From: Aquimarina muelleri DSM 19832
GTDB taxonomy: Bacteria > Bacteroidota > Bacteroidia > Flavobacteriales > Flavobacteriaceae
Assembly: GCF_000430665.1 (NCBI RefSeq)
Contig: NZ_AUML01000003.1
Location: forward strand, 1 to 64,000
Length of the DNA: 64,000 bases
Direction of reading: 5' to 3'
In this document: positions 1 to 64,000 of the stretch, piece after piece
How positions within the stretch are numbered: the first letter of the stretch is position 1
Layout of the letters: each line of letters begins with the position of its first letter
Notes under the pieces: model-generated
Seen by the model: the letters and a program-made list of their open reading frames with translations, nothing else
The model's database searches: none
What the model was told of the DNA's origin: nothing
Made by a program: the position numbers and the translations under genes

Positions 1-255
1 CAACAACTACATATTAAATCTTTTATCGGAACTACCCAAAATGCCGTGATGATACAAATTTGGACTGCTCTGATCACAATTCTTATCTTAAAAGCGTTAA
101 AAACACAAGCAAAACATCCTTGGTACTTGTCTAATTTAGTAGCCTTCATAAGACTTAACCTTTTTGTAAAGGTTAACCTCCATAAATGGCTCGACAATCC
201 GTTTCAGAAAAAGCAACCTCCGCCAAATCAATATATACAAGGGGTTCTTTTTTGA
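1..255 (+). mobile_element. IS4-type transposase, C-terminal fragment (cut by window start)
   Basis: The frame is open from the first base to a TGA at 253-255 and gives about 84 residues. It resembles the end of IS4-family transposases: an IKSFIGT-QNAV-QIW segment (the region around the last catalytic glutamate of this group, here just outside the window) followed by an LSNLVAFIRLNLF stretch and a WLDNPF tail ending in a proline-rich end and LF. The catalytic DDE core would lie to the left of the window, so it cannot be said whether the element is intact. The ATG at 46 is internal and not the real start. Family call is from recognised motifs; exact IS name is not known. Confidence 0.65.
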
Positions 256-352
256 ATATTTACTTAAATATAGCGATAGGTATGTAAAATGGCTAAAATT
301 TTTATGATACAAATTTATTTAGGACAGGATTGGAATTAAATACATATATATA

Positions 353-383
353 TTGTATGAGGTTTATTATCGTATTATCTTTG
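353..383 (+). promoter_or_regulatory. Bacteroidota-type promoter of thrS
   Basis: A TTG at 353-355 (-33 box) and TATCTTTG at 376-383 (-7 box, perfect match to TAnnTTTG) are separated by 20 bp. This is the typical spacing of the flavobacterial primary sigma factor promoter. It lies about 20 bp upstream of the thrS ATG and probably drives the thrS-infC-rpmI-rplT unit. Confidence 0.7.
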
Positions 384-404
384 TGTCTTTAATAATTCGA
401 AAAA

Positions 405-2351
405 ATGATCAAGATTACGTTACCAGATGGTTCAATTAGGAACTACGACAATATTGTTACAGCAATGGATGTTGCAAAAGATATTAGTGAGGGATTTGCT
501 AGAAATGTAATTTCTGCGAAGTTTAATGAAACTACTATTGAGACCTCTACTGAATTGACTACTGACGGTACTCTTGTTCTATTTACGTGGAAGGATGATG
601 AAGGTAAAAATGCTTTTAGACACTCTACTTCTCATGTTTTGGCTCAAGCTCTTGAAGAATTATACCCTGGAGTTAAATTATCTATTGGACCTGCTATTGA
701 CAATGGTTTTTATTACGATGTAGACTTAGGGGAAAAAATGATTTCTGAAAAAGATTTTAAGTCTATAGAAGATAAAATGCTTGAGATCGCAAGAGGTAAG
801 CATGAATTTAAAATGAGATCCGTATCTAAAGATGATGCCTTAAATAAATACAAAAAAGAAGGTAATGAATATAAGGTTGAACTAATCGAAAATCTTGAAG
901 ACGGCACTATTTCTTTTTGCGATCATGATACTTTTACCGACTTATGCCGTGGAGGACACATACCAAACACTGGCCTTATAAAAGCTGTAAAGATCATGAG
1001 TGTTGCAGGAGCATATTGGAGAGGAGATGAAAAGAACAAACAATTAACTCGAGTTTATGGGACTTCTTTTCCTAAGCAAAAAGATTTAAAAGAGTATTTA
1101 GAATTACTTGAAGAGGCTAAAAAACGTGATCATAGAAAATTAGGCAAAGAACTAGAACTTTTTACTTTTTCTCAAAGAGTTGGTCAAGGTTTACCTCTTT
1201 GGCTCCCAAAAGGTGCTGCCTTACGAGATCGCTTAGAACAGTTTCTGAAAAAAGCACAAAAAAAGGCGGGGTATGAAATGGTAATAACTCCACACATAGG
1301 TCAAAAAGAATTATATGTTACTTCTGGTCATTATGCTAAATATGGTGAAGATAGTTTCCAGCCGATCAATACTCCTAATGAAGGGGAAGAATTTTTACTA
1401 AAACCTATGAACTGCCCTCATCATTGCGAGATTTATAATAGCGGTCCTTGGTCCTATCGAGATTTACCTAAACGATATGCGGAATTTGGTACTGTATACC
1501 GATATGAACAAAGTGGTGAGCTTCATGGGTTAACTAGAGTAAGAGGTTTTACTCAGGATGATGCACACATTTTTTGCACACCAGATCAACTAGATCAAGA
1601 ATTCAAGAAAGTAATAGACTTAGTTTTATATGTTTTTGGATCTTTAGGGTTTGAAAACTTTACTGCTCAAGTATCTGTAAGAGATTTAGAAAACCCTGAC
1701 AAGTATATAGGAGATGTAGAAAACTGGGAAAAAGCAGAAAATGCTATTATAAACGCGGCAAAAGACAAGGGTCTTAACTATGTAATTGAAAGCGGCGAAG
1801 CAGCTTTTTATGGCCCTAAACTTGACTTTATGGTTAAAGATGCCTTAGGAAGAAGCTGGCAATTAGGAACTATACAAGTAGATTATAATTTACCAGAGCG
1901 TTTTGATTTAACTTATAAAGGTAGCGACAACGAATCACATCGACCTATTATGATCCATAGAGCTCCTTTTGGTAGTATGGAACGATTTATTGCTATTCTA
2001 TTAGAGCACACTGGAGGTAATTTCCCATTGTGGTTAATGCCAGAACAGGCTATTATACTATCTATCAGTGAGAAATATGAAAAATACTCCGAAAAAGTTT
2101 TAAATTTGTTAGAAAATGACGAAATTCGCGCCCTTGTAGATAATAGAAATGAAACTATAGGAAAAAAGATTCGAGAAGCAGAAATGAATAAATTTCCGTA
2201 TATTATCATTATAGGAGAGCAAGAAGAAAACAACAACACCATCTCTGTTCGCAAACATGGAGGCGAAGATCTAGGTACTATACCTATTGATGAGTTTTCT
2301 AAAATGGTAAGTAAAGAGATTAATAGTACATTAAAACCGTTTAACGGATAG
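405..2351 (+). CDS. thrS: Threonine--tRNA ligase
   Basis: Class II aminoacyl-tRNA synthetase that charges tRNA-Thr in the cytoplasm. The 648 residues follow the bacterial ThrRS layout: TGS domain (about 1-60), the second editing/additional domain with the CRGGH-type motif (about 180), catalytic core (about 265-540) and C-terminal HGTP anticodon-binding domain (about 545-640). Visible landmarks are MNCPHH with the zinc-ligand Cys near 335, RYEQSG in motif 2 and [11 protein letters not shown] in motif 3 near 518, which holds a zinc-ligand His. Length is normal for the family. It heads the translation cluster with infC, rpmI and rplT, a very common order in bacteria, and has its own promoter just upstream. 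Confidence 0.98.
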
Positions 2352-2386
2352 TAATAAAATATAAGTTTAATTTAAATTATTAAGTC

Positions 2387-2938
2387 ATAGCAATTAGAAG
2401 AAGAAGGTCTCAAAAACCACTGAGAGTAATCAAAGAAGATGCACACAGAATCAATCATAAAATTCGTGTTGAAGAAGTACGTCTTGTAGGTGATAATATA
2501 GAAGTTGGTGTTTATCCGATAAAAAAGGCTCTACAATTTGCCGAAGAGCAAGAACTTGACCTTGTTGAAATTTCACCTAAAGCAGTGCCTCCTGTTTGTA
2601 AAATAATGGATTATAAAAAATTCCTTTATGAGCAGAAGAAGAGAGACAAAGTCTTAAAATCAAAGGCTACTAAGGTGATCATCAAAGAAATTAGATTTGG
2701 CCCCAATACAGATGAACATGATTACGAGTTTAAGAAAAAACACGCAGTTAAGTTTTTATCTGAAGGAGCTAAATTAAAAGCTTACGTATTTTTTAAAGGA
2801 CGTTCTATTATATACAAAGATCAAGGGCAAATTTTGTTACTTAGATTAGCGCAAGAATTAGAAGAATACGGAAAGGTAGAACAAATGCCTAAACTTGAAG
2901 GTAAACGAATGATTATGTTTATCGCACCAAAAAAATAA
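2387..2938 (+). CDS. infC: Translation initiation factor IF-3, non-canonical start codon
   Basis: IF-3 binds the 30S subunit, keeps 50S off and proofreads start codons. The frame is open from the TAA at 2381-2383 to 2938 and contains the full N-domain ([14 protein letters not shown]) and C-domain ([20 protein letters not shown], about residues 95-115). The first ATG in frame is at codon 75, in the middle of the protein, so it cannot be the start. Between the upstream stop and the conserved AIRRRR N-terminus only ATA (2387) and ATT (2393) can serve. ATA gives 183 residues and the usual [start]-AIRRRR beginning; ATT gives 181. E. coli infC uses AUU for IF-3 autoregulation, so the same logic likely applies here. 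It sits between thrS and rpmI. Confidence 0.93.
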
Positions 2939-2999
2939 AATATTTCTGGAAACAGAAATTATTTAAAATAATAAGTGAGATTATAAAAACAAGGATACA

Positions 3000-3197
3000 A
3001 TGCCTAAAATGAAAACCAAATCTAGTGCAAAAAAGCGTTTTAAGCTTACTGGCACTGGTAAAATCAAAAGAAAGCACGCTTTTAAGAGTCATATTCTGAC
3101 AAAAAAATCTAAAAAGCGTAAGCTTGCTTTAACGCACTCAACATTAGTGCACAAAAGCGATGAAAATAGTATTAAAGAGCAATTACGTTTAAAGTAA
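3000..3197 (+). CDS. rpmI: 50S ribosomal protein L35
   Basis: Small, very basic 65-residue protein of the large ribosomal subunit. It begins [20 protein letters not shown], the family signature, and continues with the conserved [11 protein letters not shown] segment. Normal length for L35. It lies 61 bp after infC and 117 bp before rplT; infC-rpmI-rplT is the classic IF3-L35-L20 operon, in other bacteria controlled translationally by L20. Confidence 0.97.
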
Positions 3198-3238
3198 TTT
3201 ACACTTTTTAATCAGGTTAAAATTAATACAAACCAAGG

Positions 3239-3297
3239 AGTTAGGCTATTTAAAAGAATTCAAGTTTTATGTTTTTTAAATTATTGAATCGCCTACT
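3239..3297 (+). promoter_or_regulatory. Structured leader upstream of rplT (candidate L20 autoregulatory element)
   Basis: Two nested helices can be drawn in the rpmI-rplT spacer. The outer one pairs 3239-3246 (AGTTAGGC) with 3291-3297 (GCCTACT), seven pairs with one bulged T. The inner one pairs 3256-3263 (GAATTCAA) with 3284-3290 (TTGAATC), seven pairs with one bulged A. The two 3' strands are directly adjacent while the 5' strands are separated by nine bases, giving a bent, asymmetric junction. L20 represses this operon in E. coli and B. subtilis by binding mRNA structures that mimic its 23S rRNA site, so an analogous role is inferred. No experimental support is available. Confidence 0.5.
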
Positions 3298-3314
3298 ACT
3301 AAAAAATTTAAATT

Positions 3315-3659
3315 ATGCCAAGATCAGTAAATTCTGTTGCAAAAAGAGCTAGAAGAAAAAAAGTTCTTAAGCAAGCTAAAGGTTACTTCGGAAGACGTAA
3401 AAACGTTTGGACAGTAGCAAAAAATGCGGTTGATAAAGCGATGCAATATTCGTACAGAGACCGTAGAAATAAAAAGAGAACCTTTCGTGCCTTATGGATC
3501 ACTCGTATTAATGCAGGTGCCCGTATGTACGGTATGTCTTATTCTCAATTCATGGGTAAAGTAAAAGCTAATAATATCGAGTTAAACCGTAAGGTTCTTG
3601 CTGATTTAGCTATGAATAATCCAGAAGCTTTTCAAGCAATTGTTGAAAAAGTAAAGTAA
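3315..3659 (+). CDS. rplT: 50S ribosomal protein L20
   Basis: L20 is an early assembly protein that binds 23S rRNA directly. The 114 residues start [16 protein letters not shown] and carry [14 protein letters not shown] and [15 protein letters not shown], both diagnostic. Its length is standard. It is the last gene of the thrS-infC-rpmI-rplT cluster: a strong terminator follows within 80 bp. The preceding spacer can fold into a two-helix structure, which may let L20 regulate its own synthesis. Confidence 0.97.
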
Positions 3660-3703
3660 TTTTCTCTTTTAGTAATATAATACTCATCTCACTTATAAAA
3701 AAA

Positions 3704-3730
3704 ATCTCGCATTTAATGCGAGATTTTTTT
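3704..3730 (+). terminator. Rho-independent terminator after rplT
   Basis: A perfect 9-bp stem (ATCTCGCAT at 3704-3712, ATGCGAGAT at 3716-3724) with a TTA loop is followed by a run of T. It closes the translation operon. The A-run on the other side could let it act on minus-strand transcripts too. Confidence 0.85.
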
Positions 3731-4142
3731 ATATCTACTTAGTAAAAAACACTTCATCGTAAAAACTACATTTTAACGACTACTAATAAAGATAATCGCT
3801 TTTTTTATTATTTTTTAAAAACAATAACCATGGAAAGAAATAGTTATCTACCCATATCTATAAAATTCTTTACTAGTCATAAAACATTATCATAAATTGC
3901 AAAAACTCTAGTACGATTCTATGATTAATCGTTTAATTTTGAAACACATTATTATAAATAAAATAGAGTTTACAAAATAACCCTCGTTAGATGATAAAGA
4001 AACGGTTTAAAACAATAATTCTCTCTAAAAAAACTACGTTTCAGAGAAATCAAGAAAAACATGAAATTATAGATCTAATTGATTTTTTTATGGAAAAAAG
4101 TTAATAGCTCTTCTAATCCATCTAATTTAAAAACCAAAATAA
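3731..4142. other. Non-coding / decayed region upstream of the Hpt pseudogene
   Basis: About 410 bp with stops in all frames. The only short frame with a start is an ATG at 3991 that gives about 37 residues (MIKKRFKTIILSKK..., ending MEKS) and stops at 4104; it has no recognisable domain and may be a remnant of a gene upstream of the Hpt relic. Nothing else recognised. Confidence 0.4.
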
Positions 4143-4740
4143 AAATTTTTAAAGCCTCTCCCCTTTCTAAAAGAATCAAAAAACTTACTAAAAATATATT
4201 TATCCGTAGAAGAATTTATTACCAGAAAAAGTTTAAACAACGATCATGAAATTATCCGAAGTGTTCTTGATATTTTTATAGAAGAGACTACCAAAGGCTA
4301 TAGTAAATTAGAAGGAGATTTTAAAGAAAATGATATTGATGAAATAGAAGAAATTTCACAAATAGCACATAATACCATTTGTAGTTTGAATTTATTGGAA
4401 AAGAAAATTAATATTTTTTTGTTTCAGTGAAGAAGAAAAGCTTATGCTAGACTCGATCTGGTATTAAGCATAGCAGGGCTACGGTTTATTTTTATTCTGA
4501 TACTGAGGCGGAAAAAACATTTTATTACGGTAAATTCAAATTATAAATGGTATAAGGTCAAATCTAGTTTTAAAACAATTGGGTTTCAAAAAAGAAGCTT
4601 CTGTTTTAGAAAAAATAGAACACCTGGTTAAAAATGAAACAGAATTTAATATCCTATTAAAACATTTTAATAAATTAAATAAACCTTATCCCAAAATCAT
4701 TCAAGAAGTTAAACAATTCATTAAAGATTTATCTTCTTGA
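4143..4740 (+). pseudogene. Hpt (histidine phosphotransfer) domain protein, disrupted by an inserted element and a frameshift
   Basis: The frame opening after the TAA at 4140-4142 gives an Hpt-like helix (EEFITRKSLNN, then VLDIFIEETTKGYSKLEGDF) that runs into IAH at 4370, where a 180-bp inverted-repeat element begins. Removing the element and one copy of a flanking TAA restores AHKVKSSFKTIGF, which is the Hpt phosphorylation motif (AHxLKGS type, phospho-acceptor His). Shortly after, near 4587, the frame must shift by one base to continue as KKEASVLEKIEHLVKNE and reach a TGA at 4738-4740. Hpt modules relay phosphate between histidine kinases and response regulators; this copy is certainly dead. 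It may be the tail of a formerly larger hybrid kinase whose front end is not visible here. Confidence 0.7.
4373..4552. mobile_element. MITE-like element with terminal inverted repeats, copy A
   Basis: A 180-bp segment bounded by 22-bp inverted repeats that match at 20 of 22 positions (outer ends TACCATTT and AAATGGTA) and flanked by a direct TAA on each side (4370-4372 and 4553-4555), consistent with a target-site duplication. Its excision in silico rebuilds an Hpt motif, which proves insertion. It has no open frame of useful length, so it must have been moved by a transposase in trans. A near-identical segment occurs in the opposite orientation at 11554-11720. The internal sequence holds a hairpin around CCAGA/TCTGG (in copy B form). 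The parent IS family is unknown. Confidence 0.75.
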
Positions 4741-4790
4741 AATATCTAAAAAAGAAAACATCTTTTTTAGATATTAGTATATTTGCTATT

Positions 4791-5600
4791 ATGCAAAACC
4801 AGATAAAAAGCTTACAGAATGATAAAATAAAATTTCTCACCCAACTTAAAGAAAAATCAAGAGTTCGTAGGAAAGAAAAACTTTTTATTATTGAAGGCAA
4901 ACGTGAAATTATTTTAGCTATACAAGGAGGGTATGAGGTAACACAACTATATTATTGTCCTTCTATTATTAATGTTAAAGAAGTTTTATCTATAGTTACA
5001 ACTTTCAAAAATAAAGTTGAGCTTTTTGAAATTACTATAGAGATATACCAAAAGTTGGCATATAGAGTAACTACAGAAGGAATAATAGCATTGGTTGTTA
5101 GTAAAGATACTAGTATCGAAAACTTTGTCTTGCCATCCAAAAACCCACTTATTCTAATAGCTGAAGCTCCAGAAAAACCAGGTAACATAGGTGCGCTACT
5201 TCGTACAGCAGATGCTGCTCAATTAGATGCTGTATTGATTGCAGATCCAAAAACCGATATCTATAATCCTAATATTATACGATCTAGCGTAGGGTGTATA
5301 TTTACTAACAATATAGCTACAGGATCGACTTTTGATATTATAAATTTCTTAAAAAAACAAAAGATACATATTTATGGTGCCGCTTTACAAGCATCTGTAG
5401 ACTATCATACGCAAGACTATACACAACCTACTGCTATAGTCGTTGGTACAGAAGCCACTGGCTTAAGTAATTCTTTTTTAGAAAACACTACACAAAACAT
5501 TAAAATACCAATGAGTGGTATTATAGATTCGATGAATGTTTCTGTAGCTGCTGGAATACTCATTTTCGAAGCAAAGCGACAACGTGGTTTCAATAATTAA
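4791..5600 (+). CDS. TrmH/SpoU-family RNA 2'-O-methyltransferase
   Basis: SPOUT-class enzyme expected to methylate a ribose 2'-OH in rRNA or tRNA using SAM. The 269 residues show an N-terminal substrate-binding domain with KEKSRVRRKEKLFIIEGKRE and a C-terminal knot domain with motif 1 (EKPGNIGALLRTADA, about residue 130), VGTEATGLS (motif 2) and IPMSG---SMNVSVAAGI (motif 3). The frame extends upstream to 4737, but ATG 4791 is the natural start; a perfect -7 box TATATTTG at 4778-4785 sits so close to it that the mRNA may be leaderless. The gene follows directly on the Hpt pseudogene. The specific RNA target cannot be read from sequence. Confidence 0.9.
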   Translation: MQNQIKSLQNDKIKFLTQLKEKSRVRRKEKLFIIEGKREIILAIQGGYEVTQLYYCPSIINVKEVLSIVTTFKNKVELFEITIEIYQKLAYRVTTEGIIALVVSKDTSIENFVLPSKNPLILIAEAPEKPGNIGALLRTADAAQLDAVLIADPKTDIYNPNIIRSSVGCIFTNNIATGSTFDIINFLKKQKIHIYGAALQASVDYHTQDYTQPTAIVVGTEATGLSNSFLENTTQNIKIPMSGIIDSMNVSVAAGILIFEAKRQRGFNN

Positions 5601-5686
5601 AAGATAACAATAATATTTGAAATAAATTAAAATTCATTATCTTACGATTTCCTACATCCCCCAAATCTTTAAAACCTTTAAAACTA

Positions 5687-6919
5687 ATGACCCCATATTT
5701 CCTGTTTTGTTTATTAATTACCATTATCCTCATTGTATTTTTAATAGATTCATTATTAGATATACTTAATGCTCGACATTATAACAATCAAATTCCTGAA
5801 GAACTTATAGATGTTTATCCTAAAGAAGAATATGAAAAATCTATTGCTTATAAGCACGAAAATTTTAAGTTTAAATTAGTTTCTTCTACAATTTCACTTA
5901 TAATAATGCTCCTATTTTTTTTTCTTGATGGTTTTGCTTGGGTAGATAGTATTTCAAGAAGCTTTTCAGATAATCCAATTATTATTGGTTTAGTTTTTTT
6001 TGGAATAATAATGATCGGTAGTGATATTCTCTCTACACCTATCATTTATTATAAAGTTTTTGTCATTGAAGACAAATTTGGGTTTAACAAAACTACGATA
6101 AAAACCTTTTTTATTGACAAAATAAAAAGCATCATAATGACAGTTATTGTTGGTGGTGTACTTCTAGCATTAATTTTATGGTTTTATGAAATTACAGGAA
6201 AATATTTCTGGATATATGCATGGATATTAGTTTCTATATTTACATTAATAATGAATATGTTTTATGCCAAACTTATTGTTCCTATCTTTAATAAACAAAC
6301 TCCTTTAGAGCCAGGAGAACTTAGAGACACTATAAAAGCATATTCTAAAAAAGTTGGTTTTCAATTAAAAGATATTTTTGTCATTGATGGTTCTAAAAGA
6401 AGTACTAAGGCAAATGCATATTTCTCTGGTTTTGGTAGCGAAAAGAGGATTACTTTATACGACACTTTGATTAAAGATTTAAATAACGAAGAAATAGTAG
6501 CTGTACTAGCACATGAAGTAGGACATTATAAGAAAAAACATGTTATTGTTAATTTACTCTTATCAATAGCCGTTACAGGATTAACATTATGGTTTTTATC
6601 TCTTTTTATATCTAATCCTCTTCTTTCTGAAGCTCTTGGAGTAAAAATTCCTTCTTTTCATATTGGACTTATTGCGTTTGGAATTTTATATAGTCCGATT
6701 TCAGAAGTTACAGGATTAATAGTGAACATGGTATCTAGAGCTTTTGAATATCAAGCAGATAATTATGCCAGAGATACTTATAACAGTGAGGCTTTAATAA
6801 ATAGTTTAAAAAAATTATCTAAAAATAATTTAAGCAACCTTACACCGCATCCTGCTATGGTATTTATTCATTATTCACACCCAACACTTTTACAAAGAAT
6901 TAAAAACTTAAGGAAATAA
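5687..6919 (+). CDS. M48-family CAAX-type membrane zinc metallopeptidase (Ste24-like)
   Basis: Integral membrane protease of the Ste24/CAAX protease 1 group, 410 residues. It has N-terminal membrane helices, the zinc motif HEVGH at about 276-280 inside LAHEVGHYKKKH, and the third ligand Glu in FEYQADNYA near 352. The segment KANAYFSGFGSEKRI-LYDTL before the active site is typical of the family. In bacteria its substrates are unknown; roles in membrane protein quality control are assumed. It stands alone between the methyltransferase and the Rel/Spo gene. Confidence 0.92.
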   Translation: MTPYFLFCLLITIILIVFLIDSLLDILNARHYNNQIPEELIDVYPKEEYEKSIAYKHENFKFKLVSSTISLIIMLLFFFLDGFAWVDSISRSFSDNPIIIGLVFFGIIMIGSDILSTPIIYYKVFVIEDKFGFNKTTIKTFFIDKIKSIIMTVIVGGVLLALILWFYEITGKYFWIYAWILVSIFTLIMNMFYAKLIVPIFNKQTPLEPGELRDTIKAYSKKVGFQLKDIFVIDGSKRSTKANAYFSGFGSEKRITLYDTLIKDLNNEEIVAVLAHEVGHYKKKHVIVNLLLSIAVTGLTLWFLSLFISNPLLSEALGVKIPSFHIGLIAFGILYSPISEVTGLIVNMVSRAFEYQADNYARDTYNSEALINSLKKLSKNNLSNLTPHPAMVFIHYSHPTLLQRIKNLRK

Positions 6920-7025
6920 ATCCATTACTTAAGTACTTGGTGGTTACATTTCTTAATTGTACTTTTAATTATGAGAAATACTAATACTCGATACTTAATA
7001 GGGCTTTATTAAAAAACTTTATGTT

Positions 7026-9233
7026 ATGACTGAGGCTGCTATAGACGAAGAAAATAAAAAAATTGCTAAGCAATATAAAGAACTACTCCGTATAAGCTAT
7101 AGAGATTTATCTAAAGAAGATAAATCCCTTATACGACAAGCATTTGATATTGCTGTAGATGCACATAAAGATCAACGCCGAAAAAGTGGAGAAGCTTATA
7201 TTTTTCATCCTATTGCGGTTGCAAAAATCGTTGCTAGCGAAATTGGATTAGATGCCACATCTATAGCTGCTGCATTACTCCATGATGTTGTTGAAGACAC
7301 CGAGTACACACTGGTAGATATTGAACAAATGTTCGGGGAAACTGTTGCTAGAATTGTAGACGGTTTAACTAAAATTTCTTCTTTAAAAAAGGATAGAGAT
7401 ATATCCTTACAAGCAGAAAATTTTAGAAAAATGCTTCTTACTCTTAATGATGATGTAAGAGTTATTATTATTAAAATAGCAGATCGTTTACATAATATGC
7501 AAACTATGGATTCTATGCGTGCTGACAAACAAGTAAAAATCGCATCAGAAACATTATACATATACGCCCCACTAGCACATCGTATAGGTCTATATAATAT
7601 TAAAACAGAGCTAGAAGACTTAGGACTAAAATATACAGAACCCGAAGTATATAAGGATATTCTAGAAAAAATAAAAGAAAGCAAAGAAGAGCAAGACGAC
7701 TATATAGAACGCTTTTCAAATAAAATAAAAGAAGGACTCGACAAAGAAAACTTAAATTATCAGATTAAAGGAAGACCAAAATCCATTTTTTCAATACGAA
7801 GAAAAATGGTTAAACAAAACATAGCTTTCGATGAAGTATATGACAAATTTGCCGTACGAATAATATACAAATCAGATATTGAAAATGAAAAATTCTTAGC
7901 TTGGAAAATATATACTGTAGTAACAGATTACTACAGACCTAATCCTATTAGATTAAGAGACTGGATTTCTCAACCTAAATCTACAGGTTATGAAGCACTA
8001 CATATAACAGTTATAGGTCCGGATAGTAAATGGGTTGAAGTACAGATTCGAAGCGAACGCATGCACGAAATTGCAGAAAAAGGATATGCCGCTCATTATA
8101 AGTACAAAAATAACGAGGAAAAGCAAGATCAAGAAGGTTTAGATGGATGGTTAGATAGATTACAGGAAGCTTTAGAAAACTCTGAAACAAATGCTGTAGA
8201 TTTTGTAGAAGAGTTTAAGCTTAATCTATACGCTAAAGAAATATTCGTTTTTACCCCAGAAGGAGACCTCAAGTCTTTACCTAAAGGTGCTACTGCCCTT
8301 GATTTTGGTTTTAGTGTGCATACTGAAGTTGGTTTAAAAACTCGTGGAGCAAGAGTTAATGGTAAATTAGTACCTTTAAGTCATCTATTAAAAAGTGGAG
8401 ATCAAGTAGAAATCATCACCTCTTTAAAATCAAAACCATCTTCTAATTGGCTGGATTATGCTACTACAGCAAGAGCTAGATCAAAAATAAAATCAGCTTT
8501 ACGAGATGAGAAAAAACAAATTGCCGAAGATGGTAAAGCTATCTTAAAGCGTAAACTTCGCTCTCAGAAAATAACAATGAGTGAAAAAGTAGTCAATGAA
8601 CTCGTTCTTTATTTCAAACTCAAAACAAGTTTAGATCTATTTTACAGAGTAGGAATAGGAACTATCGATAATCAAAAAATCAAAGAGTTCGCTACCACCA
8701 GAAGTAATGTTTTTATGAATTTTATTAAAAATAGAATTCGACGGGGTAACGTTAAAGACATAGATAAAGAAGAAATTACATCTAAATATGATCTTCTAGT
8801 TTTTGGTAAAGATTCAGAAAAATTAGAATACAAATTATCTAACTGCTGTAACCCTATCCCAGGAGATGATGTTTTTGGATTTATAACGGTCAATGAAGGT
8901 ATAAAAGTTCATAAAAACGATTGTCCAAATGCTTTACAGCTACAAAGTAATTATGCCTATCGTATTATTTTATCAAAATGGATTGATTCTAGCCAAGAAG
9001 AATTCAAGGCTGTCATCAAACTTAATGGAATTGATAATATCGGAGTAGTAAATGAAGTTACTCAAATTATTTCAAATAATATGCATCTTGCCATTTACAA
9101 TATGAATTTTGATACTAATGATGGTGTTTTTACAGGTAAAATTACTGTAGGAGTTAAAAATAAAAATACTTTAAAGACAGTCATGAAAAACCTTTCTAAG
9201 ATTAGCGGTATTGACAAAGTTGTTAGAGAATAG
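7026..9233 (+). CDS. Bifunctional (p)ppGpp synthetase/hydrolase, RelA/SpoT family
   Basis: Stringent-response enzyme that makes and degrades (p)ppGpp. The 735 residues show the long-RSH order: HD hydrolase domain with HDVVEDTEYT near 85, synthetase domain with KGRPKSIFSIRRKM near 250 and GYEALHITV near 320, TGS domain about 395-460 with VFTPEGDLKSLPKGATALDF, and a C-terminal ACT domain about 655-735. Both the HD residues and the synthetase residues look intact, so it should be bifunctional (Rel type). The next genes are a Fur regulator and purA; purine nucleotide supply and ppGpp are linked, but co-transcription is doubtful because of a 154-bp gap with its own promoter box. Confidence 0.95.
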   Translation: MTEAAIDEENKKIAKQYKELLRISYRDLSKEDKSLIRQAFDIAVDAHKDQRRKSGEAYIFHPIAVAKIVASEIGLDATSIAAALLHDVVEDTEYTLVDIEQMFGETVARIVDGLTKISSLKKDRDISLQAENFRKMLLTLNDDVRVIIIKIADRLHNMQTMDSMRADKQVKIASETLYIYAPLAHRIGLYNIKTELEDLGLKYTEPEVYKDILEKIKESKEEQDDYIERFSNKIKEGLDKENLNYQIKGRPKSIFSIRRKMVKQNIAFDEVYDKFAVRIIYKSDIENEKFLAWKIYTVVTDYYRPNPIRLRDWISQPKSTGYEALHITVIGPDSKWVEVQIRSERMHEIAEKGYAAHYKYKNNEEKQDQEGLDGWLDRLQEALENSETNAVDFVEEFKLNLYAKEIFVFTPEGDLKSLPKGATALDFGFSVHTEVGLKTRGARVNGKLVPLSHLLKSGDQVEIITSLKSKPSSNWLDYATTARARSKIKSALRDEKKQIAEDGKAILKRKLRSQKITMSEKVVNELVLYFKLKTSLDLFYRVGIGTIDNQKIKEFATTRSNVFMNFIKNRIRRGNVKDIDKEEITSKYDLLVFGKDSEKLEYKLSNCCNPIPGDDVFGFITVNEGIKVHKNDCPNALQLQSNYAYRIILSKWIDSSQEEFKAVIKLNGIDNIGVVNEVTQIISNNMHLAIYNMNFDTNDGVFTGKITVGVKNKNTLKTVMKNLSKISGIDKVVRE

Positions 9234-9366
9234 AATAATTTTATGAAAAAGTATAAATCATAAACCATTAAAGCTTAATATTAATAACATGTATTTTTAA
9301 AACTGCTATTTTTAAAAGGTTAAAATAATCGTTTTAAAATCGCAGCATCCCTAATAAAAAATAATG

Positions 9367-9374
9367 TAACTTTG
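9367..9374 (+). promoter_or_regulatory. -7 promoter box of the fur-type gene
   Basis: TAACTTTG matches TAnnTTTG exactly and lies 13 bp upstream of the ATG at 9388. No clear TTG -33 box at the usual distance, so strength is uncertain. Confidence 0.5.
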
Positions 9375-9387
9375 CCTTTTTAAACGT

Positions 9388-9855
9388 ATGAGTACTAAAG
9401 CAACTACACAGAACGATCAAATTATTGTTAAAAACGTGTTTACCAGCTTCCTAGAAGAAAATGGACACAGAAAGACACCCGAAAGATACGCTATACTTCA
9501 AGAAATCTATGAAAGTGATGAACATTTTGATATAGAATCTTTGTATATCAAAATGAAAAATAAAAACTATCGGGTAAGTCGTGCTACACTATATAACACT
9601 ATAGAATTATTGCTAGATTGTAAATTAGTGAGAAAACACCAATTTGGTCAAAATCAAGCTCAGTACGAAAAATCTTATTTTGATAGACAGCATGATCACC
9701 TAATCCTAACAGATACAGGCGATGTATTAGAATTCTGCGATCCTAGAATTCAATCTATAAAGAAAACAATCGAAGAAATTTTTGATGTAGATATTACAAA
9801 TCATTCTTTGTATTTCTATGGAACTAAAAAGAAATCAACTAATCAAGACAACTAA
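9388..9855 (+). CDS. Fur-family transcriptional regulator lacking the structural zinc cysteines
   Basis: Metal- or peroxide-responsive repressor of the Fur superfamily, 155 residues. The N-terminal winged helix is clear ([16 protein letters not shown], then [19 protein letters not shown]) and is followed by the dimer domain with RQHDHLI metal ligands and EFCDPRI. The CxxC pairs that hold structural zinc in most Fur proteins are absent: the position usually occupied by C-x-x-C before EFCDPR reads [13 protein letters not shown]. Several Bacteroidota Fur paralogues look like this. It ends 3 bp before purA, so the two are likely co-transcribed. The metal it senses cannot be decided. Confidence 0.9.
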
Positions 9856-9858
9856 CTA

Positions 9859-11130
9859 ATGGCAGTAAATTTATTACTTGGTCTTCAATGGGGAGACGAA
9901 GGTAAAGGAAAAATTGTAGATGTTCTCACAAAAGATTATAATATAATAGCACGATTTCAAGGAGGTCCCAATGCTGGGCACACGCTTGAGTTTGATGGAA
10001 TAAAACATGTATTACACACTATTCCTAGCGGTATTTTTCATGATAAAGCAATTAATTTGGTTGGAAATGGCGTAGTAATAGATCCTGTTATTTTCAAAAA
10101 AGAACTAGATAACCTAGATAGGTTTAATTTAGATTATAAGTCTAAATTATTAATTTCCAGAAAGGCTCATCTAATACTTCCAACACATAGAATATTAGAT
10201 GCAGCTTCTGAAGCCTCTAAAGGAAAAGCTAAAATCGGATCTACTCTAAAAGGAATTGGCCCTACTTACATGGACAAAACAGGTAGAAACGGTATTCGAG
10301 TAGGAGATTTAGAACTTAACGACTGGAAAGACCGTTATCGTTCTTTAGCTAATAAACATGAAGCTATGATTGACTTTTATGACGCTTCAATCGAATATAA
10401 CCTAGAAGAGTTAGAAAATGAATTTTTTGAAGCTGTAAAAACATTAAAGACATTAACTTTTATTGATAGTGAAGAATATTTACATCAAGCACAAAAAGAA
10501 GGTAAAACAATTTTAGCAGAAGGAGCGCAAGGATCTTTATTAGATATAGACTTTGGAACCTACCCTTTCGTAACTTCCTCAAACACAACTGCAGCAGGAG
10601 CCTGTACTGGCTTGGGTATCGCTCCAAACAAGATCAAAGATGTTTTTGGTATATTTAAAGCATACACTACGCGAGTTGGCAGTGGACCTTTTCCTACTGA
10701 ATTATTTGATGAAGATGGGGAAACAATGGGGCGTATAGGCAATGAATTTGGAGCAACAACAGGAAGAGCAAGAAGGTGTGGCTGGTTAGATTTAGTAGCC
10801 CTTAAATATGCTGTACAAATAAATGGAGTTACACAATTAATAATGATGAAAGGGGATGTCCTAAGTGGATTTAATACCCTAAAAGTATGTACCGCATATA
10901 AATATCAAGGAAAAACAATCACCCACCTACCCTACAATATAGAACCTGAAAATATAACACCTATCTATACTGAAATAAAAGGATGGGCAGAAGACCTCAC
11001 TGGTATGACAGAAGCTTCTCAATTACCTAAAGAACTAAACGACTATATTTCATTTTTAGAAAAAGAGCTAGAAACACCAATTACAATTGTTTCTGTAGGA
11101 CCAGATAGAAAACAAACAATACATCGGTAA
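9859..11130 (+). CDS. purA: Adenylosuccinate synthetase
   Basis: Converts IMP plus aspartate to adenylosuccinate with GTP, the first committed step to AMP. The 423 residues contain the N-terminal GTP loop WGDEGKGK, NAGHT, the IMP-binding region GTTGRARRCGWLDL at about 297-310 and the C-terminal SVGPDRKQTI. Length is standard. It starts 3 bp after the fur-type gene and is followed by a perfect bidirectional terminator. The Fur-purA pairing is recurrent in flavobacteria as far as I recall. Confidence 0.97.
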   Translation: MAVNLLLGLQWGDEGKGKIVDVLTKDYNIIARFQGGPNAGHTLEFDGIKHVLHTIPSGIFHDKAINLVGNGVVIDPVIFKKELDNLDRFNLDYKSKLLISRKAHLILPTHRILDAASEASKGKAKIGSTLKGIGPTYMDKTGRNGIRVGDLELNDWKDRYRSLANKHEAMIDFYDASIEYNLEELENEFFEAVKTLKTLTFIDSEEYLHQAQKEGKTILAEGAQGSLLDIDFGTYPFVTSSNTTAAGACTGLGIAPNKIKDVFGIFKAYTTRVGSGPFPTELFDEDGETMGRIGNEFGATTGRARRCGWLDLVALKYAVQINGVTQLIMMKGDVLSGFNTLKVCTAYKYQGKTITHLPYNIEPENITPIYTEIKGWAEDLTGMTEASQLPKELNDYISFLEKELETPITIVSVGPDRKQTIHR

Positions 11131-11144
11131 AAAAAGATTAATAT

Positions 11145-11180
11145 AAAAATGAGGTATTGAAAATTCAATACCTCATTTTT
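11145..11180 (+). terminator. Bidirectional terminator after purA
   Basis: A perfect 17-bp inverted repeat (11145-11161 and 11164-11180) that reads AAAAATGAGG on the left and CCTCATTTTT on the right. U-runs form on both strands. Confidence 0.85.
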
Positions 11181-11983
11181 ATATTAATTACTAAATGTTG
11201 AGGATAACGCTCAAAAGATTGATTTGAAGCTCCGTTATTTAGGATTATATTATTGATCATGTATTCACTGCTAATCCTGTATTTTTGTTTCTTATAGCCA
11301 ACGTTACTCTTCTAAAACCCTCTACCCCATTTTGTATGCATTGATTAGAAAAAAAACTGTAAAACTATACCTATAATTTTCACTATTTAAAGCTGTTCCT
11401 GTAGGATGCTTTAAAACTCTATTTGTTGCATTAGGTAAGTTTGTAGAATTAAACTATCCCATTACAGAAAACCTATCCATTGGATTAAAAATCAATTATA
11501 TTGCAAAAATAGTTTTGTTCTCATAAATATAATACATGCTAGTAACATCATTTAAATTTACCGTAATAAAATGTTCTTTTTTCGCCTCAGTATCAGAATA
11601 AAAATAAACCGTAGCCCTGCTATGCTTAATACCAGATCGAGTCTGGCATAAGCTTTTCTTCTTCACTGAAATAAAAAAATCTTAATTTTCTTTTCTAGTA
11701 AATTCAAATTATAAATGGTATAATGTTTTTTGAGTTTCTATTTTATATTCAAAAAAATTCTTTAATTTATTACATAGTTACTTTCCTATATTAGGAAATT
11801 CGAAATCAAAAATTATTGATTTCTTACTCAAAAAAAGATATAGAATCATATACCAGTTTAAGGAAAGCTTTATCTAATTAATTAACTAAACCAACTACCT
11901 TAGAACAAATCTATAAGACATTAAATCATCGCGAAAAAAATTTAAGAATTAAACTCTCTCTATAATAGATAAAACAGTTAAAG
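11181..11983. other. Decayed region with gene relics and a second MITE-like copy
   Basis: About 800 bp without an intact gene. On the plus strand near 11430-11500 a short stretch translates to FVELNYPITENLSIGLKI, which looks like beta-barrel outer-membrane protein strands, but it is flanked by stops. Around 11830-11960 another plus-strand stretch reads as fragments (IESYTSLRKALSN then TTLEQIYKTLNHREKNL) broken by stops and frame changes. Neither can be assigned. The MITE-like copy B lies between them. Confidence 0.45.
11554..11720. mobile_element. MITE-like element, copy B (inverted relative to copy A, one end decayed)
   Basis: Read on the minus strand this segment matches the interior of 4373-4552 with only a handful of differences over about 150 bp, including the GATACTGAGGCG and CATAGCAGGGCTACGG blocks. 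The end at 11699-11720 keeps the inverted repeat (AAATTATAAATGGTA) in full. The other end, around 11540-11554, keeps only TAAATTT and then diverges. It therefore looks like an older or truncated copy. No coding capacity. Confidence 0.65.
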
Positions 11984-13132
11984 TTATAAAGATGTTGTAG
12001 CCTCTTTACTAGGTTTCAATTCTAATATGCGTTCTAACTTTTGAACACCTCTTAATTCATAATGATTAGGGAATGAATCTATTTGCTTAAAACTGTAAAT
12101 ATCATCATCTCCTTTACCTCCTCTTCGATTACTTGCAAAATACCCCGTTCTACTTTTTTCATCAATAATAAAAGTAAAATCATCTTTTGAGCTATTAATT
12201 GGTTTTCCTAAGTTGTATACCTCAAAAAAATCATCCTGATACGGCATGACCATAAAAACATCCAACCCACCAAGCCCTTTATGCCCATCACTTGCAAAAA
12301 ACAGTTTCCCTTGATCACTAACATATGGAAAAGTTTCCCTACCAGAAGTATTTATTTGACTTCCCAAATTTCTAGGCTCTCCAAAACTTCCATCTCTGTT
12401 TATCTCTACAACATATAAATCCGACTTACCAATACTACCTGGCATATCGCTAGCAAAATATAAAAATTTTCCGTCTGGAGACAAAGCAGGGTGTGCTATT
12501 GAATACTCATCACTATTAAAAGGCAATTCTTCTATATCATCCCATTTTCCATTTATATAACTTGCCTTATATATTTTTAACAAAACAACACCATTAATAC
12601 TGGTTATAGATTTATTTTTAGAATAATTATTTCGAGTAAAATAAACTGTTTCCCCATCTTTACTGAAAGTCGCCGAAGATTCATGGAATTTAGTATTTAT
12701 ATTTCCTTTTAACCTTAAAACATCATTTTTATTAGAAATATTGGCAATAGAAATAGAATACAAATCTAAGAAAGGTTGATTATTAGATTCATCAACTATG
12801 TTTAAAAAATTATTAGTATTTCGGGAAGAAGCAAACACCAACTCTCCATTAAAAAAACTAGGAGCATAATCAGAATATTTAGAGTTAATCGACAGTTTAT
12901 TCACAACAAACTTATCCACTAATTGCTTTGCTCTTTTATCAATACTTCTTTGTTCTTCTAAATTCTTAACTGATTTGAGCGTTTTTTTTTCTTTATCAAA
13001 CTCCCATATTACATCTATAAAACCACCATCTTTAAAATTCTCATTTGTTCTTTTAAACTGTTTTCCTTGAGAAAATACAGTACCCCAAAAAAACAAAAAA
13101 AATAGAGCCCCATAGTTTTGATTTAAAACCAT
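11984..13132 (-). CDS. PD40 (WD40-like) beta-propeller exported protein, probably missing its OmpA part
   Basis: Secreted or periplasmic protein of 382 residues with an N-terminal hydrophobic signal and several PD40/TolB-like propeller motifs: DYAPSFFNGELVFAS (about 66), SATFSKDGETVYFTRN (about 153), HPALSPDGKFLYFASD (about 211), FPYVSDQGKLFFASDG (about 267) and GYFASNRRGGKGDDDIYSF near the end. In Bacteroidota such propellers usually continue through a carboxypeptidase-like linker into an OmpA peptidoglycan-binding domain (over 600 residues in total), often beside a PorP/SprF protein. Here the protein ends soon after DDDIYSF with an unrelated tail, next to decayed DNA, which suggests a truncated gene. 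Function unknown. Confidence 0.75.
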   Translation of the reverse strand: MVLNQNYGALFFLFFWGTVFSQGKQFKRTNENFKDGGFIDVIWEFDKEKKTLKSVKNLEEQRSIDKRAKQLVDKFVVNKLSINSKYSDYAPSFFNGELVFASSRNTNNFLNIVDESNNQPFLDLYSISIANISNKNDVLRLKGNINTKFHESSATFSKDGETVYFTRNNYSKNKSITSINGVVLLKIYKASYINGKWDDIEELPFNSDEYSIAHPALSPDGKFLYFASDMPGSIGKSDLYVVEINRDGSFGEPRNLGSQINTSGRETFPYVSDQGKLFFASDGHKGLGGLDVFMVMPYQDDFFEVYNLGKPINSSKDDFTFIIDEKSRTGYFASNRRGGKGDDDIYSFKQIDSFPNHYELRGVQKLERILELKPSKEATTSL

Positions 13133-13524
13133 CTATTCTTTTTTATCCTGTTTTACCACAAAACCACCTCTTATTAAAAAAACAGAGGCTATACTATCCC
13201 CATAGCGTACATTGTAGTTCTTTATTATTTTCGCGATGCAATTTACTGATACTTAAGTAGATCAAATGTTAAATAATTTCCAATTTTTCAATTAGTTTTC
13301 AACTAATGGATTTCTCTAATTTACCTGAACATCTTAACTCTTTTTTATTGTTTTATTATAGTTATTAACAAAAAAGCAAGCTTGTTTTTTGTTAATTACA
13401 TGATTAAATGTAACATAAAGAAACACTCTTGGTTATTAAATAAAAATAACAAAGTTTTATTTTATCTCACTAGCTACAATCATTAGATACAATTTTCGTT
13501 ATTTTGCATACAAATTTAAAACAC
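13133..13524. other. Divergent intergenic region with a 31-bp palindrome
   Basis: Separates the PD40 gene (minus) from the OstA-like gene (plus), so it must hold both promoters. The only clear structure is the near-perfect palindrome at 13365-13395 centred on AAGCTT. A convincing TAnnTTTG box was not found; TTATTTTGC at 13499-13507 is one base short of consensus for the OstA-like gene. Confidence 0.5.
13365..13395. repeat. Near-perfect palindrome upstream of the OstA-like gene
   Basis: Arms TTAACAAAAAAGCAAG (13365-13380) and CTTGTTTTTTGTTAA (13381-13395) pair over 15 bp with one extra G. There is no real loop, so it could be a protein-binding dyad or, as RNA, a hairpin with a tight loop. Confidence 0.6.
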
Positions 13525-15366
13525 TTGAAAAACAAATTCTTCTATATAACACTTACTATTTTGTTTTCTGCGGTAGCTTTTTCGCAAGAAGGTAAACAAA
13601 TAAAAGTTCAGTCTGATCGAACAATAAAAGATCAAAACAGATTTCCTGGAGCTACCATTTTAGCAAAGGTAGACAAACAAGTATACATGCAACATGAAGG
13701 TATCGAAATATGGTGTGATCAAGCGGTTCACTATGGGGAAGATAAATTTGTTAAAGCTTTAGGTAATGTAATTATAAAGCAAGGAGACACCCTTACTATG
13801 ACTAGTAAATATGCCGAATATAATGGCAATACACAATTCGCCTATGCTAGAGACAATGTATTTATGGAAACTCCTTCAAATACATTAAGTACCGACACCT
13901 TATTCTTCGATCGGCTTAAACAACAAGCCTATTATCGTAGTGGTGGAACGGTAAAAGATTCGTCAAACATCTTGACTAGTATGATTGGTCGTTATTTTAT
14001 GGATAGAAAACAATATTCATTTAATACAAAAGTAAAAATTGTAAATCCCGAGAACACCATAGACTCAGACCGATTAGACTATTACACAGATGATGGTCAT
14101 GCTTACCTCTACGGCCCTTCTACAGTAAAAGGAAAAGAAAGCACACTGTATTGTGAACGTGGTTTTTATGATACTAAAGTCAAAACAGGGTATGCTATAA
14201 AAAATGCAAGAATAGATTATGATAAACGTACCGTTTTTGGAGACAGCATCTTTTACAATAGTGCTGCTCGCTTCGCTTCTGCCACCAACAACATAAGAGT
14301 TTTGGATACTGCAAACAACTCTGTAATCACAGGGCATTATGCCGAGGTTTTCAAAGAAAAAGACTCTGTTTTTATCACTAAAAGGGCTCTTGCTGCTACT
14401 TTACAAGAAAAAGATTCCATTTTTATCCATAGTGACACCCTTATGGTAACAGGAAAACCAGAACGTAGGATAATGAATGGCTTTTATGATGTAAGGATTT
14501 ATAAGAGCAACATGAGTGGTAAAAGTGATTCTATAAATGTAGATCAAACTACAGGATACACTAAAATGATTGGCCGCCCTATTATCTGGACACAAAGAAA
14601 TCAAATGACCGGAGACACGATTAAGATTATCTCTGATACTAAAACAGACAAATTAGATTCTCTTATTGTATATCAAAATGCTTTTCTTGCTCAAGAAGAC
14701 ACTTTAAAAGCTGGATTTAACCAAGTTAAAGGACAGTCTCTCTATGGCTTATTTAAAGATAATGAAATCTACCAAGTAGATATAGATAAAAATACCGAAA
14801 CTATATTTTTTCAAAGAGAAAGTGAAGGAGAATTAAAGCTTATTGGAATTAACAAAGTCCTTTCTAGTTCTATTAGATTACTACTTAATAATCGAGAAAT
14901 AGAAGAAGTCTATTATTATCAAAATGTAGATGGCACATTATATCGTGAAATAGATTTGCCTGAAAACGCAAGAGAACTTTCTGGTTTTAATTGGCGAGGA
15001 GATGAACGTATAAATAGCAAATCCGATCTTTTTAGAGGAGAATCCCCTCCTAAACTCACTAAAATCAAAGGAATACCTTTACCCAAAGTTGAAGCTGACT
15101 TTTTTGATAAAGAAACAGTAAAACGCATAGAGGAAAACAAATCTGAAGGTTCCAGATTATTAGAACAAGAGCTAAAAGATGCAGAATTAAAAGAGACTAA
15201 TGAACAGTTAAATTCTAAACCTACTGTAAAAGAAAACAATAAAGATTCATCAACAGAACTAAATCCTAATCCTTCTTCTAAAAAGAAAGATAACAAACCA
15301 GATAGCTCTTTTCAAAAGACGAAAGAAAAATCTAAAGACAATCATGGCTCAGACCAAGAGTATTAA
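13525..15366 (+). CDS. OstA-like (LptA/LptD N-terminal-like) periplasmic protein
   Basis: Predicted exported protein of 613 residues from the TTG at 13525 (LKNKFFYITLTILFSAVAFSQ signal peptide; another TTG at 13504 is possible). It carries the repetitive beta-jellyroll of the OstA family: KALGNVIIKQGDTLTMTSKYAEYNG, TDTLFFDR, DYYTDDGHAYLYG and similar repeats through residue 450, the fold used by LptA/LptC/LptD to ferry lipopolysaccharide. The last 100 residues are charged, Lys/Glu/Ser-rich and likely disordered. It is followed 61 bp later by the aminotransferase. A role in LPS transport is inferred from family only. Confidence 0.85.
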   Translation: MKNKFFYITLTILFSAVAFSQEGKQIKVQSDRTIKDQNRFPGATILAKVDKQVYMQHEGIEIWCDQAVHYGEDKFVKALGNVIIKQGDTLTMTSKYAEYNGNTQFAYARDNVFMETPSNTLSTDTLFFDRLKQQAYYRSGGTVKDSSNILTSMIGRYFMDRKQYSFNTKVKIVNPENTIDSDRLDYYTDDGHAYLYGPSTVKGKESTLYCERGFYDTKVKTGYAIKNARIDYDKRTVFGDSIFYNSAARFASATNNIRVLDTANNSVITGHYAEVFKEKDSVFITKRALAATLQEKDSIFIHSDTLMVTGKPERRIMNGFYDVRIYKSNMSGKSDSINVDQTTGYTKMIGRPIIWTQRNQMTGDTIKIISDTKTDKLDSLIVYQNAFLAQEDTLKAGFNQVKGQSLYGLFKDNEIYQVDIDKNTETIFFQRESEGELKLIGINKVLSSSIRLLLNNREIEEVYYYQNVDGTLYREIDLPENARELSGFNWRGDERINSKSDLFRGESPPKLTKIKGIPLPKVEADFFDKETVKRIEENKSEGSRLLEQELKDAELKETNEQLNSKPTVKENNKDSSTELNPNPSSKKKDNKPDSSFQKTKEKSKDNHGSDQEY

Positions 15367-15427
15367 ATCGTATTTTTACTTAATCGTAAGGAAATAATTT
15401 ATTATTTATATCATAAATAAATTAAGT

Positions 15428-16618
15428 TTGAAACAGGATTTTTTCAAATATCAGGCGCAAACCACTCCTCACCCATTAGCAATGGAAATTTCTCATGCTA
15501 ATGGCAGTTATATCTATACCACCGATGGTAAAAAGCATCTAGATTTTGTTGCGGGGGTATCTGCTTGCAGTTTAGGACACAGGCATCCTAGAGTAGTACA
15601 AGCAATTAAAGGACAATTAGACAAGTATTTACATGTAATGGTATATGGAGAGTACATACAAAGTCCTGCAGTAGAGCTTTCTAAGCTTTTAGCATCTCAT
15701 CTTCCAGATCCTTTAGAAAAGACATATTTAACCAATTCTGGAACAGAAGCTATAGAGGGATCTTTAAAATTAGCAAGAAGAGTTACAGGTCGCAGTCAAA
15801 TCATTTCTGCAAAATTAGCATACCATGGTAATACCATGGGGTCTATGAGTGTGATGGGTTATGAAGAACGTAAACAAGCATTCCGGCCTTTAATACCCGA
15901 TATAACTTTTATTACTTTTAATGAGGATGAAGATATTAAATATATCACCAATAAAACTGCTGGTGTTATTTTAGAAACAATACAAGGAGGAGCTGGCTTT
16001 ATTGAACCTAAAAAAGAATATTTAAAAAAAGTAAAGAAAAGATGTGAAGAAGTCGGAGCCCTTTTAATACTTGATGAAATACAACCAGGTTTTGGCAGAA
16101 CAGGCAAATTATTTGGTTTTCAGAATTACGATATTATTCCAGATATTATTGCAATGGGTAAAGGAATGGGTGGAGGCCTTCCTATTGGTGCCTTTACAGC
16201 ATCTTCTGCCATAATGGACAAACTTCAAGATAACCCAAAACTAGGTCACATAACCACCTTTGGAGGAAACCCAGTAATTGCAGCTGCCGCTTTGGCAACA
16301 TTACAAGAACTTACAGAAAGTGACTTAATGGCAGCTACACTAGAAAAAGAAAAACTATTTAGATCTTTATTAATTCACCCTTTGATTAAAGAAATAAGAG
16401 GCTTAGGCTTAATGCTTGCTTTTATAACACCTTCTGCAGAGATCACAAATCAAATTATTTTAAAATGTAAAAATAAAGGATTGATTCTTTTCTGGTTGCT
16501 TTTTGAACCTCTTGCAGTACGTATAACTCCTCCTCTCACTATATCAAAAAAAGAAATAGAAGAAGGTTGTCAAATTATTCTTGAGGTTTTAAACGAAATT
16601 CTAAACATCAAAAAATAG
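15428..16618 (+). CDS. Class III aminotransferase (acetylornithine/ornithine aminotransferase-like)
   Basis: PLP-dependent fold-type I transaminase, 396 residues, starting at a TTG. Motifs: DGKKHLDFVAGVSACSLGHRHPRV near 35, NSGTEAIEGSLKLARR near 105, LILDEIQPGFGRTG near 213 and MGKGMGGGLPIGAF near 241 with the PLP-binding lysine. C-terminal ITPPLTISKKEIEEG is typical. It resembles ArgD/RocD-type enzymes, but no arginine genes are near, so the substrate is open. In flavobacteria it commonly follows the OstA-like gene. Confidence 0.92.
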   Translation: MKQDFFKYQAQTTPHPLAMEISHANGSYIYTTDGKKHLDFVAGVSACSLGHRHPRVVQAIKGQLDKYLHVMVYGEYIQSPAVELSKLLASHLPDPLEKTYLTNSGTEAIEGSLKLARRVTGRSQIISAKLAYHGNTMGSMSVMGYEERKQAFRPLIPDITFITFNEDEDIKYITNKTAGVILETIQGGAGFIEPKKEYLKKVKKRCEEVGALLILDEIQPGFGRTGKLFGFQNYDIIPDIIAMGKGMGGGLPIGAFTASSAIMDKLQDNPKLGHITTFGGNPVIAAAALATLQELTESDLMAATLEKEKLFRSLLIHPLIKEIRGLGLMLAFITPSAEITNQIILKCKNKGLILFWLLFEPLAVRITPPLTISKKEIEEGCQIILEVLNEILNIKK

Positions 16619-16931
16619 ATCAAAACAATAAAGTTTGGTTTAAAAGACGTATATTTAATACATTATCTTTTCTATTCTTAATTGTACTCTGGGCTTTTTT
16701 AAAATTAAACTTTAAACCATTACTAAATATAATGGTACATATTTTGTTAATTAGTTTGTTAAAAACAATTGATTTTTGAAGTTTAACTATTCAATTTCAT
16801 TTGTAATTTTAAAACTGAGGAAATCAATAATGCAGAATATAAATTAAGTCATTAAATACTCATATTTGTTGGAAAAACAAAAAGATTGTTTATAGTACTT
16901 TTAATTTATTAAGCATCTTTAATCAACGTGT
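16619..16931. other. Intergenic region before the TPR gene
   Basis: 313 bp of AT-rich sequence. No open frame, repeat or terminator of note. TACTTTTA near 16895 is close to a -7 box, about 30 bp before the start codon, but no matching -33 box was found. Confidence 0.4.
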
Positions 16932-18323
16932 ATGAAATTTAACCACGAAGAAGAAGACAACAATATCTCTATTACTCGATATGAGTCTATGCTGAGATCT
17001 AATGATCTTAAGTTTTTTGATTCAGATGAGTTTGAATCTATTATTCATCACTATCTGGAAAATGGAAAAATTGCTAAAGCAAAAAAAGCAATTTCTCTTG
17101 GTCTTTCCCAACACCCATCTTCTGTAAATCTTAAACTTCTACAAGTCGAAGTCCTTGTTTTTGAAAACCGTTTAGAAAAAGCAAATAATCTTTTATCACA
17201 ATTGTATGCTTTAGAACCAGAAAATGAAGAAATATATATTCAAAAAGCTAATATTCTTTCCAAACAAAATAATCATATAAAGGCAATAGAGCTATTAAAT
17301 ATGGCTCTTGGTTACACAGATGATTCAGCAGATGTTTATTCTCTTATAGGAATGGAGTACCTCTTTATGGATGATTTTGAAAATGCAAAGACCAATTTCA
17401 TGAAATGCCTTGAAGCTGATGATCAGGATTACTCTGCTTTATATAATATAATATATTGTTTTGATTTTCTAGAGCAGCATGAAGAAGCCATAGAATACTT
17501 AAATATGTTTTTAAATAAAAATCCATATTGCGAAGTCGCTTGGCATCAAGTTGGAAAACAATATTTTGACTTAAAAGAATACGAAAAAGCACTAGCAGCG
17601 TTTGATTTTGCTATCATAAGTGATGACTATTTTATTGGTGCATATCTAGAAAAAGGTAAGGTATTAGAAAAGCTAAAAAAGTATAATGAGGCTATCGAAA
17701 ACTATAGAATAACCTTAGAGTTAGATGACCCTACTTCTTTTGCTTTATTAAGAATAGGAAAATGTCATGAAAAACTAGGTAATGATGAGTTAGCAATTCA
17801 ACATTTTTCTAAAACAGTCCATGAAGACCCTTTATTAGACAAAGGATGGATAGCGATTACTGATTTTTATTTACGAAAACGTGACTATCAAAAAGCTCTT
17901 TATTATACCAATAAAGCTATAAATATAGATAGTGAAAATGTTTTATACTGGAAACGGTATGCCAAAATAAATAATCATCTTTCTTTTTTTGAAGAAGCAG
18001 AAAGAGGATACCGAAAAGCATTAGAGTTAGGTAATTATGAAATAGAAACTTGGTTAAATCGTTCTGATACACTTAGACACCTAGGAGAATCAGATACCTC
18101 CATTCAAAATTTACATCAAGCTGTAGAATTTTATCCGGATAATGCAGAAGTGCATTTTAGACTTGCTGGTTTATACTATGAAATACAAGATTATGAAAAA
18201 GGAGAATATCATATTAGAAAAGCTTTAGATCTTGATTATGAATATCATATTATTCTAGAAGAGCTTTTTGATAAAATCTTTAATCTAACCCTTGTTAAAA
18301 ATATTATTTCTGAATACAAATAA
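16932..18323 (+). CDS. Tetratricopeptide repeat protein
   Basis: 463-residue soluble protein made almost entirely of TPR helices; no signal peptide or membrane segment. Repeats with the W/L-G-A-Y-A-P pattern are visible from about 70 to 440, for example DVYSLIGMEYLFMDDFENAK, AWHQVGKQYFDLKEYEKAL, AYLEKGKVLEKLKKYNEAI and ALLRIGKCHEKLGNDELAI. TPR arrays are protein-binding scaffolds; the partner is unknown. It lies 86 bp upstream of the tandem DUF368 genes. Confidence 0.93.
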   Translation: MKFNHEEEDNNISITRYESMLRSNDLKFFDSDEFESIIHHYLENGKIAKAKKAISLGLSQHPSSVNLKLLQVEVLVFENRLEKANNLLSQLYALEPENEEIYIQKANILSKQNNHIKAIELLNMALGYTDDSADVYSLIGMEYLFMDDFENAKTNFMKCLEADDQDYSALYNIIYCFDFLEQHEEAIEYLNMFLNKNPYCEVAWHQVGKQYFDLKEYEKALAAFDFAIISDDYFIGAYLEKGKVLEKLKKYNEAIENYRITLELDDPTSFALLRIGKCHEKLGNDELAIQHFSKTVHEDPLLDKGWIAITDFYLRKRDYQKALYYTNKAINIDSENVLYWKRYAKINNHLSFFEEAERGYRKALELGNYEIETWLNRSDTLRHLGESDTSIQNLHQAVEFYPDNAEVHFRLAGLYYEIQDYEKGEYHIRKALDLDYEYHIILEELFDKIFNLTLVKNIISEYK

Positions 18324-18370
18324 TTCTAGAAAAGACTTTTTTTTTCTAATAGAATAGATGCAAAAATCCA

Positions 18371-18378
18371 TACATTTG
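18371..18378 (+). promoter_or_regulatory. -7 promoter box of the DUF368-aroE unit
   Basis: TACATTTG matches TAnnTTTG exactly, 30 bp before the ATG at 18409. No TTG at the expected -33 distance. Confidence 0.45.
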
Positions 18379-18408
18379 TTTTGAACAAAAACATCTAAAT
18401 CAATACGG

Positions 18409-19374
18409 ATGCGTAGAAATTTCAGAGATTACCTTACTATTGCTATAAAAGGATTAGCAATGGGCGCAGCAGATGTCGTTCCTGGGGTTTCAGGAGGAAC
18501 AATAGCTTTCATATCAGGTATTTATGAAGAATTAATCAAAACTATCAATGACCTAAATACCTCCTTTTTTTCTGTATGGAAAAAAGAAGGGTTTTTATCT
18601 TCATGGAAAAAATACAATCTTTCTTTTTTAACTGCTCTTTTTTTAGGAATTGCTACAAGTATTCTTTCTCTTGCCAAACTTATAAAATGGCTTCTACATA
18701 ATGAACCTTTATTATTATGGGCTTTCTTTTTTGGGTTAGTTCTTGCTAGTATCGTTCACATTGCGAAACAAATTACCACCTGGAAACCAAAAGTGTTTCT
18801 AGGAATTTTTCTAGCAGCTATATTATCTTATTTTATAACAATAGCAGAACCTCTAGCATCTCCTGATAGTAATTGGTATCTTTTATTTTGCGGTTTTATA
18901 GCAATTATTGCAATGATACTTCCTGGGGTTTCTGGTGCTTTTATACTATTACTCTTAGGAGCTTATCAAACATTTATTAATACTCTTAATCAATTGCGTG
19001 ATGGGTTAATACATATGAATCTTGAACTTTTGTGGCAAGCACTATCTAAGATCTTAATTATTGCTATAGGTGCTATATTAGGACTAAAACTATTTTCTAA
19101 AGTATTAAACTGGATGTTCAAGCATCACAAAAACATGACTTTAGCTATACTTACAGGATTCATGATAGGTTCTCTTAATAAATTATGGCCATGGAAAAAA
19201 GTAATCTCCTGGAGAACAAATTCTGAAGGAACAGAAGTTCCTTTTATAGAAAAAAGCATTTTACCCTCACAATTTGAAGGAGATCCAAGAATAATATGGG
19301 TATTGTTTTTTATTACTATAGGTTTTTTATTAATCTTAATATTAGAGCGACTTTCTATCAAAAAAGAAGACTAA
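18409..19374 (+). CDS. DUF368 membrane protein, putative polyprenyl-phosphate transporter (copy 1)
   Basis: Polytopic inner-membrane protein, 321 residues, about eight hydrophobic segments. It has the two DUF368 repeats: AMGAADVVPGVSGGTIAFISGIYEEL near 18-42 and MILPGVSGAFILLLLGAY near 170-187, an internal duplication typical of re-entrant transporter folds. DUF368 proteins of Vibrio and Staphylococcus (PopT) have been linked to recycling of undecaprenyl phosphate across the membrane. The ATG is supported by the upstream -7 box. The gene is followed after only 3 bp by a second DUF368 gene. Confidence 0.92.
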   Translation: MRRNFRDYLTIAIKGLAMGAADVVPGVSGGTIAFISGIYEELIKTINDLNTSFFSVWKKEGFLSSWKKYNLSFLTALFLGIATSILSLAKLIKWLLHNEPLLLWAFFFGLVLASIVHIAKQITTWKPKVFLGIFLAAILSYFITIAEPLASPDSNWYLLFCGFIAIIAMILPGVSGAFILLLLGAYQTFINTLNQLRDGLIHMNLELLWQALSKILIIAIGAILGLKLFSKVLNWMFKHHKNMTLAILTGFMIGSLNKLWPWKKVISWRTNSEGTEVPFIEKSILPSQFEGDPRIIWVLFFITIGFLLILILERLSIKKED

Positions 19375-19377
19375 TCA

Positions 19378-20397
19378 ATGCAACAAAGTACCCGAACTTT
19401 TACAGATAGATTTTTTCTTGTCATCAAAGGTCTTGCAATGGGTGCTGCAAATAAGGTTCCAGGAGTTTCTGGAGGAGTGGTTGCATTTGTTGCTGGGTTT
19501 TATGAAGAATTTATTGCTTCTCTCCAAAGAATAAATTTTAAAGCTTTTAAACTTTTTATAAATTTTAGATTCAAAAGCTTTTGGAAATATATTAACGGAA
19601 AATTTCTTTCACTATTAATTCTAGGAATGCTAATTAGCTATTTTAGTGTTTCTAAAATTTTAGATTACCTAATTATTCATTATGAACTATATGTTTGGTC
19701 TGCCTTTTTTGGTATGATCATAGGATCAATCTACTATATCTTAAAAGGTTTTGATGATTGGAGTAAAAGGAATATATGCCTTATTTTTATAGGCATAACT
19801 GTCGGAATAAGTATTAGCTTATTAGATCCTGCTAAAGAAAATGACAATCTCTGGTTTGTATTTATTTGCGGTATAATTGGAGTTTCAGGAATGACCTTAC
19901 CTGGTTTATCTGGTTCTTTCATATTGATATTATTAGGTAATTATGTGCTTTTATTAGTAGACTCTGTAAATGCTCTATATGATACCATAGCGAACATTAT
20001 TCAATGGGATTTTTCGTTTATAGAAGACCCAAAAAGAATACGTTTACTACAAGTACTCACAGTCTTTAGCATTGGATCTTTAACGGGTTTAGTTACATTA
20101 TCTCATTTTTTGGGCTACGTTTTAAAACATTTTAAAAACGCAACCTTTGCAGCTATTATCGGTTTTATAGCTGGTTCTTTGGGTGTTGTTTGGCCTTGGA
20201 AAAACAAAGTTTATAAAACAGATATTCTTGGCAACACCAAGTTAGACGCACTAGGCAATCCAATTCTGGATAATTACGATCGTTATTTTCCTGACTTCAC
20301 TACTACAGAAACTTACATAGGCATATTTTATATCCTTACAGGAATTGGTGTAGTTTTATGGTTAGAATGGTATGGTAAACGATTGACAAAAACTTAA
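19378..20397 (+). CDS. DUF368 membrane protein, putative polyprenyl-phosphate transporter (copy 2)
   Basis: Paralogue of the preceding gene, 339 residues. The same motifs are changed in detail: AMGAANKVPGVSGGVVAFVAGFYEEF near the N-terminus and MTLPGLSGSFILILLGNY near 172-190. It has a longer C-terminal extracytoplasmic stretch (DILGNTKLDALGNPILDNYD region) before the final helix. It starts 3 bp after copy 1 and ends 2 bp before aroE, so all three are one operon. The pair may work as a heteromer or on different lipid carriers; this is inference. Confidence 0.92.
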   Translation: MQQSTRTFTDRFFLVIKGLAMGAANKVPGVSGGVVAFVAGFYEEFIASLQRINFKAFKLFINFRFKSFWKYINGKFLSLLILGMLISYFSVSKILDYLIIHYELYVWSAFFGMIIGSIYYILKGFDDWSKRNICLIFIGITVGISISLLDPAKENDNLWFVFICGIIGVSGMTLPGLSGSFILILLGNYVLLLVDSVNALYDTIANIIQWDFSFIEDPKRIRLLQVLTVFSIGSLTGLVTLSHFLGYVLKHFKNATFAAIIGFIAGSLGVVWPWKNKVYKTDILGNTKLDALGNPILDNYDRYFPDFTTTETYIGIFYILTGIGVVLWLEWYGKRLTKT

Positions 20398-20399
20398 AA

Positions 20400-21131
20400 A
20401 TGAAAAAAACATACGGGTTATTAGGTAAAAATATTGGTTACTCTTTTTCAAAAAGTTTTTTTTCTGAAAAATTTGAAAATGAAAGTTTAAATTGTGAATA
20501 TATAAACTTCGATATTACAGAGATAAAAGATATAGTTGACATAATAAAAAATCCGCAAGTACAAGGCTTAAATGTAACTATCCCATATAAAGAAGAAATA
20601 ATTTCTTATTTGGATGATCTTGATCCAATTGCTAAAGAAATAGGAGCTGTAAATGTTATTAAATTTAGCAAAGATCAAAAAATAAAAGGATACAACAGTG
20701 ATTACTATGGCTTTACAGAATCTTTAAAACCATTATTAAATAAAAAAATAAAAAAAGCACTAATATTAGGAACTGGAGGAGCTTCAAAAGCAATTTCTTA
20801 TGCTCTAAACCAATTAAATATAGAACATACATTTGTATCTCGTAATCCAGATTTTAATGAACTTAGCTATTCGGATCTTGATGAAGATATAATGAGTTCG
20901 TATACATTAATTATTAATTGCACACCTTTGGGGACGTATCCAAATGTCCAAAACTACCCAGATATACCTTATGAATATGTTACGAAAAATCATGTTTTAT
21001 ATGATTTAATATATAATCCAAAAGAAACTGCATTTATGAGTAAAGGCAAAGAAAAAGACGCTAAAGTATCTAATGGATTACAAATGTTAATCCTACAAGC
21101 TAAAAAAGCTTGGGAGATATGGAATAATTAA
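20400..21131 (+). CDS. aroE: Shikimate dehydrogenase
   Basis: NADPH-dependent reduction of 3-dehydroshikimate in the chorismate pathway. 243 residues, slightly short as usual for Bacteroidota AroE. Motifs: GLLGKNIGYSFSKSF (shikimate site SxS), LNVTIPYKEEI with the catalytic Lys (near 65), IGAVNVI, GYNSDYYGF, and the nucleotide loop LGTGGASKAI near 125. C-terminal NGLQMLILQAKKAWEIW. It overlaps the operon of the two DUF368 genes with a 2-bp gap. Confidence 0.95.
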   Translation: MKKTYGLLGKNIGYSFSKSFFSEKFENESLNCEYINFDITEIKDIVDIIKNPQVQGLNVTIPYKEEIISYLDDLDPIAKEIGAVNVIKFSKDQKIKGYNSDYYGFTESLKPLLNKKIKKALILGTGGASKAISYALNQLNIEHTFVSRNPDFNELSYSDLDEDIMSSYTLIINCTPLGTYPNVQNYPDIPYEYVTKNHVLYDLIYNPKETAFMSKGKEKDAKVSNGLQMLILQAKKAWEIWNN

Positions 21132-21199
21132 CAAGGATATTTTAGTTTTGAAATAAATTTCTTACAATAAATAATCTATATACTCTTAAAACTCTTCAA

Positions 21200-21207
21200 T
21201 AACTTTG
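21200..21207 (+). promoter_or_regulatory. -7 promoter box upstream of the DUF349 gene
   Basis: TAACTTTG, an exact TAnnTTTG match, 65 bp before the ATG at 21273. No clear -33 box, so tentative. Confidence 0.4.
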
Positions 21208-21272
21208 AGGTTTTCTAATATGTTAGTATCTTAGTCAGGCATTTAGTCTAGATAAACAAAAAAGCGCATACG

Positions 21273-23357
21273 ATGTCCACACGTGATAACCTGCCAAAGG
21301 CAGATGGAAACAAAGATAATAAAACCGAAATTTTAGATATTAACTCTGAGACAGAAAACTTAGAGTCATCTGCACCAGAGATCACTAAAAAATCTGATGA
21401 AATATCTATAGAACAAACTGACGAAAAAAATCTTTCTGAAGAGCCTACTAATATCGATAACTCAAAAATTACCGATGTTGTAGAAAATAATTCTGTTTCT
21501 ATTAATGATGGTAATACTGTCTCCGATAAAAAGGAATCAAGTACAGATAGTACTCTAAAAAAAGAGGATCAAATTCAAGATCAAATGGATGAGGCTGTTG
21601 CAGAGGATAGTGAAGATGAAAGTACGATGGAGCGCCATAATATCGAGAAGAAGGATTATCACGCTATGAATAAGGAAGAATTGATCAAAGAACTTAAAGA
21701 ATTGATCAAGAATGAAAAAATTCAGGCCATTAGAGAGCATGTTGAAGAGATTAAAAATGAGTTCAATGAAAAATTTAATGAAGAAGTTGAGCAAAAGAAG
21801 GATGAATTTTTAAACGAAGGTGGTGATATTATTGATTTTTACTACTCTACACCTATAAAGAAAGAATTCAATTCTGTTTATTTTGATTATAAAGAAAAAA
21901 GAAATGCATATTATCAAAATTTAAAAAAGGATCTTCAAGAAAATTTAAAAAGACGATTAGAACTTATAGAAGAGTTAAAAGGACTACTTAATGTAGACGA
22001 AAATATAAATACTACCTATAATCATTTTAAAGACATTCAAGAAAGATGGCGTAATGCAGGAGCTATTCCTAGAGATAAATACAATACTGTATGGAATACG
22101 TATCACCATCACACAGAGAATTTTTATGATTTTTTACACCTAAATAGAGAGTTTAGAGATTTAGATTTCAAACACAACCTGGAACAAAAACTAAAAATTA
22201 TAGAACGTGCTACAGAATTAGCACAAGAAACAGATGTTAACAGGTCTTTTAGAGAGTTGCAATTACTCCATAAAATGTGGAAAGAAGATCTAGGACCTGT
22301 TGAAAAAGAATACAGAGAACCTATATGGGAAAAATTTAGTGCATTAACTAGGCAAATTCATGAAAATCGCCAAAATCATTTTAAAGACTTAGATAAAGTT
22401 TTCGAAAAAAATCTTGAAGTTAAACAAGAGATCATCGCTAAAATTACTCAAGTTGCTTCTAGTAACGCAAAGAATCATAGTGGTTGGCAACAAAAGATAA
22501 AAGAAATAGAAGTTCTTAGAGATGCTTTTTTTAATGCAGGAAAAGTACCTTCTAATGTAAACGAACAAACATGGAGTGAATTTAAAACAGCTGTAAGAGA
22601 ATTTAATCGTAATAAGAATTCTTTCTATAAAGGACTTAAAAAAGATCAATTCGATAACCTTAACAAAAAGATAGAATTAATTCAAATTGCAGAAGATAAT
22701 AAGAACAGTGATGATTTTACTACTGTTACTCCTCTTATGAAAAAAATTCAATCAGATTGGAAGAAAATTGGTCATGTACCTAGAAAAGACAGTGATAAAA
22801 TCTGGAAACGATTTAAAGACGCTTGCAACTTTTATTTTGATAGAGTTCATGCAGAAAAAAATGAGCTTAATAAAGAAGAAGAAGCTTCATTAGATAAAAA
22901 ACAAGCACATATAGAAAAACTTAAAGAGCTAAAACTATCTGGTGATCCAAAAAATGATCTTGCTACTATAAAAGAAAATATTGTCGTTTGGAAAACATTA
23001 GGAAGAGTGCCATATAAAGGCAAAAGCATTGAAGATACTTATAACAACATACTAGATGGTTTTTTTAAAGAACTTAACCTAAGTCGTAAAGAAACAGAAC
23101 TGATCAAATATGAAAATAAATTAAACACTCTGTCTAGCCAAACAGATGATCGCGCACTTAAGAATGAACAAAACTTTATTCGTAAAAAAATTGATGAAGT
23201 ACATGCTGAAATACGACAGTTAGAAAACAATCTTCAGTTTTTTAAACATGCTAAAGACGATAACCCTTTGGTAAGGGATGTACAAAAAAATATTCAAAAA
23301 CACCGTGATAACCTTGAGGTTTGGAAGGCTAAATTGAAAAAAATAAAACAATTATAA
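21273..23357 (+). CDS. DUF349 repeat protein
   Basis: Large, acidic and helical protein of 694 residues. The first 120 residues are Ser/Asp/Glu/Asn-rich and probably disordered. The rest contains five DUF349 repeats recognisable by a Trp followed by G-x-[IV]-P and a second aromatic helix: RWRNAGAIPRDKYNTVW (near 265), MWKEDLGPVEKEYREPIW (near 340), FFNAGKVPSNVNEQTW, WKKIGHVPRKDSDKIW (near 500) and WKTLGRVPYKGKS (near 575). A coiled coil ends the protein. The family is near-universal in Bacteroidota; no function is established to my knowledge. It is monocistronic by position, after aroE. Confidence 0.9.
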   Translation: MSTRDNLPKADGNKDNKTEILDINSETENLESSAPEITKKSDEISIEQTDEKNLSEEPTNIDNSKITDVVENNSVSINDGNTVSDKKESSTDSTLKKEDQIQDQMDEAVAEDSEDESTMERHNIEKKDYHAMNKEELIKELKELIKNEKIQAIREHVEEIKNEFNEKFNEEVEQKKDEFLNEGGDIIDFYYSTPIKKEFNSVYFDYKEKRNAYYQNLKKDLQENLKRRLELIEELKGLLNVDENINTTYNHFKDIQERWRNAGAIPRDKYNTVWNTYHHHTENFYDFLHLNREFRDLDFKHNLEQKLKIIERATELAQETDVNRSFRELQLLHKMWKEDLGPVEKEYREPIWEKFSALTRQIHENRQNHFKDLDKVFEKNLEVKQEIIAKITQVASSNAKNHSGWQQKIKEIEVLRDAFFNAGKVPSNVNEQTWSEFKTAVREFNRNKNSFYKGLKKDQFDNLNKKIELIQIAEDNKNSDDFTTVTPLMKKIQSDWKKIGHVPRKDSDKIWKRFKDACNFYFDRVHAEKNELNKEEEASLDKKQAHIEKLKELKLSGDPKNDLATIKENIVVWKTLGRVPYKGKSIEDTYNNILDGFFKELNLSRKETELIKYENKLNTLSSQTDDRALKNEQNFIRKKIDEVHAEIRQLENNLQFFKHAKDDNPLVRDVQKNIQKHRDNLEVWKAKLKKIKQL

Positions 23358-23651
23358 TCTATTTTTGATTTATATAATACTTCTATAATTCAGAAGCAAT
23401 TATAATACATTTTTAATTTTTATATTATAACTATATATAAAAAAAGTGTTTTATAGAAACCTAATGCTATCTGCTACCCTAAAAACTGACCTAAGAATAA
23501 TTGTTATGTTTTTAGTAAACGTTATAGGCAGAAAACATAAAATTTTCAAAGATCAAGATTGTCACATAACAATCAGACCTTAGAGCATCTACCTTTGATG
23601 TGACGCTTTATTTAAGTCCATAAATCTATTCGTTTATCATCTTTCTATACT
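23358..23651. other. Intergenic region left of the IS1380 remnant
   Basis: 294 bp, AT-rich, with TATA-rich inverted stretches around 23395-23450. No gene, terminator or IS end could be assigned with confidence. Confidence 0.4.
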
Positions 23652-23930
23652 CTATGGAATTTTCTTACATAAACTCTCTACCAAGGTATTATCAGGCCTG
23701 AACCAAGCATTGTCTACCATTCTGGTTTGCCCCATAAAAGCTATCAAATGGATGATGTGAATTACCTCTTTTTTATTGGGATTACACCCTTTAGCACCAC
23801 TTTGTTGTTCCCCAAATCTGGTAATGACAATACTATCAAGGTATAATAGTGATATTGACAACTTCCTATCTGATCTAAAAAACCAATGTTGCCATTGTGG
23901 AAAAACATCCGCACGTTATGAGCTTGGGAA
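23652..23930 (-). pseudogene. IS1380-type transposase fragment
   Basis: A short minus-strand frame translates to LYLDSIVITRFGEQQSGAKGCNP and IIHLIAFMGQTRMVDNAWFRPDNT. This matches the central part of IS1380-family DDE transposases (VDSTVFTRYGxQEGAxxGYNPxxxGRPSHHPLLAF-type block, with the first catalytic Asp in LDS). The frame can be followed upstream to about 23930. Both ends of the protein are gone and the expected GRPSHHP reads EVIHIIH, so this is a dead remnant. No terminal repeats were located. Confidence 0.65.
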
Positions 23931-24127
23931 AACTTTGCAAAAGAAAATAAACATACCCCTTATCAGAACCAATCTACAAAAAACAAATCTCATACCTATT
24001 AGAGTGTCTAGCAACAACGAAACATTATTACTTTTATAAATATGGGCGCTTAAGTTAACGCTAAAGATTACTGTTTTTTTTAATACGATGCAAGCCTCGG
24101 AGTATTAAACCCTAATAGAATAAAAAC

Positions 24128-24167
24128 AAAATTACCCATTAGAAAAATTTTTCTAATGGGTAATTTT
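24128..24167 (-). terminator. Terminator after susD
   Basis: A perfect 20-bp inverted repeat (24128-24147 with 24148-24167) with ACCCATTAG and CTAATGGGT cores and T-runs on both strands. It lies 39 bp beyond the susD stop codon and closes the SusCD transcript. Confidence 0.85.
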
Positions 24168-24205
24168 TATTAAAACTGAACAAAACCTAACTAGATAACT
24201 TTAAA

Positions 24206-25666
24206 TTAGTATCCTGGATTTTGTTGCCCAGCAACTGTTGGGTTTGCATTAATCTCTGCAGTTGGAATAGGAAATTGGAATCTGAAATCACCTGCAGCAA
24301 GAATTGGAGCTACAGGAGTAGTTCCTGTACCATCAATAAGATCTCCACGAGTTGGATTACGCTCTATACTTTCTCCTCTTCTTTTTATATCAAAGAATCT
24401 ATGACCTTCACAAGCTAATTCAACTCTTCTTTCAAATTGAATAGCATCTTCCAAAGCAGTACCTGTTTCTGTTCCTGCTACAAAAGAACTGTATCTTTCT
24501 TGTCTTAACAAATTTAGAGTAGTTAAAGCAGCTCCTTCTTGTCCTAATTCAAATTGTGCTTCTGCTTTATTTAAAAGCACTTCTGCTGCACGTAAAACCT
24601 TCACATCAACTTTTCCGTTTACTTGACCAGGTTCTCCTAAAAACTTTTTAATTGCGTTATAGTCATTCCCTTTATTTGTACCAACAAATTGTAAAACATC
24701 TTTTCTAGCATCATTAGCATCAATACTATTAAAGAAATCAAAATCAAGCACATACTCCGAAGTTGTAATCCCACGTGAAGATTGACTATAAAGAACACCT
24801 ACACTATTACCTCTTGCTTCTGAAGAAGTATTAATAGAAAGCTCTATAATAACTCCTGCATTAGTTACATCTGTATATACATCAGGAAGTTCAGAAGCTG
24901 TAGCCAATCCTGCAGTTACTTTATTAGCTGCATCTATAGATTTTTGATATTCTCCATTATACAGATAAACTCTTGATAACAAGGCATATACTCCATTTTT
25001 ATTTAATCTACCTTCTATATTATCTTTATCAATTAATAAAGCTGCACGCTCTAAATCATCAATAATCTCCAAGTAGTTTGATGCTATAGTTTCTCTTGCT
25101 GGTTGAGCATAAGGATCCCCAGAGTCACCATCTTCTACCTTAATATATGTTACACCTAATGCACTATTTGCATCAGAACTTTGCGTAGGAATTGGTCCAT
25201 AAATTCTTGCTAGATCAAAATGAGCCCAAGCTCTTGCTGCTAATGCTTGACCAAGAATATTATCTTGTTGAGATTCTCCATCTATATTATCAATTTGTCC
25301 TATAATTAAATTAGCTCCATTAATAGCTTCATAAGCTTCACTATAATATAAAGGAATAGCACCTAAAGTACTCGCTACATATCTTAAATCATGATAATCA
25401 TCATTAGAGTTTCTACCAGTCTGAGCTTGTATAACGTTATCTGAGATAATATCAGGAATACCCTGTAAGCCTGAGTCAGGATTTGAGTAATACAACCATA
25501 ACTGTCTGTAAACACCATCTACTCCTATTTGAAAAGTCTCTGGAGTATTAAAAAAGGTCTGTGGACTACCTTCTGTAAAAGGCTGTAAATCATTTAATTC
25601 ATCATCACAAGCTAAAAAACCTAGCGAAAAGAATAAAATAATTACTATGTAAATTTTATTGTTCAT
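24206..25666 (-). CDS. SusD/RagB-family nutrient-binding outer-membrane lipoprotein
   Basis: Surface lipoprotein that caps a SusC-type barrel and binds the substrate. 486 residues with a lipoprotein signal (FFSLGFLACDD, lipobox LAC, acylated Cys near 20). Helical TPR-like SusD body follows, with ALAARAWAHFDLARIYGPIPT near 150-170 and the usual C-terminal FDIKRRGE and QNPGY ending. It lies 19 bp after susC. The pair belongs to a TonB-dependent uptake system, but no glycoside hydrolase or peptidase is adjacent, so the substrate is unknown. The upstream AraC-type regulator is the probable sensor. Confidence 0.95.
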   Translation of the reverse strand: MNNKIYIVIILFFSLGFLACDDELNDLQPFTEGSPQTFFNTPETFQIGVDGVYRQLWLYYSNPDSGLQGIPDIISDNVIQAQTGRNSNDDYHDLRYVASTLGAIPLYYSEAYEAINGANLIIGQIDNIDGESQQDNILGQALAARAWAHFDLARIYGPIPTQSSDANSALGVTYIKVEDGDSGDPYAQPARETIASNYLEIIDDLERAALLIDKDNIEGRLNKNGVYALLSRVYLYNGEYQKSIDAANKVTAGLATASELPDVYTDVTNAGVIIELSINTSSEARGNSVGVLYSQSSRGITTSEYVLDFDFFNSIDANDARKDVLQFVGTNKGNDYNAIKKFLGEPGQVNGKVDVKVLRAAEVLLNKAEAQFELGQEGAALTTLNLLRQERYSSFVAGTETGTALEDAIQFERRVELACEGHRFFDIKRRGESIERNPTRGDLIDGTGTTPVAPILAAGDFRFQFPIPTAEINANPTVAGQQNPGY

Positions 25667-25685
25667 GTCTTTTTTTTATTTTAAA

Positions 25686-28600
25686 TTAAAATCCTACTTC
25701 AATTCCAAAAGTATAAGATCTAGTTTGTGGGTAGCTAAATAAACTAAACTCTCCTGGCACGAAACCTGGATCTCCTTGCTCTCCACTTTCTGCAGAACCT
25801 ATACCTATTTCTGGATCACCTTGATAATCTGTTAATGTCCAAATATTTTGACCAGTAACAAAAAGTCTTAGAGATTCTAACTTTATAGCGTCTAAGAATT
25901 TTCTAGGCATATTATAATCAAAAGTTAATGTTCTTAATCTAATAAAATCACCTTTTTCTAAAAATCTTGTAGTTGCTGCTTGATCTGCAGTATCTTGAAA
26001 TCTAGGGCTAGGTAAAACACCTGTATCTCCTGGTTGTTTCCAATAATTAAAAGCACTAGTGTATAAATTTGAATCAATATTACCTATAGCTTCACCTGCT
26101 GCTCTTTGTCTATTTAGAATATAATTACCGCTTCTGTATACAAAATCTCCTCTTAAACCAAATCCTTTGTACTTTACAGAAGTATAAAAACCTCCTTCTA
26201 CATCAGCTATTGGCGATTTTCCTTCTTGAATTTTTTGGAAACTATCACTATAAGTTTCTGTAATATTACCATCTAAATCTACATATTGAGGCGCTCCATT
26301 ATCTGGATTTACTCCTGCATATTCTACTAGATAGAAAGAATTGATTTCCTGACCTTCACGGAGAATAATATTTCCAAATGTTCCTCTTACTATATCTTGT
26401 CCATTTATTAATTTCTTAACTTCGGTATCTAACAAGGTAATATTACCTCCAAGAGATAAACGAAAATCTTCTGTTCTTATAACATCTGCATTTAAAGAAA
26501 TCTCTACTCCTCTATTTTCTACTTCTCCAATATTTTGAAAAATAGCATTATCTTCATCTCCTGCTGTATAAGAGATAGGTCTATTAAGAAGAAGATCTTT
26601 TGAATTCTTTTTAAAATAATCTACAACTCCACTAAGTCTATTATTAAAGAAAGCAAACTCTACACCAATATCTAAAATTGCTTGAGACTCCCATTGAATC
26701 AATGGATTTGGTGCATTTAAAGAAGAACCTGTGGTTCTACCATTATAAGTAGAATTAAATCCTAACAATTCTACGAATTGAAAATCTGGTATATTCTGAT
26801 TACCTGATGTTCCATAAGATGCACGAAGTTTTAAATCGCTAAAAAATGAATCATCCATAAAGCTTTCTTTAGCTATATTCCAAGCTAAACTACCACTTGC
26901 GAACGTACCATATTTATTTTCAGGTCCAAACTTAGTAGAACCATCTCGTCTTATAGAAGCGGAAGCAATATATTTTCCATCATAATCGTAATCAAGGAAT
27001 AATGCTTGAGAAAATAAAATTCTTCTATCCTCATCAGAACCAGCATTAGTAGCTTCTGCAGAGACATCTAAGTATGGTATTTCTGCTGAAGGAAAACCTC
27101 TAGCATCAGCAAATAAATCAGTTCGTATATTTTCATTATATTCTAAAAGAAAACTAGCTGATAAATTATGTACATCATTAAAAGTATCATTATAACTAAA
27201 TAAATTAGATACATTATACTCAAAATCTAAGGCATAATTTTCTGTTTGAGTCCCTGGAAAATTTTTATCTCCAACAAACCCGTCTAAAACACCTCCTTGA
27301 AGAGATCTACTTGTTCTATTGAAACGGTTACTTACAAGACCTATCGCAAAACGATTTGAGAATTTATCTGATAAAGTTATATTCGCTGCAACATTACCAA
27401 TAACTAAAAGGTTACGGCTACTTTCTTGTTCTGTTAACAAAGCTCTTGCTATTGGAAAAGAAGTTGACGTTGGATTAAATACAGGGTTTCCTTTTGTATC
27501 CAATAATACATTACCTTGTGCATCTCTCGAAAAAAGAGGCTCATAAGGGTTATAAGAATAAAGAGCTCTAAATGGATTCTGCACATTGTTTCTATCCCTA
27601 GGAAGATCCGTAGCACTTCTAGCATAAGAAACGTTAGCATCTATACCTAGCCAATCTTTTGCTTGATAAGAAGTATTTAATCTAGCTGTAATTCTTTCAA
27701 AACCATCTATTCTATCTATTACACCAGTGTTTTTATCATATCCTAAAGATAAAAAATAAGACAAACGCTCATCAGCACCTGATATAGACAATGAATTAGA
27801 TTGAATCACCGAAGTTCTTAAAAGTTCCTCTTCCCAATTTGTATCCAAACCTATAAGTGTTTGTAACTCTTCAGGAGTTGAAACTGCTCCAGGAAGTTTT
27901 GTGGCAGCTCCAATCCCTAATCCTGCATATTGACGCTCTATCTCTAATTTTTGAGAAGCATTCATTAAATCAAAAGAATCTGGAATACGCTCACCAAAAC
28001 CATATGAAGAAATGAATCTAATTTTAGCATCTCCTCGTTTTCCTTTCTTTGTTGTTATCAAGATAACACCGTTTGCTCCTCTAGATCCATATTTAGAAGC
28101 TGAAGCAGCATCTTTAAGGACAGACATAGATTCAATATCATTAGGATTTAAACCTGCTAATGGATTGAAATTATTGTTTGCTGTATTATCCGTAATAGGA
28201 ATAGGAACACCATCTATAACGTAAAGAGGAGTTGTACTTGCATTTAAAGAACCAACACCACGTATTTGAACAAATGCCGTATTACCTGGTCTTCCATTAG
28301 AAGCTGTAACTTGTACCCCTGCAGCCTGACCCTGAAGTATATTATCAATACTAGTAGAAGGGACAAAATCCTGTAGATCTTGTGATCCTACAGTGGATAT
28401 AGCAGAAGTTATGTTTGACCTCTTGGAAACTCCATAAGCAGTAACAACAACCTCTTCTAATTCTGAGGAAGAAGCTATCAATTTAACATTAACTGCTGTA
28501 TTGTCTCCTACAACAATTTTTTTAGTTTCAAAACCGACATAACTAAAAGAAATTACTGCACCTCGACTAGCAGATATAGTGTATACCCCATCAAAATCAG

Positions 28601-28760
28601 TTTGGGTTCCTCTATTTGTATTTTCGATAAGGACGTTAACGCCAGGAAGCGGTAAGCCTTTATCATCTGAAACGGTTCCTGATATACTGTTTTCTTGAGC
28701 AAACGACATACTGCAAGTAAAGAAAAACAACATTAAGAACTTGTAATAATGTACTTTCAT
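25686..28760 (-). CDS. SusC/RagA-family TonB-dependent outer-membrane transporter
   Basis: TonB-linked barrel of 1024 residues that imports the ligand presented by SusD. After a signal peptide (FFFTCSMSFAQ) come a carboxypeptidase-like domain (GTVSDDKGLPLPGVNVLIEN), a TonB-box region (EEVVVTAYG near 103-111), the plug (IQGQAAGVQV-type block then RGVGSLNASTTPLYVIDGVP near 165-185), and a barrel ending in YTFGIEVGF. Length is typical. Upstream lies an 800-bp region with three TTACCTTCC-type sites and then an AraC-type regulator. Confidence 0.95.
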   Translation of the reverse strand: MKVHYYKFLMLFFFTCSMSFAQENSISGTVSDDKGLPLPGVNVLIENTNRGTQTDFDGVYTISASRGAVISFSYVGFETKKIVVGDNTAVNVKLIASSSELEEVVVTAYGVSKRSNITSAISTVGSQDLQDFVPSTSIDNILQGQAAGVQVTASNGRPGNTAFVQIRGVGSLNASTTPLYVIDGVPIPITDNTANNNFNPLAGLNPNDIESMSVLKDAASASKYGSRGANGVILITTKKGKRGDAKIRFISSYGFGERIPDSFDLMNASQKLEIERQYAGLGIGAATKLPGAVSTPEELQTLIGLDTNWEEELLRTSVIQSNSLSISGADERLSYFLSLGYDKNTGVIDRIDGFERITARLNTSYQAKDWLGIDANVSYARSATDLPRDRNNVQNPFRALYSYNPYEPLFSRDAQGNVLLDTKGNPVFNPTSTSFPIARALLTEQESSRNLLVIGNVAANITLSDKFSNRFAIGLVSNRFNRTSRSLQGGVLDGFVGDKNFPGTQTENYALDFEYNVSNLFSYNDTFNDVHNLSASFLLEYNENIRTDLFADARGFPSAEIPYLDVSAEATNAGSDEDRRILFSQALFLDYDYDGKYIASASIRRDGSTKFGPENKYGTFASGSLAWNIAKESFMDDSFFSDLKLRASYGTSGNQNIPDFQFVELLGFNSTYNGRTTGSSLNAPNPLIQWESQAILDIGVEFAFFNNRLSGVVDYFKKNSKDLLLNRPISYTAGDEDNAIFQNIGEVENRGVEISLNADVIRTEDFRLSLGGNITLLDTEVKKLINGQDIVRGTFGNIILREGQEINSFYLVEYAGVNPDNGAPQYVDLDGNITETYSDSFQKIQEGKSPIADVEGGFYTSVKYKGFGLRGDFVYRSGNYILNRQRAAGEAIGNIDSNLYTSAFNYWKQPGDTGVLPSPRFQDTADQAATTRFLEKGDFIRLRTLTFDYNMPRKFLDAIKLESLRLFVTGQNIWTLTDYQGDPEIGIGSAESGEQGDPGFVPGEFSLFSYPQTRSYTFGIEVGF

Positions 28761-29559
28761 AGATTAAAGTTTTCAAAAATTATATTTAACATAGTTACTA
28801 GTGTAATCATGGTAGGAAGGTAAGAATATTTTGATGGCTAACTCAATTTTACTTTCATAAAACTTCGAACAAAGTTTAAATGGATTATAGTAAAAAAACT
28901 TACCTTCCCTTTATATGATTATAAAGACAAATAAAAACGTGAACCGATAAAAAACAGGTAATCCCTATAATATCTTACCTTTCCCGAAGAATATTTACCT
29001 TTTAATGTCCTAAGATAAACTTTTATGAAACAATATACAAACCTATAATTCCATAAAGCACCTACAAAAATTACTACAGCATTAAATTAACTCTAAAAAC
29101 CTATTCATTCTTCCCCCTATAAGCCACTCTTCTTTACAAATCCTAACTTATCTTAATCTCTAATCACAAAAAATAAAATATAAAAAATGACTTATAGTCT
29201 TTAATATCTAATAAAAATCTAAATCTTATCTAAAAATGAAACACCTGAGCTGGGTTTACAGTCATTCATGTTATTTGCTTTTTAAATTCTAAATCTATTA
29301 AATACAAATATATGAGGAAGCTTATTGCATTATTTTGAAGAAATGGAAATAGTAAAAAACCTAAATGCACAAACTATTTTATCTTGATAAGTCTATCTGA
29401 ATAAACAAATCAACTGTTTCCGAATATTACTTTTTTTTTAATACAATAGTCTTTCTTGGTAGATATAAAAAAGAAATGATGATTTTAACAAAAGAAAACT
29501 AAGGATGTTTTATTGTTTTCTAAAAAACTTATTTTATAACATTAAAATAAAAACTTTCA
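28761..29559. other. Long regulatory region upstream of susC
   Basis: About 800 bp without an open frame. Its left 230 bp contain three copies of a CTTACCTTyCC motif. The remaining part (29001-29559) is AT-rich with no structure that I could identify. It also separates susC from the 3' end of the AraC-type regulator gene. Confidence 0.55.
28815..28985. promoter_or_regulatory. Repeated CTTACCTTyCC sites, candidate operator upstream of susC
   Basis: Copies at 28899-28909 (CTTACCTTCCC), 28974-28985 (CTTACCTTTCCC) and, on the other strand, 28815-28824 (GGAAGGTAAG). Neighbouring copies are about 75 bp apart. A weaker TTTACCTTTT follows at 28995. The first two also share a TAATCAT extension (28804-28810; ATGATTAT at 28916-28923), forming a long imperfect inverted repeat. 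Binding by the adjacent AraC-type protein is inferred only from position. Confidence 0.5.
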
Positions 29560-31077
29560 TTACAAAACAAATAGTTTCATGTATTCTGAAGGAGTAATCT
29601 GATTATACTTTTTGAATGATTTATTAAATGTTACTTTATTATTAAAACCTACTTCATATGCTATATCTATTATAGCATAATCTTTATATTTTTTATTTTT
29701 CAAAAGCTCCTTTGCTTCCTCTATCCTATATTTATTAATCAATTCAAAAAAATTCAACCCGAAATGTTCATTAACAATCTGTGAAGCATTATGCCTTGTA
29801 GTATTTAATGATTCAGAAAGTTTTTGAAGTGTTATATCATTTTGCTTATAAATTTTTTCTTCGTCTAACAAATACAATAGTTTTGATTTAAGCTCCATAG
29901 ACAAACTTGATGTAAGCCCTGATTTTTCATATTTACTGTTATTTCTTTTTACAATCCCTTTACTAGCTATCACTTTGACTTTCTCAAATAGAGACGGCCT
30001 TACAAATGCAGAATAACTAACATACAACACTATAAACGCTGTAGAAGATATTTGTAAATAAAAAGCATAATCACTAAAAACATATTGTTTAATCGAAATC
30101 ACGTACATCGCGTACACCACTACATATATTAAGCAAAAAATAATTATTCTTGTTTGCCAATTATTCATTAGCTTCGATATCTTCACTTGCTCTTTTTTAT
30201 TTCTAACATATATTAAAATCAAAAAGATGCTGTAGGCTAGTAAGGAAATTAATTTGCTTATCATTATCAACACTAAATATGGATTTTCTCCTTCTAACAA
30301 AATCCTTAACTTCTCTTCTCCTGTAAGTGTATAAACAGAAAATAATAAAGCCCCTAATAAAAAAGTAGGTGCTAAATGAAGTAAATCTTCTTTCTTTAAA
30401 CTGTACTGTGATGTTATTCGCTTAAAGTAAAAATAAATCAAAGGACCATACAAAAGTGAAAATATGGTAGACATATAATAAACATGAGGATAATAATATG
30501 AATAATTCATTAAATAGACACCTATATGAATCATAAATAAGGAATGGCAAAATAAAAATCCTCCCATCAAAAGACCGGATATCTTATCTGTTTTTTTTCT
30601 AAGATTTAAAACAATAGATACAAAAATACCTACAAAAGCTACGTAGAAACAAAAAATACCCCACCAATCTATTTTTTTTACATATTTATTTGTTAGTTCT
30701 CTATAAGGTTTTGAATGTGCTATTTGATAAAAATGGCTATGAGTTATAAAAGCCATATCTAAACTAGCCTTAACATATTTTTCTATAAACTCACATGCTA
30801 AGCTTGGCTGAGCAGATGTAGCATAAGAAAATGCTAATTCTTTATATACAGCAATAGAATCTTTATTATTTTCTGCTATCCTAAGGTTTTCTATCGAATT
30901 TGTCTTATCTGACTTTTTAATAGTATAAAAATTGTTTTCAGAAAACAAAAACATAAGAGATGCTATATCCTGTTTTTTTTTACCTACTCCATTTTCAAAA
31001 CTATATGAATTTGAAGAAGTAAACAACAGAAAAATACCGAATGAAAATGTTATTATTATTTTATGAATTAGCCGCAA
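29560..31077 (-). CDS. Membrane-bound AraC-family transcriptional regulator
   Basis: 505-residue sensor-regulator. An N-terminal signal (MRLIHKIIITFSFGIFLLF) and short periplasmic domain precede seven hydrophobic segments (for example WGIFCFYVAFVGIFV near 135 and YLVLIMISKLISLLAYSIF near 265) and a C-terminal AraC DNA-binding domain (about 400-505: LSESLNTTRHNASQIVNEHFG, then IAYEVGFNNKVTFNKSFKKY and TPSEYM). Such proteins pass an envelope signal straight to DNA. The start is a TTG; a TAATTTTG -7-like box overlaps it, so the true start may lie slightly downstream. Placed upstream of and collinear with susC-susD, it probably regulates them. Confidence 0.88.
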   Translation of the reverse strand: MRLIHKIIITFSFGIFLLFTSSNSYSFENGVGKKKQDIASLMFLFSENNFYTIKKSDKTNSIENLRIAENNKDSIAVYKELAFSYATSAQPSLACEFIEKYVKASLDMAFITHSHFYQIAHSKPYRELTNKYVKKIDWWGIFCFYVAFVGIFVSIVLNLRKKTDKISGLLMGGFLFCHSLFMIHIGVYLMNYSYYYPHVYYMSTIFSLLYGPLIYFYFKRITSQYSLKKEDLLHLAPTFLLGALLFSVYTLTGEEKLRILLEGENPYLVLIMISKLISLLAYSIFLILIYVRNKKEQVKISKLMNNWQTRIIIFCLIYVVVYAMYVISIKQYVFSDYAFYLQISSTAFIVLYVSYSAFVRPSLFEKVKVIASKGIVKRNNSKYEKSGLTSSLSMELKSKLLYLLDEEKIYKQNDITLQKLSESLNTTRHNASQIVNEHFGLNFFELINKYRIEEAKELLKNKKYKDYAIIDIAYEVGFNNKVTFNKSFKKYNQITPSEYMKLFVL

Positions 31078-31364
31078 AATTATTTTTTAAAATAATTAAT
31101 TACGCTAAATTAAGCTTTTTTTCGCTTCAACTTTTAAGCAAGTAAACCTTACTTTGCAATAGTGTTGAAAAAATTTCCAAAAAGACAGTTATTCAAGCAT
31201 TTACAAGAAGTATAAAATTATGTTAAAGATCTATAAAAAAAGCCATAATACATTATTTAGGTAAGTTTTAATATTTTTAACACAACAAAAGGACTATTTT
31301 TCTTACATAAAATCTACGACAAACAGGAATGTTACTAAATCAAAAAATCTTAGTAGACATAGTA

Positions 31365-32141
31365 TTAAATTATATTTTTAGCCTCTTCCCAAAAAACATC
31401 CATTTCAGCAAGAGTCATATCTACGAGATCTTTATTGTTTTCTTTTGCCTTTGATTCTAAATATTGAAATCTTTTTATAAACTTTTTGTTAGTTCGCTCT
31501 AATGCATCTTCTGGATTTACTTTAAGAAATCGAGCATAATTGATTATAGAAAAAAGCACATCTCCAAATTCTGATTCTATTTTATCTTGATCTTGTACAT
31601 TTATTTCATGTTGTAATTCGTCTAATTCTTCTTTCAATTTTTCAAATACTTGATACGGTTCTTCCCAATCAAAACCTACTCCTGCAACTTTATCTTGTAT
31701 TCTACTTGCCTTTACCATTGCTGGTAACGATTTAGGCACCCCTTCTAAAACACTTTCTTTACCTTCTTTAAGTTTTAAATTCTCCCAATTACGCTTAACA
31801 TCTTCTTCGTTTTCCACAACGACATCCCCATAAATATGAGGGTGTCTATGAATCAGTTTATCACAGATCTCATTAGCTACATCTGCAATATCAAAATCTT
31901 TCGTTTCACTACCTATCTTAGAATAGAATACTATATGCAGTAATAGATCTCCTAATTCTTTTTTAATTTCGTTAAGATCATTATCTAAAATTGCATCTCC
32001 TAGCTCATATGTTTCTTCTATCGTTAAATGTCGCAAAGATTGTAAGGTTTGTTTTTTATCCCAAGGACATTTTTGTCTAAGTTCATCCATGATAGTTAAT
32101 AACCTATCAAAAGCTTTAAGCTGGTTTTGTCTGGAGTTCAT
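31365..32141 (-). CDS. mazG: Nucleoside triphosphate pyrophosphohydrolase MazG
   Basis: Hydrolyses NTPs to NMP and PPi; house-cleaning and modulation of ppGpp levels in E. coli. 258 residues with two MazG domains. The first shows LRQKCPWDKKQTLQSLRHLTIEETYEL near 15-42 and EELGD-type EIKKELGDLLLHIVFYSKI; the second carries EELDELQHEI and ESEFGDVLFSIINYARFL near 190-205. Full length for the family. It starts 11 bp after the nitronate monooxygenase-like gene, so they are co-transcribed. Confidence 0.95.
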   Translation of the reverse strand: MNSRQNQLKAFDRLLTIMDELRQKCPWDKKQTLQSLRHLTIEETYELGDAILDNDLNEIKKELGDLLLHIVFYSKIGSETKDFDIADVANEICDKLIHRHPHIYGDVVVENEEDVKRNWENLKLKEGKESVLEGVPKSLPAMVKASRIQDKVAGVGFDWEEPYQVFEKLKEELDELQHEINVQDQDKIESEFGDVLFSIINYARFLKVNPEDALERTNKKFIKRFQYLESKAKENNKDLVDMTLAEMDVFWEEAKNII

Positions 32142-32152
32142 ATATAATTTGG

Positions 32153-33097
32153 TTATATAGAAATTGCTTCCATTCTATTTTTGGTAGCATTAAATTCTTT
32201 TATCATGTCTTCTAATATAATCCCTGCTGGTTTTATATCATTAATTAATCCTGATACTTGACCGATCTCTAATTCTCCTTCTTCTAAATCCCCTTCAAAC
32301 ATTCCTCTTTTTGCTCTAGCTCTACCTAATAATGCTTTTAGTTCTTCTATAGATGGGCCTTTAGTGTATAATGCTGCCACATCCTGATAAAATTTGTTTT
32401 TAAGCAATCGAACCGGAGCTAATTCTTTTAAAGTCAACTGTGTATCTCCTTCTTTAGCATTTACTACCATATTTTTAAAATCTATATGGGAGGATGCTTC
32501 ATTACTAGCCACAAAACGGCTTCCAACCTGAACTCCATCTGCGCCCAACGCCATTACAGCATACATTGCTTTACCTGTAGCAATACCTCCTGCAGCAATT
32601 AACGGAATATGCATTTCATTTTTAACCATCGGGATCAAAGCAAGAGTAGTAGTTTCGTCTCTACCATTATGCCCGCCTGCCTCAAATCCTTCTGCCACAA
32701 CTGCATCAACACCTGCTTGCTGCGCTTTTAAAGCAAATTTAACACTACTAACTACATGTACTACTGTAATTCCTTTTTCTTTAAGATAAGCTGTATAGGT
32801 TTTAGGATTACCCGCTGATGTAAATACTATTTTCACTCCTTCTTCGATGATGATTTGTATAATCTCTTCGAGATTTGGGTACAACATAGGAATATTAACT
32901 CCAAAAGGTTTATTAGTCGCTTTTTTACATTTTTGGATATGCTCTCTTAACACATCCGGATACATAGATCCTGAGCCAATAAGCCCAAGCCCTCCTGCAT
33001 TACTTACTGCACTCGCTAACTTCCATCCACTTGCCCAAATCATTCCTCCTTGAATTATTGGGTATTGAATATTAAATAATTCTTTAATCTTATTCAT
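32153..33097 (-). CDS. Nitronate monooxygenase / FabK-like flavoprotein
   Basis: FMN-dependent TIM-barrel enzyme of the 2-nitropropane dioxygenase family, 314 residues from the ATG at 33097. Motifs: IQYPIIQGGMIWASG near 10-24, GGLGLIGSG, the catalytic-His region EGFEAGGHNGRDE near 138-150, PLIAAGGIATGKAMYAVMALGADGVQVGSRF near 163-195 (FMN phosphate site). It could act as nitronate monooxygenase or as an enoyl-ACP reductase-like protein; sequence alone does not decide. It lies between mnmA and mazG. Confidence 0.85.
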   Translation of the reverse strand: MNKIKELFNIQYPIIQGGMIWASGWKLASAVSNAGGLGLIGSGSMYPDVLREHIQKCKKATNKPFGVNIPMLYPNLEEIIQIIIEEGVKIVFTSAGNPKTYTAYLKEKGITVVHVVSSVKFALKAQQAGVDAVVAEGFEAGGHNGRDETTTLALIPMVKNEMHIPLIAAGGIATGKAMYAVMALGADGVQVGSRFVASNEASSHIDFKNMVVNAKEGDTQLTLKELAPVRLLKNKFYQDVAALYTKGPSIEELKALLGRARAKRGMFEGDLEEGELEIGQVSGLINDIKPAGIILEDMIKEFNATKNRMEAISI

Positions 33098-33133
33098 CAA
33101 TTTTAAATCTAAAAAATATTTAATGTATTTATT

Positions 33134-34321
33134 TTATGAAATCACTCCAGATCCCACTAATTCTTCCTCTATATACCAAGCCACAAACTGACCTTCAGTT
33201 ATAGCACTTTGTTCGTTTTCAAAAACCACATACATTCCTGATTCTACCATATATAATCTGGCTTTTTCTAAAGACTGTCTATAGCGAATTCTTGCCATTA
33301 CTTCCAGTTCTTGATCTACATCTAATTTAAGATCTTTTCTTACCCAATGTAGTTCTTCATTAGATATAAACAATGCTTTTCTGTATAGCCCTGGGTGTAA
33401 TTTTCCTTGTCCTGTATAGATGGTATTAGTTTTTACATCTGTCTCTATTACAAAAAGAGGTTCTGGAGTACCACCAACTCCCAATCCTTTACGCTGTCCT
33501 TTTGTATAATAGTGCGCTCCTTGATGTTTTCCTACTATTTTACCGTCTTTAACATCATAAGGGTACTTACTGGATAGAAACTCTAATTTTTCTTTCTTAG
33601 ATGCAAATTTTGGCTCTATACGCTTATATTTTTCTTCAAAAGAAGATATTTCAATAATATTTCCTTGTTTTGGTTTTAATTTTTGCTGAAGAAATTCTGG
33701 CAAACGAACTTTTCCGATAAAACATAATCCTTGAGAATCTTTTTTATCGGCAGTAACTAAATCTTGCGCTTTAGCTATTTCCCTAACTTCGGGTTTTAAC
33801 AATTCTCCTACAGGAAATAATGTTTTTGCAAGTTGTTCTTGGGATAACTGACATAGAAAATAAGATTGATCTTTGTTTGGGTCTTTTCCTTCTAATAATC
33901 TATGTATTTTTTCACCATCTTTTTCAATAGTATCTTTTCTGCAATAATGCCCTGTAGCCACATAATCTGCACCAAGAGATAACGCTATTTTAAGAAAAAC
34001 ATCAAACTTAATTTCGCGATTACACAACACATCTGGATTAGGAGTTCGTCCTTTTTCATATTCATTAAACATATAATCTACAATACGTTCCTTATACTCC
34101 TTACTTAGATCGACAGTCTGAAAAGGGATGCCTAGTTTTTCTGCAACCAATAATGCATCATTACTATCATCTAACCAAGGACATTCATCGGATATTGTAA
34201 CAGAATCATCATGCCAATTTTTCATAAACAATCCAATGACTTCATACCCTTGTTTTTTAAGTAAATATGCAGCGACACTAGAATCGACTCCTCCTGATAA
34301 CCCTACGATTACTCTCTTCAT
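33134..34321 (-). CDS. mnmA: tRNA-specific 2-thiouridylase
   Basis: Adds sulfur to U34 of tRNA-Lys, -Glu and -Gln. 395 residues from the ATG at 34321. PP-loop [16 protein letters not shown] at the N-terminus, [11 protein letters not shown] with the first catalytic Cys near 100, [14 protein letters not shown] with the second Cys near 200, and [19 protein letters not shown] near 270. Length is usual. A TACTTTTG -7 box lies upstream on the minus strand, after the terminator of the preceding gene. Confidence 0.96.
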
Positions 34322-34359
34322 CAAAAAATACTTTATTTATTTAAAAATTTACTATTTTG

Positions 34360-34367
34360 CAAAAGTA
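34360..34367 (-). promoter_or_regulatory. -7 promoter box of mnmA
   Basis: On the minus strand this reads TACTTTTG, an exact TAnnTTTG match, 38 bp before the ATG. Confidence 0.5.
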
Positions 34368-34373
34368 ATAAAT

Positions 34374-34399
34374 AAAAAAAGCAATGCTTGTGCATTGCT
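34374..34399 (-). terminator. Terminator of the YwqK-type gene
   Basis: Read on the minus strand, an 8-bp stem (AGCAATGC, loop ACAA, GCATTGCT) runs into seven T. It lies between the end of the YwqK-type gene and the mnmA promoter. Confidence 0.8.
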
Positions 34400-34453
34400 G
34401 TATGGTTTTATCTATACATATATTTTTAAAATCGATTTGAGTTACATTCTTTT

Positions 34454-35152
34454 TTAAAACCCCCTTTTTTGAACTGGAAATAATTTTTGTTCTGATAATT
34501 TTCCTTTTTCATAATAATTCCAAATTCCATCTTTTCGATCCCTTTTGTAATTTCCTTCTATAAGTAAATCTCCGTTGGTATCATAGTATTTAGTAGGGCC
34601 ATGCAATTGATCGTTTTCATACGTAAACTCTTTTATAATTACACCTGTATTGGAATATATAAACCTTTTTCCATTTCTCTTACCATCAAAATAAGTTATT
34701 TTTTCTGTTAATTGACCATTTTCAAAATACGTAAGTTGTTCTCCATTTAACCTACCCAACTTATATTGTTCTGTCATCATAATCTTTTTATCAGATCCAT
34801 TATGATAATATTCCCATAAACCAATACGATCTTTACCTATCATATTCCCTTTACTTATTACCTGTCCGTTTTGCGTAAAATATTTTATTTTTATGGTATC
34901 ACTATCCTTAGCGAATGTTTTTATAGCTGTAGGGAATTTATCGCTATTAGGTTTATAGAATTTAAACTCCCCTACTTCTTTTCCATGTTCGAAAGTACCC
35001 TCATAACGAAGTTGGTCACTATTTTCATATGTCTTTCGCCATTTACCATGCCTCTTTCCCTCTACATCAAATTTATTGTATTCTTGTGCTAAAGCATTAA
35101 AACTCACAAATCCTAAAACACAAAACAAAACTCTAATTCGCATAACTGTCAT
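34454..35152 (-). CDS. Exported YwqK-type (MORN-like repeat) protein
   Basis: 232 residues with a cleavable signal (MRIRVLFCVLGFVSFNALAQ from the second ATG at 35143; the ATG at 35152 adds MTV). The mature part is a series of MORN-like hairpin repeats: GKRHGKWRKTY, YEGTFEHGKEVGEFKFY, GKMI-type NMIGKDRIGLWEYYH, GRLNGEQLTYFENGQL, GKRNGKRFIYSNTG, DGIWNYYEKGKL. Databases often call this family YwqK antitoxin, but no toxin gene is adjacent and export makes a classic antitoxin role unlikely. It probably resides in the periplasm; function unknown. Own terminator downstream. Confidence 0.85.
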   Translation of the reverse strand: MTVMRIRVLFCVLGFVSFNALAQEYNKFDVEGKRHGKWRKTYENSDQLRYEGTFEHGKEVGEFKFYKPNSDKFPTAIKTFAKDSDTIKIKYFTQNGQVISKGNMIGKDRIGLWEYYHNGSDKKIMMTEQYKLGRLNGEQLTYFENGQLTEKITYFDGKRNGKRFIYSNTGVIIKEFTYENDQLHGPTKYYDTNGDLLIEGNYKRDRKDGIWNYYEKGKLSEQKLFPVQKRGF

Positions 35153-35244
35153 TTAATTTGGGACTCTATCTTAACGAATATGATATTCAAAAAGTATACC
35201 AATATTATAAAATAAAAATGGAGAAATAACCTTAAAAACACAAA

Positions 35245-35268
35245 AAAAGCTCCTAAAAAGGAGCTTTT
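35245..35268 (-). terminator. Terminator after yidC
   Basis: Read on the minus strand, AAAAGCTCC pairs with GGAGCTTTT around a 6-base loop and is followed by T. It lies 20 bp past the yidC stop codon. Confidence 0.8.
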
Positions 35269-35288
35269 AAATTATATGGTAATGTTTT

Positions 35289-37172
35289 TTATTTCTTTTT
35301 CCCTTTTTGTTGTTCAGCTTGTTCCATTAATTCTTTCATCTTAGTCTGAAACTTACCTTGTTTTTTAGGTTTCTTTTTATTTTCCTGAATTTTAGCATGG
35401 ATTTTATCCTCATCGATAATAACATTTTTAATCACTAACATTATCCCAATAGTAATAAGGTTCGAAATAAAATAATACAGAGATAATCCACTTGCATAAT
35501 TATTAAAGAAAAACAACATCATTAGTGGAGATAAATACATAATAAATTTCATGTTAGGCATTCCTGGTTGTTGCGTTTGCATTGTTTGCCCTGTAGTCAT
35601 CATCATATAGATAAATATCGCTATCGATGCCAATATTGGAAACAAACTAATATGATCTCCATAAAAAGGTATAGTAAAAGGCAATTCGGCTATAGTATCA
35701 TAACTAGATAAATCATCTGCCCATAAAAAACTTTTTTGTCTCAATTGAAATGCACTAGGAAAGAAATTAAACAATGCATAAAATACTGGTATTTGCATTA
35801 CCGCAGGCAAACAACCACTCATAGGGTTTACACCTGCTTTACCATAAAGAGCCATTGTTTCTTGCTGTCTCTTCATTGCATTATCTTTGTGCTTTTCGTT
35901 AATCTCTGTAATTTCGGGTCGTAAAACTTTCATTTTTGCCTGTGACAAATATGATTTATAGGTTACAGGAGACAAAACAATACGAACAATAATAGTCATT
36001 ACTACAATTGCAATACCATAAGGTAGAAAGCCACTCAAGAATCCAAAGAATGGGATAAACAAATATCTGTTTATAACTCCAAAAATTCCCCAGCCTAATG
36101 GCACAATCTCATCTAAATTACGATCATATCCATTCAAAATTTTATAATCTGTAGGACCGTAATACCAATCCATCGTATAATTAAGTTCTCCTCCCTTTAA
36201 CTCTAAAGGCATTGTTGCAGAAAACTCTTTTGTTACTTTTATTTCTTTATCATCCAAATCGGTATTACCAGCAATATTCTTAGAAATAAAGGAAGCTGTT
36301 TTAAATGGTGTATCCGTAAGTAATATCGAAGTAAAGAAATGTTGTTTAAAGCCTATCCAGCTTACTTCTTCTTCTTGGTCATCTGTTAGCTCTCCTTGTC
36401 CAGAAAAACTATCTTTATCCCCCTCATATTCATAATGAATATCTGTATATCTATTTTCATAAGAAGCGCTCTTTGCATGTCTTATACCTTGTAGTTTCCA
36501 ATCTAGATTAATAGTTTGGCCATTATTAAATACTTGTTGTAGCCCTTGAGACCTAATAGCAAAATCAACCATATACTCATTAGGTTTAAGCTCATAACGG
36601 TACTCTAAAAATTTAGAATCTGACACTTTAAGTTTCATAGATAAAACTGTGTTCTCTCCATTTTTAGAAACCGAAGGCTCAAAAAATAAATCTTTAGTAT
36701 TTAAAATTCTGTTATCGGTTGTTCCAAAATTAATATTGAAAGAAGCATTTTTACCATCTTTAATTAAATAAACAGGTACAGAATCATATGTTTTAAAGTT
36801 TTTCAACAACGCTTCTGATATATACCCTCCTCTATTATTTATTTTTAGGCTTAAAACTTCGTTTTCAATTTTTGTGAATTCTTCTTTTGCAGAAGATAAA
36901 CTAGCAGAATATGCAAATGCTCCTAATTGAGATTTAGCATTAGATAATGCGACAGAGTCTTTGGGGTTAACCACAATCGCTTCACTTTCTGTTACAAAAT
37001 CTTTAGTGTTTTCGGTATTTGTTTTTTTCTCTGATTCTACTTGCTCCTTTTTAGCTTTTTCAGCCTCTATTTCTTCTGGTGTAGGTTGGTTTAGATAAAA
37101 CATCCAAACGATAATTCCAAAAATAAGTGCAAATCCAATTATCGAATTGAGATCAAATTTCTTTTCTTCCAT
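35289..37172 (-). CDS. yidC: Membrane protein insertase YidC
   Basis: Inserts and folds inner-membrane proteins with or without SecYEG. 627 residues: N-terminal transmembrane helix (IGFALIFGIIVWMFYL), large periplasmic beta domain (about 60-350) and C-terminal five-helix core with YGIAIVVMTIIVRIVLSPVTYKS near 395, MSGCLPAVMQIPVFYALFNFF near 465 and the last helices around 530-585. The tail is lysine-rich (KKPKKQGKFQTKMKELM), useful for ribosome contact. The usual length for Bacteroidota. pyrG lies upstream on the same strand but a terminator separates them. Confidence 0.97.
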   Translation of the reverse strand: MEEKKFDLNSIIGFALIFGIIVWMFYLNQPTPEEIEAEKAKKEQVESEKKTNTENTKDFVTESEAIVVNPKDSVALSNAKSQLGAFAYSASLSSAKEEFTKIENEVLSLKINNRGGYISEALLKNFKTYDSVPVYLIKDGKNASFNINFGTTDNRILNTKDLFFEPSVSKNGENTVLSMKLKVSDSKFLEYRYELKPNEYMVDFAIRSQGLQQVFNNGQTINLDWKLQGIRHAKSASYENRYTDIHYEYEGDKDSFSGQGELTDDQEEEVSWIGFKQHFFTSILLTDTPFKTASFISKNIAGNTDLDDKEIKVTKEFSATMPLELKGGELNYTMDWYYGPTDYKILNGYDRNLDEIVPLGWGIFGVINRYLFIPFFGFLSGFLPYGIAIVVMTIIVRIVLSPVTYKSYLSQAKMKVLRPEITEINEKHKDNAMKRQQETMALYGKAGVNPMSGCLPAVMQIPVFYALFNFFPSAFQLRQKSFLWADDLSSYDTIAELPFTIPFYGDHISLFPILASIAIFIYMMMTTGQTMQTQQPGMPNMKFIMYLSPLMMLFFFNNYASGLSLYYFISNLITIGIMLVIKNVIIDEDKIHAKIQENKKKPKKQGKFQTKMKELMEQAEQQKGKKK

Positions 37173-37185
37173 GTATTAACGTATA

Positions 37186-37222
37186 AAAAGCCTTTTATTT
37201 TAAGAATTTAAAAAAGGCTTTT
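37186..37222 (-). terminator. Terminator between pyrG and yidC
   Basis: AAAAGCCTTTT (37186-37196) pairs with AAAAGGCTTTT (37212-37222); on the minus strand the stem is followed by T and it lies just after the pyrG stop. Some read-through into yidC is possible. Confidence 0.7.
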
Positions 37223-37271
37223 ATTATTATATATTGCTTTGTAATTTCAATTATCTAGCCAAGCCATATCA

Positions 37272-38933
<1,662 letters not shown>

Positions 38934-38946
38934 TTAAAATTTTGCG

Positions 38947-38954
38947 CAAAAGTA
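38947..38954 (-). promoter_or_regulatory. -7 promoter box of pyrG
   Basis: On the minus strand this reads TACTTTTG, an exact TAnnTTTG match, 40 bp before the pyrG ATG. Confidence 0.5.
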
Positions 38955-39065
38955 CGAAGAAGTAACGAAAATCATATCTCAAAAAGATATCAATATCAAA
39001 CAACTTATACATATTCCATTAACAATTTAAAATATTGAAAATGAAACCCTAAGGCTTTAAAAAAC

Positions 39066-39091
39066 AAAATCCTGTCATAAAACAGGATTTT
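39066..39091 (-). terminator. Terminator after the DUF5606 gene
   Basis: AAAATCCTGT (39066-39075) and ACAGGATTTT (39082-39091) form a perfect 10-bp stem with a 6-base loop. It follows the DUF5606 stop at 39112 by 20 bp on the minus strand. Confidence 0.8.
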
Positions 39092-39111
39092 ACTCTAAAA
39101 AAAAATATTTT

Positions 39112-39537
39112 TTACTCCTCTTCATCAGAAGGTTTTTCTTTAGCTTCTGGTTCAGAGAAATCTGTCATCCCTTTCGATTGCAAAATATTATACCACTGTA
39201 TAACCTTTTTCATATCACTTGGATACACTCTATCCTCATCATAATCTGGCAACACTTCACTAAAATATGCTTCTAATTTATTCTTAGATTCTTTATGGTT
39301 TATTGCTTGCTCTCCATTTTCTTTTTCATATATCTTTTTAAAAATTTCTCTTAATGGAACTTCTTCTGTGAAGGTATAAATTGCAATTTCACTCAACACA
39401 CTTACGTTATGCCGTATGCTTACAGATAACCTCTTACCATCTATTAAAGACTCTGCCAAAAAACCGCTTCTAGTTTGTGTTTTTAACTCGTATAAACCGG
39501 GTTTACCCGCAATTGCTAATATTTTATCTAAACTCAT
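39112..39537 (-). CDS. DUF5606-type conserved protein
   Basis: 141-residue soluble protein beginning MSLDKILAIAGKPGLYELKTQTRSGF, a start strongly conserved in Bacteroidota. The N-terminal half looks like a small beta fold and the rest is helical with a PSDMKKVIQWYNILQ segment; the C-terminus is acidic. It regularly lies next to def and ruvX, as here, on the same strand. No function is known to me. Confidence 0.85.
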   Translation of the reverse strand: MSLDKILAIAGKPGLYELKTQTRSGFLAESLIDGKRLSVSIRHNVSVLSEIAIYTFTEEVPLREIFKKIYEKENGEQAINHKESKNKLEAYFSEVLPDYDEDRVYPSDMKKVIQWYNILQSKGMTDFSEPEAKEKPSDEEE

Positions 39538-39717
39538 ATATTTTTATTTTTGATATAATCTTTTCCGAAAACAGAGTAGAAAACCTAGTAATAAATAACT
39601 TGGATGAATAAAAATTATCTATAAATTTCCAATTTCTTCCTAAAGTTGGCAAATATCAGTAGTTCTTTTAAAAAATCAAACAGTAACCAACATAAATATT
39701 AAAAAGTAATCTCTAAA

Positions 39718-40308
39718 TTATCTTCCTTTTTTCATAGAAGGAAAACGCATACGGTATTCCGAATTAATTTTACCTTTAGAAATATTAGATAATTTCCCTT
39801 TGATTAAACGCTTTTTTAGACTCGATAGTTTATCTGTAAACAAAATCCCTTCAATATGATCATACTCATGTTGAATCACTCGTGCTGCCAAACCATCATA
39901 AGTTTCCGTATGCTCTACAAAGTTTTCATCAAAATAGTTTATTTTGATTTTTTCTTTACGAAAAACATCTTCTCGTATATCCGGAATACTTAAACATCCT
40001 TCCGTAAAAACCCATTCTTCTCCTGTTTCTTCAAGAATAGTTGCATTTATAAATACTTTTTTGAAGTCTTTTAACTCTTTCTTTTCTTCTTCCGACAATT
40101 CTTCATCTTCAGAAAAAGGTTCTGCATCTACCAAAAACAACCTAATAGGAAGTCCGATTTGAGGAGCTGCTAATCCAACTCCATGAGCATTATACATGGT
40201 TTCGAACATATTTTCTAAAAGCTCTGAAAGATTTGGATAATCTTTCCCTATTTCTTTAGCTTTTTTCTTCAATACAGGATCTCCGTATGCTACAATTGGA
40301 AGTATCAT
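39718..40308 (-). CDS. def: Peptide deformylase
   Basis: Iron/zinc hydrolase that removes the formyl group from nascent protein N-termini. 196 residues with all three motifs: HGVGLAAPQIG near 43-53, EGCLSIP near 121 with the metal-ligand Cys, and QHEYDHIEGILF near 155 with two His ligands and the catalytic Glu. There is an acidic insertion (EDEELSEEEKKELKDF) typical of Bacteroidota enzymes. It starts 26 bp after ruvX, probably in one transcript. Confidence 0.97.
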   Translation of the reverse strand: MILPIVAYGDPVLKKKAKEIGKDYPNLSELLENMFETMYNAHGVGLAAPQIGLPIRLFLVDAEPFSEDEELSEEEKKELKDFKKVFINATILEETGEEWVFTEGCLSIPDIREDVFRKEKIKINYFDENFVEHTETYDGLAARVIQHEYDHIEGILFTDKLSSLKKRLIKGKLSNISKGKINSEYRMRFPSMKKGR

Positions 40309-40334
40309 ATTTTATTTTTCTTATTTCTTATTAC

Positions 40335-40745
40335 TCATTGATTATACAGATAATCTTGCAATATAATTGTTGCGCTAATCTGATCTACTAGTGCTTTATT
40401 TCTACGTTTCTTTTTTGAAATTCCGCTAGCAAGCATTGTATTAAAAGCTATTTTAGAAGTAAAACGTTCATCTATCCTTTTTACAGGAATATCAGGAAAG
40501 ACATCTGCTAACTTCAACAAAAAAGGCTGAATTAACTTTTCGCTTTCTGAGGCTTCGCCATGTAACCTTTTGGGTTCACCTACTATAAAAAGCTCTACCT
40601 TTTCATTAGGCACATAGTCTTTTAACCACGATAATAAGTCTTTTGTATCTACGGTGGTCAATCCCGAAGCTATTATTTTAGATTCATCTGTAATTGCTAT
40701 TCCACAGCGTTTTCCTCCATAATCAATTGCCAAAATACGTGCCAT
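40335..40745 (-). CDS. ruvX: Putative pre-16S rRNA nuclease / YqgF-type Holliday junction resolvase
   Basis: RNase H-fold nuclease, 136 residues from the ATG at 40745 (an upstream TTG at 40760 would add five residues but lies inside the promoter). Motifs: ARILAIDYGGKRCGIAITD with the first catalytic Asp, FIVGEPKRLHG near 62, and RIDERFTS near 98. In E. coli the homologue YqgF processes the 5' end of 16S rRNA. It is the first gene of the ruvX-def unit. Confidence 0.93.
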   Translation of the reverse strand: MARILAIDYGGKRCGIAITDESKIIASGLTTVDTKDLLSWLKDYVPNEKVELFIVGEPKRLHGEASESEKLIQPFLLKLADVFPDIPVKRIDERFTSKIAFNTMLASGISKKKRRNKALVDQISATIILQDYLYNQ

Positions 40746-40757
40746 ACTTTTTTTTTG

Positions 40758-40765
40758 CAAAAATA
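40758..40765 (-). promoter_or_regulatory. -7 promoter box of ruvX
   Basis: On the minus strand this reads TATTTTTG, an exact TAnnTTTG match. It lies only 13 bp from the ATG at 40745, so the leader should be a few bases long. Confidence 0.5.
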
Positions 40766-40872
40766 TAATATTATTACAAAAATTACCGTATTTATTAATG
40801 GTTTCCTAAAATATGGTTTATCCGTATGTTTTTAAAAGGAAGCTATTATCTTTACCAAAAATTTTAAAATCC

Positions 40873-41688
40873 ATGAACCAACTAAAAGAAATCATAGAGA
40901 AAGCCTGGGAAAACAGGGAACTTTTAAAAGAGTCCGACACTCAAAAAGCTATACGTGAAGTTATTAACCTATTAGATTCGGGTAAACTTAGAGTAGCGGA
41001 ACCTACTGAGAGTGGCTGGCAAGTAAATGAATGGGTAAAAAAAGGAGTTGTATTATACTTCCCTATCCAAAAAATGGAAACTTTGGAGGCTGGAATATTT
41101 GAATATCATGATAAAATACCTTTAAAAAGAGGATATGAAGCTAAAGGTATTCGTGTTGTTCCTAATGCTGTTGCCAGACATGGTGCATATATTTCCTCTG
41201 GCACTATATTAATGCCTAGTTATGTAAATATTGGAGCTTATGTAGATCAAGGAACAATGGTTGATACTTGGGCAACCGTTGGTAGTTGTGCACAGATAGG
41301 AAAAAATGTTCATTTAAGTGGCGGTGTTGGAATTGGTGGTGTATTAGAACCACTACAAGCAGCTCCTGTAATTATAGAAGATAATGCTTTTATTGGATCA
41401 CGATGCATTGTAGTTGAAGGTGTGCGAGTGGAAAAAGAGGCTGTACTTGGTGCTAATGTAGTCTTAACTGCTTCCACAAAAATTATTGATGTAACAGGAG
41501 ACACACCAATAGAAAGAAAAGGATTGGTGCCTGCTGGATCTGTCGTAATTCCAGGAAGTTACACTAAGAAATTCAATGCTGGTGAATATAATGTTCCTTG
41601 TGCTTTAATAATAGGAAAACGTAAAGAAAGTACAGACAAAAAGACTTCTCTTAATGATGCGCTTCGAGAATATGATGTAGCGGTATAA
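40873..41688 (+). CDS. dapD: 2,3,4,5-tetrahydropyridine-2,6-dicarboxylate N-succinyltransferase
   Basis: Succinylase branch of lysine and meso-diaminopimelate synthesis. 271 residues from the ATG at 40873 (an upstream frame reaches 40813, but MNQLKEIIEKAWENRELL is the family N-terminus). The middle is a left-handed beta-helix of hexapeptide repeats (ISSGTILMPSYVNIGAYVDQ and VGSCAQIGKNVHLSGGVGIGG near 120-160). The C-terminal end FNAGEYNVPCALIIGKR is typical. A TATCTTTA box (close to TAnnTTTG) ends 8 bp before the ATG. A strong terminator follows. Confidence 0.96.
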   Translation: MNQLKEIIEKAWENRELLKESDTQKAIREVINLLDSGKLRVAEPTESGWQVNEWVKKGVVLYFPIQKMETLEAGIFEYHDKIPLKRGYEAKGIRVVPNAVARHGAYISSGTILMPSYVNIGAYVDQGTMVDTWATVGSCAQIGKNVHLSGGVGIGGVLEPLQAAPVIIEDNAFIGSRCIVVEGVRVEKEAVLGANVVLTASTKIIDVTGDTPIERKGLVPAGSVVIPGSYTKKFNAGEYNVPCALIIGKRKESTDKKTSLNDALREYDVAV

Positions 41689-41706
41689 CCACGCATAGTA
41701 AACATA

Positions 41707-41746
41707 AATATTGAGATTGCTTTAGTTAAAGCAATCTTAATATTTT
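41707..41746 (+). terminator. Terminator after dapD
   Basis: AGATTGCTTTA (41714-41724) pairs perfectly with TAAAGCAATCT (41727-41737), extended by AATATT on both sides with one mismatch, then a T-run. Confidence 0.85.
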
Positions 41747-41763
41747 GACCCATAAATCAGTAT

Positions 41764-42825
41764 ATGAAAATCTTAGTTATTCAACAAAAAATGATCGGTG
41801 ATGTACTCACAAGTACTATTATTTGTGAAGCATTAAGAAAAGTATATCCTAATGCTACTATTGATTTTCTTGTTAACTCTAATACTCGACCTGTTATTGC
41901 AGAAAACCCTTTTTTTGATAACATTATAGAGTTTAAAAATGAATACAAAAGCAGTAAAAAAGAGTTCTTTTTTTTCCTAAAACAAATACGTCAATATAAA
42001 TACGATCATGTAATTGATGTGTACGGAAAACTAGAGAGTAATCTCATTACTTTATTTTCTGGAGCTTCAACAAAAGTATCTTTCTATAAATGGTATACAC
42101 AGTTTTTATATACTAAAACGATTAAAAGAAACTCTCAGTCTATAACAAATGCCAGTATCGCGATAGAAAACAGGTTACGACTAGTTTTTCCTGAAGACAG
42201 AATAACTTCTGAAATAACGAAACCAAAAATATTTTTAACCAAAGAAGAAAAGGAAAAAGCTAAAGATTTTTTAGAATCTAATAATATTTCAACAAACACC
42301 CCATTAATAATGATAAGTGTTTTAGGTAGTGAAATAAAAAAAACATTACCTTTTGAATATATGGCAAAAGTAATAGACACCATTGTTAAAGATACTGGAG
42401 CTTGTATTCTTTTTAACTACATCCCCGATCAGGAAAATGATGCTCGCACTATTTATAACCTAACAAATTATAAAACACAAAAGCATATTCATTTGGATGT
42501 ATTTGCTAAAAGTCTGCGAGGGTTTCTTGCTATATTATCCCACTGTACTGCTTTAGTTGGTAATGAGGGGGGGGCTATAAATATGGGGAAAGCATTAGGA
42601 GTCCCTACTTTTACTATTTTTTCACCATGGATACTAAAAAAAGATTGGAATATGTTTGATGATGGTGAAACACACATATCTGTTCATTTATCAGACTATT
42701 TCCCAGAGCTATTCTTACAGAAAAACTCGAAAGAACTCAAGAATGAATCTTTAGATCTTTACCCCCTTTTAAAACCAGAATTATTCATTAATCAATTATT
42801 AATTTTTTTAAGTAAAAACTTGTAA
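41764..42825 (+). CDS. Glycosyltransferase family 9 (heptosyltransferase-like)
   Basis: GT-B enzyme of lipopolysaccharide core assembly, 353 residues. N-terminus MKILVIQQKMIGDVLTSTIICEALRKVYP is the GT9 signature; ISVLGSEIKKTLPFEYMA near 180 and the nucleotide-sugar site VGNEGGAINMGKALGVPTFTIFSPW near 263-288 complete the picture. ADP-heptose is the usual donor but cannot be proved here. It is the first gene of an LPS cluster that includes a GT2, a sugar kinase and a GT4. Confidence 0.92.
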   Translation: MKILVIQQKMIGDVLTSTIICEALRKVYPNATIDFLVNSNTRPVIAENPFFDNIIEFKNEYKSSKKEFFFFLKQIRQYKYDHVIDVYGKLESNLITLFSGASTKVSFYKWYTQFLYTKTIKRNSQSITNASIAIENRLRLVFPEDRITSEITKPKIFLTKEEKEKAKDFLESNNISTNTPLIMISVLGSEIKKTLPFEYMAKVIDTIVKDTGACILFNYIPDQENDARTIYNLTNYKTQKHIHLDVFAKSLRGFLAILSHCTALVGNEGGAINMGKALGVPTFTIFSPWILKKDWNMFDDGETHISVHLSDYFPELFLQKNSKELKNESLDLYPLLKPELFINQLLIFLSKNL

Positions 42826-42849
42826 TTTGCACTTTTAAACTAAATTATC

Positions 42850-43629
42850 ATAGAAAAAAATACATTACATAGAGAAAAAGTTACGGCTATTGTCCCTTGC
42901 TTTAACGAAGAACATAATATTAAAGAAGTATTAGAATCTGTATCTTTTGCTGATGAAATAATGGTTGTGGATTCTTTTAGTACAGATAGAACCGTAGATT
43001 ATGCAAAAGAGTATACCGATTTTATTATCCAAAGAAAATTTGACTATCCTTCAACCCAAAAAAATTGGGCTATTCCACAAGCAACACATAGATGGATATT
43101 GTTGGTTGATGCCGATGAAAGAGTTACGCCTGAGCTTAAAAATGAAGTACTCGAAATTTTAAAAAATCCAGGGAAAGATGATTTTGTTGCGTATTGGATA
43201 AAACGAATGAATCATTTTATGGGGGAGCGTATTCATTATAGTGGATGGAGAAACGATAAAGTTATTCGATTATTTCATAGAGATAAATGCAAATACGATA
43301 ACAGGCATGTACACGAAGAAATTGTTACTGAAGGAAAAGTTGGGATGTTAAAAAACAAATTTTACCATAACACTTATACTACTTTTGATGCCTATATCAA
43401 CAAACTAAACAGGTATGCTACTTGGCAAGCAAAAGACTATCATAAAAAAACTAAATATTTAACTCCTTATCATTTCATCATTAAGCCACTTTGGAGTTTT
43501 TTTAAACATTACATCATACAAAGCGGGTTTAGAGATGGTGTCCCTGGTTTGGTTATAGGCTATGTACAAGGATATGCCGTATTTATGAGATACGTAAAAC
43601 TTTGGTTATTTCGAAGGGATAGAAAATAA
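42850..43629 (+). CDS. Glycosyltransferase family 2 (WaaE/KdtX-like), non-canonical start codon
   Basis: GT-A enzyme likely adding a sugar to the LPS core, about 259 residues. The frame opens after a TAA at 42841-42843 with ATT ATC ATA and contains REKVTAIVPCFNEEHN, the essential nucleotide-binding first strand. The first in-frame ATG (42961) lies after this block, so starting there would remove it. No ATG, GTG or TTG exists before it; ATA at 42850 (or ATT 42844) is the best start. Other motifs: VVDSFSTDRTVDYAKEY, KNWAIPQATHRWILLVDADERVTPEL (DxD near 90), and C-terminal membrane-associated helices. The gene starts 24 bp after GT9 and ends 3 bp before the converging kinase gene. Confidence 0.88.
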   Translation: MEKNTLHREKVTAIVPCFNEEHNIKEVLESVSFADEIMVVDSFSTDRTVDYAKEYTDFIIQRKFDYPSTQKNWAIPQATHRWILLVDADERVTPELKNEVLEILKNPGKDDFVAYWIKRMNHFMGERIHYSGWRNDKVIRLFHRDKCKYDNRHVHEEIVTEGKVGMLKNKFYHNTYTTFDAYINKLNRYATWQAKDYHKKTKYLTPYHFIIKPLWSFFKHYIIQSGFRDGVPGLVIGYVQGYAVFMRYVKLWLFRRDRK

Positions 43630-43632
43630 AAT

Positions 43633-44412
43633 TTAGGAATTTCTATATTTTTTCTTCCAAAAAAATATTTTTCTTTTTAAAGCTATTTTACCGTGGTATT
43701 TCTTTTGAAATGCTTCTGTAAGCCCCCACATTTTTTGGTAAATTTCAAATTCATCCTCTCCTGTTAACCTAGCATACTCGTTAGACATGACCGCTACCAT
43801 TTCTTTTTTTGGAGTTAATCTCGAAAAGTTACGAATTCTAGTATCCATATCTAATTCTTTAAATTCCATCCTATTAAGATCTACTAAATAAAAGTCGTAT
43901 CCTGAGTCAGTTTTTACAATAAGCGTGTTTCCTGGTGAGTGGTCTAAAAAAAGAATTCCTTTTTCATGTAAATCATAAGTAAATCTCGTAAAAGCTCTTA
44001 AAATTATTTCATGATCTGGATAGTCTGGTTGATGTACCAACTCTCTATAGGTAAGATTACATTCTAGCAATTCGCTAACATAATAACTTTTTTTAAATAA
44101 AAAAGAAGTCGTGTACAAGTCAAAGGCTAATGGAAATGGTGTTTTTATTCCCAATTCTAATAACTTATTAGCATAAGTATAAGATCGTTCTGCTTTTGAT
44201 TTCCTAAAAAATCGATATACTATCTGATTTATAAAATTAGGAACTTTAAATGATTTAATTGTATACTTTTCATCATTGATTTCTACAATTTTTATAACAT
44301 TTCGCTCTGCATCGCCTAGAACATCTTGATATAGGTCAAAATTAGCTATAGTTGCTTTTACTTGAGTCTTAATAGATATACAGTCTGGATGTATCGTGAA
44401 CTTATTTTGCAT
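43633..44412 (-). CDS. Lipopolysaccharide core kinase (Kdo/WaaP-like)
   Basis: Protein-kinase-like fold expected to phosphorylate a Kdo or heptose of LPS; 259 residues from the ATG at 44412. The frame goes on to 44523, but the -7 box at 44435-44442 and the homologous start favour MQNKFTIHPDC. Visible parts: EKYTIKSFKVPN (ATP-binding Lys region near 50), GIKTPFPLAF, catalytic loop GILFLDHSPGNTLI (D and N) near 168 and YLVDLNRMEF (metal-binding Asp, DFG equivalent) near 188. It faces the GT2 gene tail to tail and shares a divergent promoter region with the GT4 gene. Confidence 0.85.
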   Translation of the reverse strand: MQNKFTIHPDCISIKTQVKATIANFDLYQDVLGDAERNVIKIVEINDEKYTIKSFKVPNFINQIVYRFFRKSKAERSYTYANKLLELGIKTPFPLAFDLYTTSFLFKKSYYVSELLECNLTYRELVHQPDYPDHEIILRAFTRFTYDLHEKGILFLDHSPGNTLIVKTDSGYDFYLVDLNRMEFKELDMDTRIRNFSRLTPKKEMVAVMSNEYARLTGEDEFEIYQKMWGLTEAFQKKYHGKIALKRKIFFWKKKYRNS

Positions 44413-44434
44413 TTTATTTCTATAATGTAATAAA

Positions 44435-44442
44435 CAAAGGTA
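44435..44442 (-). promoter_or_regulatory. -7 promoter box of the LPS kinase gene
   Basis: On the minus strand this reads TACCTTTG, an exact TAnnTTTG match, 22 bp upstream of the ATG at 44412. It excludes the longer frame start at 44523. Confidence 0.6.
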
Positions 44443-44623
44443 CTTATTTATGATTTCAAGAATAGTCATACAACAATAAAAAATTTGAATACAAATTAAT
44501 TTATTCAAAAAAAATAGTTCCAATCGAAATCTTAATTAGGCAAAACATTATATTTGAGCACAAAACTTACGTTTTTTTAAGGTCAAGATATACCTGAAAA
44601 GTAATATATGAAAGTTAATTATA

Positions 44624-45697
44624 ATGAAAAAAATATTTCTAGAAACACATAACATTAATAATCAATATACAGGCTTCGGACAGTTTAATTTACATTTATT
44701 AAAAGGGTTATATCATCACCAAGAAAAAGATATAGAATTTACTGTACACACAAAAAAAATAAAGCCTTTAAAAAAAATATTCAAAAACTATTTTAAATAC
44801 AAACGCTACTTTGGATTCAGAAGATACAAAGAAACTCGAATAAGAAAAAAATATAACATTTGGCATTCTTTAAATCAAAATACCAAAATCGAACCTTATT
44901 ATAATATTCCATATGTATTAACTATACATGATGTTAATTTCGTGGAAGAAATATCTGACGATCATAATCACCCTAGAAATATACGTTTTAAAGAAAAGCT
45001 AGATCGAGCTAATGCTATAACGTATATTTCTGAATACGCTAAAAGAAAAACCCACCAACATTTTGAGATTCCAAAAGTTGATGAATATGTTATATACAAT
45101 GGTAATCCTTCACAAGAAAAATTAGATTTAACAAACCATATTCCAACTATAAATATCAAAGAAAAATATTTTTTTGCTTTAGGAGATTTTCATGAAAGAA
45201 AAAACTTTCACTTGCTCGTAGAAATGATGTTACACCTTAAAGAGCACAAGTTAATTATTGCTGGAAACGACGAAAGACCTTATGGGGAGAAGGTAAAAAA
45301 ACTCATAGAGTCTCTAAATCTGAAGGATCGAGTAATACTAGCTGGAAAAATATCTGAAATAGAAAAACAATACTATTTTAAAAACTGTACCGCTTTTCTT
45401 TTCCCTTCTATAAGAGAAGGTTTTGGATTACCTCCTATAGAAGCGATGGGATTTGGCACACCTGTTTTTCTTGCTAACGAAACTTCTTTACCAGAAATAG
45501 GAGGAGAACATGCGTTTTACTGGCTAGATCTTGACCCTAAAAACATGGCTAATGTAATTCAAAAAGAATTAGTTACTTTCAATAAAAACAAAAAAGAATA
45601 TCAAAAAAAAATTATTGAACAGGCTTCTTTATTTGATTGGAATATTGCAAGTAAAAAATATTTAGAAGTCTATAAGATTTTATTGAATCAAGACTAG
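44624..45697 (+). CDS. Glycosyltransferase family 1/4
   Basis: GT-B retaining glycosyltransferase of 357 residues, likely adding a hexose to the LPS core or O-chain. N-terminal acceptor domain with NNQYTGFGQFNLHLL; nucleotide-binding domain with FALGDFHERKNFHLLVEMM near 185, LAGKISEIEKQYYFKNC and EGFGLPPIEAMGFGTPVFLANETSLPEIGG near 266-295, which contains the E-x7-E motif. It is divergent from the LPS kinase gene and closes the cluster. Confidence 0.93.
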   Translation: MKKIFLETHNINNQYTGFGQFNLHLLKGLYHHQEKDIEFTVHTKKIKPLKKIFKNYFKYKRYFGFRRYKETRIRKKYNIWHSLNQNTKIEPYYNIPYVLTIHDVNFVEEISDDHNHPRNIRFKEKLDRANAITYISEYAKRKTHQHFEIPKVDEYVIYNGNPSQEKLDLTNHIPTINIKEKYFFALGDFHERKNFHLLVEMMLHLKEHKLIIAGNDERPYGEKVKKLIESLNLKDRVILAGKISEIEKQYYFKNCTAFLFPSIREGFGLPPIEAMGFGTPVFLANETSLPEIGGEHAFYWLDLDPKNMANVIQKELVTFNKNKKEYQKKIIEQASLFDWNIASKKYLEVYKILLNQD

Positions 45698-46074
45698 TTT
45701 TTTCACTATAATAAGCTTTCTAAAATTACAATTAACTATAAACACATCAAATAATCATTCATCGTACAAAAAAATAAACGAGTATCTATTCTGTAAAGAA
45801 AGAGTTCTTACAAAAATTTCTTTCTTTACAGAAAAAGATTTAATCTAACTTTACCCTACACTAAACTACAAATTAATCCCCCTCTACCCCCTTGCTACAT
45901 CTGTCTTCTCCATACTTGTTTTGAAAATTTCAAATAAAGCCCCTTGAATCCACTCTAATCTTTAAAAAAATATTTTTTCTATAATATTAAAGTTTTAAGA
46001 TTATTTTTGTGCAAAATTATTTCTATCATGCATTCAAAACTTCGTATAGTATAACTGGACAATTATATAAGTAA
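45698..46074. other. Intergenic region after the LPS cluster
   Basis: AT-rich, without a gene. It contains a 13-bp inverted repeat at 45791-45831 and a TATTTTTG (-7-like) at 46012-46019, which may be the promoter of tsaC or of the short frame before it. Confidence 0.45.
45791..45831. repeat. 13-bp inverted repeat
   Basis: CTGTAAAGAAAGA (45791-45803) and TCTTTCTTTACAG (45819-45831) are perfect inverted copies around a 15-bp spacer. There is no T-run on either strand, so it is not a typical terminator for the GT4 gene about 95 bp upstream. Confidence 0.55.
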
Positions 46075-46176
46075 ATGTCATCAATAATGAATTTGTTACC
46101 AAACAATAACTACAGCTACTTTAACCTCTCTTACAACACAAGATCTAAAGTAGCACTTTTCATAATCATCTATTAA
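46075..46176 (+). CDS. Possible 33-residue peptide upstream of tsaC
   Basis: ATG at 46075 to TAA at 46174-46176 encodes MSSIMNLLPNNNYSYFNLSY followed by NTRSKVALFIIIY. It ends 10 bp before the tsaC ATG and lies downstream of a TATTTTTG box, so it would be on the same mRNA. It could be a real small protein, a leader peptide or chance; nothing homologous is recognised. Confidence 0.25.
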   Translation: MSSIMNLLPNNNYSYFNLSYNTRSKVALFIIIY

Positions 46177-46186
46177 TTTAAAACTA

Positions 46187-46756
46187 ATGTCAGATCCACA
46201 AATAGAATTAGAAAATGCACTTACTGTACTAAAAAAAGGAGGTATTATCCTCTACCCCACAGATACAATTTGGGGAATTGGTTGCGATGCTACTAATGCT
46301 GAGGCTATTGATAAAGTATTCGCTCTTAAAAAGCGCCAAGAAAGCAAATCAATGATTTGTTTAGTAAGTGATTTTAAAATGTTACAACAATATATAGAAG
46401 AAATTCCTGAAGTCGCTTATGATATTCTAAAATTTGCCACTAAACCCACAACTATTATTTACGATAGACCATTACATGTGGCAGAAAACGCAATAGCTCC
46501 CGATAATACTATAGGGATACGAGTGGTAAGAGATCCTTTTTGCAATAAATTAATTAAAAAATTAAAAAGACCCATAATTTCTACCTCACCAAACATTAGC
46601 TCCGCATCCACTCCAAAAAACTTTGAAGAAATATCAAAAGCTATTTTGGAAGGCGTAGACTATATTGTAAATTTGCCATTACAAAACAAAGGAACTAAAC
46701 CTTCTTCAATTATCAAAATTGGTGGGGATAGTACCGTTAAAATTATTAGGAAGTAA
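46187..46756 (+). CDS. tsaC: L-threonylcarbamoyladenylate synthase (Sua5/YrdC family)
   Basis: Makes threonylcarbamoyl-AMP for the t6A37 modification of ANN-decoding tRNAs. 189 residues of the YrdC fold: GGIILYPTDTIWGIGCDATN near 17-37, IFALKKRxxSKSM-type VFALKKRQESKSMICLV near 45-61, and PIISTSPNISSASTP near 132. It lacks the C-terminal Sua5 domain, so it is the TsaC-size form. It lies 8 bp before the CCA-adding enzyme, giving a tRNA-maturation pair. Confidence 0.94.
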   Translation: MSDPQIELENALTVLKKGGIILYPTDTIWGIGCDATNAEAIDKVFALKKRQESKSMICLVSDFKMLQQYIEEIPEVAYDILKFATKPTTIIYDRPLHVAENAIAPDNTIGIRVVRDPFCNKLIKKLKRPIISTSPNISSASTPKNFEEISKAILEGVDYIVNLPLQNKGTKPSSIIKIGGDSTVKIIRK

Positions 46757-46764
46757 ATTGATTC

Positions 46765-48189
46765 ATGTCGGAAGTTAAAAACTACAAAGAAGCATTAGAT
46801 TACTCAATTTTTAATACGATCACAAAAGCTTCAGAAAACATAAATACAGATAGTTATGTTATTGGTGGATTTGTAAGAGATTATATCTTACAAAGAGGAA
46901 CTGCCAAAGACATTGATATTGTAGCAATAGGAAGCGGAATAGAACTGGCTAAAGAGGTTTCTAGACTTTTGCCTGGTAATCCAAAAATACAGGTTTTTAA
47001 AACCTATGGCACAGCAATGTTAAAAATTGAGGATATTGAAGTAGAATTTGTTGGTGCCAGAAAAGAGTCTTATACAGAAGATAGTCGAAACCCTACTGTA
47101 GAAAACGGAACTTTGGAAGACGATCAAAACAGACGAGACTTTACTATTAATGCCCTTGCTTTGCGATTATCTAATCAAAATTTCGGAGAAATCTTAGACC
47201 CTTTTAATGGCCTTAAAGATTTAGAATCAAAAATAATTCGCACCCCTTTGGATCCAGATATCACTTATTCTGATGATCCCTTAAGAATGATGAGAGCAAT
47301 TCGTTTTGCTACACAACTTAATTTTAAGATAGAACCTAAATCATTAAAAGCTATTACTGGTAATAAAGATCGAATCACGATCATCACCAAAGAACGTATC
47401 ATTGATGAATTAAATAAAATTCTTTTGAGTTCCAAACCTTCTGTTGGTTTTAAATTACTAGAGCAAACAGGGCTTTTAGATTTTATTTTACCTGAACTTG
47501 TTGCTCTTAAAGGAATTGATGAAGTAGAAGGTCAAAGACATAAAGATAATTTTTATCACACTCTGGAAGTTGTAGATAATATTTCTGAAAACACGGATGA
47601 CCTTTGGTTACGATGGGCTGCATTACTACACGATATTGGCAAAGCTCCAACAAAACGGTTTCATAAAAATGTAGGATGGACCTTTCATGGTCATGAGTTC
47701 GTAGGCTCCAAAATGGTATATAAGTTATTTAAACGCTTAAAAATGCCGTTGAATGAAAAAATGAAGTTTGTTCAAAAAATGGTCTTAATGAGTTCTAGAC
47801 CTATAGTAATAGCTTCTGAAGTCACTGATTCCGCCATCCGACGATTGGTATTTGATGCTGGAGATTATATCGAAGAATTAATGACACTTTGCGAAGCAGA
47901 TATTACTACAAAAAACCCAAAACGTTTTAAAAAATACCATAATAATTTTAAAACCGTTCGACAAAAAATGATAGAAGTAGAAGAACGGGATCAAGTTCGT
48001 AATTTTCAACCACCAGTTACAGGAGAGCAAATTATGGAAACTTTTAATATCAAACCCTCTCGCGAAATTGGAATCATAAAAGAAGCCATAAAAGAAGCAA
48101 TTCTTGAAGGAGAAATCCCTAATGAACATGAGGCGGCTTATACCTTTATGCTTAAAAAAGGAGAAGAGCTAGGACTAAAGAGTAGCTAA
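46765..48189 (+). CDS. cca: CCA tRNA nucleotidyltransferase with HD domain
   Basis: Adds or repairs the 3' CCA of tRNAs. 474 residues: class II nucleotidyltransferase head with YVIGGFVRDYILQRGTAKDIDIVAIG near 29-54 (DxD metal site), RRDFTINALALRL near 126, the neck FDDPLRMMRAIRFATQL-type block near 173, and a C-terminal HD phosphohydrolase domain with LHDIGKAPTK near 291 and HGHEFVGSKM. The ATP-type C-terminal helices follow. It is coupled to tsaC. Confidence 0.95.
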   Translation: MSEVKNYKEALDYSIFNTITKASENINTDSYVIGGFVRDYILQRGTAKDIDIVAIGSGIELAKEVSRLLPGNPKIQVFKTYGTAMLKIEDIEVEFVGARKESYTEDSRNPTVENGTLEDDQNRRDFTINALALRLSNQNFGEILDPFNGLKDLESKIIRTPLDPDITYSDDPLRMMRAIRFATQLNFKIEPKSLKAITGNKDRITIITKERIIDELNKILLSSKPSVGFKLLEQTGLLDFILPELVALKGIDEVEGQRHKDNFYHTLEVVDNISENTDDLWLRWAALLHDIGKAPTKRFHKNVGWTFHGHEFVGSKMVYKLFKRLKMPLNEKMKFVQKMVLMSSRPIVIASEVTDSAIRRLVFDAGDYIEELMTLCEADITTKNPKRFKKYHNNFKTVRQKMIEVEERDQVRNFQPPVTGEQIMETFNIKPSREIGIIKEAIKEAILEGEIPNEHEAAYTFMLKKGEELGLKSS

Positions 48190-48254
48190 GGGTCTAAGTT
48201 TTAAAGGCTATAAAACTATAGTTTTTGAAACTTTCATTTAATACTAAATCAATT

Positions 48255-48611
48255 ATGAGTACATTCAGAAACCTGATAATTTGGCAAAAATCGATGGAAT
48301 TGGTCACTAATATATATCTTGAAACAAAAACATTTCCTAAAGAAGAATTATATGGCTTAACTTCTCAAATAAGAAAAGCATCAATTTCAGTTCCTAGTAA
48401 CATCGCTGAAGGTTATGGAAGATTAGGTAAAAATGATTATTTAAGATTTTTAAATATTGCTATCAGTTCACTTTTTGAATTACAGACTCAATTAGAAATA
48501 GGAAAGAACCTTTCTTTTATTCAAGAAAACAACTTCAATATTTTGTTTGAAAACACTAGAGAAATTGAGCGTATGTTAGTTAGCTATATCAAAAAAATCA
48601 AAGATTCTTAA
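48255..48611 (+). CDS. Four-helix-bundle protein (23S rRNA intervening-sequence type)
   Basis: 118 residues from the ATG at 48255 (the frame extends to 48225, but MSTFRNLIIWQKSMELVTNIY is the family start). It has the family signature YGLTSQIRKASISVPSNIAEGYGRLGKNDYLRFLNIA near 35-72 and a final helical pair. Proteins of this type were first found inside 23S rRNA intervening sequences but occur widely as free genes, often scattered in Bacteroidota. Function unknown; a nucleic-acid or protein scaffold is suspected. It lies 65 bp after cca and 68 bp before the heme A synthase. Confidence 0.88.
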   Translation: MSTFRNLIIWQKSMELVTNIYLETKTFPKEELYGLTSQIRKASISVPSNIAEGYGRLGKNDYLRFLNIAISSLFELQTQLEIGKNLSFIQENNFNILFENTREIERMLVSYIKKIKDS

Positions 48612-48679
48612 TAAAATTTATACTTTTCTTAGATTCTAATATCCCTCATGTCTTAGATTCTTCTTAACAAAAAAAAAAA

Positions 48680-49696
48680 ATGAAAAAAGATAGCAAAAGT
48701 GTAATATACTGGTTACTTACAGGATGTTTATTGATTTTTATAATGGTAGTAGTAGGTGGTATTACCAGACTTACTCATTCTGGATTATCTATATCCAATT
48801 ATAAATTAATTTCAGGAACAATACCTCCTTTGAATGAAGCAGAATGGAATGTCGCTTTTGATTTATATAAACAATATCCTGAATATCAAAAAATAAACAA
48901 CCAATTTACTTTAGAAGACTTTAAAGACATCTATTTCTGGGAATGGTTACACCGCGTTATCGGAAGATTTATCGGAATTGTATTCATGATTCCTTTTGCT
49001 TATTTTTTAATCCGAAAACAGCTTACCAAATCCACTATAAAAAAATGTTTAATACTAATGCTTTTAGGTAGTTTTCAGGGGTTTCTAGGTTGGTTTATGG
49101 TAAAAAGCGGACTAACCGACAGACCCGACGTAAGCCACTATCGACTTGCAATGCACCTTACAGCTGCATTTATAACTTTTGCATATACTTTATGGGTTGC
49201 TTTAGATTTAATATACCCTGAAAAGAAAAAAATAGATTTCAAATTCCGAAATCTAATTCGATTAACTTTAATTATTCTTTTACTTCAAATTATATATGGA
49301 GCTTTTGTGGCAGGTCTTGATGCAGGGTTTTTACATAACCACTGGCCACTAATGAACGATGGAGCTTTAATTCATGAATCTGTTTATATCGAGCAGTCCC
49401 CTATTATAAAAAATTTCATTGAAGGAAAAAGTGGTGTTCAATTCGTTCATAGATATTTAGCATACATAGTCGTTGCACTTATCTTTATGATTTGGTACAA
49501 AGGTAAAAGAATCAAAAAAAATAATACTCAAAAAAACACATTGAACATGTTACTAATTATTGTTAGTGTTCAATTTTTACTTGGCATATTTACGTTACTC
49601 TACAGAGTACCTATAACATTAGGGGTGTTACATCAGGTAGTTGCTTTTTTTCTTCTTGGCACAATGACTTTTTCATTACACCGTTTTAGTAAATAA
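48680..49696 (+). CDS. ctaA: Heme A synthase (COX15/CtaA family)
   Basis: Oxidises heme O to heme A for aa3-type cytochrome oxidase. 338 residues, about eight transmembrane helices. Conserved histidines are visible in GGITRLTHSGLSI (near 32), EWLHRVIGRFIG (near 93), HYRLAMHLTAAF (near 153), QFVHRYLAYIV (near 255) and GVLHQVVAFFLLG (near 318). The longer loop with AGLDAGFLHNHWPLMNDG matches the COX15 type found in Bacteroidota and mitochondria. No other oxidase genes are nearby. Confidence 0.94.
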   Translation: MKKDSKSVIYWLLTGCLLIFIMVVVGGITRLTHSGLSISNYKLISGTIPPLNEAEWNVAFDLYKQYPEYQKINNQFTLEDFKDIYFWEWLHRVIGRFIGIVFMIPFAYFLIRKQLTKSTIKKCLILMLLGSFQGFLGWFMVKSGLTDRPDVSHYRLAMHLTAAFITFAYTLWVALDLIYPEKKKIDFKFRNLIRLTLIILLLQIIYGAFVAGLDAGFLHNHWPLMNDGALIHESVYIEQSPIIKNFIEGKSGVQFVHRYLAYIVVALIFMIWYKGKRIKKNNTQKNTLNMLLIIVSVQFLLGIFTLLYRVPITLGVLHQVVAFFLLGTMTFSLHRFSK

Positions 49697-49710
49697 CAAT
49701 GCATTTATAG

Positions 49711-49718
49711 TATCTTTG
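49711..49718 (+). promoter_or_regulatory. -7 promoter box of the pRiA4b-type gene
   Basis: TATCTTTG, an exact TAnnTTTG match, 20 bp upstream of the ATG at 49739. No TTG at the expected -33 position. Confidence 0.5.
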
Positions 49719-49738
49719 CATTTTTAAATTAATTAAGA

Positions 49739-50248
49739 ATGATTTACCGTTTCAGAGTTATACTAGACACAGAAGAAGATGTGTTTAGAGATATCGAAAT
49801 TGAACAAAATGACACTTTAGAGCAATTTCACAATGTAATTACTCAATCTTTTGGGTTTGACGGAACCGAAATGGCTTCCTTTTACATTAGTGATGATCAA
49901 TGGAGCCAAGGCGAAGAAATATCCTTATTTGACATGAGTGATAGTAGTGACCCTGTTCGATTAATGAATGAGACTACGCTTATAGATGTAGCAAATGAAA
50001 ATTCTCCTAAATTAATCTATATCTACGACTTCTTAAATATGTGGACATTTTTAGTAGAATTAGCAGAAATAGCAGAACATGAAACTGGCAGAGAGTATCC
50101 AAACGTGATGTATACACACGGGCAAATACCTGACGAAGCTCCTGAAAAAGAATTTAAAACAGATGATTTAGATAATTTTAATGATCCAGAAGATTTTGTA
50201 GACTTGGATGAATATGATGATCTCGGATTTAATGAAAACTGGAATTAA
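49739..50248 (+). CDS. Plasmid pRiA4b ORF-3-like protein
   Basis: 169-residue acidic protein that starts MIYRFRVILDTEEDVFRDIEIEQNDTLEQFHNVITQSFGFDG, the opening of the pRiA4b ORF-3 (IS1096 TnpR-related) fold. FYISDDQWSQGEEISL and LIYIYDFLNMWTFLVELAEI are further family features (the second corresponds to YxYDFGDxWxH-type core, here changed to YDFLNMWTF). The C-terminus is rich in Asp and Glu. Chromosomal homologues are common in Bacteroidota and no longer linked to mobile elements. Function unknown. Confidence 0.85.
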   Translation: MIYRFRVILDTEEDVFRDIEIEQNDTLEQFHNVITQSFGFDGTEMASFYISDDQWSQGEEISLFDMSDSSDPVRLMNETTLIDVANENSPKLIYIYDFLNMWTFLVELAEIAEHETGREYPNVMYTHGQIPDEAPEKEFKTDDLDNFNDPEDFVDLDEYDDLGFNENWN

Positions 50249-50354
50249 GCCTAAATCTTAATATACTATTATTTTTATTACAATATATTTCATGCTTAGC
50301 CTAAAAAAACTGTAATACTCACTTTGCTACTCTGTAGCTTTGAAACCCAAAAAC

Positions 50355-51413
50355 ATGATCAATCTATATAGCACTCAAATAGAATCCTTATCAGTTCATA
50401 AAATAGGGAATAAAAACAAAAGTGAAAGTATATTCTTATCAGAATCACCCTATGCTCTTAATGATGAAATAACTGCATTATTAAAAGAATATTTCTTTAA
50501 ACCTTTTCGAGAAAAAGAAGAAAACTATTTTCAATTTGTAAATGAAGTAGATGTTGAATTTAATCCGTTATATAAAATTGTAACTGAAATTTTTGAACAA
50601 CCATCTTCTGTTCATGAAAAATCTAAGCAAATAGCTTCATTGCTTTATGAACAATCACAACATCCACATATCAAAAGTGGCGAGTTATATGTTACGTTCT
50701 TAGACAATGTAACTATCGACAATGAAAAAGTAGATGCTATTGGAATATTCAAATCAGAATTAAAACATGATTTTCTTCAATTTGATGAAAAAGAATCTAC
50801 TATAGATTTATTAATTCAGCAAGGAGTAAATCTTAATAAATTAGACAAAGGGTGTTTAATTTTTAATCATAAAAAAGAAGAAGGGTACAAAATCCTTTCT
50901 GTAGACTCCAACCGATATGATACCAAATATTGGTTAGAACATTTCTTGGGGGTAGATGCTTTTGCTGATGAGAATTTTTACACAAAAAAGTACATGAAAT
51001 TCTGCCAGGACTTTGCCAAAGATGTTGTACTTCCTGCCGAAGACAAGAAAGAAGAAGTAATGTTTATGAATCGTGCAGTTAATCATTTTGCAAAAAACGA
51101 TACTTTTGAAGAATCCGCTTTTTTGAATGATGTCATCGACAATCCCGATTTAATACCAGAATTTAAGCATTATAAAGAAGAAAAAGCACCAAAATACCAT
51201 ATAGAAGACCTTACTTCTTTTCCTATTGCAAATAATGCAGTAACCGCAGCTCGTAAGAAAATGAAAAATGTTATAAATCTGGACACCAATGTGCAGATAA
51301 AAATGGATTTTATAAATCCTGAATCCGCAGAAAAGTTTGTAGAAAAAGGCTGGGACGAGGAAAAACAGATGTATTATTATTTAGTATATTTTAACAAAGA
51401 GCAAAAAAGCTAA
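50355..51413 (+). CDS. Nucleoid-associated protein, NdpA/YejK family
   Basis: 352 residues from the ATG at 50355 (a TTG at 50340 is possible). The family pattern is present: INLYSTQIESLSVHKIGNK at the start, LYVTFLDNVTIDNEKVDAIGIFKSE near 120-145, and the C-terminal part with a GWDEEKQMYYYLVYF ending. E. coli YejK associates with the nucleoid. It is preceded by the pRiA4b-type gene and followed by a TSUP transporter; no operon is evident. Confidence 0.85.
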   Translation: MINLYSTQIESLSVHKIGNKNKSESIFLSESPYALNDEITALLKEYFFKPFREKEENYFQFVNEVDVEFNPLYKIVTEIFEQPSSVHEKSKQIASLLYEQSQHPHIKSGELYVTFLDNVTIDNEKVDAIGIFKSELKHDFLQFDEKESTIDLLIQQGVNLNKLDKGCLIFNHKKEEGYKILSVDSNRYDTKYWLEHFLGVDAFADENFYTKKYMKFCQDFAKDVVLPAEDKKEEVMFMNRAVNHFAKNDTFEESAFLNDVIDNPDLIPEFKHYKEEKAPKYHIEDLTSFPIANNAVTAARKKMKNVINLDTNVQIKMDFINPESAEKFVEKGWDEEKQMYYYLVYFNKEQKS

Positions 51414-51485
51414 AATAGCCTGAAGCTGGATATCTATTTTTTTGTATGTAGCATAAAAAATGGCATTTAAAATAAGTATCTGAAA

Positions 51486-52259
51486 ATGGATTTTATTCTG
51501 GTAGGTATTGTCGCTTTATTAGGATCAGGATTAACCTTTTTTTCTGGTTTTGGACTAGGCACATTATTGCTTCCTGTATTTGCTTTATTTTTTCCTATAG
51601 ACATTGCGATTGCTTTAACCGCAATAGTACACTTACTTAATAACCTGTTTAAATTAACTCTTGTTGGCAAAAAAGCGGATATTCAAACTATTATTCGTTT
51701 TGGACTACCTGCAATTTTATTTGCTTTTCTAGGAGCATATACGCTTACCAAACTTACTTATTTAGAGCCTGTATACACCTACTCCCTTTTTAACGAAATG
51801 CATGAAATAACGATAATAAAAATATGCATTTCCGTTCTACTTATCTTTTTTTCACTTTTTGATTTAATTCCGAAATTAAAACGATTAGAATTCGATATAA
51901 AATACCTGCCTCTTGGCGGTGCACTTAGTGGTTTTTTTGGAGGATTATCTGGTCATCAGGGAGCTTTGCGAACTGCTTTTTTAATACGAGCAAAACTTAG
52001 CAAAGAAGCTTTTATAGCAACAGGAGTATTCATTGCTTGTTTTATTGATGTTTCTAGACTAGCTGTATATGCAAAAGATCTTTTTTTGTTAGGAGACAAA
52101 CTTAATTATCCAATGCTAATTACTGCTACTCTAATGGCTTTTATAGGCGCATATCTAGGGAATAAGTTTCTTAAAAAAGTAACCATACATACTATTCAAT
52201 TAGTAGTAGGGATTTTATTGATCATTTTTGCTATTCTTCTTGGCATTGGAGTTTTATAA
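51486..52259 (+). CDS. TSUP-family (TauE/SafE) membrane transporter
   Basis: 257 residues with about eight hydrophobic helices and the two TSUP half-repeats: GSGLTFFSGFGLGTLLLPVFALFFPIDIAIALTAIVHLLNNLFK in the first half and GALSGFFGGLSGHQGALRTAFL near 148-168 in the second. Members export sulfite, sulfoacetate and other organosulfur or organic anions. Substrate unknown. It converges with the hypothetical gene ending at 52890 across a 630-bp repeat-rich region. Confidence 0.88.
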   Translation: MDFILVGIVALLGSGLTFFSGFGLGTLLLPVFALFFPIDIAIALTAIVHLLNNLFKLTLVGKKADIQTIIRFGLPAILFAFLGAYTLTKLTYLEPVYTYSLFNEMHEITIIKICISVLLIFFSLFDLIPKLKRLEFDIKYLPLGGALSGFFGGLSGHQGALRTAFLIRAKLSKEAFIATGVFIACFIDVSRLAVYAKDLFLLGDKLNYPMLITATLMAFIGAYLGNKFLKKVTIHTIQLVVGILLIIFAILLGIGVL

Positions 52260-52274
52260 AGTTTAAATCGGGTA

Positions 52275-52390
52275 TCGGAGGTTGGAAGTCAGAGATCAGG
52301 AGCAAAAACAAACTTTCAGCATAATTTAAAAAATTCAGAGGTTTGGTGTCGGAAGCTAGGTGTCGGAGGCACGAAGTACGAAGATCAAGA
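52275..52390 (+). repeat. Heptamer-phased degenerate repeats
   Basis: TCGGAGG TTGGAAG TCAGAGA TCAGGAG can be read at 52275-52302 and TCAGAGG TTTGGTG TCGGAAG CTAGGTG TCGGAGG CACGAAG TACGAAG ATCAAGA at 52335-52390, both in strict 7-base phase with a consensus near TCGGARG. Confidence 0.65.
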
Positions 52391-52419
52391 TCAGTAAACG
52401 TGCAATATAGTTTTGCCCG

Positions 52420-52503
52420 ACAGTAAATACTCATTTTTTAAACATAAGTGTATATTTTCTTACTGTAAACACTTATTTCTTTTGAATGTAAGTGTGTATT
52501 TGA
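52420..52503. repeat. Two tandem 42-bp units with internal dyads
   Basis: Unit 1 begins ACAGTAAATACTC at 52420 and unit 2 begins ACTGTAAACACTT at 52462. Each contains an ACACTTA-like arm and a TAAGTGT arm, so each can fold to a small hairpin; the second has seven perfect pairs (ACACTTA with TAAGTGT). Confidence 0.6.
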
Positions 52504-52643
52504 CGATATCTGGTCTTCGAATGCCGCATCCCACAATGTATTACCATAAACCCTGAGCTTCGAACATCTCAGCCTGCTATGCGATCCTTATAAAAGGCAC
52601 CTTTAAAGTCCCCCTGCCCTTGATATACTTGCCCCCGGCAGCC

Positions 52644-52864
52644 GGGAAGATACTTTTGATTGCCGGGAAGGGGTACTACACCACCGGGAAAGGGTTTTAT
52701 AGTGCTGGGAGAGTATTATTAACCGCCGGGAAGGGTCTCTGTACTTACGGGAAAGGTAAACATACCTACGGGAAGCATTTTTTATTGCCGGGAAGGGGTT
52801 TTGTATAACCGGGAAAAGGTTCTATATAGCCGGGAACATAAAATAAGCTACGGGAACGGTGAAA
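52644..52864. repeat. Eleven-unit 21-bp array with GGGAA core
   Basis: GGGAA (GGGAG once) occurs at 52644, 52665, 52686, 52707, 52728, 52749, 52770, 52790, 52811, 52832 and 52852: spacing is 21 bp except for two 20-bp steps. Most units end in GCC, ACC or TAC just before the next GGG, so the conserved block is about 8 bases (GCCGGGAA) and the remaining 12-13 are variable, leaning to RGGGTTTTATA. Several variable parts are themselves short dyads (AGGTAAACATACCT, GGTTTTGTATAACC). The 20-bp steps break any reading frame, so coding is unlikely. Function unknown. Confidence 0.85.
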
Positions 52865-52889
52865 AACAACTTCGAACACCCGTCTTCCA

Positions 52890-53957
52890 TCATCCTTCTA
52901 ACAACCGTTTCATATTTACATTTTCATAATTACGGCGTACAAAATCCATTGCTGTCTTTAAAACTTCTCCCATAGATTTACTGCGCCGAAATTTTAAATC
53001 CAAAGTAAAATTATACAAATGTTCTCGTAGTTCTTTTATATTTTCTTTTGTAGAAATAGTATCTGCACACATACATTCGATAAGAACTTCATAACGATCC
53101 CTTGATGTGAGTATACGTTTTGCCAAAATAGAACGCTCCTCTTTTTTATATTGCTCTATAGAACTTGGCTGCAACCTACTCATTACAACTGCAACCATAT
53201 TAAAATTTTCTTTAAAAAACTGTGGCTGATACACTTTCAGTTTTCCTTCAAAACACTGCTGATCAAAATCAATAGCTCTTATTTTATATTCTACATGATC
53301 AAAATCATGAATAGGTATGATCACATAATTATAAGACCTCATATCCCCAAGTAATCGCAATTGACAACGCTCATTAAACTTTACAAATTCTTTAGCTATT
53401 TGGGATTTAGCCTGATCACTAAGATCTGGTAAAAAATCCTTAATAAATATATCTCCTGCAATCCCTGCAATATGTTCTTCTATCAATGTGTTTTTATATA
53501 CCAAAAAATTAATCCTGTTTGGAGAAAACATGTGCTCTAACTCTAATCCATAGATTCGCGAAGCATCTGCTTTTTTTACATAGATATAGGTATAATTGTC
53601 GTTAAGTATATTTCTAACTTTTATTCTAAAAGGTTTAGAATTTCCAAAAGTGCAATAATCTATAGCATCAATATTTAAAAACTCTATAGCATCTTCATTA
53701 CCATCAGAATGCAAAATAGTATATACTTTTTTAAGACTAGACTCTAGCTCAACTCTCTCATGCTCTTCATAATAAACCCGCACCCACAAAGTATCTTCAT
53801 CATTATTATCATACACTACTATAGAACCAGAAAATCGAAGCAGATCATCATAAAACACAGGTATCTTAATTTTACGATTATATTCTTTTAAGTACGCATC
53901 TAATTTATCATTTATAGGATACGTAGGTTTTTTTTTAGACATCAACTTTTCTTCCAT
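52890..53957 (-). CDS. Conserved hypothetical protein
   Basis: 355 residues from the ATG at 53957 (alternatives 53981 TTG and 53942 ATG). Soluble, mixed alpha/beta, without signal peptide or membrane segment. Notable stretches are YPINDKLDAYLKEYNRKIKIPVFYDDLLRF near the start, DTLWVRVYYEEHER, YIYVKKADASRIYGLELEH and a C-terminal helical RRSKSMGEVLKTAMDFVRRNYENVNMKRLL. I do not recognise a named domain. Similar proteins seem to be ordinary chromosomal genes of flavobacteria. It converges with the TSUP gene across the repeat region. Confidence 0.8.
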   Translation of the reverse strand: MEEKLMSKKKPTYPINDKLDAYLKEYNRKIKIPVFYDDLLRFSGSIVVYDNNDEDTLWVRVYYEEHERVELESSLKKVYTILHSDGNEDAIEFLNIDAIDYCTFGNSKPFRIKVRNILNDNYTYIYVKKADASRIYGLELEHMFSPNRINFLVYKNTLIEEHIAGIAGDIFIKDFLPDLSDQAKSQIAKEFVKFNERCQLRLLGDMRSYNYVIIPIHDFDHVEYKIRAIDFDQQCFEGKLKVYQPQFFKENFNMVAVVMSRLQPSSIEQYKKEERSILAKRILTSRDRYEVLIECMCADTISTKENIKELREHLYNFTLDLKFRRSKSMGEVLKTAMDFVRRNYENVNMKRLLEG

Positions 53958-54163
53958 AGTAACTTTCTGTAAAAAAAGCAATTTACAAATTTCGAATTGT
54001 AAAAAATAAAGATTTTAGATAATCTAAATTTAATCTTAACCTACTTCATTATAATAACTATAAGGTTTCAATCATCAACTTCGAACTTTTCTTATTGAGA
54101 TAAAATTGTAACAAAAATTGATATTTATCGTCTTGTTTAATATAACTGCCAAAATATTCGCAA

Positions 54164-55063
54164 TTGGAAAATATTCTCACTATAAAAAACCTCACTAAAA
54201 AATTTGGTGCCTTAACAGCTGTAAAAGACCTTTCTTTTTCTATAAAAAAAGGTAATGTATATGGTATTCTTGGACCTAATGGTAGCGGTAAATCCACCAC
54301 TCTCGGTATTGTACTCAATGTAGTTAATGCAACTTCTGGAAAATTCATCTGGTTTGATGGCAATACCTCTACGCATGATGCTCTTAAAAAAGTTGGGGCT
54401 ATTATTGAGCACCCTAACTTTTACCCTTATATGACTGCTACCCAAAACCTTAAATTAGTGTGTCAAATAAAAGGAGTCTCTTCTCCTAAAATTGAGGAAA
54501 AATTAGAGATTGTGGGATTATTAGATCGCAAAGATAGTAAGTTTAATACTTTTTCTTTAGGTATGAAACAGCGATTAGCGATAGCATCTGCACTGTTAAA
54601 TGACCCTGAGATTTTAATTCTGGACGAACCAACTAATGGCTTAGACCCTCAAGGAATTCACCAAATTCGTGAAATCATCAAAAAAATTGCTTCTCAAGGT
54701 ACTACTATCCTTTTAGCATCGCATTTATTAGATGAAGTTGAAAAAGTATGCAGTCATGTAGTGATTATAAGAAAAGGAGTGAAACTATATTCTGGACGTG
54801 TAGATGAGATGAACGCCAGCTATGGTTTTTTTGAACTTAAAAGTAACCAAAACTCTATATTAAAAGAGTGGTTATCTAAACATAAAGATTTTAAAAATTT
54901 TAAAGAAGAAGAGGATAAAATTACCGCATTTTTGGCACATGAGTTAGATGCAGAAAGTCTTAACAGACAACTATTCAAAGAAGGAATCGTTCTCACACAC
55001 ATTGTAAAACGAAAAGAAAGCCTAGAAGAACAGTTCTTACAACTAACCAACAATCTAAACTAA
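54164..55063 (+). CDS. ABC transporter ATP-binding protein (ABC-2 export type)
   Basis: Energises the permease encoded next. 299 residues from a TTG at 54164 (LENILTIKNLTKKFGALTAV). Walker A GPNGSGKSTT near 38-47, Q-loop region ENLK-type TATQNLK near 90, signature FSLGMKQRLAIASALL near 128-143, Walker B ILILDEPTNGLDPQG near 149-163 and H-loop LASHLLDE. The extra C-terminal 90 residues resemble BcrA/NatA-type exporters. It ends 4 bp before the permease gene. Confidence 0.94.
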   Translation: MENILTIKNLTKKFGALTAVKDLSFSIKKGNVYGILGPNGSGKSTTLGIVLNVVNATSGKFIWFDGNTSTHDALKKVGAIIEHPNFYPYMTATQNLKLVCQIKGVSSPKIEEKLEIVGLLDRKDSKFNTFSLGMKQRLAIASALLNDPEILILDEPTNGLDPQGIHQIREIIKKIASQGTTILLASHLLDEVEKVCSHVVIIRKGVKLYSGRVDEMNASYGFFELKSNQNSILKEWLSKHKDFKNFKEEEDKITAFLAHELDAESLNRQLFKEGIVLTHIVKRKESLEEQFLQLTNNLN

Positions 55064-55067
55064 AGCC

Positions 55068-55904
55068 ATGTTACGACTACTTAATATAGAATTTCAAAAA
55101 TTAAAATATAACAAAGCTGCCAAAATAATTGTTATAACTTATTTTGTACTAATAACTTTTATTGCCTTAATAGCCTCTATAGAGTTTAATTTTGCAGGAA
55201 TTAATTTTAGAATTGCTGATCAAGGAATCTTTAATTTTCCTTATATCTGGCATTTTAACACGTATATCGCAGCATGGGCCAAATTATTCCTGGCAATTGT
55301 TATAGTTTCTATGATGGCCAATGAATATAGTCATCGAACATTAAAACAGAATCTAATTGATGGATTAAGCAAAAAAGAGTTTATAGCATCTAAATTTCTT
55401 ACCGTAGGAGTTTTTGCAATAATCTCTACCCTATTCCTATTTATTGTATCTCTAATTTTAGGATTAAGTTTTTCAGATTACAATGAATTTTCTATCGTAT
55501 TTTCTGATTTAGAATATGTCCTTGCGTATTTAGTAAAACTAATCGGGTTTTTTGCTTTTTGTATGTTTCTCGGGATTTTTGTAAAACGATCTGCTTTTGC
55601 TCTTGGATTTCTGTTTATATGGTGGGTAATTGAAAATATTATTTATGCCCTATTAAAATTTAAAATATTTAAAGGCACACAAATAGCAGATACTATTGTA
55701 CAATTCTTTCCTTTAGAATCTATGTCTAATTTAATTAGTGAACCTTTTAGCAGATTAAACTTTATTCAATCTGCCGCTAATCAATTAGGAGAATCTTTAC
55801 ACAGAGACTATGTTGTACACTGGTATGAAATTCTAATTGTATTGGCATGGACTACAATTTTTGTGAATTTTTCTTATAGACTACTCAAAAAGAGAGATTT
55901 ATAA
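55068..55904 (+). CDS. ABC-2 type transporter permease
   Basis: 278 residues with about six membrane helices (for example IIVITYFVLITFIALIA near 20-36 and LIGFFAFCMFLGIFV near 155-170) and a large first loop, the ABC-2 architecture. MMANEYSHRTLKQNLIDGLSKKEFIASKF near 83-111 is the typical cytoplasmic coupling segment. Together with the ATPase just upstream it should export a hydrophobic compound or lipid; substrate unknown. Confidence 0.9.
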   Translation: MLRLLNIEFQKLKYNKAAKIIVITYFVLITFIALIASIEFNFAGINFRIADQGIFNFPYIWHFNTYIAAWAKLFLAIVIVSMMANEYSHRTLKQNLIDGLSKKEFIASKFLTVGVFAIISTLFLFIVSLILGLSFSDYNEFSIVFSDLEYVLAYLVKLIGFFAFCMFLGIFVKRSAFALGFLFIWWVIENIIYALLKFKIFKGTQIADTIVQFFPLESMSNLISEPFSRLNFIQSAANQLGESLHRDYVVHWYEILIVLAWTTIFVNFSYRLLKKRDL

Positions 55905-56147
55905 CACCCCTAGTCTCTCTATTTAAAATAACGAGATAACTATCCTGTAAAATGATACATCTTAACGAATATTAAGTTTAGTGTCAGTAAAAAAATGATA
56001 AAAAATATATGGATAAACCTCCCGTCTTTAATTCGCTAGTATAATTCTTCATTTTGAAAATAATTCTTTATAAAATCATAATTTTTTATAGGATTAAAAA
56101 AAAGTAAAGAGTAGTTTCCTATCTTTATTGTGAAAAAGAAAAGATAC

Positions 56148-58154
56148 ATGAAGTTCGAACTGGAATCTAAATTTAAACCTACAGGAGATCAACCAGAAGC
56201 TATACGACAACTCGTTAATGGGATTGAATCTAATGAAAAATACCAAACTTTATTAGGAGTAACTGGATCAGGAAAAACCTTTACCGCTGCCAATGTAATT
56301 GAAAAAGTACAACGGCCCACTTTAATATTAGCACATAACAAAACGTTAGCCGCTCAATTATACTCTGAGTTTAAGCAATTTTTCCCAAAAAATGCGATAG
56401 AATATTTTGTTTCCTACTATGATTATTACCAACCAGAAGCATATATTCCAACTTCTGGAACCTATATAGAAAAGGATTTATCTATTAATGAAGAAATCGA
56501 AAAAATGCGACTAAGCGCCACTTCCTCTCTGCTTTCAGGAAGAAGAGATGTTTTGGTAGTAGCCTCTGTTTCTTGCTTATATGGTATAGGTAACCCTGCT
56601 GAATTTCAAAAAAATATAATTTCTATACAAGCGGGACAATTGATATCCAGAACTGCTTTGTTACACAAGTTAGTACAAAGTTTGTATTCCAGAACTGAAG
56701 CAGATTTCAAACATGGAAACTTTAGAATAAAAGGAGATACCGTAGATATTTTTCCAAGTTATGCAGATGATGCTTTTAGAATTCATTTTTTTGGAGATGA
56801 AATTGAAGAAATTGAAGCATTTGATGTACAAACCAATGCAATTATTGAGAAATATGACAGACTAAATATCTACCCTGCAAATATGTTTGTTACCTCACCT
56901 GATGTATTACATGGCGCGATTGATCAAATCGCATTAGATTTAGGAAAACAAGTAGAATATTTTAAAGAAATAGGAAAACACTTAGAAGCTAAACGACTGG
57001 AAGAGCGTACTAATTTTGACTTAGAAATGATCAAAGAATTAGGATACTGCTCTGGTATTGAAAACTATTCTCGCTATTTAGACGGAAGACAACCTGGAAC
57101 AAGACCCTTTTGCTTGTTAGATTATTTTCCTGATGATTATCTCATGATTATTGATGAAAGTCATGTTACGGTGCCGCAAACCCATGCAATGTACGGAGGA
57201 GACAGATCCAGAAAAGAAAATTTAGTAGAATATGGTTTTAGACTTCCTGCCGCTATGGACAACAGACCTTTGAAATTTGAAGAGCTAGAAGCAATACAAA
57301 ACCAAGTATTATACATTAGTGCCACGCCTGCAGATTATGAGCTACAAAAAAGTGAAGGTACATATGTAGAACAAATTATTAGACCTACAGGATTATTAGA
57401 TCCTGTGATAGAAGTTCGCCCTAGTTTAAATCAAATCGATGATTTGATTGAAGAAATGCAAAAAAGAATTGATGCAGATGAACGTATTTTAGTAACCACT
57501 CTAACAAAGAGAATGGCAGAGGAGTTAGCTAAATATCTTACTAGAATCAATATTCGCTGTAGATATATCCATAGTGATGTAGACACCTTAGAACGAGTAG
57601 AGATCATGCAAGATCTACGTAAAGGTATTTTTGATGTATTGATAGGTGTAAATTTATTACGAGAAGGGTTAGATCTTCCTGAAGTATCTCTTGTAGCTAT
57701 TTTAGATGCAGACAAGGAAGGTTTTTTACGTAACAAAAGATCCTTGGTACAAACTGTTGGTAGAGCCGCAAGAAATATAAATGGAAAAGCAATTATGTAT
57801 GCTGATAAAATTACAGATAGCATGCAAAAAACTATAGATGATACAGAATATCGCCGACAAAAACAGATTGCATATAATACCAAGCATGGTATTACCCCTA
57901 CTGCAATTAAAAAATCTATGGATAATGCACTATATGGCAAAAAAATACAACCTTATACCTTTGAAAATGCTCCTACACTACAGGCCGCAGAAGAAGAAAC
58001 TGCTTATTATAGCAAAGAACAACTAGAAACCAGAATTCGAAATGTTCGTAAAGAAATGGAAAAATATGCTAAAGAATTAGATTTTATAACAGCTGCTCGA
58101 TTAAGAGATGAAATCAAAATGCTGCAAAACAAGATACAAGATCAAAAAGTATAA
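56148..58154 (+). CDS. uvrB: UvrABC excision nuclease subunit B
   Basis: Damage-verification helicase of nucleotide excision repair. 668 residues from the ATG at 56148; a GTG at 56130 adds six residues but MKF-ESKFKPTGDQPEAI is the family start, and a TATCTTTA box at 56120-56127 supports it. Walker A GVTGSGKTFT near 38-47, beta-hairpin region YFVSYYDYYQPEAYIP near 86-101, DESH near 330, motif VI TVGRAARNINGKAIMYAD near 535, and the C-terminal UVR coil LETRIRNVRKEMEKYAKELDF. Monocistronic by position. Confidence 0.97.
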   Translation: MKFELESKFKPTGDQPEAIRQLVNGIESNEKYQTLLGVTGSGKTFTAANVIEKVQRPTLILAHNKTLAAQLYSEFKQFFPKNAIEYFVSYYDYYQPEAYIPTSGTYIEKDLSINEEIEKMRLSATSSLLSGRRDVLVVASVSCLYGIGNPAEFQKNIISIQAGQLISRTALLHKLVQSLYSRTEADFKHGNFRIKGDTVDIFPSYADDAFRIHFFGDEIEEIEAFDVQTNAIIEKYDRLNIYPANMFVTSPDVLHGAIDQIALDLGKQVEYFKEIGKHLEAKRLEERTNFDLEMIKELGYCSGIENYSRYLDGRQPGTRPFCLLDYFPDDYLMIIDESHVTVPQTHAMYGGDRSRKENLVEYGFRLPAAMDNRPLKFEELEAIQNQVLYISATPADYELQKSEGTYVEQIIRPTGLLDPVIEVRPSLNQIDDLIEEMQKRIDADERILVTTLTKRMAEELAKYLTRINIRCRYIHSDVDTLERVEIMQDLRKGIFDVLIGVNLLREGLDLPEVSLVAILDADKEGFLRNKRSLVQTVGRAARNINGKAIMYADKITDSMQKTIDDTEYRRQKQIAYNTKHGITPTAIKKSMDNALYGKKIQPYTFENAPTLQAAEEETAYYSKEQLETRIRNVRKEMEKYAKELDFITAARLRDEIKMLQNKIQDQKV

Positions 58155-58179
58155 TTTATTTATAACACAAAAATAATAG

Positions 58180-59232
<1,053 letters not shown>

Positions 59233-59340
59233 TGTATTCAGAAAACTTAAATTAGCACTAATACTGTATTCCAATACCTTTATTCGTAATAACAACAAAA
59301 CTATTCATCTCTATTTGATTAGTTACATTTATAAAAAAAC

Positions 59341-59685
59341 ATGCCACATTTTGTATTAGATTGTTCGGAGAACATTATTCAATTGAAATCCCCTCAAGAA
59401 ATCATTCAAGCAGTAAATGATACTGCCGAGTCTACAGGGCTTTTTAGTAAAAATGATATTAAAGTAAGGATTAATCCTTTTAAATATTATTCTACCGGAA
59501 ATACTCAGGATGATTTTATTCATGTATTTGGTAATATTATGGAAGGAAGAAATGAAGCGCAAAAAGCTGATCTTTCAAAAAAAATAATACGTACTCTAAA
59601 AACTATGTTTCCTTATGTACCTATCATTTCTATAAATATCAGGGATTTTGAAAAATCATCGTATTGTAATAAATCTATGGTATGA
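59341..59685 (+). CDS. 5-carboxymethyl-2-hydroxymuconate isomerase-like tautomerase
   Basis: 114-residue member of the CHMI branch of the tautomerase superfamily. It begins MPHFVLDCSENI, with the Pro that becomes the catalytic N-terminal residue after Met removal. FIHVFGNIMEGRNEAQKADLSKKI near 59-82 and VPIISINIRDFEKSSYCNKSMV at the end are typical. No homoprotocatechuate pathway genes are near, so the natural substrate here is doubtful. It precedes the HxlR regulator and FMN reductase on the same strand. Confidence 0.88.
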   Translation: MPHFVLDCSENIIQLKSPQEIIQAVNDTAESTGLFSKNDIKVRINPFKYYSTGNTQDDFIHVFGNIMEGRNEAQKADLSKKIIRTLKTMFPYVPIISINIRDFEKSSYCNKSMV

Positions 59686-59718
59686 TATTATTTCTAACAT
59701 GAAATCACTTTATAAAAA

Positions 59719-60042
59719 ATGAGTTCATACCAGCGTAAAACACCAATAAAAAGCGATTGCTCTATTGAAAAGACTTTACTTGTCATTTCTGGCAAATGGA
59801 AACCAGCTATCTTAAGTGAACTTTTAAAAAGATCTGTTAGATTAAAAGATATACAAGAAGGATTACCCGAAGCTTCAAAAAGAGCATTAACACAACAACT
59901 TAAGGAAATGGTAGAAGATGGTCTTATTCAAAAAAAAGATTTTAATCAATTTCCTAAAAAAACAGAATATTCCATGACTCCTTTAGGTAGTAAACTTTCT
60001 TCTGTTTTCAATATACTTACAGAATTTGGAGATCGATTATAA
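59719..60042 (+). CDS. HxlR-family transcriptional regulator
   Basis: 107-residue winged-helix repressor. SDCSIEKTLLVISGKWKPAILSELL near 12-36 carries the single conserved N-terminal Cys, then RLKDIQEGLPEASKRALTQQLKEMVEDGLI (recognition helix) and KTEYSMTPLGSKL. HxlR members with this Cys, such as HypR and QorR-type proteins, sense quinones, aldehydes or oxidants. It lies 33 bp after the tautomerase and is followed by a promoter and an FMN reductase gene, a likely target. Confidence 0.92.
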   Translation: MSSYQRKTPIKSDCSIEKTLLVISGKWKPAILSELLKRSVRLKDIQEGLPEASKRALTQQLKEMVEDGLIQKKDFNQFPKKTEYSMTPLGSKLSSVFNILTEFGDRL

Positions 60043-60063
60043 TAGTGCAAAATTCACCCCTTA

Positions 60064-60094
60064 TTGGATAACTAAAATAAACAAAATAGCTTTG
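60064..60094 (+). promoter_or_regulatory. Promoter of the FMN reductase gene
   Basis: TTG at 60064-60066 and TAGCTTTG at 60087-60094 with a 20-bp spacer: a full flavobacterial promoter ending 22 bp before the ATG at 60117. Its position right behind the HxlR gene fits repression by that protein. Confidence 0.65.
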
Positions 60095-60116
60095 CTCTGA
60101 ATTTAATTATCTAAAA

Positions 60117-60638
60117 ATGAAGAATAAAGGAGTAATACTACAAGGAAGTTCAAGAAGCAATGGAAACACCAATACAATAGCACTATTTGTAAAAGAAAAA
60201 ACCGGATTTGATATTATTGATTTAAAATCAAAAAACATTGGTGCTTTTGATTATGGTTTTAAAAATAGAAATGATGATTTCATTCCATTAATGAGAGATA
60301 TTGTAGATAACTATGACACTTTTATTTTTGCTACTCCTGTATATTGGTATACCATGAGCGGGATACTAAAAAATTTTATAGATCGAATATCCGATTGTCT
60401 AAAAACAGAAAAAGAGATAAGATACAAATTGAGAGAAAAAAAGATGGTTGTAATAAGTTGTGGTTCTGACTGTGAAATAAAAGAAGGTTTTACCATGCCG
60501 TTTATAGAAGCTGCAAATTATCTGAATATGGAATATTTAGGAGATATTCATACATGGATAGAATATGGAATAATTACTAAAAAACTAAAGAAGGACTTGG
60601 ATGTTTTTATAGAGCAAAAAAACATCCAACTCCTTTAA
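60117..60638 (+). CDS. Flavodoxin-family NAD(P)H-dependent FMN reductase
   Basis: 173-residue flavodoxin-fold oxidoreductase. ILQGSSRSNGNTN near 6-18 binds the FMN phosphate, YDTFIFATPVYWYTMSGILKNFIDRISD near 65-92 is the conserved second loop, and a third loop VISCGSDCE near 113 completes the site. It probably reduces quinones, nitro or azo compounds. It has its own promoter, directly downstream of the HxlR regulator. Confidence 0.9.
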   Translation: MKNKGVILQGSSRSNGNTNTIALFVKEKTGFDIIDLKSKNIGAFDYGFKNRNDDFIPLMRDIVDNYDTFIFATPVYWYTMSGILKNFIDRISDCLKTEKEIRYKLREKKMVVISCGSDCEIKEGFTMPFIEAANYLNMEYLGDIHTWIEYGIITKKLKKDLDVFIEQKNIQLL

Positions 60639-60657
60639 ACAAATAGAACGGTACTGC

Positions 60658-63042
60658 TTAAAATTGAAAACGATATCCAAAATCAGGAAAAAACCCTATT
60701 TGATCTACCTGATCTACTTTATTTGTTAAACGGTTATAACGTCGCGTAAATATATTTTCATTATTTGTTACATTTTGAAAGTCTACATAAAACTGATGGG
60801 AATGTTTTTTTGATTTACTATTGATTTTATACCCAAACTTAACATCCCATCTAAAATAAGCATCATTTTGTTTACTAAAAGCCAAATCTTCTTGTAATAT
60901 CTCAAACCCTGCCTGTCGAGAAGCTTCCAAATTTACTGGAGTATAATATCTTCCTCCAGACACGGTAAGTTTTGTGTCAAAAAATAGCATATCTTTCTTT
61001 GCTTTTCCAATCGCAAATTCTTTTCCAGCAAGAAAGTTTACTACATACTCATTATTAAAAGGTGTATTTCGTTCTATACCATCACTTCCTTTGTATTTAC
61101 TTTCAAACAGCGAAGTAGTTAATAATCCATAATATCCTTTGTTAAAAAACTTTTCTAAAGTGAGTTCTATACCCTGATTAAAACCTGTTCCTTCATTAAC
61201 TAATGACACTCTATCATTTTCAAATCCAAAATTTGCTCCTTCTGTTAAAGAAGAATAACTCGATGAAAAAGACTCTACCGCGGCATTATCAATATCTTGA
61301 TAGTACACCTCAACTTTACCTCTCCACCCTTTACTTATTCTTACATCATAACCTAATACATAATGATTACTCCTTACAAAATCTAAATCTTTATTTGTCT
61401 GCACTAACTTTCCATTAATTTCTTTGTTCAAAAAAAGTAACGGCAAAGAAACTGGTTGATGATGTATTCCGTACCCAAAGCTAAAACGATGATTTCTCCC
61501 TATCTTATATGAAAGTCCTGCTCTGGGCTCGAATACAAACTGCTCATTTAAAGTACTGTATTGGCTGTGTACTCCCGTATTTAAAGTTAGTTTTTCTGTA
61601 AGCCTAAATTGTGCTTGAACATAAGGCTGGATGATATTTAAATTTTTATTTATATCCAAAAAAGTAAATAGATCTGGATCTCCATCCTCATTAGTATCTG
61701 GCTGTTTTTCTCGATCTCGTTGTAAAGCTTCAATTTTAAAATTCTCAATCAAAATCCCTGTTCGCAAAGTACTTTTACTACTCAATTTAGAATTAAAAAG
61801 TGTAGAAAAGGTAAAACGTGATTCGTTATTATCTATCTCAGTATATTTCAATATACGTTCTTGCGGAGTGTTTTTATCTATAAAACGATCTACTTTAAAT
61901 TCATTGCTAGTAAAAGATCTAGATACTATTGTTTTTAAAAAAGAGGAGGAACCGATACTAATTTGATGTTTTAGTCCTACTACCCCAAAACCGGAATCCG
62001 CAATTGAATTTTCATCTTCGGCAGCAAACAGATCATCTTCATCAATATCATCTCCCTTAAACTCGATGTCCGAAAAACCTATAATTCCAAATAGCGAAAA
62101 ATTACCTAATTTGCTTTTTCCAAAATCTATGTTATATGAAATATCATAATAATTTGGTGTCGCTGATGTTCCTCCTGCTCCAATTCCTAATATACTAACT
62201 AATGAATACCTTCCTGACACCAAAAACGATCCTTTGTTTTTTCCTAAAGGTCCTTCTGCCATTGCTTCTACTCCACTAAAAACACCTACTTGCCCTGTAA
62301 ATTCATAATCATCTATATTACCTTTTCTAAATCCAAGATCAAACACTCCTCCAATTGCATTACCATATTCTGATGGAAATGCAGAGGTTATAAAATCCGA
62401 ATTTTTTAATAAATTTGAATTAAGTGCGGATACAGGCCCTCCTGTAGTTCCAGCAGTTGAAAAATGATTTGGGCTAGGAATAGGTATTCCTTCTAATCGC
62501 CATAACAATCCCACTGGGGAATTACCTCGTATTACAATATCATTTCTACTATCATCTGGAGAAGAAACACCTGCATAATTTGCCGCTAAACGACCTACAT
62601 CACTTCTACCTCCAGAAAAACGGGTTACTTCCTCAACTCCAAATTGTCGTGCAGAAACCGATGCAAGTTTATTAACTGCCTGAACTTTGTTAGTTTCTGA
62701 AGTAATAATTATTTCGTCCAGTTTATCAAATGACTCTATTAGTGCTATATTAACTACAGCATCTTTACCCGAAGTGACTACTATATTAGGCAGAGTAATG
62801 GATTCGAATCCAATAAAACTTACCCGTATTGTTTGCCGACCTAATGGCACTTTTTTTAATGTAAAATAACCATCCATATCGGTTATTACCCCTATTTTCT
62901 GTTCTATATTTAATAACTCAATTGTAGCACCTGCTAAAGGTATTTCTGATTGTTTATCTATCACATGTCCTCTAATTATTCCTGTTTGTGCATTTGCTAT
63001 ATATCCTAATATTATAATAAATATAAAAGTGATTTTTTTCAT
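60658..63042 (-). CDS. TonB-dependent receptor with carboxypeptidase-like N-terminal domain
   Basis: Outer-membrane importer of 794 residues from the ATG at 63042 (MKKITFIFIIILGYIANAQ signal peptide; the frame runs on to 63066). A CarboxypepD_reg-like domain (GHVIDKQSEIPLAGATIELLN) precedes the plug with DEIIITSETNKVQAVNKLASVSARQF near 105-130 and VIRGNSPVGLLWRLEGIPIPSPNHF near 173-197, then a barrel of about 22 strands ending GFFPDFGYRFQF. There is no SusD partner. Divergent from a LytS-type kinase gene, whose system may control it. Substrate unknown. Confidence 0.93.
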   Translation of the reverse strand: MKKITFIFIIILGYIANAQTGIIRGHVIDKQSEIPLAGATIELLNIEQKIGVITDMDGYFTLKKVPLGRQTIRVSFIGFESITLPNIVVTSGKDAVVNIALIESFDKLDEIIITSETNKVQAVNKLASVSARQFGVEEVTRFSGGRSDVGRLAANYAGVSSPDDSRNDIVIRGNSPVGLLWRLEGIPIPSPNHFSTAGTTGGPVSALNSNLLKNSDFITSAFPSEYGNAIGGVFDLGFRKGNIDDYEFTGQVGVFSGVEAMAEGPLGKNKGSFLVSGRYSLVSILGIGAGGTSATPNYYDISYNIDFGKSKLGNFSLFGIIGFSDIEFKGDDIDEDDLFAAEDENSIADSGFGVVGLKHQISIGSSSFLKTIVSRSFTSNEFKVDRFIDKNTPQERILKYTEIDNNESRFTFSTLFNSKLSSKSTLRTGILIENFKIEALQRDREKQPDTNEDGDPDLFTFLDINKNLNIIQPYVQAQFRLTEKLTLNTGVHSQYSTLNEQFVFEPRAGLSYKIGRNHRFSFGYGIHHQPVSLPLLFLNKEINGKLVQTNKDLDFVRSNHYVLGYDVRISKGWRGKVEVYYQDIDNAAVESFSSSYSSLTEGANFGFENDRVSLVNEGTGFNQGIELTLEKFFNKGYYGLLTTSLFESKYKGSDGIERNTPFNNEYVVNFLAGKEFAIGKAKKDMLFFDTKLTVSGGRYYTPVNLEASRQAGFEILQEDLAFSKQNDAYFRWDVKFGYKINSKSKKHSHQFYVDFQNVTNNENIFTRRYNRLTNKVDQVDQIGFFPDFGYRFQF

Positions 63043-63133
63043 AATTTGATTCCTTATTTTGGGCAAATCTGTGACTTCTTTTTGTTTGTCAAAATGAAAA
63101 AAAAGTGAATTGATACTTTTATTGCTGAAACGT

Positions 63134-63163
63134 CAAATATAAGTTTGAACAGTATAAAACCAA
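63134..63163 (-). promoter_or_regulatory. Promoter of the TonB-dependent receptor gene
   Basis: On the minus strand TTG (63161-63163) and TATATTTG (63134-63141) are separated by 19 bp, a full match to the flavobacterial consensus. The leader to the ATG at 63042 would be about 85 bases. Confidence 0.65.
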
Positions 63164-63303
63164 ATAAGATATGAGCCAACTAGATCCAGCCTTATTTAAA
63201 ACAATTCAGCTTCTAATTTAACAATTGAATATACCCACAAACAATTATCGAATACCAGTTATGTATATTTACCAATACTATTTACTGAAGAAGTATTATT
63301 TAT

Positions 63304-64000
63304 ATGATTTCAAAAGCATATATAAAAAAATTTACATTACGTTTTATTGTCATAAACGTAGTTTTTTTTATTATCAAATTAACTATAGATCATAGTGGTG
63401 ACACTACAGAACTTGATGCTACAAGCTTGTTTTATTATTCTAGTGCATTTTTTCTTTTTATGTTTACATGGGAGACTAATGATTGGTTAATACGCAGAGA
63501 AGTAAAATCTAATCTTGGTGAAACCCTTGACTTAAATAATGGGGTGAAAATTATTGCTATCAATATGGCTATTTTCATTCCCTTAACCGCTTTTTTGTAT
63601 TACATGGCCATTTTCAAATTTCATGATTTATGTAAAATTGAAGCAAATAATCCCTGGTTACAATTTAGAATCGACTTTTTCAGAGCAACACTATTAGGGT
63701 TTTCTGTTATCATTTTTAATCTTTTTTATCATTCTTTAAAACAGAAAAAAGAATTAGAACTCACTATGAATAAACTTAAAAAAGAAGTAATAACGTCTAA
63801 ATACAGATCGCTAAAAAATCAAATTAGCCCTCATTTCTTATTTAATAGTTTAAATACACTTACATCCCTTATGTATGAAGATAGAGATTTGGCTTCTGAT
63901 TTTGTATCTAGATTAGCCACATGTTATCGATATATTTTAGACAATCGAGAAGAAGATTTGGTTAGTTTGGAAAAAGAATTAAACTTTCTAGATTCTTTTA
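63304..64000 (+). CDS. LytS/YehU-type sensor histidine kinase (cut by window end)
   Basis: The frame from ATG 63304 stays open to the end of the window (232 codons so far). It has four hydrophobic helices (RFIVINVVFFIIKLTI, SSAFFLFMFTW, IIAINMAIFIPLTAFLYYM, ATLLGFSVIIFNLFYH), a short linker coil (LKQKKELELTMNKLKKEV) and the His_kinase start YRSLKNQISPHFLFNSLNTLTSLM, where the His of SPHF is the phosphorylation site. The ATPase part should follow beyond 64000, normally with a LytTR response regulator. It is divergent from the TonB-dependent receptor gene. Confidence 0.92.
   Translation, partial: MISKAYIKKFTLRFIVINVVFFIIKLTIDHSGDTTELDATSLFYYSSAFFLFMFTWETNDWLIRREVKSNLGETLDLNNGVKIIAINMAIFIPLTAFLYYMAIFKFHDLCKIEANNPWLQFRIDFFRATLLGFSVIIFNLFYHSLKQKKELELTMNKLKKEVITSKYRSLKNQISPHFLFNSLNTLTSLMYEDRDLASDFVSRLATCYRYILDNREEDLVSLEKELNFLDSF

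Follow-up and report, generated by a model that had tools for sequence, protein, structure and literature searches.

The window analysed here is a 64,000-nucleotide stretch of Aquimarina muelleri DSM 19832 (assembly GCF_000430665.1, contig NZ_AUML01000003.1, positions 1 to 64,000 of the forward strand), in which eleven short cores follow one another at 21-bp steps between two convergent genes. On the reading preferred here, which we hold to be about evenly balanced between right and wrong, this array represents a solo copy of a bipartite repeat element consisting of an orphan gene, PERF, and a 3' array whose cores are predicted sites for the PERF protein, and solo copies of the array have spread. 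The anatomical part of this reading is very probable. The pairing of protein and sites, which we infer, is tentative and falls somewhat short of an even balance.

The array was described by a first-pass annotation made from the letters alone, as eleven units at 21-bp steps in a convergent intergenic region, and this description holds. The same annotation missed the inversion, the leader, the tail, the palindromic start and the linked gene family. A pattern scan places 11 YGGGAR cores between 52643 and 52856, with 8 steps of 21 bp and 2 of 20 bp. The features of the locus are as follows:

51486-52259, + strand: neighbouring TauE/SafE family gene, converging on the array and outside the element
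52557..52577, + strand: copy of a short repeat, GCTTCGAGAGCCTCAGCCCGC-like with 5 mismatches, left of the array
52617..52632, + strand: left-end leader of the array, CCCTTGATATACTTGC
52633..52647, no strand assigned: centre CCCCGGCAGCCGGGA, of the TCCNNNNNNNNNGGA type with C instead of T as its first base
52639..52870, + strand: + arm with 11 YGGGAR cores at 21/20-bp steps
52643, 52664, 52685, 52706, 52727, 52748, 52769, 52789, 52810, 52831 and 52851, + strand: starts of the cores, with steps, in order, of 21, 21, 21, 21, 21, 21, 20, 21, 21 and 20 bp
52832..52864, + strand: tail, made up of GGGAACATAAAATAAGCTAC (a unit of 20 bp) and the final core, GGGAACGGTGAA
52890-53981, - strand: neighbouring 363-aa gene, outside the element, found in 61 of 66 congeneric genomes and without a match in Pfam or NCBIfam

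YGGGAR hexamers occur 22 times on the + strand and 25 times on the - strand of the window (pattern scan of both strands), and no second run of two or more at 20–22 bp is present elsewhere in the window on either strand. The lag-21 identity is highest at the array (0.575; window mean 0.308, s.d. 0.043, in 160-bp windows). The units are divergent, since Tandem Repeats Finder gives only 2.3 copies at this position. A perfect palindrome, CCCGGC-A-GCCGGG (52634-52646), opens the array; it lies inside the centre, and the distance from - core to + core is 11 bp there. The window copy consists of the centre and the + arm only, and begins at its centre. The flanks also belong to the repeat, and homology with A. 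muelleri copy C1 spans 52600-52863. The tail motif recurs in copies C1, C3b, C14 and C15, and in C13 it is found inside the array. By eye, the leader is similar to the stretch behind the PERF stop in linked copies (TAATCCCTTGATATCACTCGCCCC in G304 and CCCTTGCTATTACTAGCCC in A. muelleri C2). Additionally, a weaker GCTTCGAGAGCCTCAGCCCGC-like copy (6 mismatches) is located at 52514, and GCTTCGAGAGCCTCAGCCCGC-like motifs, with mismatches, adjoin arrays C1, C3b, C14 and C15 and the C2 PERF array. These short repeats flank the arrays on one side or on both, all pointing the same way, and might help the arrays to spread through recombination. A known structured RNA was rejected for the window, in which no Rfam family matched at the gathering score; no tRNA was found in the window.

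Nine arrays of the window kind were located in the 4.9-Mb A. muelleri assembly by pattern and DNA searches, namely C3 (the window), C1, C3b (C3:143.6 kb), C12, C13, C14, C15, C17 and C33, and others exist among congeneric genomes, which bears out the expectation of further arrays. All nine are intergenic, with two between convergent, six between tandem and one between divergent genes, and the solo copies occur in both orientations relative to their neighbours. A rule by which the arrays sit at 3'-3' junctions, which the annotation had put forward for checking, was rejected on these counts. Units recur in the same order across several A. muelleri arrays. A leader unit like GATACTTTTGATTGCC and a tail motif, ATAAAATAAG.T.CGGG, are common to six of the nine (window, C1, C3b, C13, C14 and C15), and are lacking in C12, C17 and C33. 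The leader of solo C12, TGCTATTACTAG, equals that of the C2-linked array over 12 bases, and solo C17 and gene-linked C33 share a left flank (by eye). Copies C3b and C15 occupy two loci, neither with the gene, and are identical in 231 of 242 aligned bases, with different sequence outside the array; the length difference between the two amounts to a 21-bp unit and a single base. The array is dispersed without the gene, and a whole 21-bp unit has been gained or lost.

The locus of the 363-aa gene was compared in 30 loci, including that of A. muelleri, with about 4.1 kb covered at each of the 29 loci of relatives. No array of the window kind is present at these 29 loci; the sole run of at least three YGGGAR, three in L361, is a 7-bp microsatellite of G330. 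The junction between the 363-aa gene and TauE measures 23 bp in G319, 0 in G347, 113 in G307 and 871 in G354 (first 700 bp read), and holds no array in any of these four genomes. In most other relatives TauE is not the neighbour of the 363-aa gene. Microsatellite-like tracts of 7 bp (CTGACTC/CTTCTGA) were seen 3' of the 363-aa gene in L361 and L371.

Arrays of this type are coupled to PERF, a 234-aa gene of no assigned function, in the linked copies of which the array follows at most about 250 bp after the stop codon. The label was coined here after the C-terminal motif. Arrays stand shortly 3' of PERF at C33 in A. muelleri and in the congeneric genomes G304, G309, G314, G317, G319, G354 and G355. 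The A. muelleri paralogues comprise the C33-linked gene and those at C2 and C6, which carry arrays of other cores. PERF was found in 29 of 66 congeneric genomes (57 entries, 48 of them full-length without stops) and was not found in the other 37. In a sample of 395 genomes from across the phylum, A. muelleri alone was positive, with none of the 394 others containing the gene, and no copy was detected in viral contigs or in a plasmid collection. Searches of Pfam, NCBIfam, PADLOC, PHROGs and PDB gave no convincing match for the protein (weak hits at E >= 0.005). In several copies (e.g. L299, L307 and L315) a hairpin like CAGTTTCAAAAAATGAAACTG was noticed some tens of bp before the PERF start, and a 7-bp microsatellite-like tract (GATGGTT) follows the gene in L299.

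A pattern of three YGGGAR cores matches 12 of the 66 congeneric genomes. Arrays of the window kind are present in seven (A. muelleri, G304, G309, G314, G317, G319 and G355), and by eye the matches in the remaining five seem unrelated. Many arrays are two-armed, with TCC-type units followed by a 15-bp centre, TCCNNNNNNNNNGGA, and then by GGA-type units, such that NTCCCG cores at 21-bp steps give way to CGGGAR cores at 21-bp steps. The linked array of G314 has a single arm and no centre. In a centre search over 46 PERF 3' regions a good part scored no better than their three shuffles, and the inverted layout is therefore claimed for the named arrays only; a palindrome search in the PERF-linked regions, which had no power, gave scores at shuffle level. 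Complementary arm cores that differ between elements were recognized by eye in L319, L286, L325, L312 and the gene fragment L304, and the cores of the two arms change together (TCCTGTA/TACAGGA in L319, TCCCCGCAG/CTGCGGGGA in L304 and TCCCCGC/GCGGGGA in L286).

The spacing is regular in 19 arrays, where 122 of 137 same-strand steps are exact multiples of 21 and 9 more are 20. The distance from the last - core to the first + core is 11 bp in 10 cases; 14 other - to + spacings are 4, 5, 25 or 32 bp. Since 21 bp correspond to two helical turns and 11 bp to about one, these steps support, without proving, the earlier suggestion that the cores are phased on the helix.

The period is constant despite the change of core. 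It was analysed by autocorrelation (lags 10–59) of the 400 bp 3' of the PERF stop in 46 of the 48 full-length copies, which remained of 49 hits once two fragments (L304 and L306) and L313 (the same gene as L286) were dropped; the full-length copies at G316:C10 and G330:C1 are outside this test. The highest lag is 21 or 42 in 36 of the 46 regions and another in the remaining 10, compared with 3 of 46 regions upstream of PERF, 3 of 46 dinucleotide shuffles and 20 of 126 3' regions of control open frames (Fisher p = 4e-14). The controls, taken from the same loci and 30 further ones, are frames of at least 150 codons from stop to stop on any strand, whether genes or not, and their 16% itself exceeds the 4% to be expected from 2 lags in 50. 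Lack of mutual blastn similarity (E 1e-3) divides the 46 regions into 15 groups, the largest with 24 members. In 13 of these groups at least half of the members have lag 21 or 42 as their highest; the period is absent in two groups of one region each, L291 and L326. Thus, what is conserved is the geometry rather than the sequence, as 13 of 15 unrelated groups retain the period with cores that differ between elements.

The distribution of gene and array among the congeneric genomes was tested twice by Fisher's test, with the G341 match (see below) left out of one. PERF of subfamily I, which was delimited after the hits were seen (best E below 1e-98), is present in all seven genomes with GGGA arrays and in 3 of 59 others (p = 1.5e-7), an association that holds partly by construction because linked arrays count. 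Solo GGGA arrays were found in A. muelleri, G309, G314, G317 and G319, all of them PERF carriers. Unit similarity averages 0.718 within genomes (40 pairs, 36 of them from A. muelleri) and 0.614 between genomes (131 pairs). The solo array nearest to the linked array is that of the same genome in A. muelleri, G314 and G319; the solo of the same genome is tied in G317 and fifth in G309.

A second subtype is defined by the motif GCCGATGGTCGATA, found in 12 of the 66 congeneric genomes. PERF is present in 10 of these 12, compared with 19 of 54 others (p = 0.003). The two without it are G341, in which the match looks like coding sequence, and G348, which has an array without the gene (no PERF at E 1e-5). 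The motif lies 3' of PERF in G307, G316, G321, G332, G334, G360 and G361, and forms apparently solo arrays in G315, G319, G321, G330, G332, G334 and G348. Several of these solo arrays begin with (A)ATCTATTGCTATTACT, which in linked copies (e.g. L324) overlaps the PERF stop. No PERF remnants were found left of solo arrays by tblastn at 0.05 in 22 loci. Local alignment, in which one of 14 solo flanks exceeded its 60 shuffles, placed an apparently decayed PERF 3' end to the left of the solo array L338 (G334:C8; score 52, best of 60 shuffles 47). With this sequence in front of it, at least this solo array may be what remains of a complete element after gene loss.

In the preferred reading, a complete copy would consist of PERF and of short oriented cores, which follow one another at 21-bp steps in an array no more than about 250 bp 3' of the stop codon and which are arranged in many copies as - units, a 15-bp dyad centre and + units. 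The cores are predicted protein-binding sites, which the two turns between cores and the roughly one turn across the centre would hold on one face of the DNA, and the PERF protein of the same subtype is their presumed binder. The solo arrays would have spread as short, non-autonomous, MITE-like elements that still serve as sites; alternatively, they may have been left behind upon loss of the gene. Several observations weigh against this proposal. No DNA-binding domain is detectable in PERF by domain and structure database searches, the protein is not basic (38 K+R vs 40 D+E), and the gene may do no more than take the array with it. Duplication of units can likewise produce exact 21-bp steps; by itself it leaves the agreement of 13 unrelated groups unexplained. 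The array of G348 and the 37 genomes that lack PERF also do not fit easily, nor do the 10 PERF copies with another top lag and the groups L291 and L326, and the hairpin of subtype II described below suits a role in RNA.

In a broader version of the same idea, which is possible and on balance doubtful, the paralogues of PERF, a diverging orphan family, would each be paired with their own inverted, phased array as a protein-and-array system, with protein and core co-evolving, the 21-bp geometry fixed, and the arrays spreading as additional putative binding platforms that organise, mark or silence DNA.

It is rather unlikely that the arrays are instead MITE-like elements with an internal minisatellite, comparable to BrickBuilt, that would be moved by a transposase in trans, vary by slippage, have no function and carry PERF as a passenger. 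The leader, the tail, the intergenic location, the changes in unit number and the dispersal without the gene all agree with such an element, as do the ends of C3b and C15, ACTCTCCAAA and TTTCGAGAGT, which are the inverse of each other in 9 of 10 positions (by eye). However, inspection by eye only revealed neither such inverted ends in the other A. muelleri copies nor a target duplication, and a MITE-like origin leaves the period of 21 in 13 of 15 unrelated groups behind one gene family unexplained.

An RNA element, in which the array would be the 3' UTR of the PERF mRNA with stacked hairpins (a terminator, a stability element or an RNA ligand) and the solo arrays copied terminators, is improbable. 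It draws on subtype II, where a strong hairpin lies directly next to the PERF stop and is followed by a T-rich tract. The covariation of this hairpin is 0.213, compared with 0.154 in shuffles (none of 500 as high) and 0.083–0.108 when slid, and 76.9% vs 72.7% of its cells are paired; two of five measures, the pairs in which both partners changed (33 of 500) and the further pair types (64 of 500), are not beyond shuffles. These values apply to an alignment that was chosen after the hairpin was seen (n = 21; L327, L301, L302, L292 and L328 are without a pattern match, and L335 and L336, with a deletion and different spacing, were left out). When 14 clear arrays are pooled, the complementarity of the arms is also highest in the nested register, a comparison of registers only, in which the assignment of columns to core and spacer is unreliable. 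On the other hand, one-armed arrays (the linked arrays L241 and L285 of G314 and most A. muelleri solos) keep their cores without a pairing partner, the A. muelleri solos are found in both orientations, and a helical spacing of 21 and 11 bp is of no obvious use in RNA. From the earlier proposal that the transcript presents serial small hairpins there remain the palindromic centre and this one covarying hairpin in another subtype; otherwise it fails.

Mobilization of a REPIN-like element by a REP-associated tyrosine transposase (RAYT) is very improbable. The dyad centre, the intergenic dispersal and the species-specific variants recall such elements, and genes within 2 kb of the PERF loci L291, L296 and L321, which presumably resemble REP-associated tyrosine transposases, match one RAYT-like query. 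This query was negative at the other loci examined, the unit is a 21-bp array rather than a REP doublet, and PERF has no transposase match.

A degenerate coding repeat (an AGKGxxT heptapeptide) is barely credible, as the annotation had also judged: 21 bp equal seven codons, a 62-aa ORF spans 52620-52808, long frames stay open on both strands of L241, an array of G314, and in 15 of 46 PERF-linked regions a frame stays open over 210 bp, but stops in all six frames across 52601-52900 and the 20-bp steps break every frame of the window array, the arrays turn round at the centre, and 31 of the 46 regions have no such frame.

Arrays with a similar step occur in other genomes. Three GGGAA at this spacing match in 24 of 299 genomes of the family, and the places listed outside A. 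muelleri, which by eye look like coding repeats, microsatellites, chance triples and other repeats, were rejected. One of these places, L088 in another genus of the family (G252, 1458-1600, reverse strand), holds a seven-unit TGGGAAAG array with exact 21-bp steps in AT-rich intergenic sequence. An open frame lies 5' of it, and a second one, which begins MPKSYAEKIAQVKVLIDG, starts about 70 bp further on. A wider genome scan matched at least 120 stretches, with many 21-bp CGGGAA arrays among the matches listed; no PERF homologue lies beside them in the loci examined. In L137 (5460-6179), L139 (612-1352) and L236 (7073-7750), from Geminisphaera, a Tannerellaceae MAG and one further locus, all picked only for their CGGGAA arrays, another gene family adjoins the array, starting within about 0.5 kb of it and with a C-terminus like RWENTRGEKGPWSPIYS. 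This family is unrelated to PERF by profile comparison and is possibly another gene-array pairing. A 21-bp TCGGGAAG array in L237 (about 4000-4330) seems, by eye, to be bracketed by a long inverted repeat (ATCGTCTTAAAAACAAAACTT), as in a MITE that contains a minisatellite.

It is usually by their sequence that dispersed repeats of bacteria are identified; here the geometry persists and the sequence varies freely, beside one gene family. If PERF binds the array, its 48 full-length copies and about 15 unrelated array types would constitute a natural series for the evolution of DNA-binding specificity, and a search by period rather than by sequence could find such systems elsewhere. A limited search of open-licence PubMed Central papers found no description of the PERF/array pair.

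Two known types of array share the regular spacing. CRISPR arrays have long constant repeats, unique spacers and a leader. The element resembles them in its regularly spaced repeats and its leader; CRISPR was rejected, in agreement with the first-pass annotation, because the core is only 6-8 bp, spacers are common to different arrays and units occur in both orientations. Iteron and partition arrays, the rep and par sites of plasmids, are direct repeats at whole helical turns beside the gene of their binding protein. The PERF arrays are likewise spaced by whole helical turns beside a gene, whose product is a putative binder, but they lie 3' of it, include many solo copies and involve no known rep/par family, and PERF is absent from the plasmid collection.

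BrickBuilt of P. gingivalis is intergenic and dispersed (19 copies in one strain), with imperfect direct repeats of ~20 bp between a leader and a tail; its repeats are also given as 23 nt, with IS5-like terminal inverted repeats and GAGACC ends, its unit number varies between strains, and it is known from P. gingivalis and P. gulae, according to the accessible part of its description (PMC4596501). This 23-nt minisatellite with leader and tail makes the statement that no element of such form had been described too strong. Both are scattered over intergenic regions as copies that have a leader, direct repeats and a tail; in A. muelleri, the leader unit and the tail are present in six of the nine. 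The A. muelleri element differs in its 21-bp steps, inverted arms and 15-bp centre, compared with the 23-nt repeats and GAGACC ends of BrickBuilt, and in combining an orphan gene with arrays of changing sequence and constant period; that part of the BrickBuilt description mentions no linked gene family.

The REPIN/RAYT system (REPtron), as far as the consulted sections of its literature describe it, combines an HUH/Y1 transposase gene with cognate, dispersed palindromic repeats whose variants are specific to genome and gene type (PMC3116915, PMC8266576, PMC8049555). The PERF element appears similar in joining a gene to putatively cognate, dispersed palindromic repeats with variants by genome and gene type. 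Unlike the system set out in those sections, PERF has no Y1/HUH relative in Pfam, NCBIfam, PHROGs or PDB, and its multi-unit 21-bp arrays, some of them one-armed, replace the single inverted REP pair. BrickBuilt and REPIN/RAYT are the closest known systems, and the element fails a defining feature of each.
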